A stretch of DNA of 39,768 nt. Origin: a virus. The notes beneath the pieces were generated by a model that saw only the letters and a list, made by a program, of their open reading frames with translations, did not search any database and had not been told where the DNA came from. The stretch covers positions 1 to 39,768 of IMG/VR virus record IMGVR_UViG_3300010885_054423; one strand, written 5' to 3'. How positions within the stretch are numbered: position 1 is the first letter of the stretch; each line of letters begins with the position of its first letter. Positions 1-39,768 of this stretch are shown one piece after another. The position numbers were made by a program, and so were the translations under genes.

Positions 1-11
1 ATTCACAGCCA

Positions 12-1796
12 TCAGGTAATTATCTCATGTTCATAGCTGAAGGTGGTGAATCCTCCTTCTTTTATCACGCTTAGCACGTTGCTCACACGAGTGATCAATT
101 CTTCTCTGTGCGATATCACGAACACATTCTTGCCACGTTCGCGTTCCATGCGTTTGAGCACAGCAACGCTACCTTCCAGACCAGCAGGATCAAGCCCGCT
201 ATCCAATAGCTCGTCAACGAACAACAGGTTGATAGCTTGGTTCATGTTCTCAAATATATCGCGGAAGCTCCAGCTCAATCCAAGTATGAGACGTGTGCGT
301 TCACCACGGGATAGATTGTCAAAATCAAGATCTTGGCCCAGCAAGCTAATTTCTGTGGTTAGATCATTGAGGAACTTGACTGTGTGCGGCAGTCCCAGCT
401 TGTCAAGGTAGTCGTTCAGTCGACTGTTTAGATAGGCTAGGTTTTGATCAATGATGCGCTTGCGTATGAAGCTGTCCTTGTTGGTCAGTAGTTTGAGCAG
501 AAATTCTTGGTGTTCTCGGCTCTTTACCAATCCGTTGAGATGATCATAGCTGACTTCTTGCACAGTGCTCTGTAAGCTGTCTGCTTGGTCCAGATAGGGA
601 TTTTCAGCAGCACGTTCCTTGACCAGATCTTTGTGCAGAGATTCCACTGTGCTCTTGTGATTTACTGCTTCTCGCAGTGTGGGATAGAAAGTCTGCGGTG
701 CGCCCATGGCTGTGTAAACAGGTTCAATCTCATCAATCTGTGACTGTAGATCAGCAACTTCTTGGTTCTCAGCATTGACCTGCTGATCCAATGTGGCAAT
801 CTTGCCTTCAAGCTCGCCTATGATGTCTTCGTGCTTATGGTCTCTGATCTGCTGCTCGCACATGGGACATTGCTTGTGAACGCTGGCTCTTTCAAACTGG
901 CTGAGCAATCCGTTTAGCTGAGTGGTCAACTGACTGGCATGCCTGCTCTTGAGGCTTTGATCTTTGCGCAGCTGTGCCAGTGCCTTGCTCAGTTCTCTGT
1001 GTGTGTCTACCAGCTTGTGGTTGTCAAGCTCGGATTCGATATCCAGCAGCTCCAGCTGCTCAATAGCAGCTTCTAGCGTGGCAATTTCTTGTAGGTGCTT
1101 GTGATCCCAGATGTTGATCTTGTTTTGTAGATCTTCAATGGTCTTGGCTATCTTCTCGTTGGCAGTTTTCACAGTGCGTATGCGAAACTCTTCCTGATCG
1201 ATGTCAGTTTTGGTGTTCTTGATCAGTTCCTTGAGATTTTCTGCTTTCTGGCTCAGCAGCGTGATGCCCAGCAGTTCTTCAATGATCTCGCGCTGTTTAG
1301 CAGCACCCATGGCCAAGAAAGGCTCTGTATAGGTGTTCAGTGCCACGATGTGCTTGAACAGCGTGTGGCTCATGCCTATGAGCTTGACGATGTCTTTTTG
1401 GCTGTCACGAGCATCGCCCTGGGCTTCATCGGTGGCTTCTTCGCCTACCTTGCTTTCATCGTCAACCATCCAGCGAAAGAACTGTGGCTTGCGACCGCGT
1501 TCTATCTTGTGAGTGTGACCATTGAGCTCAAACTCAATGCTTACGGCCATGTTCTTGCCGTTGATCTTGTTTACTTGATTGTCGCGCTTGATGTTGGTCA
1601 GTGCTTCGCCGTATAAGCCATAGCTGATAGCCTGTAGTATGGTGCTCTTGCCCACACCGTTGCGTGAACCGTTACCGCCCAGATCCAGATTGTCGCCTAA
1701 CACCAGTGTCAATCCGTTGCGATCAAGATCAACTGCTTGTGTAACCGCGCCAACTGATAGGAAGTTCTTGAGAGAAACTGATTTGATCTTCAACAT
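12..1796 (-). CDS. gp46: Recombination endonuclease subunit gp46 (Rad50/SbcC-like ATPase)
   Basis: ATPase subunit of the phage Mre11/Rad50-type nuclease, which resects DNA ends for recombination-dependent replication and helps degrade host DNA. The 594-residue protein has all the landmarks of the family: a Walker A loop GSRNGVGKS at about residues 43-51, long helical coiled-coil arms, a zinc hook CPMC at 310-313, an ABC signature LSRGERTRL near 495, a Walker B segment LLFVDE near 525 and a switch histidine in VISHRE near the C-terminus. The size is close to T4 gp46. The ATG at 1796 is separated from the gp47 stop by a single base, so the two subunits are probably translationally coupled. The stop lies at the window edge but is inside it, so the gene is complete. 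Family assignment is secure; the role is transferred from T4. Confidence 0.95.
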   Translation of the reverse strand: MLKIKSVSLKNFLSVGAVTQAVDLDRNGLTLVLGDNLDLGGNGSRNGVGKSTILQAISYGLYGEALTNIKRDNQVNKINGKNMAVSIEFELNGHTHKIERGRKPQFFRWMVDDESKVGEEATDEAQGDARDSQKDIVKLIGMSHTLFKHIVALNTYTEPFLAMGAAKQREIIEELLGITLLSQKAENLKELIKNTKTDIDQEEFRIRTVKTANEKIAKTIEDLQNKINIWDHKHLQEIATLEAAIEQLELLDIESELDNHKLVDTHRELSKALAQLRKDQSLKSRHASQLTTQLNGLLSQFERASVHKQCPMCEQQIRDHKHEDIIGELEGKIATLDQQVNAENQEVADLQSQIDEIEPVYTAMGAPQTFYPTLREAVNHKSTVESLHKDLVKERAAENPYLDQADSLQSTVQEVSYDHLNGLVKSREHQEFLLKLLTNKDSFIRKRIIDQNLAYLNSRLNDYLDKLGLPHTVKFLNDLTTEISLLGQDLDFDNLSRGERTRLILGLSWSFRDIFENMNQAINLLFVDELLDSGLDPAGLEGSVAVLKRMERERGKNVFVISHREELITRVSNVLSVIKEGGFTTFSYEHEIIT

Positions 1797-1797
1797 A

Positions 1798-2817
1798 TCA
1801 TATGCTCTGATAGATCTGGATCAACTGCTGCCGATCTATGGTGTTGGATTCTATGCTCTGTAAGTGACTGATCACAATGGTGTCCACGCTTTCAAAGTTG
1901 ATACCATCTTCTGGTATAGCACCCTGTGCATCGACTTTGGCTACTTGGAGATTAACTTCGCGAGCGTTTAGTTCTCGCTCAAACAGTTCTTTGAGAAAGT
2001 TGGCTTCTTCATAGTTGATATCTAAATCCACTGCGATGCGAGCATAGGTCTTGTGGTCAATCACTGCTTCTGGATCCTCTAGTACCTTGCTGAGTGGTGC
2101 CACGCGATACTTTGGGGCACCTGGCCATGCTTTAAACGTGGGATCTTTGCCCGGTTCCCAGAGCATGATGCCACGATTATCGTCCCAGGCATCTGAATAA
2201 TCATGTGGGAAACAATTGCCAGTGTACCAGATTTTGTTGCGATTCTGTCGCTTGTGGAAGTGTCCAGTGAATACTTGTTGTTGGTTGGCAAAGTGTGTTT
2301 CGTTTAGCAATCCGTGATCTGGCATCTCTACCATGGCGTTCATCTTGAAGCGGGGCAGCTCAAAGTGTCCAAATAGATAAGGTGCTTTTATTCCCGGAAC
2401 TGACTTCCAATCATCGCCAACCATCCAAGGCACAAAGCTCACACCGTCAAACACCTGCTGTGTTTCGATCAAATGTATGTTAGGGAATTCCTTGATGTAT
2501 GGTATGCTGTGGATCTCATACTTGTCCCTGTAAAACAGATCGTGATTGCCCAGCAAGAAGAACACGTTATCAAAATAGTCGTTGAGCTTCTTGAGTCCGC
2601 TCACTGAATAATTGAGCGTGCTGACATTGATAACGCTGCGGTTATGATGCCAATCGCCGCCGAAGATGCAGTTCTTGCTGCCCCATTCTTCAGCTTGCTC
2701 AATCATCCATTCGATGAACTGCTCACAGCTGGCATTGTGTTCTCTGCTGTTGTTGCGGAGACCATAATGCAGATCTGTGAAGTAAACTGTCTTTGAAAAA
2801 TCTATGTCTTTTGCCAT
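1798..2817 (-). CDS. gp47: Recombination endonuclease subunit gp47 (Mre11/SbcD-like nuclease)
   Basis: Nuclease subunit that pairs with gp46. The 339-residue protein carries the calcineurin-type metallophosphoesterase motifs in order: DLHYG (D15, H17), GDWHHN (D55), GNHD (N91, H92, D93), a histidine at 151 (GHFELP) and GHFH (H186, H188). These are the two-metal ligands of Mre11 nucleases, so the active site appears intact. Length matches T4 gp47. It starts 33 bases after the gp55 stop on the same strand and ends one base before the gp46 start, reproducing the T4 order 55-47-46. No strong ribosome binding site is visible before the ATG at 2817. Confidence 0.94.
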   Translation of the reverse strand: MAKDIDFSKTVYFTDLHYGLRNNSREHNASCEQFIEWMIEQAEEWGSKNCIFGGDWHHNRSVINVSTLNYSVSGLKKLNDYFDNVFFLLGNHDLFYRDKYEIHSIPYIKEFPNIHLIETQQVFDGVSFVPWMVGDDWKSVPGIKAPYLFGHFELPRFKMNAMVEMPDHGLLNETHFANQQQVFTGHFHKRQNRNKIWYTGNCFPHDYSDAWDDNRGIMLWEPGKDPTFKAWPGAPKYRVAPLSKVLEDPEAVIDHKTYARIAVDLDINYEEANFLKELFERELNAREVNLQVAKVDAQGAIPEDGINFESVDTIVISHLQSIESNTIDRQQLIQIYQSI

Positions 2818-2850
2818 GCATTAGTATGTTACGGCATCAGCTCAGAATGA

Positions 2851-3705
2851 TCAAGTGCTCTCTTTGGCAGCGCTTGCAGCAGCATCGGCTGCAGCTCTGG
2901 CCTGTTGGTTCTTCATGTCATTTTCAGTCTGTCGTGTATAACTTGGTGTTGCACCGTGCATGATTAGGATGTCATCGCGGATGTTTTGGTTGCGTTTTTC
3001 AATGTTGAGCACGCGGGTGAAGCTATTGGTGATAGCAGCTGTGTAATATGCAAAAGGGTTTGGAGTCTCAGATCTGCTCTCGTCAAACTGCAAGCCAATC
3101 TGGCTGAGCTGCAGCAGAGCTTGGCTCTTCATCTCGTCGATGTAGGTGTAACCACGCCAGTTACCACGATGTCCGTAGCGTTCAACCAGCTTCATGAACA
3201 TCATGGCCAGCTTGTTGGTCATCTTGCCGTGCGTGACTGAAAAATGACCGTTCTCTAGTCCGCCTTGCCAGTGGCTCTTGCCCACGCACACAAATTCACC
3301 GTCTTTGAATATGAAATGCTGATAGGGCGGGAAGTTACATTTGAGATGTCTCTCGGCTTCGGTCTTGGCTTTAGCCAGTTTTTCTTCGTTGATTGGTATG
3401 TGATCAAACGTCATTAACCGCACTACAATATCTTCCTGTGGTACATCATCCAGAGTAATGTTGATCACTGGATTTCGAATGCCAGCTGCAACCTGAGACT
3501 TTTTGGCTGCTGCAATGCTTTGATCAATCTTCTTATTGCGTGCATCTGATAATCTCTCGGCTGTTACCTTGCTGAGATCATTGGTGATGATATCGTAACT
3601 TGCGTATTTTGTTTCAATGTATTCACAATAAGTGCCTTTGCTGCGATGTATCTCTTCGAGCAGATCTTTGTTAGTGAGATATTTGATCTTAGCCACTGCA
3701 GCCAT
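2851..3705 (-). CDS. gp55: Late-transcription sigma factor gp55
   Basis: Sigma-like subunit that directs host RNA polymerase to short late promoters, in T4 together with gp33 and the sliding clamp. Residues 8-19 (KYLTNKDLLEEI) resemble the T4 gp55 N-terminus (YNYVNNKELLQAI). The core at about 161-245 matches the T4 conserved region: a helical segment, then GYTYIDEMKSQAL, FDESRS and NPFAYYTAAI..F.R....EKR. The protein is 284 residues against 185 in T4. The excess is mainly residues 30-155, between these two conserved parts, plus an alanine-rich tail. The same gene order 55-47-46 occurs in T4. Promoter boxes fitting a T4-type late sigma occur on the opposite strand of this window. The identification rests on remembered alignment to T4 gp55, not on a search. 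Confidence 0.88.
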   Translation of the reverse strand: MAAVAKIKYLTNKDLLEEIHRSKGTYCEYIETKYASYDIITNDLSKVTAERLSDARNKKIDQSIAAAKKSQVAAGIRNPVINITLDDVPQEDIVVRLMTFDHIPINEEKLAKAKTEAERHLKCNFPPYQHFIFKDGEFVCVGKSHWQGGLENGHFSVTHGKMTNKLAMMFMKLVERYGHRGNWRGYTYIDEMKSQALLQLSQIGLQFDESRSETPNPFAYYTAAITNSFTRVLNIEKRNQNIRDDILIMHGATPSYTRQTENDMKNQQARAAADAAASAAKEST

Positions 3706-3765
3706 TTTTATATTGCCTTACTGTATCTGTGCAAACTGATCACACACTATTGTAAATTTGTGGAC

Positions 3766-3778
3766 TATCACTGTGATA
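3766..3778. promoter_or_regulatory. Palindrome in the divergent intergenic region
   Basis: The sequence TATCACTGTGATA is a perfect inverted repeat of six bases around one central base. Flanking GAC and GTC extend it imperfectly. It lies between the leftward 55-47-46 operon (start 3705) and the rightward baseplate operon (start 3848), about 60 bases before gp55. On the leftward strand a TTGACT hexamer overlaps its edge, but no good -10 box is seen at normal spacing. It could be an operator or part of an early/middle promoter. It could also be chance. Confidence 0.35.
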
Positions 3779-3816
3779 AGTCAAATTGATACTGAGTTTA
3801 GTGGCAATTTTACCAC

Positions 3817-3824
3817 CATAAATA
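3817..3824 (+). promoter_or_regulatory. Late promoter box CATAAATA before the baseplate operon
   Basis: CATAAATA differs from the T4 late consensus TATAAATA at one base. It lies in the divergent gap, 23 bases before the ATG at 3848, where a T4-type late promoter would be expected. An identical box occurs at 38343-38350. This box also argues that the baseplate gene starts at 3848 and not at the in-frame TTG at 3758, which lies upstream of it. Confidence 0.65.
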
Positions 3825-3847
3825 AGCTATTGAAGTGTGGGATATTT

Positions 3848-4645
3848 ATGGCTGACGATTACAGAAATTCACCGTCGTTTAACAATGACAGCGATGCACA
3901 AGGTAGACGAGTTCGCTTGCGTCCAAAACCAGCTGCTGCACTTGAAATATATGGTTCCAACGGTTTGTTACAGCCATTGCGTGCTACCAATGGTATGGTG
4001 TGGCCATTCCAACCCACCATCACCTATGAACAAAATGTTGATTACCAAGCCATGGATCTGGTACATGTAAACCAAGAAATCTATGCATACAGCAAGACCA
4101 ATGCTCTGAAGATGAGCGTAAGTGGGTCGTTTACTGTGCAAAATCAGCAGGAAGGTATCTATGCCTTAGCTGCTATACACTTCTTGCGCACTGTCACCAA
4201 GATGTATTTTGGAACTGGAAACGACCTTGGCACTCCGCCGCCTGTGTTGCTATTCGATGCCTATGGTCAGTACATGTTTAATCAACTGCCAGTTATTGTC
4301 ACCAGTTTTACGGTGCAACTGCCAAATGAAATAGATTACGTACCAGTTGACCTCAACAATATACAGACTTACTCGGCTGCACAATCGCAAACCAATCTTC
4401 CAGGTTATAGCAAGCTACAGACTACTCCGCAGATAGCGTCGTTTGACATAGCTAAGAATGCAGCGTACATGGCTGGTCAACTGTTTAAAAGCAGTTTGCA
4501 GGGTTCAAGCGGTTATATTTGGTTACCGGCTGTGTTTGATATCACTGTAAACATCACAGTTCAGAACACTGCAGCTAGATTGCGTGCCTTTGATCTCAAC
4601 AGCTTCAGGACCGGACAATTAATGAAACAGGGACGTTGGATATGA
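3848..4645 (+). CDS. Baseplate tail-tube initiator-like protein (gp48/gp54 type)
   Basis: A 265-residue protein at the head of the baseplate operon. In T4, gp48 and gp54 cap the hub and start tail-tube growth. The segment with FQPTITYEQNVDY, the conserved S-G-x-F-T sequence, and VLLFDAYGQYMFNQ followed by TSFTVQLPNEIDYVPV is what I associate with marine gp48/gp54-type proteins. It is immediately followed by gp53 in the same operon. The start is the ATG at 3848, downstream of the late box; an in-frame TTG at 3758 would add 30 residues but would lie upstream of that box. The stop overlaps the gp53 start (ATGA). The choice between gp48 and gp54 cannot be made from sequence alone, and other tube or baseplate roles are possible. 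Confidence 0.55.
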   Translation: MADDYRNSPSFNNDSDAQGRRVRLRPKPAAALEIYGSNGLLQPLRATNGMVWPFQPTITYEQNVDYQAMDLVHVNQEIYAYSKTNALKMSVSGSFTVQNQQEGIYALAAIHFLRTVTKMYFGTGNDLGTPPPVLLFDAYGQYMFNQLPVIVTSFTVQLPNEIDYVPVDLNNIQTYSAAQSQTNLPGYSKLQTTPQIASFDIAKNAAYMAGQLFKSSLQGSSGYIWLPAVFDITVNITVQNTAARLRAFDLNSFRTGQLMKQGRWI

Positions 4646-4950
4646 CCCAGGTCATCTATGATAAAAGTAGCCCGTACTATTCAACCAATCAGGTTACTAA
4701 TTTTGTTGGATATCTTGATTACTGGAATGGACAATATATATTGCCGCAGCCCACAGATACTCTATATCAGTTAGCCACTACATTCAATCATCGGCCTGAT
4801 CTGCTGTCCTATGAACTTTATTCTACTCCACAGTTATGGTGGGTGTTTGCATTGCGCAATCCAGATATTATCAAGGATCCGGTCTGGGATTTCATACCAG
4901 GTATTGTCATATATGTGCCCAGCAAGGATAGCTTGGCGAGGTTGATCTGA
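4642..4950 (+). CDS. gp53: Baseplate wedge subunit gp53
   Basis: A 102-residue baseplate wedge protein. In T4, gp53 helps join neighbouring wedges into the ring around the hub. The sequence shows the pattern I associate with marine gp53: SPYY near the start, YLDYW, a LysM-like stretch with DTLYQLATTFNHRPDLLSYELY, then PQLWWVFALRNPDIIKDP and an ending of the form PGIVIYVPS. It is shorter than T4 gp53 (196 residues), as in many marine relatives. The ATG at 4642 overlaps the previous stop as ATGA, which is preferred to a TTG six bases upstream. The stop overlaps the next start as TGATG, so expression is probably coupled on both sides. Confidence 0.86.
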   Translation: MTQVIYDKSSPYYSTNQVTNFVGYLDYWNGQYILPQPTDTLYQLATTFNHRPDLLSYELYSTPQLWWVFALRNPDIIKDPVWDFIPGIVIYVPSKDSLARLI

Positions 4951-7634
4951 TGCCTGGTACTGATAGCAGATACCAAAAGACCAATCCTACAAACAGCGTT
5001 GGTCGGGCAACCAACAACGAACAAAATACCATTGGTACATCGCAATCTGTTGGCAGAGCAACAAACACAGTGGCCTTGGCGCCGGTAAGTCCAACAGTAT
5101 TGGACAATGGTGCTGCTGGTACAGTGGCTACTAGTCGTTTGCCAGATACGTCATTCAGCAATCAATCTCAAGCTCCTATCATAGCAAAACTGGGTGGTAC
5201 CCCTGTACCAAGTTTACGCATCCCAGCAAACAGCAGCTTTGATGCTAGATTGTCCAGTCTTGGATTGAATTTTTCCCCTGAAACCAATCCTCTTAATGCA
5301 TTGGCTAATTACACATACCACATTAGATTCTTTTTGACCAATGAACTGACTGCCTTCAATAACATAGATCCTGCCAATCCAAACAGTAATAATATGGTCA
5401 AATATGTGGTAGCAGAGAGCGGGGTAACTGCTGGATTTAACATCACTGATCTTGCCATGGAAGCGATAACCGCGCCAGATAACAGGAAGCGCAACATGTT
5501 CCATGCCACCGAATTCACCATGACCATAGTGGAACCCCTCAACCTATCTCTGTTAGACAAGATATACACAGCTGCGCAAAGCCTTGGAATAAAGAATCAT
5601 CTGAAATGTCCGTTCTTCTTGGAAATATGGTTTAATGGTTATGACGAAAACGGAGTGATAATATCTCCTCATCAATTTTATAACATCTACAGAGTCATGG
5701 TCACTGATGTGCAGGCAGCCACCACCGCCAGCGGATCCACCTACACTTTGAAGCTCATAGTATATGATGCCATAGGCGAGATGAATCAGATCTCTACTCC
5801 ACAATCTTCGCTCAAGATCAAAGCTGTGACGCTTAGTGATTTCTTCATGGGGTTGGAGTCGGCTATGAATAACATGGCTGGCAATGTCAACAACGATGGT
5901 GTGAGACGCAATACCTATAAATTTGTGTATCCAGATCAATGGAAGACCTGGAACATCAAACCATCTGACGTAGACAAACAGGTGGCTAGACAAACAGACA
6001 TGAAGGCAAGCCTGTTGGGTAATCAAACCGTGATAACCATAGCTAAAGGTCAGGGTATTGAAAATATCATAAATTTTGCTGTGTACCTCAGCCAGGATGT
6101 TCAGAAATGGATTACTGGTGAAGATTCGGCAACCACCGGCGGTGCAACTCTAAGTGATCATGCTATCATACGCTATGTTGCTGTGTACAGTGACGTGATA
6201 ATCAATGAACCATATTGGGATCCGGTTTTACAGGATTATATCAGACAGATCACATACACATTAGTACCAACTGAAACGGTTAAAGCATTTACTGATTTGG
6301 CTACAGCCAACACAGCATCAAAACCCCAGACACAGCTGGCTAAGCTTCAATACCTCATTGACAAACATAGGCTAGTGAAAAGATATGATTATATCTACAC
6401 TGGCTTAAACACAGAAATATTACAGCTTGACATCAAAATAGACAATTATTGGGCCATTAATATTCCTATTTGGAATCAGAATAACTCATACTATCAACAT
6501 GCACAAGGACCATTGGCAGCTCAGGAAAGCCAAGGATGGTTGCAGCAAAAAGGTCTATTACCTCAGGATAAACCCCCGCCTATAGCTGCTCGTATATTGC
6601 AGATAGATCAATCACTTAACGGTACTGCGCAAGGTAATGCTAGCTATGCCAACGGGCAAGCCGTGAATGATTACAGCAACAGAAATGTGCGATATACAGA
6701 ATCATTGCTGGAAGAAAAGGCCAATTTACAAAATCAGCTGGCATACAACACTAGAGGTCCTGGGGCAGCAGGCAATGGGCCAAGCACAACCAGTGCAGCA
6801 AGTACTACCGGTGGTAATACCATAAACAACAATCTCAGCAGCGGCAGTATGGCAGCAGCCCGAGCTGCTGAGATAGCATCTGCTGACAAGACTGTGTCTG
6901 TGCCAAATGCACAGACTGCTAGGCAAGCTGCTTTGTCTTCTGTGTTCATTGAAGATCTTGCCACAGCAAACCTCAGTCGACCATTACCATTACCGTTGAG
7001 CGGCATACAAGATCCCAAACCAACCAACATCAATGCACAGCAAAATGCTGATCAATCAAAGGTCAGTGCTGACCGAGATCCCCAAGCATATGCAAATGGC
7101 ACAGGTTTTGTGGGTGCCATTTTTGGTAATTTATTTGATAAAACTGCATTTATGAACGTGGATATGACCATCAGGGGCGATCCATGGTGGATCCCTTTAG
7201 GCAATCTACAACAAACGCTTCTAGCCAAAAGGTTGGTAGGTAATCAAGCGGTTGATAACAACTCTGTAAAGGCAGGTAATGCCGCCTATATTGGCGGTGA
7301 TAACTGTGTGCTTTTACAATATCGCATAGGTGTTGTGATTGATGAAGCCACTGGATTGGCTAAATCTGGTGCAGATGGTGCCGATTTTGTCAACGGTATC
7401 TATGTGATAACCAATGTAACAAACACATTCAGTCACGGCAAGTTTACACAGCAGATAAAAGGATTTAAAGATATATTGTCGCAGTCACCTGCAGCAAAAC
7501 TATCGCCAGGGGGTCCCGGCGCTGGTAGAGTGGGCTTAAACACAGTTCCCGTCATACCGCCAGCTGTTGATAATGCACCCAGTGATCCGATAGCAAACTT
7601 CCAACAATCTAGTGGTTATGTAGCCGGCGCATGA
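4950..7634 (+). CDS. Large baseplate hub-like structural protein
   Basis: An 894-residue virion protein between gp53 and gp5. I do not recognise a T4 orthologue with certainty. Residues 1-100 are rich in Asn, Thr, Ala and Ser and hold the octapeptide (N/Q)SVGRATN twice (15-22 and 32-39). A folded, beta-rich region follows, with YHIRFFLTNEL, HATEFTMTIVEP and YTLKLIVYDAIGEMN. Roughly residues 590-690 are a low-complexity Ala/Ser/Gly/Asn linker. A C-terminal domain has TIRGDPWWIPLG and NGIYVITNV.NTFSHGKFTQQIKGFKD, an arrangement seen in hub proteins of contractile tails. Position and this C-terminus suggest a gp27-like hub role, but size and sequence differ greatly from T4 gp27 (391 residues). 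The start overlaps the gp53 stop. Confidence 0.55.
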   Translation: MPGTDSRYQKTNPTNSVGRATNNEQNTIGTSQSVGRATNTVALAPVSPTVLDNGAAGTVATSRLPDTSFSNQSQAPIIAKLGGTPVPSLRIPANSSFDARLSSLGLNFSPETNPLNALANYTYHIRFFLTNELTAFNNIDPANPNSNNMVKYVVAESGVTAGFNITDLAMEAITAPDNRKRNMFHATEFTMTIVEPLNLSLLDKIYTAAQSLGIKNHLKCPFFLEIWFNGYDENGVIISPHQFYNIYRVMVTDVQAATTASGSTYTLKLIVYDAIGEMNQISTPQSSLKIKAVTLSDFFMGLESAMNNMAGNVNNDGVRRNTYKFVYPDQWKTWNIKPSDVDKQVARQTDMKASLLGNQTVITIAKGQGIENIINFAVYLSQDVQKWITGEDSATTGGATLSDHAIIRYVAVYSDVIINEPYWDPVLQDYIRQITYTLVPTETVKAFTDLATANTASKPQTQLAKLQYLIDKHRLVKRYDYIYTGLNTEILQLDIKIDNYWAINIPIWNQNNSYYQHAQGPLAAQESQGWLQQKGLLPQDKPPPIAARILQIDQSLNGTAQGNASYANGQAVNDYSNRNVRYTESLLEEKANLQNQLAYNTRGPGAAGNGPSTTSAASTTGGNTINNNLSSGSMAAARAAEIASADKTVSVPNAQTARQAALSSVFIEDLATANLSRPLPLPLSGIQDPKPTNINAQQNADQSKVSADRDPQAYANGTGFVGAIFGNLFDKTAFMNVDMTIRGDPWWIPLGNLQQTLLAKRLVGNQAVDNNSVKAGNAAYIGGDNCVLLQYRIGVVIDEATGLAKSGADGADFVNGIYVITNVTNTFSHGKFTQQIKGFKDILSQSPAAKLSPGGPGAGRVGLNTVPVIPPAVDNAPSDPIANFQQSSGYVAGA

Positions 7635-7636
7635 GG

Positions 7637-7644
7637 CATAAATT
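7637..7644 (+). promoter_or_regulatory. Weak late-promoter-like box CATAAATT
   Basis: CATAAATT in the 40-base gap before gp5 is one base off the CATAAATA box and lies 30 bases before the ATG at 7675. A ribosome binding site GCAGGGA follows at 7661-7667. Placement is good; the last base departs from consensus. Confidence 0.4.
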
Positions 7645-7674
7645 TTAGTGCAACACAACGGCAGGGAATGATAG

Positions 7675-10608
7675 ATGCCAAGTTTTGATAGAACCAGAGA
7701 CAGTTCGCCGGCATATGATCTTCAGCCCGAAGGTCGTGCCACTCAGCTTGACAAGATCTATGTTGGATTCGTCAAAGCAGTAGACGATCAGCAGAGAATG
7801 GGACGCATCAAGGTTTGGATTCCGGAGGTAAGCGGTGATCCTCTCAACGAAGACCAATGGTTTACTTGCAGCTATAGCAGCCCATTTGCTGGAGCTACCA
7901 ACGTGTTTGATAACACCAACGGACCAAGCTGGTTAAACACTCAACGCAGTTATGGTTTTTGGTTCATACCACCTGATTTGGAAAACGAAGTATTGGTGTG
8001 CTTCATCAACGGCGATCCTGGCCGCGGCATATGGTTTGGTTGTCTTTATCAACAGAACATGAATCACATGGTGCCTGGTATTCCGGGTGACAGCAGCAGC
8101 AATGGTTTGCCTGTGGCAGAATATAACAAGCTCAAAGCCAACGTGGCTGTAAACACTGCCACAGCGCCTATCTATTTGCCATTAGCCGATCAACTTAAGG
8201 TACAGGGCCTTGACAAAGATACCAGCCGAGGTACCAGCACTGCCGGGGCAAGACGCGATCAACCAATCAATGCTGCTGTAGGCATACTCAGTCCTGGTGG
8301 TAACCAGTTTGTGATAGATGACAATCCAGTTGACAAATATATCAGGTTTCGCACCCAGCAGGGAACTCAAATCATAATCAATGACAGCGAAGGATACATT
8401 TATATGATCACTCGCGATGGCAACAGCTGGATGGAATTAGGACAGGACGGCACTATAAACGTGTATGGCTCAAACGACATCAGTATAAGAAGCCAAGCAA
8501 CCCTGAATCTCAGGGCTGATCTTGACATCAACATCGAAGCTGGGCGCAGCATCTTCATGCGTGCTCGAGGCGAAAAGAGCAGCATTTTAAACAATTCAAC
8601 TCCCACTGCCAATCCAAACAGCGGTGCCATAGTCACGGCTACAACCAGCAACAACGCATCTGTGCCAGTGATCTCAACCAGTTCTACGCAGGTTACAATC
8701 ACTGCGCCTACCAGTGGTATCACCGGGACATTTGTGCCTGGTATGAGCATAACAGGTATACCTTGGAGTAATCCCAGCACATCTGCTGCACCTAGCAGTA
8801 ATACTAACACACCCAGCAGTGTAGCAGGAACCGGAGCACCCGTGATAATCGTTGGTGATGACATAGCTGCTGGCGTAGGTCCCGGTGTAGCTCAGGCATA
8901 TCCCGGGTCGTTGACCAATAATTCTACCACAGCTACCACAGCAGACGTGCTGAGCACTGTACAGACTAATGCCAGCTTGCAGAATCCGCAATACGCTGTG
9001 ATATCGGTTGGCGGTAACGACTATAACAGCGGCTATAATACTGCAGGTGAGACTACCAACAATCTACAAAACATTCGCAGCACAGTGAATGCATTGCACT
9101 ACATCTGGATATTGCCAGATAATCCCGATGCTCGCGATGCTGTATATGGATTCGCCACAGGCAACGGCGATGTGGTACAAGACATTGTGTTAAATGGTGA
9201 CAGTTCTGTGAATTATTCAGCTATGACCACCAACATAACCAACAACATAGGTCAGATTATCACACCAACTCCGCCACCTAATAGTGCTAGCACACAGTCA
9301 TTGTCCTCCAATCCTCCCAAGGCCACATTAGGTGATGTAACTCAGAACGAAGATGGTAGTTTGACTTACCTACACGTGACCTTTTCACCTGGTAACCAAA
9401 GTATCCTAAGCAATGCATCTACCATCGTAGGTACTCTGCAAAATGATACCACTAACACGCCTATAACCGTAACAAATAACAATACTACCGAAGCCGGTAT
9501 AATCATGATCAATGCCAATCGTGATCTGCATGTGACCAGCGATCGTAACATGTATATCCGCAGCAATGGTCTCATGTCACGCACTGCCAAGTCAAACATG
9601 TTTGATTATGCATATGGCAGTTACGATCTGGCGGTTGGTGGTTATCTCACTATGCAATCAAACGGGTTGATGAGCATGGGTACCAGCAACAATATTGCGA
9701 TGGGTGCCAGTAGAATTGATCTAAATGGACCTGCTCCGTCTGCTGCAAAGTCTGGTCCAGATGCACTTGAGCCAATAGATACCCAGCTCAAGGACACAGT
9801 CGTTACTGCACCCGGTCAGCTAACTTTTACTCTGAAGAACACCATACTGAGCAAGCTGCCGGCGCATGAACCCTATAACGGACATGCTGCGACGGCCCAA
9901 GGATACAATGGTCATGTTGAGACTGGCAGCAGCACTGATCCTTATACCGGGCTACCTCTGTTACCTGGCCAGGTGTTAGGCACCCAGACCAAACCTTTGG
10001 ATATCAAAGGAGCACCTAACAGCTCCAGTCCTCAGGGCAATTACACTGGACAAGGTTATGATAGCAAAGGTCAACCGCAATACAGCTATCAAGGTGCTGC
10101 TGGTGATCAAGCCCCTGCTGGAAGCTATCGTACCAGCCAAGCAGGTGCAGAATTCATAGCCAGGGCAGAAGGTAAGAAATCGCAGATTTATCCAGACTTG
10201 GTTGGATTACCAACTATTGGTATTGGACATTTGCTGTTGCCAGATGAGCGAGCAGGAAACTACGTGACAATAAATGGTACCAAGCGATATCTTACGTCGC
10301 CGCTGAGTGATGTCGAAATGTTTGATTTGTTCAAGCAAGATCTAACTCCTCGTGAAGCCAAAGTGCAGAAATCAGTTCAAGTACCAATATCGCAGACTCA
10401 GTTTGATATGTTAGTAAGTTTTGTTTACAATATAGGCAACTGCAATAGTATTGCAGCTATCTTGAACACCGGCAGCTTTGATGTCACTGAGAAATGGATG
10501 AGCTACTGCCATGCTGGTGGTAAGGTGGTTCCCACTCTGCAGAACCGCCGACGTGCAGAAGTTACCAATTTCTGTCGCGGTAATCCCATAAACAATGGCG
10601 GTACCTAA
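7675..10608 (+). CDS. gp5: Baseplate hub spike gp5 with SGNH-like insert and C-terminal lysozyme
   Basis: Central spike of the baseplate that punctures the envelope and cuts peptidoglycan during injection. Visible domains of the 977 residues: an OB-fold-like N-terminus (about 20-130, IYVGFVKAVDDQQRMGRIKV); a beta-helix-like region with short repeats (about 230-310, DINIEAGRSIFMRARGEK); an SGNH-hydrolase-like segment (about 388-520); a second beta-helix stretch (about 615-690); a Gly/Gln/Ser-rich linker; and a GH24 lysozyme (about 822-977). The lysozyme has E832, D841 and T847, the same 9 and 6 residue spacing as the T4 lysozyme triad E11, D20, T26, in YPDLVGLPTIGIGHLL. T4 gp5 (575 residues) instead has its lysozyme between the OB fold and the beta-helix. 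GCAGGGA at 7661-7667 supports the ATG at 7675. Confidence 0.88.
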   Translation: MPSFDRTRDSSPAYDLQPEGRATQLDKIYVGFVKAVDDQQRMGRIKVWIPEVSGDPLNEDQWFTCSYSSPFAGATNVFDNTNGPSWLNTQRSYGFWFIPPDLENEVLVCFINGDPGRGIWFGCLYQQNMNHMVPGIPGDSSSNGLPVAEYNKLKANVAVNTATAPIYLPLADQLKVQGLDKDTSRGTSTAGARRDQPINAAVGILSPGGNQFVIDDNPVDKYIRFRTQQGTQIIINDSEGYIYMITRDGNSWMELGQDGTINVYGSNDISIRSQATLNLRADLDINIEAGRSIFMRARGEKSSILNNSTPTANPNSGAIVTATTSNNASVPVISTSSTQVTITAPTSGITGTFVPGMSITGIPWSNPSTSAAPSSNTNTPSSVAGTGAPVIIVGDDIAAGVGPGVAQAYPGSLTNNSTTATTADVLSTVQTNASLQNPQYAVISVGGNDYNSGYNTAGETTNNLQNIRSTVNALHYIWILPDNPDARDAVYGFATGNGDVVQDIVLNGDSSVNYSAMTTNITNNIGQIITPTPPPNSASTQSLSSNPPKATLGDVTQNEDGSLTYLHVTFSPGNQSILSNASTIVGTLQNDTTNTPITVTNNNTTEAGIIMINANRDLHVTSDRNMYIRSNGLMSRTAKSNMFDYAYGSYDLAVGGYLTMQSNGLMSMGTSNNIAMGASRIDLNGPAPSAAKSGPDALEPIDTQLKDTVVTAPGQLTFTLKNTILSKLPAHEPYNGHAATAQGYNGHVETGSSTDPYTGLPLLPGQVLGTQTKPLDIKGAPNSSSPQGNYTGQGYDSKGQPQYSYQGAAGDQAPAGSYRTSQAGAEFIARAEGKKSQIYPDLVGLPTIGIGHLLLPDERAGNYVTINGTKRYLTSPLSDVEMFDLFKQDLTPREAKVQKSVQVPISQTQFDMLVSFVYNIGNCNSIAAILNTGSFDVTEKWMSYCHAGGKVVPTLQNRRRAEVTNFCRGNPINNGGT

Positions 10609-10644
10609 GCTCTAATAAGCACAATACCGCTGGTTTTATCATGG

Positions 10645-10652
10645 CTAAATAT
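10645..10652 (+). promoter_or_regulatory. Late-promoter-like box CTAAATAT before gp25
   Basis: CTAAATAT lies in the 75-base gap between gp5 and gp25, 32 bases before the ATG at 10684. The same octamer occurs at 26368-26375 in another gap. It shares AAATA with the CATAAATA boxes. Confidence 0.45.
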
Positions 10653-10683
10653 CACTGCATAGATAGAGGTTTAGCCAATACTC

Positions 10684-11082
10684 ATGGCCATGTTAGCACC
10701 AACTAGGGTATTCTACGGTTTTAGCACGTTGGATACAAACAGCAAGCAGCAATCGTTTGCAGACGTTGCTTTGATAGATCGCGATCTGTTAAATCATTTC
10801 AACACATTGCCGGGCGAACGTGTGATGATGCCACTTTATGGTTGTAAGATTTGGAATTTATTATTTGAGCAGTTTGATGATGCTACTATACAAGCTGTGA
10901 TATCAGAAGCAGAACGTGTGGTTGCTACAGAGACCAGGGTGATCTTGCAGAGCGTGGAGGTCAAACAGATCAATCAAGGTCTATTGGTACAGATGCAGCT
11001 TTTCTATCAACCATATGGTGTGGTGAACACATTCAATGTGGAATTTGATCGCCGAGCTGTGGCATTGGACAGCGTAGCATGA
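10684..11082 (+). CDS. gp25: Baseplate wedge subunit gp25
   Basis: A gp25/lysozyme-like-fold wedge protein, part of the inner baseplate core that contacts gp6 and gp53 and is conserved across contractile injection systems. It is 132 residues, the same length as T4 gp25. The characteristic region is TLPGERVMMPLYGCKIWNLLFE at about 41-62, corresponding to the conserved core loop and helix of the family, followed by a helix and two beta strands (ETRVILQSVEV, GLLVQMQLFYQP). A second in-frame ATG at 10690 would shorten it by two residues. It is preceded by a late-promoter-like box and followed after 12 bases by gp6. Confidence 0.92.
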   Translation: MAMLAPTRVFYGFSTLDTNSKQQSFADVALIDRDLLNHFNTLPGERVMMPLYGCKIWNLLFEQFDDATIQAVISEAERVVATETRVILQSVEVKQINQGLLVQMQLFYQPYGVVNTFNVEFDRRAVALDSVA

Positions 11083-11094
11083 TGAGAGAGACAA

Positions 11095-14000
11095 ATGGCA
11101 GTTAGTCAGCAACAACGTCAAAAACAGCTGTTCGCAGCAGAAGACTGGCAGGTAATTTATCAGGCCTTTACTCAGGTCAATTTCAATGCCTATGATTTCC
11201 CAACTATACGCAATGCGATGGTGGAATACATACGCCTCAACTATCCTGAGGACTTCAACGATTGGACAGAATCCAGTGAATTTGTTGCTATCATCGACTT
11301 GCTGGCCTACCTTGGACAGAGCATCGCATTTAGGATGGATCTCAATACCAGAGAAAACTTCTTAGATACAGCTCAGCGTCGCGACAGCATCTTCAGACTA
11401 GCCCGCATGCTGAACTATCAGCCGCAGCGCAGCATACCAAGTGCTGGTCTGTTAAAGGTAACGCAGATCGTGACCAATCAGGATGTCTATGATGCCAATG
11501 GATTGGATCTAAAAAACACTCCAATTAACTGGAATGATCAGAATAATCCTGATTGGCAAGAACAGTTTATCCTGGTTTTAAATGCCAGTCTAAACAGCAC
11601 CAATTACTTTGGTAATCCCACAAAGAGCGGAGTGGTTAACAACATACCAACTGATCTTTATGCTCTAAACAACACAGCTATACCCAGCAGCAGCATATCA
11701 TTTTCAGCTACTGTAGCTGGCAATACCATGGCATTTGAATTAGCAAATCCAGATTTTAACTCTGCTAGCGGGGGCAATGCAACTGTGCTTGGCACCACAG
11801 GATATTTCTTTGAACGCACTCCAAATCCTGTCAACAGCTGGTATATCATATATCGCAATGATGGAAATGGTTATGCCAGTGCTGATACCGGTTTCTTCTT
11901 GTTCTTCAAACAGGGTAACATGGGATATGCAGACTATCTTTTGGATCTAGCAATAGCAAATAGAGTGATTGACGTCAATGTCAATGGTATCAATCAAACA
12001 GATGTGTGGGTCCAAAACATCAACACTGCAGGGTTGGTCACTGCGGATTGGATGCCTGTGCCCAGTGTCAACGGTTTCAATGTCATCTATAACAGCATTA
12101 ACAGAGCAGAACGCAACATTTACAGTGTGATTACCAGAGACAATGCAGGTGCTGATCAGATAAGCTTGCGTTTTGCTGATGGCAATTTTGGCAATGTGCC
12201 GGTTGGTTTGCTGCGTGTGTGGTATAGAGTCAGTAATGGCCTACAGTACCAAATCAGACCAACTGACATGAGCAATCTAAAGTTTAATTTTGCATACAAT
12301 GATAATCTTTTTAATACCTACAGCCTAGCCTTTAACACAAGCCTGCAATACACAGTGGCCAACAGCCAAACCACACAGAGCAATCAACAGATAGCTCTAG
12401 CTGCGGAGCAAGTGTATTACACACAGGATCGCATGGTAAACGGTGAGGATTATAATATCTTCCCACTGCAAAGCAGCTTGGCATTGAAGGTAAAAGCTGT
12501 GAACAGAACATACAGCGGTCAGAGCCGTTATCTGGATATCAACGATCCAACAGGCACCTATCAAGATCTAAATGTGTTTGCCACTGACGGGATATTGTAT
12601 GAGGAAGAAGATATTAATGCACAGGAGATTGTGATCAGTGTTGGAACTCCAAACAAGGCCTATGTGGTAGATAACATCCAACCGATGATCAGCGGAGGTG
12701 CAGGTTTTGGCACAAGCTCTCTGGAGCTACGAGATTTCTACTACAAGAATTTCACTAGGTATACAGCACCTGGTCTGTATTGGAACAGAGATACGGCCAA
12801 CACTGGCAGTAGCACGGGTTCATTCATGATTGGTACTCCGCCGAACGGAGTGGCACAGAGACTTGGACAGACAGCAACGGCAGGCAGCGGCGAACAGTAT
12901 ATTGCTGCAGGCAGCCTAGTAAAACTTCAAAATCTCAGCAATATAGCAGCATGGACTAGCGTGGTTAGTGTGGTTGGTGATGGCACTGGTATCAATAATT
13001 CTGGCGTGCTGTCAACTGGATTAGGGGCAGTTACACTTGGGTCGGTGCCAGGTGATTATAGCACTGTGGTCAGCATATGTGCACCGTTTGCAACCACATT
13101 TACGCAAGATGAGATAACTCTTATAGCTGCAACCATGGACAGCAAACAAACATTTGGTATCGGGTACAATCAACAATATGAACTTTGGTATGTGATAACC
13201 AACCCTAACCTCAGCAACAGCCCCGTGTTCAGCCTGGCTTTTGCACAGAATACCACCGGAACCAACAAGGATGCCAGCTGGTTGCTCAAAGTCATATACA
13301 ACACCAACAGCTGGATCGTGGAAAGTAGATCACAGCGCTATGTGTTTGAAAGCGTAGACCAAGTGAGGTTTTATTTCAGCAATGCTGCCAAGACGCTGGA
13401 CACTAGCACTGGTAAAGTGCTGTATGATTATGTAAGCGTGTTAGGTGTGAATTCAGCACCTCTTCCTCCTGCGCCGGCCCCTGCTCTGGGCAAAGACTAT
13501 CTGTGGCAAATATACGGACAAGAAATATATCCAGATGGTTATGCAGACCCTGCCAGCGTGCGTGTGACGTTTTGGACCAACCAAGATCCACCGTTGCCGG
13601 ATGATCCAGATGAATTTGTCACCATAGTGAATCCAGATGTAACACCACCAAACAAATATGTTTTCTGGGTGAGATATACCAGTGCCGAAGGCTATCAATA
13701 TTACCAACCAGTCACCATCGATCTGTCTAGGATTTATGCTACTCCGAGCAGCGTACCCGTACCGCCAAGTGGTAATTGGCACGAAGGCGAAGTGGCATAT
13801 ATCATATCAACTAAAGCATTTCTCAAGTACAACAACGGTGTGTTAGTTGATGTGACTCGCGATTACAAGGTGAGAATAGGTCGTAATAACATAAGCTACC
13901 TATGGAAGCATTATGCTACCTACGACCAACGCATAGATCCAGCAATCATGAATGTGATTGATACCTTCATTTTGACATCAACATATGATACCAATCTGCG

Positions 14001-14511
14001 CAACTGGATCAGCATAGGCGGCAGTGCAGATACCAAGCCCTTACCACCAACCACAGCTGATCTCAACAGTGCATTTGCATATTTTGAACAGTATAAGATG
14101 ATGACTGATCAGATAGTCTGGCATCCAGTGATTTACAAACTGTTGTTTGGTGCACAGGCACAGCCAGAATATCAGGTGTTGTTCAAAGTAGTCAAGGTAC
14201 CAGGTACCAGCTACAGCGACAATGAAGTAAAAAGTTTGGTCAAGAGCCAGATAGATCAGTATTTCAGTCTTAAGAACTGGGATTTTGGTCAAAGTTTCTT
14301 CTTTACTGAGATGGCATCCTACATACAGATGAATCTGGCCACCATAGTGGCAACTATCGTTATGGTTCCCACTAGTGGCACTGCTAAGTTTGGCGATCTG
14401 TTTGAGATTGTAGCCAATCCAGATGAAATATTCATTAGCTGCGCTACAGTAGCCAATATTGTTATAGTAGGTAGCCTCACAGAGGCACAACTGGGGATAA
14501 CCAATGGTTGA
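11095..14511 (+). CDS. gp6: Baseplate wedge subunit gp6, enlarged
   Basis: Main dimeric wedge protein that forms the inner ring of the baseplate. The N-terminal 125 residues are a clear gp6 signature: NFNAYDFPTIRNAMVEYI, then YPEDFNDWTESSEF, DLLAYLGQSIAFRMDLNTR and ENFLDTAQRRDSIF. The last 140 residues carry the matching gp6 C-terminal part (QPEYQVLFKVVKVPGTSYS, KNWDFGQSFFFTEMASYI). At 1138 residues it is much longer than T4 gp6 (660). The extra material is central, beta-rich and Asn/Ser/Thr/Gly-rich, about 150-1000. GAGAGAG at 11084-11090 is a plausible ribosome binding site for the ATG at 11095. The stop overlaps the next start by eight bases. Confidence 0.93.
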   Translation: MAVSQQQRQKQLFAAEDWQVIYQAFTQVNFNAYDFPTIRNAMVEYIRLNYPEDFNDWTESSEFVAIIDLLAYLGQSIAFRMDLNTRENFLDTAQRRDSIFRLARMLNYQPQRSIPSAGLLKVTQIVTNQDVYDANGLDLKNTPINWNDQNNPDWQEQFILVLNASLNSTNYFGNPTKSGVVNNIPTDLYALNNTAIPSSSISFSATVAGNTMAFELANPDFNSASGGNATVLGTTGYFFERTPNPVNSWYIIYRNDGNGYASADTGFFLFFKQGNMGYADYLLDLAIANRVIDVNVNGINQTDVWVQNINTAGLVTADWMPVPSVNGFNVIYNSINRAERNIYSVITRDNAGADQISLRFADGNFGNVPVGLLRVWYRVSNGLQYQIRPTDMSNLKFNFAYNDNLFNTYSLAFNTSLQYTVANSQTTQSNQQIALAAEQVYYTQDRMVNGEDYNIFPLQSSLALKVKAVNRTYSGQSRYLDINDPTGTYQDLNVFATDGILYEEEDINAQEIVISVGTPNKAYVVDNIQPMISGGAGFGTSSLELRDFYYKNFTRYTAPGLYWNRDTANTGSSTGSFMIGTPPNGVAQRLGQTATAGSGEQYIAAGSLVKLQNLSNIAAWTSVVSVVGDGTGINNSGVLSTGLGAVTLGSVPGDYSTVVSICAPFATTFTQDEITLIAATMDSKQTFGIGYNQQYELWYVITNPNLSNSPVFSLAFAQNTTGTNKDASWLLKVIYNTNSWIVESRSQRYVFESVDQVRFYFSNAAKTLDTSTGKVLYDYVSVLGVNSAPLPPAPAPALGKDYLWQIYGQEIYPDGYADPASVRVTFWTNQDPPLPDDPDEFVTIVNPDVTPPNKYVFWVRYTSAEGYQYYQPVTIDLSRIYATPSSVPVPPSGNWHEGEVAYIISTKAFLKYNNGVLVDVTRDYKVRIGRNNISYLWKHYATYDQRIDPAIMNVIDTFILTSTYDTNLRNWISIGGSADTKPLPPTTADLNSAFAYFEQYKMMTDQIVWHPVIYKLLFGAQAQPEYQVLFKVVKVPGTSYSDNEVKSLVKSQIDQYFSLKNWDFGQSFFFTEMASYIQMNLATIVATIVMVPTSGTAKFGDLFEIVANPDEIFISCATVANIVIVGSLTEAQLGITNG

Positions 14512-17500
14512 TCACAGAAGGCCGATTAAGCTCCTTCCGGGAGTTAATCAAACCGACACACTAACCAAGTTTTTTGCTGCGACAGTGGATCACTTGTTCC
14601 AACCAGAAAGCGTGGAATTTCTCAGCGGATATGTCGGCATTAAACCAGTTTACAATAATCCAAAAACTGATTTTTATGTGAGCGAGCCTACTAAATCTAG
14701 AGCAGATTATCAGCTTCCGGTCACTGCGGTTAGCTCCAATCAATCCAGCGGTAAGGTCACGAATATCATGTTTTATCATGATTATGTGAACTCTCTGCAG
14801 TTTCAAGGAGCAGTAACCACCAATGAGAGTCGTTTATTTGAACAGGAATATTACAGCTGGTCCCCGCCTATTGACCTGGATAAGCTGATTAACTATACCA
14901 AATATTACTGGGTTCCGGCTGCGCCAGATCCGATCCTGTTATTGTCAAACACCAATTTTGAAACCGATGTGATTGGAAAACCTCAATATACATATGTTGG
15001 CAGCTATCAATTAACCAGCACTGGGGAGATAATAACAGGATCGTTGGTTTTCACTACAGGGTTGGTGGTTACAGCCACAGCTGATGCTAACAATGCATAC
15101 AATGATACGGCATACATCATCAACAATGTTGGCAAGAGCATGCAGCTGTTGTCAGTAGACGGTTTTGTTGATCCAAACTGGGATAATCGAGGATGGGATA
15201 CTCTTGGCTGGGACGGCAGTGATGCGATATATGTCAAGGATTATCTCACGGTAGCTAGAACTCCGTTGCCTTCAAATCAGTGGAGCATCAATAATCGTTG
15301 GTTCCACATCGACACATTACAGATCAGCGGAACTACCAGCACGACACAGTTCCAAAGCCGCGCCACCAGACCTATCATAGAATTTGAAGCCGATCTGCAA
15401 CTATACAACAATGGTTTCCGAGGCCGTCCCAGTGTTACCTACATAGTTTCAACCATATCAGATGTGTTGGGTACCATAGTAGGTCTACCATCTTATACTC
15501 TCAATGGTGTTAGCCTCAAAGATGGTGATACTATCTTAGTGACCGGGGATATTGATCCGTTGGTTAACAATCGTGTGTATCTAGTAGGGGGCCTATCAAC
15601 ACTTGGTGTGATAACTCTGACATTGCTAGGTGGTGCACCTGTGCTAGGCGATGCTATACTTGTCACATACGATACTGTGACGGTGCTCAACACCTCATAC
15701 ACCCATGATGTACAATATTGGTATAATGGTACTGCATGGATCCGTGCACAGCAGAAAATTCCATATGTTGCACCATTGTTCCAGCTGTATGATCTGGATG
15801 GCAATGCATTGAACGATCCAAGCGTCTATCCAGGCAGTACATTTGCAGGGAACAGCATATTCTCATACGCATCAGATGTACATGCTCAGCTTGATGTTGT
15901 GCTCGGACTTCGGCCCAAGACAGATCAGTTTGGAGACTATGTGTTCAACAACACATTGGTAACCGAAACCTATCAATATCAATACAACGCAGGCATGGTA
16001 ACAATCCCAGGATATGCTTATTATAAAAACAACATAAATCCTGTACCTCAGTACAACAATGCGTGGTATAAGGCACCTCAACCTAGCAGGCAATACATAG
16101 TTAACGATTTCACTGTGCAGAGCTCAACCTCTAACTTTATAATCGATCAGATACCTGACCCGAATCCGGGTTTGCTGCCCAGCATATATGTCACGTTGAT
16201 CAGTGATCAAACTGGAAAGCTTTTGACCAATGGCCTCGATTACACAGTCAGTGCAAACACAGTAACCCTGGCCGCGCCAGCAGTGTACGGACAGCGTGTT
16301 CTCATACGCAGCTGGAGCAGAAAAGCGCCTATACATAAGACTGGTTTTTATGAGCTGCCACTGAATCTCACAGCTAATTCAGACAACCAGCAGATAGCCA
16401 CCGTTAGTCAGGCACAGTTTTCCAGCCAATTTGAATCTATCATAGGCAATCAACCTGGATTAAAAGGTTCACCGCTGGGCAACAACAATTGGCGTGATAC
16501 ACCACAGATCAGAGGTTTGGGTCTCAGCATCTTGCAGCATCGTGCGCCAATGATCAAATCTATGATTTTAAGCAGCGGCAATATTACCGTTGGCATCAAT
16601 ACTGTGCAAAACAACACAGAACCAATGCAGGCCATGCAGTTTGCACAGCGAGATTACACCCGTTTTTACAATCGTTTTATCTCTGCATTGTTCACCTTGT
16701 ATGCAAATGGTTATACCTCTGATCAGTCTCCGCAGACCTGGGTAAGCACTGCTCTCACTCAGATAAACCTCGGTAAGACAACCAGCAGCCCTTGGGCCAA
16801 TAGCGGCATAGATGGTGTAAAAGCAGCATACACTTATCTAAGGAGCACAGCACCCACATATGTACCACCGACTGGCACCAGGTTGGGTGTGAGCAAAGCT
16901 TATCTGCCTACTGTATACTATCAAGATCTAGATCTTGTGATACAGTGCCACGATGGCGCTCGCATAGTGATGGCCAAAGATGGTTTACCTCTGGGTTCTA
17001 TAGCCTATGGGTTGACCACTACTAGTGACCCTGCACTATTAACCAATCCTGTAGCAGCAGCCTGGTTGCAGTTTGAATTAGATCTCTACAATATCATGCC
17101 AGATGCCTACATGGATCCAGAAGCCATAATGGCCTTGGATATTGTGCAGTACACTCCTGGTAGATGGCGTCCTGGCAACTACACTGTGACCGAATATCTG
17201 CAGGTTACATACCCAATGTTTGATCGTTGGGTGATCACTAACCAAGTAGACTATCGAGCTAATACAACTTACAATGCAACCGACCCTTTCACTTGGAACT
17301 ACAGTGCCATGCGCGATAGCAATGGCAATTTGGTACCAGGTTATTGGCAAGGCATATACCGTTGGTATTATGACACTGATCGTCCGCATCGGGCCCCGTG
17401 GGAGATGCTGGGATTCAGCCAGCAACCAACATGGTGGACGGATGAATATGGTCCTGCACCATACACACGCGGCAATACCTACATGTGGAGAGATCTAGCA

Positions 17501-20500
17501 GCCGGATTGATACGCAGAGGTCCACGAGCTGGCATTTATACAGCTGGCATACGTCCTGGACTGTTAAGTTGCATACCAGTTGATGAACAAGGTAATTTGT
17601 TACCTCCGCGCGAAGCAGGAACAGTATCTGGAATTCCAAATGCAGAACAAGCATCTGCAGCATGGAAATTTGGTGATGGGGCACCGGTTGAATCTGTTTG
17701 GATCTACAGCAACGATTACAGCTTTGTGATAGCACAGTACAGTTATCTAATGAAGCCTGCACAGTTCATAGAATATAATTGGGATACCCTGCGATTCAAA
17801 CAGGTATTTCCGGAACAGCCTACCATCCAAAGCATCTATATTGATACTGATAACAGACGTCCAAATTCCCAGTTGTATATGCATCGCGAGAATCCAAGCG
17901 CGATTGGTGGTAATCTACACATACCAAATGAGAGCACACTGACTTACTACGGCAGCGGCGGTGTGCAGCATTGGATCAGTGAGTACATAGTTGGTCAGAA
18001 TCTCAATGTCACGCAATACTTTGGTGGGATTGTCAGAGGCACTGCTGCACAACTAGCCCATCAAGCTGGTGGGTTTGTCCCAAGTAATCTATACCTCACA
18101 GCTGACAGCTTTGGTCAGATCAATTATTCGAGCCAGATCATTCCAAGCGAGAACGTAAAGACCTATCTCTATAAGAGTGCAAGTATCAAGGAAACGTTCT
18201 ACACAGGTGTAATCATCACGCAGGTTTATAACGGCTGGCGAGTAGTTGGCTATGACGGCATAAATCAGTTCTTTCTAATCATACCTAGCAATGCGTATGG
18301 TGCAAAAACCACAGTGGTAGTCAGCAATGACAGAGTCTTTTGGTATAAAGAGCCTGTGAAGGCTGCGCAAGAAGTACCATATGGTACAGTATTTGCTACC
18401 AAACAACAGGTTTTTGACTTCTTAATCAGCCTCCAGCGCTATCAAGAATTCCAGGGCTGGGTATTTGATCAGTATAATCCCGACGGTAACACCACTTTGG
18501 ATTGGGTGCAGGCTGGTCGCGAGTTCCTTTTTTGGAGTCAGGGTAATTGGGCCGATGGCAATTTTATTGCACTGAGCCCGCTGGCCATAAGTGCCAAATT
18601 TGTGCAAAAGTTTGGCAGTGTGCAGTTTGTTAACGGTATTGTTGGTGGGACATATCCTGTCATAGATAAAACTGGCAACAGGATAGAAGGCCAGAACCTC
18701 GAGGTGCTGCGCTACGATGATACAGTGACTATCAATGTGTTGGGTACGCAGAACATCTACGGTATGCGTCTGTTTGCTAACACCCTGGAAAGCGTGATAT
18801 TGATAGACAATATTACCAGCTTTAACGATACGATATATGATCCGTTGTATAACCTTGCACAGCCTCGACTTAAATTGTTTGCCTATAGGACCAATGATTG
18901 GAATGGCCGCGTTGATGCACCAGGCTTTATTATCTATCAAAGTGGCACTGATAATCAATGGACTTTGGTGTCTAATTTTGAAAAGACCGCTAATGATTTC
19001 ACCAAGTATTTCAACATAGATCAACCAAAGAATTACACAACCATAGATCCAATATCTGGTAACTTAGTGCTCAGTGGCACTACATTGGCAGCTGTGGATG
19101 TGCAAACCATATCGGATATGAGCAAGCATCAGATAGGTTATCAGCATCGACCATATTTGGCAAACCTCTTGTTGGAAGAAAGCACAGAGTTTCAATTCTA
19201 TCAGGGATTCATAAGGCAAAAAGGCACGCTATCTGCATTTGATGCCATATTGCGTAACACTGCAATAGTGCCAACTACCAGCAACTATGTCTATTATGAA
19301 GAATATGCATTGCGCACTTCTCGATTTGGTAGCACTGCCTTAAACACTGGTATTGATTTTGTTATACCACAGAACCAATACATCAATGATCCTCAACAGA
19401 TCACAGTGTTTGGGGTACAGAACAGTGATCGAGAATTGGACGGTGTTATCACATTGATACCAAACGATCCGTTGATTGTGGTTCCTCCTACCAGTTATAG
19501 CAGTGAGACCAATCAACTTTTCCCGCTGCGTCCAACGCCTGGTTATGATCTGCAAACTGATCTACCCACCACTGGCTATGTGCTGCTGGGTGAGACTACC
19601 TTTACGGTGGCTAACACTGCAGTGCTCACTACATTCTGGGAAACTCAGAATCTGGCAGGCAATCCAATAGTCAACGGCGATACTGTATGGCAATTCATAG
19701 ATGCTCAGCAGAGTTGGAATGTGTGGAAGTTCAGCACAGCAAATGTTTACATTGTAAACACCACACCTAGCATCTCAACTGGACAACCAACTGTGATCAA
19801 TTGCAGCGGCAATGTTGGTTTGCAATCTGGTGATATCGTGGTGCTAGATGGTATCAGTAATGTCAGCACACTGCAAGGCACGTTCACAGTTGGCAACATC
19901 GTGAGTAATGGCAACAGCTTCACAGTGGCCACCAACACATTCACCGTCGGTGCCGGCGGCAACGTTACTGCATATAAAACCACTCGCTTTGACACAGTTT
20001 ATCAACGCGACAAGTATCCACCGCTCAATGGTTGGCAGAACGGTGACACTGCATACGTGGACAAGACCAATTACGGTATCAATGGCTGGACAGTGTATTC
20101 ATACATCAACCATGCATGGATGCCAGTGCGCAATGAGCAACTCAAAGTGGATGCGGCCTTGATGCTACAGGGCAAGCTCTATAATCGACAGAGCCTAAGC
20201 ATTGATGCCTACCTAGACTATTATGACCCTGTCAAGGGATTCATACCTACTCTTGCCAAGAAGAACATAGATCGTATCAGCATGTATGATCCTGCTAGTT
20301 ACAACACAGGTGATTCGGCAGTGTATCCGCTGAATCCCATGCGTGCTTGGGGCGCAGAGCACATTGGCGAAACATGGTGGAACATCAGTGCAGTGCGTTA
20401 CATTGACTATGAGATCAGCACCAATGCCTATCGTTGGCAAAACTGGGGCAGGATAGCACCAGGTACCAGCGTGGATGTATACGAATGGGTGCAGAGTCCA

Positions 20501-23500
20501 GTGACTCCAGATATGTGGGCTACCTATGTGGCAAACCAAACTAGCTTTGTGCAGTTCGGTATCAATTATATACCATCTGGTACAGTTTTAAATTCCAGTA
20601 ACCCAGCCTACACTACTGAAATTATGTACACTGCTGCTAACACCCCGCAAACACTATATTATTTCTGGGTAAAAAATGCTACTACACTGCCTTTACCGCC
20701 GACTCGCAGCATCACCACTTTGGAGATCAAAAACATCATAACCTATCCAAAGAGTTATGGTGTGCGGTGGTATGCTGCAATAGATGATCGTAACATCTTG
20801 GTAGCTAACATTGGATATGCACTTAGCGGTTATAATACAGTGCTGAGCTTGCTGTACACTCACACTCCTAACAATCAGAATGATTTCAAACAGTTTGATT
20901 TGGTTCGTCCAAACGATCCAGACAGCATACCTGAGGATTATTTCTGGTTAAAGCTTAAGAACAGTCTCACTGGCAAGGATGGCCAAGACCAAAATGTTCC
21001 AGATCCATATCTCAGTGATCTCATGCGCTATGGTACTCTCATACGTCCTCGCCAAAGTTGGTTCAAATTTCGCACAGTGGCTGCGGAGACCTATGTAATC
21101 GAAGCCAATAAATTGCTGGGCACTATATTGCTGGTACCAGATATCAATCGCGGCACTTGGGTTGATTATTTTTACACAGCTCAGCCGGCACCTAGTGCTG
21201 ACTATGTGGTTGGTACCATAAGCAGCCGAGATGCATTAGCAGGGTCTATTCTGGATGGTAGCACGGTTTTAGTACAAGCTGGTGCTTCAACTAACAATCT
21301 TTGGAAACTCTACCAGTATGCTTATAACCAAGGCAACTACCTGTGGACAGAGTTACAGGTGCAGGCCTATAACACTCCTAACTATTGGTATTATGTTGAT
21401 TGGTTCCTGCTTGACAGTGGTGTCACTATCAATACCATACCAGATCACACAGTGGCTACAGATGCCGATCGCACACAGTATCAAGGTAGCAACGGGGTAA
21501 CCGTAAAAGTTCTCAATCGCGGAGATGGACTGTGGGCTATCTATAAATGGATTGGCGCTGCTGACGGTCAATGGCTAACGGTTGGATACCAAAACGGTAC
21601 CATACAGATCAGCACGGGAGTGTACGACGGCAGCATCAATACCATGCTGTTTGGCACTACACCGTTTGATAGCACAGGTTTTGACATCTTTCCGCATGTT
21701 GAATTCTCCAGCATGATAGATGGCTTGCGCAATGTAATATTTGCCAATCCCAATCCAGCAGTACCCGGCGAGAGCGAATATCTCAATCAGCTATTCTTTA
21801 CCATGATCAATTATGTGTTAGTGGAGCAGGGTTTTGTTGATTGGTTGTTCAAGACCAGCTTTGTGTATCTCAAAGGATTCAACATACCTCTTAGCACCAG
21901 CCAGCTGTATCAACCAGACTACGAAGATGCCTTGTTGGCCTATCTCAATGAGATCAAACCCTATCATGCCAAGGTGCGTGCGTTCGTCACGCAGCGTACA
22001 TGGACAGATACCTATAATTACATTCCAACTGATTTTGATAATCCTGCGAATGTGAATGTTCAAAGCAACAGTGCTTATAGCAATGCCTATTGGCAACAGA
22101 ATTACATCAGCAATCCAGAGTTAATACGCACCCTAAAGATGAAATTGGTGTTTGATCGCATCGCTAGTAACTCCACTGGGTGGGAGTCATTTCCTTGGGC
22201 TGTCAAGGCCTGGGAATTTGAAAACAATACATACTCGCCGATCATAGATTGGGGTGCATTTACTCGCATCAGGGATTTCTATGCGCCCACTGCTGATATG
22301 ATACGCAAAGATGATCCTAATCTCATACCTAACAGCGATTATCGCGGTATCATCATGGATAGCCTTGGTTTTAGATTTGGCCCAGGTTGGGAATTCACAC
22401 CTTGGGATTCACCCACTGGTTGGGATGCCGATGCTGCATCATTTACCAACTACATAGACGTCATTGTCCAAGGCGGCGTGGTACCGAGCTATGACAAATA
22501 TTATGGCACTGGAACCAAGAGAACATTCCAGCTCACTAGATTACCTCAAAGCCCTGCAACTGCAGTTGTGTGGGCAGACGGAGTTCTGCAACAGTATGGA
22601 GTGGACTGGATAATACCAAATTATGTGACAGGCCTGCTGCTGGCTGCTGGCGGCAATGGATATGCAGTCGGGGATAGCCTATCTCTGTCTGTTTATCCGC
22701 AGGTAGCACCAACCAAGCTGACGGTAACGGCTGTTGACATCAATGGTGCTATATTAGCCTGGACTATGGACAGCAGCGGATCATATGATGTGTTCCCAGC
22801 CGGACCAGTTGATGTTGAGTATGTGCCTTATGCTACGGGTATGGGTTTTGGTGCAATGTTCCAGCCGGTCTGGGGTGGCAGCACGTTGGTATTCTTTGAT
22901 GCCCCAACTAGCAATGCAGCGCCAAACATATTTGTGCTGTATGTAGGAACTACATTCTTGCCTGCACCAACTGGACCAATCAATATCATCAACGATGGCA
23001 ATCAGTTCATTCAACCATATGTAGGCGAGGACCATCCTGAAGAGCTTTACAAATTACGTTTACCCGCAAGCGTGCGCCTTGATGTCTATCAGCACGCAGT
23101 TGGCGGCGCACCGTTGATATACATGCGCATCTATGCATTAGATGGTGAAAGAGACCACTTCCCGCTGGGGATTCAACCAATGGATCAGTCAGCTGTCATA
23201 GCGCAGATAGATGGTGTGATGCTTAGGTATGGTCTGAGCTATGATTATATAATAAATTGGTCAACCAATACCATGGTGTTTCTAACACCTCCACAGGGAT
23301 TAAAATTACAGATTATAACTATTGCGCCCGGTGGTACTGGATTGGGTATCGTTGATCCTAGCGTGGTAACATCTGGTACAGGATATGCACCAGGTGATAT
23401 AGTCCAATTGGCCGGCGGTACCACAATTAATGGCAATGCTGCACAGCTGCAGGTCACGTCTGTGCTCGCAGCAGCAGCTAACATCGCGGTAGGGGGATCC

Positions 23501-25621
23501 GGCTATCGCATTGGAGATATATTGATACTTCAACCAGATTATGCTACCAGTGTGGTCACCGCTACCGAATTAACTGTCACCAATGTATCAGTGAACACTG
23601 GAGCCATAACTGGAATATCTGTAACACAACCTGGCCAATATCAGTACACCCCCATAACTTATCAATACCTCAGCAATGGATCGGGTATAGACGCTGTCAT
23701 ATCATTGGATTGGGGTATTGACAAAGCAATAGCAGCCACCCAAGGTGCATACAGCTTGCGTCCTGTCCAGCCTATATCTCAGGCATCAACCTCTGGTATA
23801 GGCATTGGTGCTACGTTTGGCGCATTGTATGCAGCATCGTTGTCTCATAACATATTCACAGGCAACGGATCTCAGACAGATTTTGTGATAGATGTGGCAC
23901 CAGCCAACAATGATGTATCTAACATGTTGATCACACAAGACGGGCTGATATTGGTCAATGGTATAAATGCTAGCATTAGTGCAAATAGCAGAATAGTAAC
24001 TATATCTCCACCTCCGACATCCAGCAGCACTGTTAGCATAACATTGTTCAGCACCAACAACTTCAGCATCGTCAATGATCAAGAGATTGTAGTACAGACC
24101 AATGTTTATGATTACCAATTGGTGGAGCCGCCTTATAGCACCAATCCGCCATATCTCAGCACAACAGTTGCCAAAAATGGAACATACCTTGCTGGTCCGA
24201 AGATGGATATATATCGTGCAACAGGATACACCACAGACTATTATGCCAGCTTTGTACCACTTGATATAACCTATCTCCAAGTTTGGTCTGGCAATTATCT
24301 ACAGGTGTATGGTACTGATTATACCATATCTGGCAACAATGTGTTGTTCTACACTGCTCCTTTAGCAGGGGACATCATAGCCATTGTAGTAACCGATCCG
24401 GATTACGGATACAATTATCTCATCCAAAACGGATATATCTTTTTTGAATTTGATCCACCAATTGGTTGGGATCGTGGTGATTGGGACAATTATTTCGGAT
24501 GGTCGCCAACAGATGTCAGTCCTATATCAGGTGACATCGTCAAGATTATTAGCTATAGCGAGGATGTTAGTTATGAGTTTAGAACACAACAACAGCAAGG
24601 ACCTTGTTGGCCTGTGGTACCAGGCAACCGTAACGGCGTGTACGTATTGATAGATCCTCCTTTTGATGACAGCACATTAATGGTCTGGGTAGACAAGCAG
24701 ATGCAGACACTGCTCTATGATTATACCTTGGAAACAGTTGATAGCATTCCGGGCTGGGACATCACAGGATGGTCAGTATATCCTTGGAACACTGAATATC
24801 GCGGAGATAAATCGGTGGTGTTTGCTGTCAACATAGGTCAGTCATTGGGTGACATAGTGACCATGCAATTTATGAGTGCACTGCCTGAACGTCCTGCAAT
24901 AGCATGGCGCACAATCACTTCTGATGTGCAAACCACTTCAATAGTGATCAGTGACGCTAATAAAACTAGGTTGCTATCAGATGTCACTGTATACAGTGAC
25001 AGCATAGAAGTAGAAGACATCACAGTGCTCGATACACCAAGTGACACTCAACCTGGCACCATATGGATAGGCGATGAACGCATCGACTATTGGTCAGTGA
25101 CAGCTGCTCCAACCCTTAGCTTCCCTAATCGAGGTTACCTGCAACAGATATTGCGTGGCACCTTCAATACTCCGTCTGGCAATGTCAGCGTGTTGTATGA
25201 TACTATATTCTATGACGGCGATGGCCAGACAACTCTGTTCCCCACTGCCAGTGGTATCAAACCAGCTGGAGGTAATGTGGTAGTCTATGTTGGCACAGAT
25301 ATACAGGTTGATACTGCAATAGATTCTCAGATTGGAAGCTATAGCATGATTGATAATCCGATAGGGTATCCTGCAGGTACATACGTTGGATTCCTGTCTC
25401 CTCCGATAGTTGGTTGGAGAAACGTTAGACTGGCTAGCCCGCGTGCTGAAGTTGAATTTGTGACCCAGATTAGTCATATAGCAGGATCAACTGTGATAGC
25501 AGCAGGAGTTGCCGAGACAATACCCGGCGGATACCAATGGATTCCGGCAGCCAATGGCATCCAATACAGCAATTCGAGCATGGCCAAATTCATGCTAGAA
25601 CACCAAGGTACCAGGAGCTAA
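14504..25621 (+). CDS. Giant 3705-residue baseplate protein (gp7 position)
   Basis: One uninterrupted frame of 11.1 kb, 28 percent of the window. It overlaps the gp6 stop by eight bases and sits where T4 has gp7 (1032 residues) and gp8. The N-terminal 150 residues (GVNQTDTLTKFFAATVDHLF, DFYVSEPTKSRADYQLP, EQEYYSWSPPIDLDKLINY) look like a conserved domain of marine myoviruses. A middle-to-late segment reads DWLFKTSFVYLKGF then DYEDALLAYLNEIKPYHAK. Three GxGYxxGD elements occur at about 2716-2724, 2958-2965 and 2998-3005. Trp-Asp clusters occur near 226-240, 2629-2641, 3322-3333 and 3417-3423. No transmembrane segment or protease motif stands out. A wedge/periphery role is inferred from position; sequence similarity to T4 gp7 is not evident by eye. 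Confidence 0.6.
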   Translation: MVDHRRPIKLLPGVNQTDTLTKFFAATVDHLFQPESVEFLSGYVGIKPVYNNPKTDFYVSEPTKSRADYQLPVTAVSSNQSSGKVTNIMFYHDYVNSLQFQGAVTTNESRLFEQEYYSWSPPIDLDKLINYTKYYWVPAAPDPILLLSNTNFETDVIGKPQYTYVGSYQLTSTGEIITGSLVFTTGLVVTATADANNAYNDTAYIINNVGKSMQLLSVDGFVDPNWDNRGWDTLGWDGSDAIYVKDYLTVARTPLPSNQWSINNRWFHIDTLQISGTTSTTQFQSRATRPIIEFEADLQLYNNGFRGRPSVTYIVSTISDVLGTIVGLPSYTLNGVSLKDGDTILVTGDIDPLVNNRVYLVGGLSTLGVITLTLLGGAPVLGDAILVTYDTVTVLNTSYTHDVQYWYNGTAWIRAQQKIPYVAPLFQLYDLDGNALNDPSVYPGSTFAGNSIFSYASDVHAQLDVVLGLRPKTDQFGDYVFNNTLVTETYQYQYNAGMVTIPGYAYYKNNINPVPQYNNAWYKAPQPSRQYIVNDFTVQSSTSNFIIDQIPDPNPGLLPSIYVTLISDQTGKLLTNGLDYTVSANTVTLAAPAVYGQRVLIRSWSRKAPIHKTGFYELPLNLTANSDNQQIATVSQAQFSSQFESIIGNQPGLKGSPLGNNNWRDTPQIRGLGLSILQHRAPMIKSMILSSGNITVGINTVQNNTEPMQAMQFAQRDYTRFYNRFISALFTLYANGYTSDQSPQTWVSTALTQINLGKTTSSPWANSGIDGVKAAYTYLRSTAPTYVPPTGTRLGVSKAYLPTVYYQDLDLVIQCHDGARIVMAKDGLPLGSIAYGLTTTSDPALLTNPVAAAWLQFELDLYNIMPDAYMDPEAIMALDIVQYTPGRWRPGNYTVTEYLQVTYPMFDRWVITNQVDYRANTTYNATDPFTWNYSAMRDSNGNLVPGYWQGIYRWYYDTDRPHRAPWEMLGFSQQPTWWTDEYGPAPYTRGNTYMWRDLAAGLIRRGPRAGIYTAGIRPGLLSCIPVDEQGNLLPPREAGTVSGIPNAEQASAAWKFGDGAPVESVWIYSNDYSFVIAQYSYLMKPAQFIEYNWDTLRFKQVFPEQPTIQSIYIDTDNRRPNSQLYMHRENPSAIGGNLHIPNESTLTYYGSGGVQHWISEYIVGQNLNVTQYFGGIVRGTAAQLAHQAGGFVPSNLYLTADSFGQINYSSQIIPSENVKTYLYKSASIKETFYTGVIITQVYNGWRVVGYDGINQFFLIIPSNAYGAKTTVVVSNDRVFWYKEPVKAAQEVPYGTVFATKQQVFDFLISLQRYQEFQGWVFDQYNPDGNTTLDWVQAGREFLFWSQGNWADGNFIALSPLAISAKFVQKFGSVQFVNGIVGGTYPVIDKTGNRIEGQNLEVLRYDDTVTINVLGTQNIYGMRLFANTLESVILIDNITSFNDTIYDPLYNLAQPRLKLFAYRTNDWNGRVDAPGFIIYQSGTDNQWTLVSNFEKTANDFTKYFNIDQPKNYTTIDPISGNLVLSGTTLAAVDVQTISDMSKHQIGYQHRPYLANLLLEESTEFQFYQGFIRQKGTLSAFDAILRNTAIVPTTSNYVYYEEYALRTSRFGSTALNTGIDFVIPQNQYINDPQQITVFGVQNSDRELDGVITLIPNDPLIVVPPTSYSSETNQLFPLRPTPGYDLQTDLPTTGYVLLGETTFTVANTAVLTTFWETQNLAGNPIVNGDTVWQFIDAQQSWNVWKFSTANVYIVNTTPSISTGQPTVINCSGNVGLQSGDIVVLDGISNVSTLQGTFTVGNIVSNGNSFTVATNTFTVGAGGNVTAYKTTRFDTVYQRDKYPPLNGWQNGDTAYVDKTNYGINGWTVYSYINHAWMPVRNEQLKVDAALMLQGKLYNRQSLSIDAYLDYYDPVKGFIPTLAKKNIDRISMYDPASYNTGDSAVYPLNPMRAWGAEHIGETWWNISAVRYIDYEISTNAYRWQNWGRIAPGTSVDVYEWVQSPVTPDMWATYVANQTSFVQFGINYIPSGTVLNSSNPAYTTEIMYTAANTPQTLYYFWVKNATTLPLPPTRSITTLEIKNIITYPKSYGVRWYAAIDDRNILVANIGYALSGYNTVLSLLYTHTPNNQNDFKQFDLVRPNDPDSIPEDYFWLKLKNSLTGKDGQDQNVPDPYLSDLMRYGTLIRPRQSWFKFRTVAAETYVIEANKLLGTILLVPDINRGTWVDYFYTAQPAPSADYVVGTISSRDALAGSILDGSTVLVQAGASTNNLWKLYQYAYNQGNYLWTELQVQAYNTPNYWYYVDWFLLDSGVTINTIPDHTVATDADRTQYQGSNGVTVKVLNRGDGLWAIYKWIGAADGQWLTVGYQNGTIQISTGVYDGSINTMLFGTTPFDSTGFDIFPHVEFSSMIDGLRNVIFANPNPAVPGESEYLNQLFFTMINYVLVEQGFVDWLFKTSFVYLKGFNIPLSTSQLYQPDYEDALLAYLNEIKPYHAKVRAFVTQRTWTDTYNYIPTDFDNPANVNVQSNSAYSNAYWQQNYISNPELIRTLKMKLVFDRIASNSTGWESFPWAVKAWEFENNTYSPIIDWGAFTRIRDFYAPTADMIRKDDPNLIPNSDYRGIIMDSLGFRFGPGWEFTPWDSPTGWDADAASFTNYIDVIVQGGVVPSYDKYYGTGTKRTFQLTRLPQSPATAVVWADGVLQQYGVDWIIPNYVTGLLLAAGGNGYAVGDSLSLSVYPQVAPTKLTVTAVDINGAILAWTMDSSGSYDVFPAGPVDVEYVPYATGMGFGAMFQPVWGGSTLVFFDAPTSNAAPNIFVLYVGTTFLPAPTGPINIINDGNQFIQPYVGEDHPEELYKLRLPASVRLDVYQHAVGGAPLIYMRIYALDGERDHFPLGIQPMDQSAVIAQIDGVMLRYGLSYDYIINWSTNTMVFLTPPQGLKLQIITIAPGGTGLGIVDPSVVTSGTGYAPGDIVQLAGGTTINGNAAQLQVTSVLAAAANIAVGGSGYRIGDILILQPDYATSVVTATELTVTNVSVNTGAITGISVTQPGQYQYTPITYQYLSNGSGIDAVISLDWGIDKAIAATQGAYSLRPVQPISQASTSGIGIGATFGALYAASLSHNIFTGNGSQTDFVIDVAPANNDVSNMLITQDGLILVNGINASISANSRIVTISPPPTSSSTVSITLFSTNNFSIVNDQEIVVQTNVYDYQLVEPPYSTNPPYLSTTVAKNGTYLAGPKMDIYRATGYTTDYYASFVPLDITYLQVWSGNYLQVYGTDYTISGNNVLFYTAPLAGDIIAIVVTDPDYGYNYLIQNGYIFFEFDPPIGWDRGDWDNYFGWSPTDVSPISGDIVKIISYSEDVSYEFRTQQQQGPCWPVVPGNRNGVYVLIDPPFDDSTLMVWVDKQMQTLLYDYTLETVDSIPGWDITGWSVYPWNTEYRGDKSVVFAVNIGQSLGDIVTMQFMSALPERPAIAWRTITSDVQTTSIVISDANKTRLLSDVTVYSDSIEVEDITVLDTPSDTQPGTIWIGDERIDYWSVTAAPTLSFPNRGYLQQILRGTFNTPSGNVSVLYDTIFYDGDGQTTLFPTASGIKPAGGNVVVYVGTDIQVDTAIDSQIGSYSMIDNPIGYPAGTYVGFLSPPIVGWRNVRLASPRAEVEFVTQISHIAGSTVIAAGVAETIPGGYQWIPAANGIQYSNSSMAKFMLEHQGTRS

Positions 25622-25625
25622 ATAA
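25618..25625 (+). promoter_or_regulatory. Possible late-promoter box CTAAATAA
   Basis: CTAAATAA overlaps the stop of the giant gene and ends four bases before the ATG at 25630. A transcript from here could serve the next gene start at 25764 more comfortably than the one at 25630. It matches the CTAAATAT boxes at seven bases, but the overlap with a TAA stop makes a chance match plausible. Confidence 0.3.
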
Positions 25626-25629
25626 CACC

Positions 25630-25764
25630 ATGCAAGACCAAAATAGCGATCAGACTCTGCCAGAATCTAAACTACCTGATGAGGATGGTACGGTTATGGT
25701 ATATGGATTTGTGCAGATCAAAGACGCACAAACAGGTGAAATATTAGTGAGTACGAGGTCTTAA
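25630..25764 (+). CDS. 44-residue protein with IKDAxTGEIL motif
   Basis: A very short gene filling the space between the giant gene and the next virion gene. It starts at the ATG at 25630, eight bases after the preceding stop; an ATG in the same frame further upstream (25537) would lie inside the giant gene. The N-terminal 22 residues are polar and acidic. Residues 26-40 (GFVQIKDAQTGEILV) match residues 13-27 of the next protein (GHVLIKDAVTGEVLV) at 11 of 15 positions. Its TAA overlaps the next ATG (TAATG). The conserved motif and the tight fit argue it is translated. It may be a small virion subunit sharing the first strands of its neighbour, or a decayed duplicate. Confidence 0.6.
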   Translation: MQDQNSDQTLPESKLPDEDGTVMVYGFVQIKDAQTGEILVSTRS

Positions 25765-26360
25765 TGAGCATGATGCAACAGAGCGATAACTGGATCACCG
25801 GACACGTCCTAATCAAGGATGCAGTCACAGGTGAAGTCCTTGTTGACAAACTCAATGCCATTAATTATGAAAACTTTTCCATCAGCCTAGCACGCACCAT
25901 TGCCAATCGTCCAGATAGCTGGATACAGGAGATGTGTTTTGGAAACGGTGGCGCTACGGTCAGCGAGATTGGCACTATAACCTATCTGCCACCTAATGTG
26001 GTTGGTCAAACAGCAGAACTATATAACCAAACATACTACAAGGTCGTGGATGATCAAAGCCCGTTGGACACTGATCCGGCACTGAATTACATCAGCACTG
26101 CTCACATCGATGGCACTACTTTCACTGATGTAATAGTGACCTGCACACTTGACCTAGGCGAACCTGCAGGACAGGACGCATTTGATACAGCAACCAGCAT
26201 AACCGGTACATATGTGTTTAACGAGCTGGGTCTCAAAGCTTACAGCGCCAACGGACCAAATGCTGGTAGATTACTGACACACGTGATATTCAGTCCGGTG
26301 CAAAAGAGTCTCAACAGGCAGATACAAGTTGTCTATACCATTCGAATACAGACGGTGTGA
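25764..26360 (+). CDS. Virion structural protein with IKDxxTGEVL N-terminus
   Basis: A 198-residue protein that I take as a tail or fibre-associated virion component. The N-terminal strand pair GHVLIKDAVTGEVLV (13-27) followed by KLNAINYENFSISLARTIA is a pattern common in structural proteins of marine myoviruses. The rest is beta-rich, including TFTDVIVTCTLDLGEPAGQD, YVFNELGLKAY and a C-terminal QIQVVYTIRIQ. No enzyme motif is visible. It overlaps the preceding 44-residue gene by one base and is followed, after 41 bases with a late-promoter-like box, by a tail-fibre-like gene. The exact location in the particle is unknown. Confidence 0.6.
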   Translation: MSMMQQSDNWITGHVLIKDAVTGEVLVDKLNAINYENFSISLARTIANRPDSWIQEMCFGNGGATVSEIGTITYLPPNVVGQTAELYNQTYYKVVDDQSPLDTDPALNYISTAHIDGTTFTDVIVTCTLDLGEPAGQDAFDTATSITGTYVFNELGLKAYSANGPNAGRLLTHVIFSPVQKSLNRQIQVVYTIRIQTV

Positions 26361-26367
26361 ACAGGTG

Positions 26368-26375
26368 CTAAATAT
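26368..26375 (+). promoter_or_regulatory. Late-promoter-like box CTAAATAT before the tail-fibre-like gene
   Basis: CTAAATAT is identical to the box before gp25 and lies 26 bases before the ATG at 26402. An AGGTGA ribosome binding site at 26391-26396 lies between them. Confidence 0.45.
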
Positions 26376-26401
26376 GCAAGCAATCATAGCAGGTGAACGA
26401 C

Positions 26402-27313
26402 ATGTCAACTAACATATATCAATTTAACGGAGCGCTGCTGGTTAGCGTAGCAGATGGTGCATTGAACACCACTGCGGCACCAATTGCACTTCCAGGAAAA
26501 GGTTATACCAATTACGGTGCTCCTGTGCTGCAAGATGTGCTGTGGACCATGCAAAACTTTGCTGGTTCGATTGCACCAACACCGTTGTTACAGGGTATCA
26601 ATTGGTATGATACCAATGCCAACGAATTCAAGGTATATACAGGCACTGCTTGGTCGGCGCTGTTTAAAGACAATCAAGACAACCTGCCAAATGCCAACTT
26701 GACCTGGGATCTTGGTTCAAACAGCCTACAGTTCAATACCATCTATGCTGGCACAGTCAGAGCTACCAACATTTTTGCTTCTAATATCACAGGTGCAACC
26801 AATCTATTCTATACCACTCAAACCAACCTACCTGCAGTAAACAACACCTACAACCTAGGATCTTCAAGCTTTAAATTTAACACTGTGTACGCCACAACTT
26901 TTAACGGCACAGCGACCCAAGCACAGTATGCTGACGTCGCAGAACGTTATGCAGCTGATGCCGAGATGGAAGTGGGTGATGTAGTCGCGCTAGGTGGAGC
27001 AGCCGAGATAACAATAACAACCTCAGACTGTGATACTCTTGTTTTCGGTGTAATTTCGGATAAACCGGCACTGCAGATGAACAGCCAGGCTGGTACAGAT
27101 ATCACGCATCCGTATGTCGCTTTGCTTGGACGCACTCCTTGCAAAGTTATAGGACGCTGCAGCAAAGGTGATAGGTTGGTTAGCAGCAGCACACCAGGCG
27201 TGGCCCGCGCGGCAGATGGCGGAGAAGATCCACACTGCATCATAGGCCGTGCGCTTGCAAACAAACAGACTGCTGAAATTGGACTTGTAGAGATAGTAAT
27301 AGGACGGGCCTGA
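26402..27313 (+). CDS. Tail-fibre-like protein with repeated LGSxSxxFNTxYA motif
   Basis: A 303-residue fibre-type protein. Residues 27-87 (PGKGYTNYG to GTAW) resemble a conserved fibre head ending in GINWYDTNANEFKVYTGTAW. Two repeats follow: TWDLGSNSLQFNTIYA (101-116) and TYNLGSSSFKFNTVYA (149-164), the second leading into FNGTATQAQYADVAERY. The C-terminal 110 residues (EVGDVVALGG, FGVISDKPALQMNS, HPYVALLGRTPCKV, KGDRLVSSSTPGVA) are a beta-rich domain often found at the ends of marine phage fibres. The ATG at 26402 is chosen over a GTG nine bases upstream because AGGTGA at 26391-26396 is spaced for it. Receptor binding is inferred from family resemblance only. Confidence 0.7.
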   Translation: MSTNIYQFNGALLVSVADGALNTTAAPIALPGKGYTNYGAPVLQDVLWTMQNFAGSIAPTPLLQGINWYDTNANEFKVYTGTAWSALFKDNQDNLPNANLTWDLGSNSLQFNTIYAGTVRATNIFASNITGATNLFYTTQTNLPAVNNTYNLGSSSFKFNTVYATTFNGTATQAQYADVAERYAADAEMEVGDVVALGGAAEITITTSDCDTLVFGVISDKPALQMNSQAGTDITHPYVALLGRTPCKVIGRCSKGDRLVSSSTPGVARAADGGEDPHCIIGRALANKQTAEIGLVEIVIGRA

Positions 27314-27314
27314 T

Positions 27315-28247
27315 ATGACTTACGCCAGTGGTGGCCTGATACAAGCTGGCGACTACAACGGTTTCGTGGGTAACACGGCGCCGAGTTCAGCTTATGCGAG
27401 CGCAATAGCAGCAACAGACAAAGTAGCTGCACTCATAGGTGTGGGCTATGGTGATCGAGGTTACGGTCAGACCAGCACCAATGTCTCACCAACCAGCAGC
27501 GGGTTAGCAGTATCAGCTGGCCAATGGAACAATCTACGCAATGCAATGGGTACCATGAACACTCATCAAGGTTCTGGGCTAACACTGCAACCGACTGTGG
27601 CAAGCGGCGACATAATAACCTATCAATCAACCATACCAACTAATATAGCCACTCTGGATAGCAATCGTTTGCTGGCCAATGTTACCCAGATGACGGTCAG
27701 TAGCGCATTGATCAGCAGCATTAGCACGCCTTGGAGCGGTACTATCACACATGTTTTCACTGTGGATTTTGGCACAGAAAACGCGGCTAGATATTTCTTC
27801 AACAGCGGTGGACAGATACGCTGGAGCGGATCAAATACAGGAGGTAGCACCGGCAGTGCTGCGGCTTGGGCTGCATTGTTGACTGCCATGGGAACCATCA
27901 AGATGGGTGCAGACAGCACCACATACACAGGTTCTGGTGGCACCATAACCAACAACATAGGTTATTATGGATTGACTGGTTCATTGGTTCAGAACTTCAT
28001 ACATTACGGGTCAGGCAGTTATTATTACTACAGTGGTATCTATTACAGCATCAAGGTCAGCCGTGGCAATTACGTGGGTACCAACGGTGGTAATGGAAGC
28101 TTGATCAACTGCACAGTGACGTTCAGTGACGTAGCTGGTGGTTATGGCAGTGTCAACGGTACAACTAGCAGTTTCATTGATCAGTATAAAGCTGGCGGTG
28201 TGCTTACCATAGCCAGCCCAGTCTTCACCACCACCACACCTCTTTGA
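27315..28247 (+). CDS. Tail-fibre or virion structural protein
   Basis: A 310-residue Gly/Ser/Thr/Tyr-rich structural protein starting one base after the previous stop. The N-terminal part has the pattern GGLIQAGDYNGFVGNT ... GYGDRGYGQTSTNVSPTSSG ... SAGQWNNLRNAM, a module of cyanophage and marine phage structural proteins. A central segment NAARYFFNSGGQIRWS is a recurring motif in marine tail proteins. The C-terminal third holds tyrosine-rich strands (GSGSYYYYSGIYYSIKV). No enzyme motifs are visible. It is the last clearly virion-type gene before the accessory operon, from which it is separated by 61 bases. Confidence 0.62.
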   Translation: MTYASGGLIQAGDYNGFVGNTAPSSAYASAIAATDKVAALIGVGYGDRGYGQTSTNVSPTSSGLAVSAGQWNNLRNAMGTMNTHQGSGLTLQPTVASGDIITYQSTIPTNIATLDSNRLLANVTQMTVSSALISSISTPWSGTITHVFTVDFGTENAARYFFNSGGQIRWSGSNTGGSTGSAAAWAALLTAMGTIKMGADSTTYTGSGGTITNNIGYYGLTGSLVQNFIHYGSGSYYYYSGIYYSIKVSRGNYVGTNGGNGSLINCTVTFSDVAGGYGSVNGTTSSFIDQYKAGGVLTIASPVFTTTTPL

Positions 28248-28308
28248 TAATTTGACTTAAACACCGTTCCGCGTCACACTTGCGATAGAAGTTTGGTGCG
28301 AGGATCTC

Positions 28309-28665
28309 ATGGACGACAGGTTACAGAAAGCTTTAGAATTTTCCAAATACCGCATAGGTTTGTTCAATCGCAAGGAAGATCTAAAACTCAAAGTAAACAA
28401 TATGTTGGTGCACAGCTACAATGGCGGCATATTCCGTTCAACGCACGAGCTCATAACCTTTGTCAAACTATTGCTTGATCAAGCGCACACCAGAGTAGTA
28501 CTGGTAGATGAGAATGGTAATCCTATTGAAGTAACTGATCTACAAGCATTCTTTGACGACATATTAAGCAAATACTTCGAAGCAACCAACTACTATCATA
28601 CAGAATACACTAATCTTCGTGCTGCTAGGTCAGTCAACAGCATATACGAGTTTATAGATGGTTGA
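28309..28665 (+). CDS. Conserved marine-phage protein of unknown function
   Basis: A 118-residue, mostly helical protein that resembles a small hypothetical protein found in many cyanophages and other marine T4-like phages: MDDRLQKALEFSKYRI at the N-terminus, SYNGGIFRSTHELITFVKLLL at 36-56, VVLVDENGNPIEVTDLQAF, and a helical end. No signal peptide, membrane segment or catalytic motif is visible. GAGGA at 28298-28302 serves the ATG at 28309. The 61 bases before it contain no late box that I can see. Its stop overlaps the next gene by eight bases, so it opens the overlapping accessory operon. Function is unknown. Confidence 0.6.
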   Translation: MDDRLQKALEFSKYRIGLFNRKEDLKLKVNNMLVHSYNGGIFRSTHELITFVKLLLDQAHTRVVLVDENGNPIEVTDLQAFFDDILSKYFEATNYYHTEYTNLRAARSVNSIYEFIDG

Positions 28666-29566
28666 GTATCCGTCTGGGTTTTACATGCCGCGCGGTTATG
28701 TTATCTATGCCCATAACAATCCGAGCATAGACTATGGGTCGATGGCGTTGTGCAATGCATTGTTGATCAAAAAACATCTCAAAGAAAATGCCGTGGCACT
28801 GATCTCTGACAAGGGCACGATAAATTATCTGGAAAATAGCTATAGTGAGTCCCTGTTACGTCAAGCATTTGATAGGATGATCGTGGACGAACAGGATACC
28901 ACGGTTGCTGCCAATCGCAGATTCTTTGATACCAGATATAGCAATTTCACCGAGCAGTATCGAAATCTGAACAGGCCGAACATCTATGATCTAACACCTT
29001 TTGAAGAGACCATAATGATCGATGCAGACTATCTAATGCTTGACAATACCTTTGATGCGGCATGGGGTTGTGTTGAAGATTTTATGTGCAATCGCAAGAC
29101 CAGAGACTTGAATCACAAGGTTAACAATTTTGGATTTGATAATCGATTCAATGAAATGAGCATCCCACTCTATTGGGCCACAGCTGTGTATTTTGCCAAG
29201 ACTGATAAGAGCAAGCTTATATTCCAACTTATGAATTTTGTCAAGGAAAACTATGCTTATTATCAATATCTCTACAGATTCAATCACAGCGGTTATTTTA
29301 GGAATGATTATGCGTTGAGCATAGCCATACACATTGCCAATAATTTCATGGAGTACGGAAGCATATCCAATCTACCAACTGATCATATCATGTTCAGCTT
29401 AGAGGACGATGAGTTCCATAGATTTGCAAACGGGCAATGTTATATCAGCTCAGAGCCGGCGCCTGGTGATTTCCATCTCCATAAAGTGATATCAAATGTG
29501 CATATCATGAACAAGCGTGCGCTGTTACGAAACAAAGATGAGATAATCAGTTATGCCACCAGCTGA
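28658..29566 (+). CDS. GT-A-like glycosyltransferase (DAD motif)
   Basis: A 302-residue protein that looks like a nucleotide-sugar transferase. It begins with a Rossmann-like strand and helix (GYVIYAHNN, then a helix ending in LIKKHL). The segment PFEETIMIDADYLM contains a DAD metal/nucleotide-sugar motif at 122-124, placed after a hydrophobic strand as in GT-A folds. The following gene has the equivalent PYEETIKLDADMLF, so the two are paralogues or close relatives. Cytoplasmic, with no membrane segment. Donor and acceptor are unknown. The ATG at 28658 overlaps the preceding stop; an alternative ATG at 28685 would drop nine residues. An inactive family member is possible. Confidence 0.65.
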   Translation: MVEYPSGFYMPRGYVIYAHNNPSIDYGSMALCNALLIKKHLKENAVALISDKGTINYLENSYSESLLRQAFDRMIVDEQDTTVAANRRFFDTRYSNFTEQYRNLNRPNIYDLTPFEETIMIDADYLMLDNTFDAAWGCVEDFMCNRKTRDLNHKVNNFGFDNRFNEMSIPLYWATAVYFAKTDKSKLIFQLMNFVKENYAYYQYLYRFNHSGYFRNDYALSIAIHIANNFMEYGSISNLPTDHIMFSLEDDEFHRFANGQCYISSEPAPGDFHLHKVISNVHIMNKRALLRNKDEIISYATS

Positions 29567-30431
29567 GATAAATCAACGCAAACGCGGATTCTTTACCATT
29601 GCACAGAATAATGATAGGTGCGATTACATACGTTTGGCCTATGGTTTGGCACTGAGCCTACGCAATAGTCAGATTAACACTCCTTATCTCAGCATAGGTG
29701 TTACACCAGGAACTGTGATATCAGAAAAATATGCGTGGGCATTTGATAACATCATAGAGATACCTTGGGGCGATCATGCCAGCGATAGCCAATGGAAGCT
29801 TGAAAATGAATGGAAGGTCGTGCACATGACCCCATACGAAGAGACCATAAAACTGGATGCAGACATGCTGTTCTTCAATGACATAGACCTTTGGTGGGAA
29901 ATGATGTCTACAAGCGAATTCGCTGTGTGTAATCGAATACTCAACTACAGAGCCGAGACTGTGGAAAATGATTTTTATCGCAAGACTTTCACTGAGAATT
30001 CATTGCCCAATATCTACACAGCACTCATGTATTTTAAAAAGACCCCGCGCACATTTGAGATATTTGAATTAGCCAAGTTCATATACTTTAACTGGCAAGC
30101 CATGTTTGAAGAGAACCTGCTGCCGCAGTACCGGCCTGATCATCCCAGCACAGATGTGATATTTGCCATAGTCTTAAAACTTTTAGACATGGATCAAGAG
30201 TTCTACACTACCAAGCAGTTGCCTACCTTTACTCACATGAAAAGCCAACTGCAGGGATGGGGCGGAGAAGATATGCTAGAAGATTGGACCAGACACATGA
30301 GCGTATTCTTTAATCCAATGCTCGAATGTAAGATAGGAAACTACCTACAGTTCTTCCCGCTACATTACCACGTTAAGACCTTCCTAACTGATGAGATGCT
30401 GGAATATTATGAACGATCAGTCAAGCGATAA
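29553..30431 (+). CDS. GT-A-like glycosyltransferase (DAD motif), second copy
   Basis: A 292-residue relative of the preceding gene, which it overlaps by 14 bases. Shared features are the opening strand GFFTIAQNNDRCDY, a helix carrying ALSLRNS, and PYEETIKLDADMLFFND with DAD at 102-104. A D-W-rich segment (FNDIDLWWEMM) and VCNRILNYRAE follow. The C-terminal region has aromatic residues (WGGEDMLEDW) and histidines (HYHVKTF) that may help bind the acceptor or metal. A soluble cytoplasmic enzyme is expected. Having two divergent copies side by side suggests successive or alternative sugar additions, which is inference. Confidence 0.66.
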   Translation: MPPAEINQRKRGFFTIAQNNDRCDYIRLAYGLALSLRNSQINTPYLSIGVTPGTVISEKYAWAFDNIIEIPWGDHASDSQWKLENEWKVVHMTPYEETIKLDADMLFFNDIDLWWEMMSTSEFAVCNRILNYRAETVENDFYRKTFTENSLPNIYTALMYFKKTPRTFEIFELAKFIYFNWQAMFEENLLPQYRPDHPSTDVIFAIVLKLLDMDQEFYTTKQLPTFTHMKSQLQGWGGEDMLEDWTRHMSVFFNPMLECKIGNYLQFFPLHYHVKTFLTDEMLEYYERSVKR

Positions 30432-30948
30432 CTGTGCCTGGGTTTGGTATGAACCAGACAGTCTGGTGCTACGGCATGTTGGTTTCAGTGAAACAGCATG
30501 GAAAGATCCACATCTGGATACGATGCCTATCGGATTCCAAACAGCTTTAGACATAGCCTCTGGTAAGAGCCGACTTTTTGAATATAAATTAGACAGGGTT
30601 GACGACGAATTAAAATTTGTCTACATAAAGAAAACCAAACCTTTTAGCAAATTCTGGCAATTGATTGAGCCATCTAGAGATATTGCCAACGCGAGATTTG
30701 ATAAGACCGACAGCGCGAGCAGTCCAATAATAATCAAGTACAAGACTGCTGACAGCATCACAGTTGACGTGATCAGCAAAGCTAAAAACATTGAGCTTTA
30801 TATAACGATGAAGAATGATCCCAACTATCTGATAGACAAGATCGATCTTTTTTCATATGCTGCTACAGCAGCTAGCACCACAGATATTACGATACCGATA
30901 TCAGTGGCTGATGATTATAGCATATATGTGAGGTACGATGCTTCGTGA
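30409..30948 (+). CDS. Unknown 179-residue protein within the glycosyltransferase operon
   Basis: I do not recognise this protein. It starts within the end of the preceding glycosyltransferase gene (23-base overlap, ATG at 30409; an ATG at 30391 in the same frame would lengthen the overlap). The N-terminal 90 residues contain aromatic-rich strands (AWVWYEPDSLVLRHVGF, LKFVYIKKTKPFSKFW). The C-terminal 75 residues alternate hydrophobic and polar residues (SITVDVISKAKNIELYITM, TDITIPISVADDYSIYVRY), which looks like a beta-sandwich. No catalytic motif or membrane segment is visible. A carbohydrate-binding or virion-associated role would suit the neighbourhood, but nothing in the sequence proves it. 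Confidence 0.5.
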   Translation: MNDQSSDNCAWVWYEPDSLVLRHVGFSETAWKDPHLDTMPIGFQTALDIASGKSRLFEYKLDRVDDELKFVYIKKTKPFSKFWQLIEPSRDIANARFDKTDSASSPIIIKYKTADSITVDVISKAKNIELYITMKNDPNYLIDKIDLFSYAATAASTTDITIPISVADDYSIYVRYDAS

Positions 30949-31843
30949 ATGCAGTGAGTTTGATTTTGTTTTCCTCAGCTATGATGAACCAAACGCAGAA
31001 ATATTATATGCCGAGCTGATAAACATCATACCTTGGGCCAAACGGGTACAAGGTGTCAAGGGTTTTGATTCAGCCCATAGGGCCTGCGCTGATATTGCAG
31101 ATACTGATTTTTTCGTGACTGTTGACGGCGATAATCGAGTAGATCCCCAATTTTTCAATGTCAAACTCAATATCAGCGAAGGACAAACTGACCATGCCTG
31201 GACCTGGGCGGGACGCAATCATGTGAATGGACTGGTATACGGTAATGGCGGTCTGAAGCTGTGGAGCAAGGCATTTGTGCGCAGCATGAACAGCCATGAG
31301 AATAGCTCAAACGGTGCTAGCAAGGTAGATTTCTGCTGGGATGCCAAATACCACGAAGTGTTTGGAACATACAGCACTAGCATGATCAACGGCAGCCCAT
31401 ATCAAGCGTTCCGCAGTGGCTATCGCGAAGGTGTAAAGATGAGTCTTGATAATGGCCACAAGGTTTTACCACAGGATTTCAACAAAAAGATATGGATCTA
31501 TAATCTTCACAAGCTATTGATATGGTGCAGTGTTGGGGCAGATGTTGAAAACGGTATCTGGAGCATCTATGGGGCCAGATTGGGTGCGTATGACTGCAAC
31601 CTCACTGACAAAGACTACACCCTTATACGCGACTATGACTGGTTTGCTGATCTGTGGAACAGTGTCAAAGATCTGGATCCAACTGCTGAATCAATCGCGG
31701 TAGGAGATAAACTGCGTCGGGGATTGGGCATAGAAATCACTGACCTCAATGAGGAGCAAAGTAGGTTCTTTAAGCGAGTTTATATCAATCCACCAAGACC
31801 GTTGGTTGGATATGATCAGATTCGCCATCTATCGGCCATGTGA
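30938..31843 (+). CDS. GT-A-like protein, family II, type A (DGD motif)
   Basis: First of four adjacent genes of one family. The 301-residue protein opens with FDFVFLSYDEPNAE, then WAKRVQGVKGFDSAHRACA, FFVTVDGDNRV with a DGD motif at 63-65, and RNHVNGLVYGNGGLKLW. The strand-DxD placement is typical of GT-A sugar transferases. Type A features shared with the gene at 33984 are the NGLxYGNGGxKxW segment, a GYREGVKMS motif, and a C-terminal extension ending in FFKRVYINPPRP. The start overlaps the preceding gene by 11 bases, with GAGG at 30930-30933 before the ATG. Substrates are unknown. An alternative is a non-catalytic member of the fold. Confidence 0.62.
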   Translation: MLRECSEFDFVFLSYDEPNAEILYAELINIIPWAKRVQGVKGFDSAHRACADIADTDFFVTVDGDNRVDPQFFNVKLNISEGQTDHAWTWAGRNHVNGLVYGNGGLKLWSKAFVRSMNSHENSSNGASKVDFCWDAKYHEVFGTYSTSMINGSPYQAFRSGYREGVKMSLDNGHKVLPQDFNKKIWIYNLHKLLIWCSVGADVENGIWSIYGARLGAYDCNLTDKDYTLIRDYDWFADLWNSVKDLDPTAESIAVGDKLRRGLGIEITDLNEEQSRFFKRVYINPPRPLVGYDQIRHLSAM

Positions 31844-33294
31844 TGTACGACATAATTTTCTGCAGCAAGCATGAAAAGAATCAAGACGCCTTTGAAAAAT
31901 TTAGGTTATCTTATCCCAATGCCAAATGGCTGCCTAACGTGACTACTATTAGCCAAGCTGTGTCTAGCTCTGTGAAAATGAGCATGACAAGCATGCATTG
32001 GTTAATCACAGATGATGTCATCATACATCCTGATATAGATCTCACATGGAAGACTGAAACCTGGGACAGACCATATCCTCACATATGGAAAACTGTTGAT
32101 CATCTGGGAAATCCTGTTGATGAATTTGCAGGTGTGTATCTCATACCAAACAGATATCAAGTATCGCCTGATGAATTAACCAAAGGTGTGTTATCAAGAT
32201 TTAAATCCATGGAAGGTGCGCAGCAGGTCCTGAAACCCTACGATGTGGTATATGCGTCTTACGATGTCCACAGAAACATTGCACATGCTGCTGAAGTGCT
32301 ATCCAATCACTGTGCCACTGAGATGCACTGGATAATAATGGATGACGTGAAATTAAAGCCAAACTGGGATCTAAACTGGCGGCCTTTTCACTGGGATAGA
32401 AAATATGTGCATGTGTGGAAGACTGCAGATACCAACGGAACTGCGCTCAATCACACTGGTGTGTATCTGGTACCTGGCAATTACCAGACAAGCGGAGATG
32501 AAATACAGCAAGGTAGCCTTAACTCCATCAAGCCAATGCCCGACACAGCATCGATTGCTGTTCCCCATGACATCTTTTTCATCAGCTACCAAGAACCCAA
32601 TGCTGCTGAGTATTTCAAGATGTTGCAGGATAGATTCCCTAGAGCACAGCATGTGCATGGCATCAAAGGCATACACAATGCTCACATGCGTTGTGCTGAG
32701 CTCAGTCAGACCAGCATGTTTTGGACTGTTGATGCTGACACACTTGTGGACAATGGTTTTGAGTTTGATTACAGACCGCCAGACTACGACCGACAATACC
32801 TACATCTGTGGCATAGCCGTAACCCTGTGAATGATCTCAGTTATGGTTGGGGAGCTATCAAACTTTGGCCCACTCAATTAGTGCGAGAGTTTAGATCCAA
32901 TTGGTTAGATTTCACCACCAGTGTTGGCAACATAAAGATCATACCTGATGTGGTTGCTACCAGCAATTATAATTGCGACAAGATCAGCACATGGCGCAGC
33001 GGATTCCGTGAGAGCGTGAAACTGTGTCATAACATTGCACAGGGTGATCATGTTGAAAGTCTGGAGAGATTAGTGGTTTGGCTAACTGTGGCCAATGAGG
33101 TAGACTATGCAAAACACAGCTTATACGGTGCCAGAGCAGGAGTGGAATTCTACATCAGCTGCAAGGAACAAGGCAATATCTCTGCTATTAAAAACATAAA
33201 CGATTTTGATTGGTTGATAGATAGATTCAATAATCGTAGGCAATCAAACTTGGAAACAGATAGATCATTGCTGTTATCAAAACTGCGAGACTGA
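31843..33294 (+). CDS. Three-module GT-A-like protein, family II, type B
   Basis: A 483-residue protein made of three related units. Unit 1 (about 2-125) and unit 2 (about 132-235) are shortened: each has a YD(I/V)(I/V) opening strand, an MHW(L/I)I segment with DDV where the full family has DxD, then WDR, (H)VWK and GVYL(I/V)P. Unit 3 (about 241-483) is a full-length type B copy with HDIFFISYQEPNAAEY, HVHGIKGIHNAHMRCA, FWTVDADTLV (DAD 297-299) and NPVNDLSYGWGAIKLWP, plus TWRSGFRESVKL. Only unit 3 keeps the expected metal motif, so units 1 and 2 may bind rather than catalyse. The ATG at 31843 overlaps the previous stop (TGATG); a GTG three bases earlier is the other option. Confidence 0.62.
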   Translation: MYDIIFCSKHEKNQDAFEKFRLSYPNAKWLPNVTTISQAVSSSVKMSMTSMHWLITDDVIIHPDIDLTWKTETWDRPYPHIWKTVDHLGNPVDEFAGVYLIPNRYQVSPDELTKGVLSRFKSMEGAQQVLKPYDVVYASYDVHRNIAHAAEVLSNHCATEMHWIIMDDVKLKPNWDLNWRPFHWDRKYVHVWKTADTNGTALNHTGVYLVPGNYQTSGDEIQQGSLNSIKPMPDTASIAVPHDIFFISYQEPNAAEYFKMLQDRFPRAQHVHGIKGIHNAHMRCAELSQTSMFWTVDADTLVDNGFEFDYRPPDYDRQYLHLWHSRNPVNDLSYGWGAIKLWPTQLVREFRSNWLDFTTSVGNIKIIPDVVATSNYNCDKISTWRSGFRESVKLCHNIAQGDHVESLERLVVWLTVANEVDYAKHSLYGARAGVEFYISCKEQGNISAIKNINDFDWLIDRFNNRRQSNLETDRSLLLSKLRD

Positions 33295-33297
33295 CAG

Positions 33298-33987
33298 ATG
33301 TATGATGTGGTTTTTATCAGCTACGAAGAATCTAATGCAGACGCCAATTGGCAGAGGTTAATATCCAAGTTTCCTGCTGCCCGGCGCTTGCATGGTATAC
33401 AAGGCATTCATCAGGCACACATTGCCGCAGCCAACCTGGTAGCCACCGATATGTTCTATGTGGTGGACGGAGATGCAGCTATAGAAGCTGATTTCCAATT
33501 TGATCATGGGGTACCTGATCATCAACTGGATCATGTACATGTGTTCAGGGCACGCAATCCTATAAATGATCTAATATACGGCTATGGGGCAATCAAACTG
33601 CTGCCCACAGCAGAGGTCAAAAGATTGCTGGACAGGGACTTTAAACCTGACATGACCAGCAGCATCAATCGCAAATACAAGATAGTGCATCAGCTGAGCA
33701 ATGTCACAGCATTCAACACTGATCCATACAACACATGGCGCAGTGCATTCAGGGAATGTGCCAAGCTGGCCAGCGGTGTAATAGATGGTCAGATCAACAC
33801 AGAGACCCAGCAAAGACTAGAAACATGGTGCACAGTGGGATCTGGGCGCGATTACGGTCATTGGTGCTTGCTGGGTGCACAAGCTGGCCGTAAGTTTGGA
33901 TTGGATAGCAGAGGTACTGATCAGCTGATGCGAATCAATGACTGGGTTTGGTTACGAGAACAATACCATGGGGGCGGGCTGTCATGA
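33298..33987 (+). CDS. GT-A-like protein, family II, type B (DGD motif)
   Basis: A 229-residue single-unit member most like unit 3 of the preceding protein: YDVVFISYEESNADANW, RLHGIQGIHQAHIAAA, FYVVDGDAAI (DGD 57-59), NPINDLIYGYGAIKLLP and TWRSAFRECAKL. It lacks the C-terminal PP-containing extension of the type A members. It begins three bases after the preceding stop, and its own stop overlaps the next start as ATGA. It probably arose by tandem duplication from the neighbouring gene. The enzymatic role is inferred from the motif and fold pattern; substrate is unknown. Confidence 0.62.
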   Translation: MYDVVFISYEESNADANWQRLISKFPAARRLHGIQGIHQAHIAAANLVATDMFYVVDGDAAIEADFQFDHGVPDHQLDHVHVFRARNPINDLIYGYGAIKLLPTAEVKRLLDRDFKPDMTSSINRKYKIVHQLSNVTAFNTDPYNTWRSAFRECAKLASGVIDGQINTETQQRLETWCTVGSGRDYGHWCLLGAQAGRKFGLDSRGTDQLMRINDWVWLREQYHGGGLS

Positions 33988-34853
33988 CTGTGTATTGGCC
34001 GCGAGATCTCGACGCGTTTTATATCAGCTATGACGAACCCAACAAGGAAGACAACTGGCTTCGAATAAAGGATATGCTACCAAATGCCAAGCGTGTGGAT
34101 GGCATCAAGGGCTTTGAAGCTGCACACAAAGCATGTGCAGAGTCCAGCCGCACAGCACGGTTCATGACCATAGACGGTGACAATTGGTTACTTGATGATG
34201 GATTCGACACACAGCTAGATGACACTGGCATAGAAGATGTGGTGTTTAGTTTTAAGAGCAAGAATGCTATCAACGGTTTAGAATACGGCAATGGTGGCAT
34301 CAAATGCTGGCGCAAAGATGTGCTGCTTGCCAGCAGCACACATGAGGGCAGCGACAGCACAGATTTCTGTTGGGCGTTGCGCTATTATCAAGTTGACACG
34401 CTTGGCAGCATCAGTGTGAACAATGCCACTGCCTATCAAGCATGGCGAGCTGGTTATCGTGAAGGCGTAAAGATGAGCTATGTGAATGGTGTTCCTATGC
34501 AGGACCCCATTGCTGATCAAAGATTGTTAGCCAACAGCAATTATAGCAAACTTAACATATGGATGAGTGTTGGTCGCGATGTAATCAACGGACCGTGGGC
34601 TATGCTAGGAGCACGACAGGGATTTTGCGACCTTTACACAAAACAGATACAAAATACCGTTATCAATGATTATGATTGGTTTGCCAAACAATGGAAACAG
34701 ATATCATACATCAATCTTGAATCAGCCTTGCAGCAATATAATCGCAGGTTGCGGGATGAATTTAATTTATTTGTTCCGGAGTTGGATCAATTGACAAGCC
34801 AATGGTTCAAGAAAACCTATCTACATCCGCCAAGATCGGGGCTAATGCTATGA
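33984..34853 (+). CDS. GT-A-like protein, family II, type A (DGD motif), second copy
   Basis: A 289-residue member closest to the gene at 30938: AFYISYDEPNKEDNW, AKRVDGIKGFEAAHKACA, FMTIDGDNWLL (DGD 64-66), NGLEYGNGGIKCW, WRAGYREGVKMSYVNG, and a C-terminal end with WFKKTYLHPPRSG. The shared C-terminal extension and the N-G-N-G-G segment mark it as type A. The ATG at 33984 overlaps the previous stop as ATGA and is preferred to an in-frame TTG at 33948, inside the upstream gene. The stop overlaps the methyltransferase-like gene, again as ATGA. Substrate is unknown. Confidence 0.62.
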   Translation: MTVYWPRDLDAFYISYDEPNKEDNWLRIKDMLPNAKRVDGIKGFEAAHKACAESSRTARFMTIDGDNWLLDDGFDTQLDDTGIEDVVFSFKSKNAINGLEYGNGGIKCWRKDVLLASSTHEGSDSTDFCWALRYYQVDTLGSISVNNATAYQAWRAGYREGVKMSYVNGVPMQDPIADQRLLANSNYSKLNIWMSVGRDVINGPWAMLGARQGFCDLYTKQIQNTVINDYDWFAKQWKQISYINLESALQQYNRRLRDEFNLFVPELDQLTSQWFKKTYLHPPRSGLML

Positions 34854-35578
34854 CTACCAATGTTTATGAAATTGTAGCACAGCACATAAACGGTGTGCGT
34901 AACATGCATCCGCATGTCAGCGATCATGACGGTTGGTTACATCGGTACATAAATCTAATTAGGCATCCGAATTATCAATTGGTAAATGGACTAGATGCCT
35001 TTTCCCAAGGGCAGCTATTAAGCAAAGCATGGTTATGTGATGCGATAAGCACGCAAAATCTAAAGCTTGGTAATATCTGGTTATTGGCAGGATGGATAGG
35101 TACTCTAAGTTACATGTTGCTGGAAAGGCGCGAACAATTTGGCATAGATAGGATACGTAGTTTTGATATCGATCCGCTGTGTGCAGATTTGGCTGATATC
35201 TATAACAAGAAAGACGTCATTGACGACTGGAGATTCAAAGCACTGACGATGGATGTGAATGACATATTTTATGATAACTTTGTGTGGCAGGGTAAAAAAT
35301 CAGACGGCACACTTAGCTTTCCAAGATCAGAAACTGCAAATACTGTGATCAATACCAGCTGCGATCACATGGGTGGCAATGCAGCTTGGTGGGATAAAAT
35401 ACCTGCAGGTAAACTGGTTATGTTGCAAAATAATGATTGGTATGAAAACGATCAGCACAATAATAGTGTGAACAATCTAGCGGAATTTGAACGCATGTAT
35501 CCTATGAATGAATTGTTGTATAAAGGTCAGCTTGAACTTCCGTTGTATACCAGGTTCATGCTTATAGGACGTAAATGA
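34850..35578 (+). CDS. Methyltransferase-like protein (class I SAM fold suspected)
   Basis: A 242-residue protein with a Rossmann-like core. IWLLAGWIGTLSYML (76-90) resembles the glycine-bearing motif I loop, and SFDIDP (104-109) the acidic end of strand 2. A later conserved block reads VINTSCDHM (167-174), WWDKIPAGKLVMLQNNDW (180-197), EFERMYP and PLYTRFMLIG at the C-terminus. This block looks like a conserved phage and bacterial family that I recall as methyltransferase-like. Motif I is atypical (AGWIG rather than the usual GxGxG), so binding of S-adenosylmethionine is uncertain. It overlaps both neighbours by ATGA junctions. In this operon it could methylate a sugar or protein, which is inference. 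Confidence 0.5.
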   Translation: MTTNVYEIVAQHINGVRNMHPHVSDHDGWLHRYINLIRHPNYQLVNGLDAFSQGQLLSKAWLCDAISTQNLKLGNIWLLAGWIGTLSYMLLERREQFGIDRIRSFDIDPLCADLADIYNKKDVIDDWRFKALTMDVNDIFYDNFVWQGKKSDGTLSFPRSETANTVINTSCDHMGGNAAWWDKIPAGKLVMLQNNDWYENDQHNNSVNNLAEFERMYPMNELLYKGQLELPLYTRFMLIGRK

Positions 35579-35814
35579 CCACTGACATATCTGCGTTAAC
35601 TGTGCGACAGTTACAGAAGGAAACTGCACGGGTGCTTGCAGCCAATGATGGATTCAATAACCACGACTTGGTTAAATTTAATAAGCTAGCACATCACGAT
35701 AGCCGAGAATGGTATTGTGCTGTGATAAAATGGTATGTTGATCAATACGGTGACCTGCCTAGCCGTGCAGGACCAGGAACCGCAGTAATTTTATTGATGG
35801 ATAATTCACAGTGA
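35575..35814 (+). CDS. 79-residue unknown protein upstream of a radical SAM gene
   Basis: I do not recognise this protein. It is small and predicted helical, with LTVRQLQKETARVLAA (8-23), a His-rich turn (NKLAHHDSREW), an aromatic helix ending in AVIKWYVDQYGDLP, and a C-terminal RAGPGTAVILLMD. It has one cysteine and no signal peptide. It overlaps the methyltransferase-like gene at ATGA and the radical SAM gene at GTGA, so it is translated as part of the operon. Possible roles include a partner or substrate of the radical SAM enzyme, but no core-peptide or recognition motif is visible. Confidence 0.5.
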   Translation: MTTDISALTVRQLQKETARVLAANDGFNNHDLVKFNKLAHHDSREWYCAVIKWYVDQYGDLPSRAGPGTAVILLMDNSQ

Positions 35815-36911
35815 TATATGACTACAGTGATATTCAAACAGTGCATCTGGAGATCACGGCCAAGTGCAATGCCAGCTGCCCGCAGTGCGGTCGCAACAAG
35901 TTTGGAGGACCTGATAACGAATTCTTGCCTCAGACAGAACTGACCTTAGGCGACATACAACGCATCATGCCAGGATCATTCGTCCAGCAACTTAAGAAGC
36001 TGTACATGTGTGGTAACTATGGTGATCCTATAGTGGCCAATGACACGCTAGAAGTGTACCAATGGCTGCGCGAGATAAACCCAGACATCAGACTGGGAAT
36101 GCATAGCAATGCCAGTGCACGCACACCTGCTTGGTGGTCAAAGCTGGGTAAGATACTGAGCAAGGATGGTGACTACGCCAAGTTTGGATTGGACGGTCTA
36201 GCCGATACCAACCACATCTATAGACGCGGTACTAATTGGGACAAGATCATAGAGAACGTACAGGCCTTCATTGATGCAGGGGGACTTGCCCAATGGGAAT
36301 TCATTGTGTTCAAGCACAATGAACATCAGGTAGAGGCTGCTAGGGCTCTCAGCGAGCAGATGGGATTCACGCAATTTCGTACCAAGAAGACAGGACGATT
36401 CTTCAGCAACACCAAGCTGCAAGGCAAGGACAGCCAAGAAGTATGGAGCCGCAATGGTGAGGTTGAGTATCACATAGAGAAAGCAGAAAGAGCTGAATAC
36501 CAAAATGACAGCCTCGCGAACGAACAGTCTCTCATCGATCAGTTTGGCAGCATGCAAAACTATGTGGACCAAACCTGCATAAAGTGCAAGGTATCCGATG
36601 AAAAGAGCTTGTACATTTCTGCAGAGGGTCTGGCTTTTCCTTGCTGCTGGACAGCTAACCAACTGTATGTATGGTATTGGCCCCACAAACACAGCGAGAT
36701 TTGGACGCTGCTGGACCACGATATCAACAACGTTAGTGCGCTTGTAAACCCGCTGGAATCCATAATAAAAGGACCATATTTCAACAAGATAGCTGACAGC
36801 TGGTCCAAGCCACGCATCATTGATGGCAAGCTGCGTGTCTGCGCTAAAACCTGCGGTACTGGGTTCGATCAATTTGCCAGCCAGTTCACGGGAACCGTAA
36901 ATAAATCATGA
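35811..36911 (+). CDS. Radical SAM protein with C-terminal SPASM-like cysteines
   Basis: A 366-residue radical SAM enzyme. The [4Fe-4S] motif CNASCPQC (C19, C23, C26) sits right after the first strand (VHLEITAKC). It is followed by LYMCGNYGDP, the GNYGDP being a variant of the GGE-type S-adenosylmethionine binding strand, and by FGLDGL. The C-terminal part holds further cysteines: CIKC (256-259), CC within GLAFPCCW (278-279), and C344 and C348 near the end (RVCAKTCG). This resembles a SPASM/twitch auxiliary cluster. The start is GTG at 35811, which overlaps the preceding stop (GTGA); no closer in-frame ATG exists. Such enzymes modify peptides, proteins or sugars. The substrate here is unknown. 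Confidence 0.82.
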   Translation: MIYDYSDIQTVHLEITAKCNASCPQCGRNKFGGPDNEFLPQTELTLGDIQRIMPGSFVQQLKKLYMCGNYGDPIVANDTLEVYQWLREINPDIRLGMHSNASARTPAWWSKLGKILSKDGDYAKFGLDGLADTNHIYRRGTNWDKIIENVQAFIDAGGLAQWEFIVFKHNEHQVEAARALSEQMGFTQFRTKKTGRFFSNTKLQGKDSQEVWSRNGEVEYHIEKAERAEYQNDSLANEQSLIDQFGSMQNYVDQTCIKCKVSDEKSLYISAEGLAFPCCWTANQLYVWYWPHKHSEIWTLLDHDINNVSALVNPLESIIKGPYFNKIADSWSKPRIIDGKLRVCAKTCGTGFDQFASQFTGTVNKS

Positions 36912-38308
36912 CCCATAATTTGCCAAGTCCAACATTCTGTGCTCTACCCTGGGTGCATCTCAGCAGCCGTCCGGATGGTGCAATGAGGGTGTGCTGTACG
37001 GCCAATGCCAGCAGCGTGCAAGATCCAGACAGCACCAAGAAGAGCGGCGGCGGCCAGATTGGAGTGCTGCGCACAGCCGACGGCACGCCGGCTAACCTCA
37101 ATAACAGCACACTAATGGAGGCATGGAACAACGACTACATGCGCAATGTTCGCAAGATGATGTTGCGCGGAGAGAAACCACCCAGCTGCCTCAAGTGCTA
37201 CAAGGAAGAAGAAGTGGGTGTGCAGAGCAAGCGCAACTGGGAGACTGCCTATTGGATTGATCAACTGGGATTGGACGACATCATAGGCGACACCACAGAT
37301 GATGGCGCAGTGAGCCCGCGCATACGCTATCTGGATCTGCGGCTGGGCAGCAAGTGCCAGCTGGCTTGCGTGATGTGCAGTCCGCATGACAGCAGCGGCT
37401 GGGTCAAAGAGTGGAACGAGATCTATCCCAAGATAGAAAATGCCAGGCTCAAGGAGAGCTGGAACTGGGCTGACAAGGGCAAGCAACACGGTGCCAGCTA
37501 CAATTGGCACATGAATAATCCAGAGTTTTGGTCTCAGCTCTATGACCAAATACCGCACATGAAACAGCTGTATTTTGCTGGTGGCGAAAGCACCATCATT
37601 GAAGAACACTACACCTTGCTGGAAGAAGTGATACGGCGCGGACATGCTGGCGATATAGAGCTGCGCTACAACAGCAACGCGGTTGAGCTTCCACAAAGAC
37701 TGTTTGATATATGGAGCCACTTCCGCAGAGTCAAGTTCCACTTCAGCATAGACAGCTTTGGCGACAAGAATGATTACATACGCTATCCCAGCCAATGGGA
37801 CAAGCTGGTGGAGCACATGCATCTGTTAGACGACACTCCGGATCATGTGGTCGTGACCACTGCTGTGACTGTGATGGCACTGAACATCTATTACATTCCA
37901 GACATGATCAAGTGGAAGCTCAGTCAAAACTTCAAGAAGTTAAACGCATGGCCCAATGGCGCAGGCATGATCAACTGGCATCTGGCCTATTGGCCGCCTC
38001 AGCTCAATGTCAAGGTATTGCCTGCATGGGCAAAACAAGCTGTGCGTGAGAAATTCGAAGAATTGTTTGTTTGGCTAGAAGATAACTGGGAATCTTGCAC
38101 TGGTATCCGGCAGACTGATATTGACAAGGAGGCCTTCCTAGCAGCAGGATATGGTATAAAGAGATTGAGGAGCTTGTTGGATTTCATGGACAAGGAAGAT
38201 TGGAGCCAAAGATTACCAGAGCTCAAAGAGTGGATAGAATTGATAGATAAGCAGCGCAATTTAAAGTTCACCAAGACATTCCCAGAGATGTCTAGAATAT
38301 TAGATTAA
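36908..38308 (+). CDS. Twitch-domain radical SAM protein
   Basis: A 466-residue radical SAM protein in which the auxiliary cysteine region comes first: FCALPWVHLS (C11), GAMRVCCTA (C29, C30), a MEAWNNDYMRNVRKMM helix, and CLKCYKEEE (C94, C97). The core follows, with YLDLRLGSKC and C150, C154, C157 in CQLACVMC. FAGGEST (GGE-type motif) and HFSIDSFG mark later strands of the barrel. The arrangement is that of twitch-domain radical SAM proteins found in marine phages and bacteria. The ATG at 36908 overlaps the preceding radical SAM gene as ATGA, so the two are translationally coupled. Substrate is unknown; action on a protein, peptide or glycan is inferred from the family. Confidence 0.82.
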   Translation: MTHNLPSPTFCALPWVHLSSRPDGAMRVCCTANASSVQDPDSTKKSGGGQIGVLRTADGTPANLNNSTLMEAWNNDYMRNVRKMMLRGEKPPSCLKCYKEEEVGVQSKRNWETAYWIDQLGLDDIIGDTTDDGAVSPRIRYLDLRLGSKCQLACVMCSPHDSSGWVKEWNEIYPKIENARLKESWNWADKGKQHGASYNWHMNNPEFWSQLYDQIPHMKQLYFAGGESTIIEEHYTLLEEVIRRGHAGDIELRYNSNAVELPQRLFDIWSHFRRVKFHFSIDSFGDKNDYIRYPSQWDKLVEHMHLLDDTPDHVVVTTAVTVMALNIYYIPDMIKWKLSQNFKKLNAWPNGAGMINWHLAYWPPQLNVKVLPAWAKQAVREKFEELFVWLEDNWESCTGIRQTDIDKEAFLAAGYGIKRLRSLLDFMDKEDWSQRLPELKEWIELIDKQRNLKFTKTFPEMSRILD

Positions 38309-38342
38309 GGCGTAAAAAGATGCAGTTTGGAGTACCTGGTAC

Positions 38343-38350
38343 CATAAATA
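38343..38350 (+). promoter_or_regulatory. Late promoter box CATAAATA
   Basis: Identical to the octamer at 3817-3824. It lies in the gap after the second radical SAM gene, 29 bases before the ATG at 38380. A perfect inverted repeat GTACCTGGTAC at 38332-38342 abuts it. The box favours 38380 as the start of the next gene, because an in-frame ATG at 38320 would lie upstream of the transcript start. Confidence 0.6.
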
Positions 38351-38379
38351 GTAGTGTTAGCTCACAAGGGATCACCGTA

Positions 38380-38751
38380 ATGGCACCTTCCCCTAAGAAG
38401 AATGTTGATAAAGCTGCTGATGCAGCTTGGGACGAGATATTTGATAGCCTGACTATTGAAAATGAGCCGCCGGTGAGATATATCAAGAGCGTGATCATAC
38501 AGACCAAAGATGGTTCTGTGATAAAGGTAAGTGGCAAGAATTTCGCTGATATCATAGAACATGAACGCGAGCTTAGTCCTGATGAAAGTGAGATACGCAG
38601 CTGCAAGATGAGTATCAACTTTCCGAAATTGCGAGCAGATGTTGATGCCTGGGCCAGCAATCTATTGGTCAATCTTAACAGTGCTGAGGAATTCAGAGTC
38701 ACTGTAAAATCCAAACGCAGACGAGTCAGCAAGAAGACAGCCAAGGATTAA
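38380..38751 (+). CDS. Small basic-tailed protein of unknown function
   Basis: I do not recognise this 123-residue protein. It has a lysine-bearing N-terminus (APSPKKNVDKAADAAWDEIF), a short beta region (YIKSVIIQTKDGSVIKVSG), an acidic segment (ELSPDESEI), a helical part, and a strongly basic end (VKSKRRRVSKKTAKD) that could contact nucleic acid. The start at 38380 is chosen because of the late promoter box at 38343 and the AAGGGA stretch about ten bases upstream; starting at 38320 would add 20 residues. It stands alone between two gaps. A small DNA- or RNA-binding phage protein is possible but unproven. Confidence 0.55.
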   Translation: MAPSPKKNVDKAADAAWDEIFDSLTIENEPPVRYIKSVIIQTKDGSVIKVSGKNFADIIEHERELSPDESEIRSCKMSINFPKLRADVDAWASNLLVNLNSAEEFRVTVKSKRRRVSKKTAKD

Positions 38752-38752
38752 T

Positions 38753-38771
38753 TGACCGCAGGTCATAAATC
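38753..38771. promoter_or_regulatory. Small hairpin overlapping a CATAAATC box before thyX
   Basis: TGACC-GCA-GGTCA (38753-38765) is a perfect five-base-pair stem with a three-base loop. It is followed by, and overlaps, CATAAATC (38764-38771), one base off the late box. There is no T-run after the stem, so a rho-independent terminator is unlikely. The box lies only nine bases before the thyX ATG, which would leave almost no leader. Function is uncertain. Confidence 0.3.
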
Positions 38772-38780
38772 TTCAATAAT

Positions 38781-39443
38781 ATGGCTATGACAGTAAAACT
38801 CATAGCCATATCAAAACCTACTATTGAAGAATGCAGCTCAGCTGAAGAGCTAGTAGCATACTGTGCCAGGGTTTCTAACCCTGCCAATCAAAACAATCAC
38901 AGTACCAGCGCTAAGCTGATAAGATACCTCATCAACAACGCTCATTGGTCTCCCTTGGAGATGGTCCACATGACCATGGAGATCAACACCACACGCGATA
39001 TAGCAAGACAGATACTGCGGCATCGCAGCTTTAGCTTCCAAGAATTCAGTCAACGCTATGCCGATCCTACCAAAGCATTGGGGTTTGTTACCAGAGAGGC
39101 ACGCTTACAGGATGCCAAAAATCGGCAAAACAGCATTGAGACTGATGATCAAGATATTGAATCTCTGTGGCGGAGCATACAAGAACTGATCATCGACGAT
39201 GCCTACAGGCAGTATACCAAGGCCATCAACATGGGTATTGCCAAGGAACAAGCCCGTGCACTGCTGCCAGAGGGACTCACAGAGAGCCGGATTTACATGG
39301 CTGGCAGCCTGCGCAGCTGGGTACACTATTGTGATCTTCGCAGAGCTAACGGTACACAAAAAGAACATCGCCAGATAGCTGATGCTTGCTGGCAAATAGT
39401 GATAGAACAATTCCCAATGCTAGGAGACACAGATGACGCCTAA
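38781..39443 (+). CDS. thyX: Flavin-dependent thymidylate synthase ThyX
   Basis: Makes dTMP from dUMP with methylenetetrahydrofolate, FAD and NADPH, feeding phage DNA synthesis. The 220-residue protein has the ThyX signature RHRSFSFQEFSQR at 80-92, fitting RHRxxSxxxxSxR with S85, S90 and R92. Other family features are SPLEMVHMT near 57-65 and a C-terminal LPEGLTESRIYMAGSLRSW. Length is in the usual range (about 210-260). ATGs at 38781 and 38787 are both possible starts, and no strong ribosome binding site is seen. The signature fits a normal thymidylate synthase rather than a hydroxymethylase. The stop overlaps the next gene by 11 bases. Confidence 0.96.
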   Translation: MAMTVKLIAISKPTIEECSSAEELVAYCARVSNPANQNNHSTSAKLIRYLINNAHWSPLEMVHMTMEINTTRDIARQILRHRSFSFQEFSQRYADPTKALGFVTREARLQDAKNRQNSIETDDQDIESLWRSIQELIIDDAYRQYTKAINMGIAKEQARALLPEGLTESRIYMAGSLRSWVHYCDLRRANGTQKEHRQIADACWQIVIEQFPMLGDTDDA

Positions 39444-39768
39444 CAAGAAGATACTGATAATGGGACTGCCTGGCAGCGGTAAGACCATGCTGGCCAGAGC
39501 ACTCAAGAACAAGCTCAAGGCAGTTCACTGGAACGCCGATGATGTGCGTGCACAGATCAACAAGGATCTGGGATTCAGTGAAGCTGATAGGATAGAGCAA
39601 GCTCGACGCATGGGGTGGCTCAGTGACAAGGCAGTGGAAGCGGGACACTGGGCCATAGCAGATTTCGTGTGCCCCATACCAGCCACCCGTGCTGCGTTTG
39701 GACCAGCTACTGTGATCTGGGTTGACACCATCAAGGAAGGGCGTTTCGCAGACACCAACAAGATGTTC
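39433..39768 (+). CDS. Adenylylsulfate-kinase-like P-loop kinase, cut by window end
   Basis: The first 112 residues of a P-loop kinase; the 3' end lies beyond the window. GLPGSGKT at 11-18 is a Walker A loop. HWNADDVRAQINKDLGFSE (32-50) followed by DRIEQARRMGW matches the D-x-D-x-x-R ... N-x-D-L-G-F-S pattern of APS (adenylylsulfate) kinases of the CysC type, and DFVCPIPATRAAF corresponds to their conserved SP(F)xxxR strand. CysC phosphorylates APS to PAPS, the donor for sulfation. The phage version could instead act on a different nucleotide or small molecule. The ATG at 39433 lies inside the end of thyX, so the two are coupled. Confidence 0.75.
   Translation, partial: MTPNKKILIMGLPGSGKTMLARALKNKLKAVHWNADDVRAQINKDLGFSEADRIEQARRMGWLSDKAVEAGHWAIADFVCPIPATRAAFGPATVIWVDTIKEGRFADTNKMF

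Follow-up and report, generated by a model that had tools for sequence, protein, structure and literature searches.

In pelagimyophages, a hypervariable island adjacent to the fibre genes carries GT8-type glycosyltransferases (GTs) and radical SAM cassettes, and was read as a site of O-chain modification (PMC7029224). Clusters of GT genes in jumbo phages were read as surface polysaccharide diversification (PMC7824862). In mycobacteriophages, virion glycosylation is established by work cited in PMC12619734. Here, we analyzed a window (i.e., the whole stretch of DNA available, IMG/VR virus record IMGVR_UViG_3300010885_054423, 39,768 bases) in which a cluster of 12 genes (f, A1, A2, X, B1–B4, MT, U79, rS1, and rS2; 28309-38308, all on the + strand) adjoins the fibre-type gene GY directly on its 3' side (Table 1).

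Layout and protein families of the cluster

Elsewhere in the window, SbcC/SbcD-like genes, a late sigma factor, baseplate wedge and hub proteins, and a 3705-aa structural protein are encoded. The wedge protein is 74–86% identical to those encoded on IMG/VR contigs (518, 216, and 103 kb) that also bear this cluster, and its closest isolates are jumbo phages (e.g., Atu_ph07, GAP32, RaK2; ~40% identity), so the window is probably one piece of the genome of a large T4-like virus. Identification of the 3705-aa protein as VrlC was unsupported, as it showed no match to the compared part of VrlC from Pelagibacter phage Mosig; PHROGs describe it as a virion structural protein.

From f to rS2, the gene junctions measure -8, -14, -41, -11, -4, +3, -4, -4, -4, -4, and -4 bases, i.e., 10 of the 11 overlap, mostly by 4 bases, as a first-pass annotation of this DNA had described (nearly every junction overlapping). 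The elements which that annotation listed (two GT-like families, one methyltransferase-like ORF, a 79-aa ORF, and two radical SAM genes) were all found, and so was the coupling of this GT, MT and radical SAM set to fibre genes that it had placed directly upstream; its list lacked gene X. The label "late operon" found no support: a T4 late promoter search of the window found no TATAAATA, and neither promoter-like matches (28 vs. 29.1 ± 5.1 in shuffles) nor terminator-like matches (15 vs. 11.1 ± 3.5) were in clear excess.

Table 1. Genes of the cluster and its 5' neighbour, with positions in the window
Gene	Description	Position	Strand	Basis or remark
GY	fibre-type protein, 310 aa	27315..28247	+	immediate 5' neighbour of cluster; candidate acceptor
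f	118-aa protein, first cluster gene of core	28309..28665	+	gene order with A
A1	glycogenin/GT8-like GT-A glycosyltransferase	28658..29566	+	profile match, DxD, His
A2	glycogenin/GT8-like GT-A glycosyltransferase	29553..30431	+	as A1; phrog_1903
X	185-aa all-beta protein, two small domains	30391..30948	+	start may be 30409
B1	core member of predicted new GT-A-like family B	30938..31843	+	AF2 model, Foldseek, DGD motif
B2	family B	31840..33294	+	two partial N-terminal repeats and one full domain
B3	short family B protein, first gene of second module	33298..33987	+	synteny with MT
B4	family B, nearest B1	33984..34853	+	BLASTP
MT	probable class I SAM methyltransferase	34850..35578	+	ORF open from 34802
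U79	79-aa protein, new strongly conserved family	35575..35814	+	alignment, synteny
rS1	radical SAM protein with auxiliary cysteines	35811..36911	+	CNASCPQC at residue 19
rS2	N-terminal-twitch radical SAM protein	36908..38308	+	CQLACVMC at residue 150

The two family A proteins share 25% identity (E 1e-12). Their family profile matched glycogenin-1 (E 1.7e-7, profile positions 5-121), and residues D102, D104, and H271 (the DxD and C-terminal His metal ligands) were invariant in 20 family A sequences; A2 additionally matched phrog_1903, of unknown function (E 3.9e-6). As in glycogenin/GT8 enzymes, the N-terminal nucleotide-binding half aligns and the DxD is kept, but only ~115 residues align and neither A1 nor A2 matched a Pfam GT family at E up to 1. 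Because a curated Pfam match is absent, the profile evidence supports the term GT8-like and stops short of GT8 membership.

B1–B4 are related among themselves (29–39% identity, E 1e-25 to 1e-67; B4 vs. B1 39%, E 3.5e-67), and B3 has 55.5% identity to a copy on a MAG contig. For family B, no sequence match was found in Pfam, NCBIfam or PHROGs, and no relevant one among solved GTs. The B1 model (pLDDT 88), when searched with Foldseek against the PDB, gave named matches that were GT-A enzymes or nucleotidyltransferases, although weak (best E 6.9e-4, TM about 0.3), while in the viral library two uncharacterised phage proteins ranked first (E 2e-15 and 6e-15) and the named matches, from E 8e-5, were glycosyltransferases. 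D63 and D65 of the DGD motif are invariant, and the model places family B as a divergent, new GT-A-fold family. The N-terminal partial repeats of B2, seen in BLASTP and the translation, carry DDV where DGD is expected.

MT is probably a methyltransferase. The window protein matched no family profile, its relatives gave weak matches only (HcgC 0.0016, Methyltransf_25 0.035), and a match to thermospermine synthase was likewise weak (0.09); the family is kept in phages and Bdellovibrionota. Its predicted start at 34850 is more likely than one at 34802 because it forms an ATGA overlap with the upstream gene.

Both radical SAM proteins hold cysteines beyond the CxxxCxxC motif (Cys 256, 259, 278, 279, 344, and 348 in rS1; Cys 11, 29, 30, 94, and 97 in rS2). 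Against NF033640 (N_Twi_rSAM, cut-off 170) rS2 scored 416 bits and rS1 41 bits, the latter being a non-member; rS2 also exceeded the Pfam SPASM cut-off (25.4 vs. 21.5), and both fell below that of Pfam Radical_SAM (29.5; rS1 27.5, E 4.2e-6; rS2 23.4). By these scores rS2 is assigned to the curated N-twitch radical SAM family, and rS1 to the radical SAM superfamily by its CxxxCxxC motif. In the 518 kb relative, 20 matches to the N-twitch family were counted; some of them form an array that adjoins genes resembling carbamoyltransferase and UDP-sugar dehydrogenase genes.

The U79, f, X, and GY families are without recognised relatives. GY has none in Pfam, PHROG or PDB, f gave no significant family match, and PDB profile searches returned nothing convincing for either; by itself, the cluster member f is unrecognisable as a fibre. 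The structure model of X (pLDDT 76.7) had no significant Foldseek match. The low-E PDB-profile matches of U79 were to designed repeat proteins, in which no single stretch reached significance by itself; they were taken as chance.

Gene order in phages and Bdellovibrionota

In total, 256 loci were recovered by scanning with B1, with family A, with MT, and with rS1, some of them overlapping on the same contigs; gene pairs were counted as distinct protein pairs, and the paired genes mostly had overlapping ends. The core GY-f-A1-A2-X-B1 has a fixed order in >100 distinct phage loci, several of them on 200–518 kb contigs, and this recurrence puts the order beyond chance. Of 117 distinct f genes, 103 have a GY-family gene as their immediate 5' neighbour; A comes next after f in 110/112 pairs, and X sits constantly between A2 and B1 (X then B in 100/101 pairs). 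A scan with GY alone, unselected for GTs, gave 80 loci, with f and A in 67 and A and B in 60, so the families recur together elsewhere, a check that the first-pass annotation had proposed.

The second module, B3-MT-U79-rS1-rS2, is likewise conserved in phages (B then MT in 102 distinct pairs, MT then U79 in 55, U79 then a radical SAM gene in 45). As the two modules occur apart as well as together, the earlier suggestion of a single pathway was rejected. Where at least 8 kb were available downstream of the core (48 loci), radical SAM genes were present in 41, and tailoring therefore usually accompanies the core; MT was found in 14, and both MT and radical SAM genes were absent from two.

A tblastn search of 50,697 phage records with window B1 and A2, and with A2, X, GY, and f from relatives, gave no match; at this level of sequence comparison no core protein is detectable in any sequenced phage isolate, and no cultured representative with the core is known. 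From the 40-kb host recognition cluster (HRC) stretch of the isolate Mosig, A, B, f, X, and GY are all absent, and only distant MT and rS1 homologues were found there, which lie beside sugar aminotransferase and carbamoyltransferase genes.

The B, MT, rS1, and rS2 families recur, clustered and without the phage core, on Bdellovibrionota chromosomes. Among 192 genomes surveyed, 12 had B, 17 MT, and 12 close rS2 relatives; the 12 with B included 11 with MT and 10 with rS2 (Fisher p about 1e-13, related genomes being non-independent). The closest B and MT genes were 0.8–3 kb apart in seven genomes compared, with some contigs of 1–2 Mb, and window proteins were 58% (rS2) and 54% (rS1) identical to the chromosomal ones. 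Family A was found in only one of the 192 genomes, a MAG, and the core is therefore phage-specific; in that MAG, chromosomal genes continue into rS2, B2, GY, f, A1, A2, X, and B1, which may reflect a prophage or an error of assembly. Unlike the window, the other chromosomal loci lack A1, A2, f, X, and GY, and they add radical SAM genes of a third type, joined at some loci by GT2 genes; no U79 was seen at loci L262, L268, L270, L271, and L279. Their neighbours are in part of polysaccharide type, and at some loci they include GT2 genes together with a flavin amine-oxidoreductase-type protein, which we take to be UDP-galactopyranose-mutase-like.

Candidate acceptors and competing functions

Most probably, the cluster serves to attach unusual sugars to the phage's own fibres or to the host surface, both of them targets that the first-pass annotation had named. 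With a confidence somewhat short of even, we favour a cluster for glycosylation of a fibre or other virion protein, with a second module that makes or tailors an unusual sugar, over modification of the host surface. Gene order, family relationships, folds, and motifs are seen in the data; the acceptor, donor sugars, chemistry, and benefit that we infer would be the following. Acting in the cytoplasm, the GTs A1, A2, and B1, whose genes stand with GY, f, and X, would assemble a short sugar chain on a protein of the virion before the tail is put together, the GY fibre being the likeliest acceptor, and the second module (here B2–B4, MT, U79, rS1, and rS2) would provide or tailor the sugar, MT by methylating it and the radical SAM enzymes by rearranging, dehydrating, epimerising or oxidising it. 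Such a decoration might alter how the phage binds its receptor, or protect the fibre.

We point to a virion protein, and to GY in the first place, as no linkage of the cluster is stricter than that to the fibre gene: the core order is near-invariant, also in loci found through GY. Families A and B fit GT8-like and GT-A enzymes with an invariant DxD. Since no cluster protein of the window has a transmembrane-like segment, and no flippase or polymerase family is among the top 25 Pfam families listed for island genes, a soluble acceptor also fits. Further points in favour are the radical SAM genes near most core loci, the donor synthesis genes that the islands carry according to Pfam (NDP-sugar dehydratase/dehydrogenase, NeuB, cytidylyltransferase, carbamoyltransferase, and 2OG-oxygenase), and the virion glycosylation established in mycobacteriophages. 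Against fibre glycosylation count the different gene directly 5' of f in 11 of the 117 cases, the GY genes without GTs in the GY-anchored scan, and the chromosomal relatives of the second module, which lie partly among polysaccharide-type genes and point to surface glycans. The most specific version, a dedicated machine in large aquatic phages by which the new GT-A family adds a radical-SAM-tailored, methylated sugar to its cognate GY, with tailoring enzymes common to Bdellovibrionota, appears rather unlikely in all its parts.

Alteration of the O-chain or capsule during infection, which would block superinfection or aid progeny release, is possible though on the unlikely side. It is the published reading for comparable islands (PMC7029224, PMC7824862), and it would suit the island genes for NDP-sugars and carbamoylation, as well as the Bdellovibrionota loci with GT2 and flavin amine-oxidoreductase-type genes and the company of the Mosig homologues. 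The locking of the core to a fibre gene, the lack of a membrane protein in the window set, and the near absence of family A from Bdellovibrionota speak against it.

The modules could also serve independent functions, the core glycosylating the fibre and B3-MT-U79-rS1-rS2 forming a separate auxiliary pathway of cellular type that acts on host glycans or a small metabolite. The many phage loci and chromosomes that hold the second module without the core, and the two core loci devoid of both MT and radical SAM genes, would agree with such a division, yet in the window overlapping genes join the modules, B paralogues are common to both, and radical SAM genes lie near most core loci; we regard it as improbable.

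A RiPP-like peptide pathway with U79 as the precursor is very improbable: a small ORF does stand beside radical SAM, MT, and GT genes, and SunS, a peptide S-glycosyltransferase, is the top PDB fold match for B1, but that match is weak and one of many to GT-A enzymes, U79 is absent from many loci with the enzymes, and its family (33 sequences, 66% mean column identity) is conserved over its whole length through the C-terminus, without a variable core, so that U79 was rejected as a precursor. DNA hypermodification, a known general role of phage GTs (PMC7029224), is the least credible, given the position behind fibre genes, the bacterial chromosomes that carry relatives of B, MT, and rS, and no match to a DNA-glycosyltransferase family in Pfam, NCBIfam or PHROGs.

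Comparison with known systems

The exact gene set has no description in the literature searched, which left most subscription journals outside, and the same holds there for the core GY-f-A1-A2-X-B1, the B and U79 families, and the Bdellovibrionota counterpart. The first-pass proposal of a new system is not supported in full, since the kind of island is already published (PMC7029224, PMC7824862). The favoured fibre glycosylation gives GY as a concrete acceptor candidate, and the link of large-phage radical SAM genes to a bacterial chromosomal locus matters as their chemistry may be easier to study there.

Mycobacteriophage virion glycosylation is alike in being a phage-encoded glycan modification of capsid and tail proteins (cited in PMC12619734), but concerns other phages and genes, GY being here a putative acceptor. 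The jumbo-phage clusters share paralogous GTs, sugar-nucleotide genes, and large phages as carriers, whereas the term "radical SAM" is absent from that paper and a fibre-GY core is not described in its consulted sections (PMC7824862). The HRC of pelagimyophages and cyanomyophages is likewise an island behind baseplate and fibre genes in T4-like aquatic phages, but is defined between VrlC and gp14 (PMC7029224), and the window has no gp14, nor did its 3705-aa protein match the compared part of Mosig VrlC. The kind of island is known, and what is newly defined is a core of fixed order, not annotated before, which ties a fibre protein to GTs in many large aquatic phages.

Cluster genes on a Bdellovibrionales contig

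On a contig of a Bdellovibrionales MAG (G167 C21; L312 / L259), chromosomal genes, which we take to encode RNase HII, TrmD and PheT, are followed by rS2 (an N-twitch radical SAM protein), B2, the fibre-type gene GY, f, the glycogenin/GT8-like A1 and A2, X and B1, an arrangement for which a prophage, a domesticated cluster and a misassembly are the alternatives.

Family B repeats, an apparent fusion and neighbourhoods

Coordinates of individual features
Feature	Location	Observation
B2, N-terminal region	window, 31840-32570	two B-type repeats, both truncated; conserved DGD motif replaced by DDV
Family B ORF, Bdellovibrionota genome (G174)	L308:9395-13054	~1,220 aa, contains family B domain; apparent fusion
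ThyX gene	window, 38781-39443, downstream of cluster	Thy1 match, E 9e-45

In Photorhabdus (L276, L277, L280), the gene of family B, the divergent GT-A-like proteins, is flanked by GT1 and GT2 genes with an ABC transporter nearby, and the locus is possibly an uncharacterised biosynthetic cluster.

Radical SAM genes of the phage relative

The N-twitch radical SAM family is matched 20 times on the 518 kb contig of an uncultured phage relative (G195, L396-L398). Eight of these matches form one array within 16 kb, whose neighbours look like genes for a carbamoyltransferase, an SGNH hydrolase and a UDP-sugar dehydrogenase.
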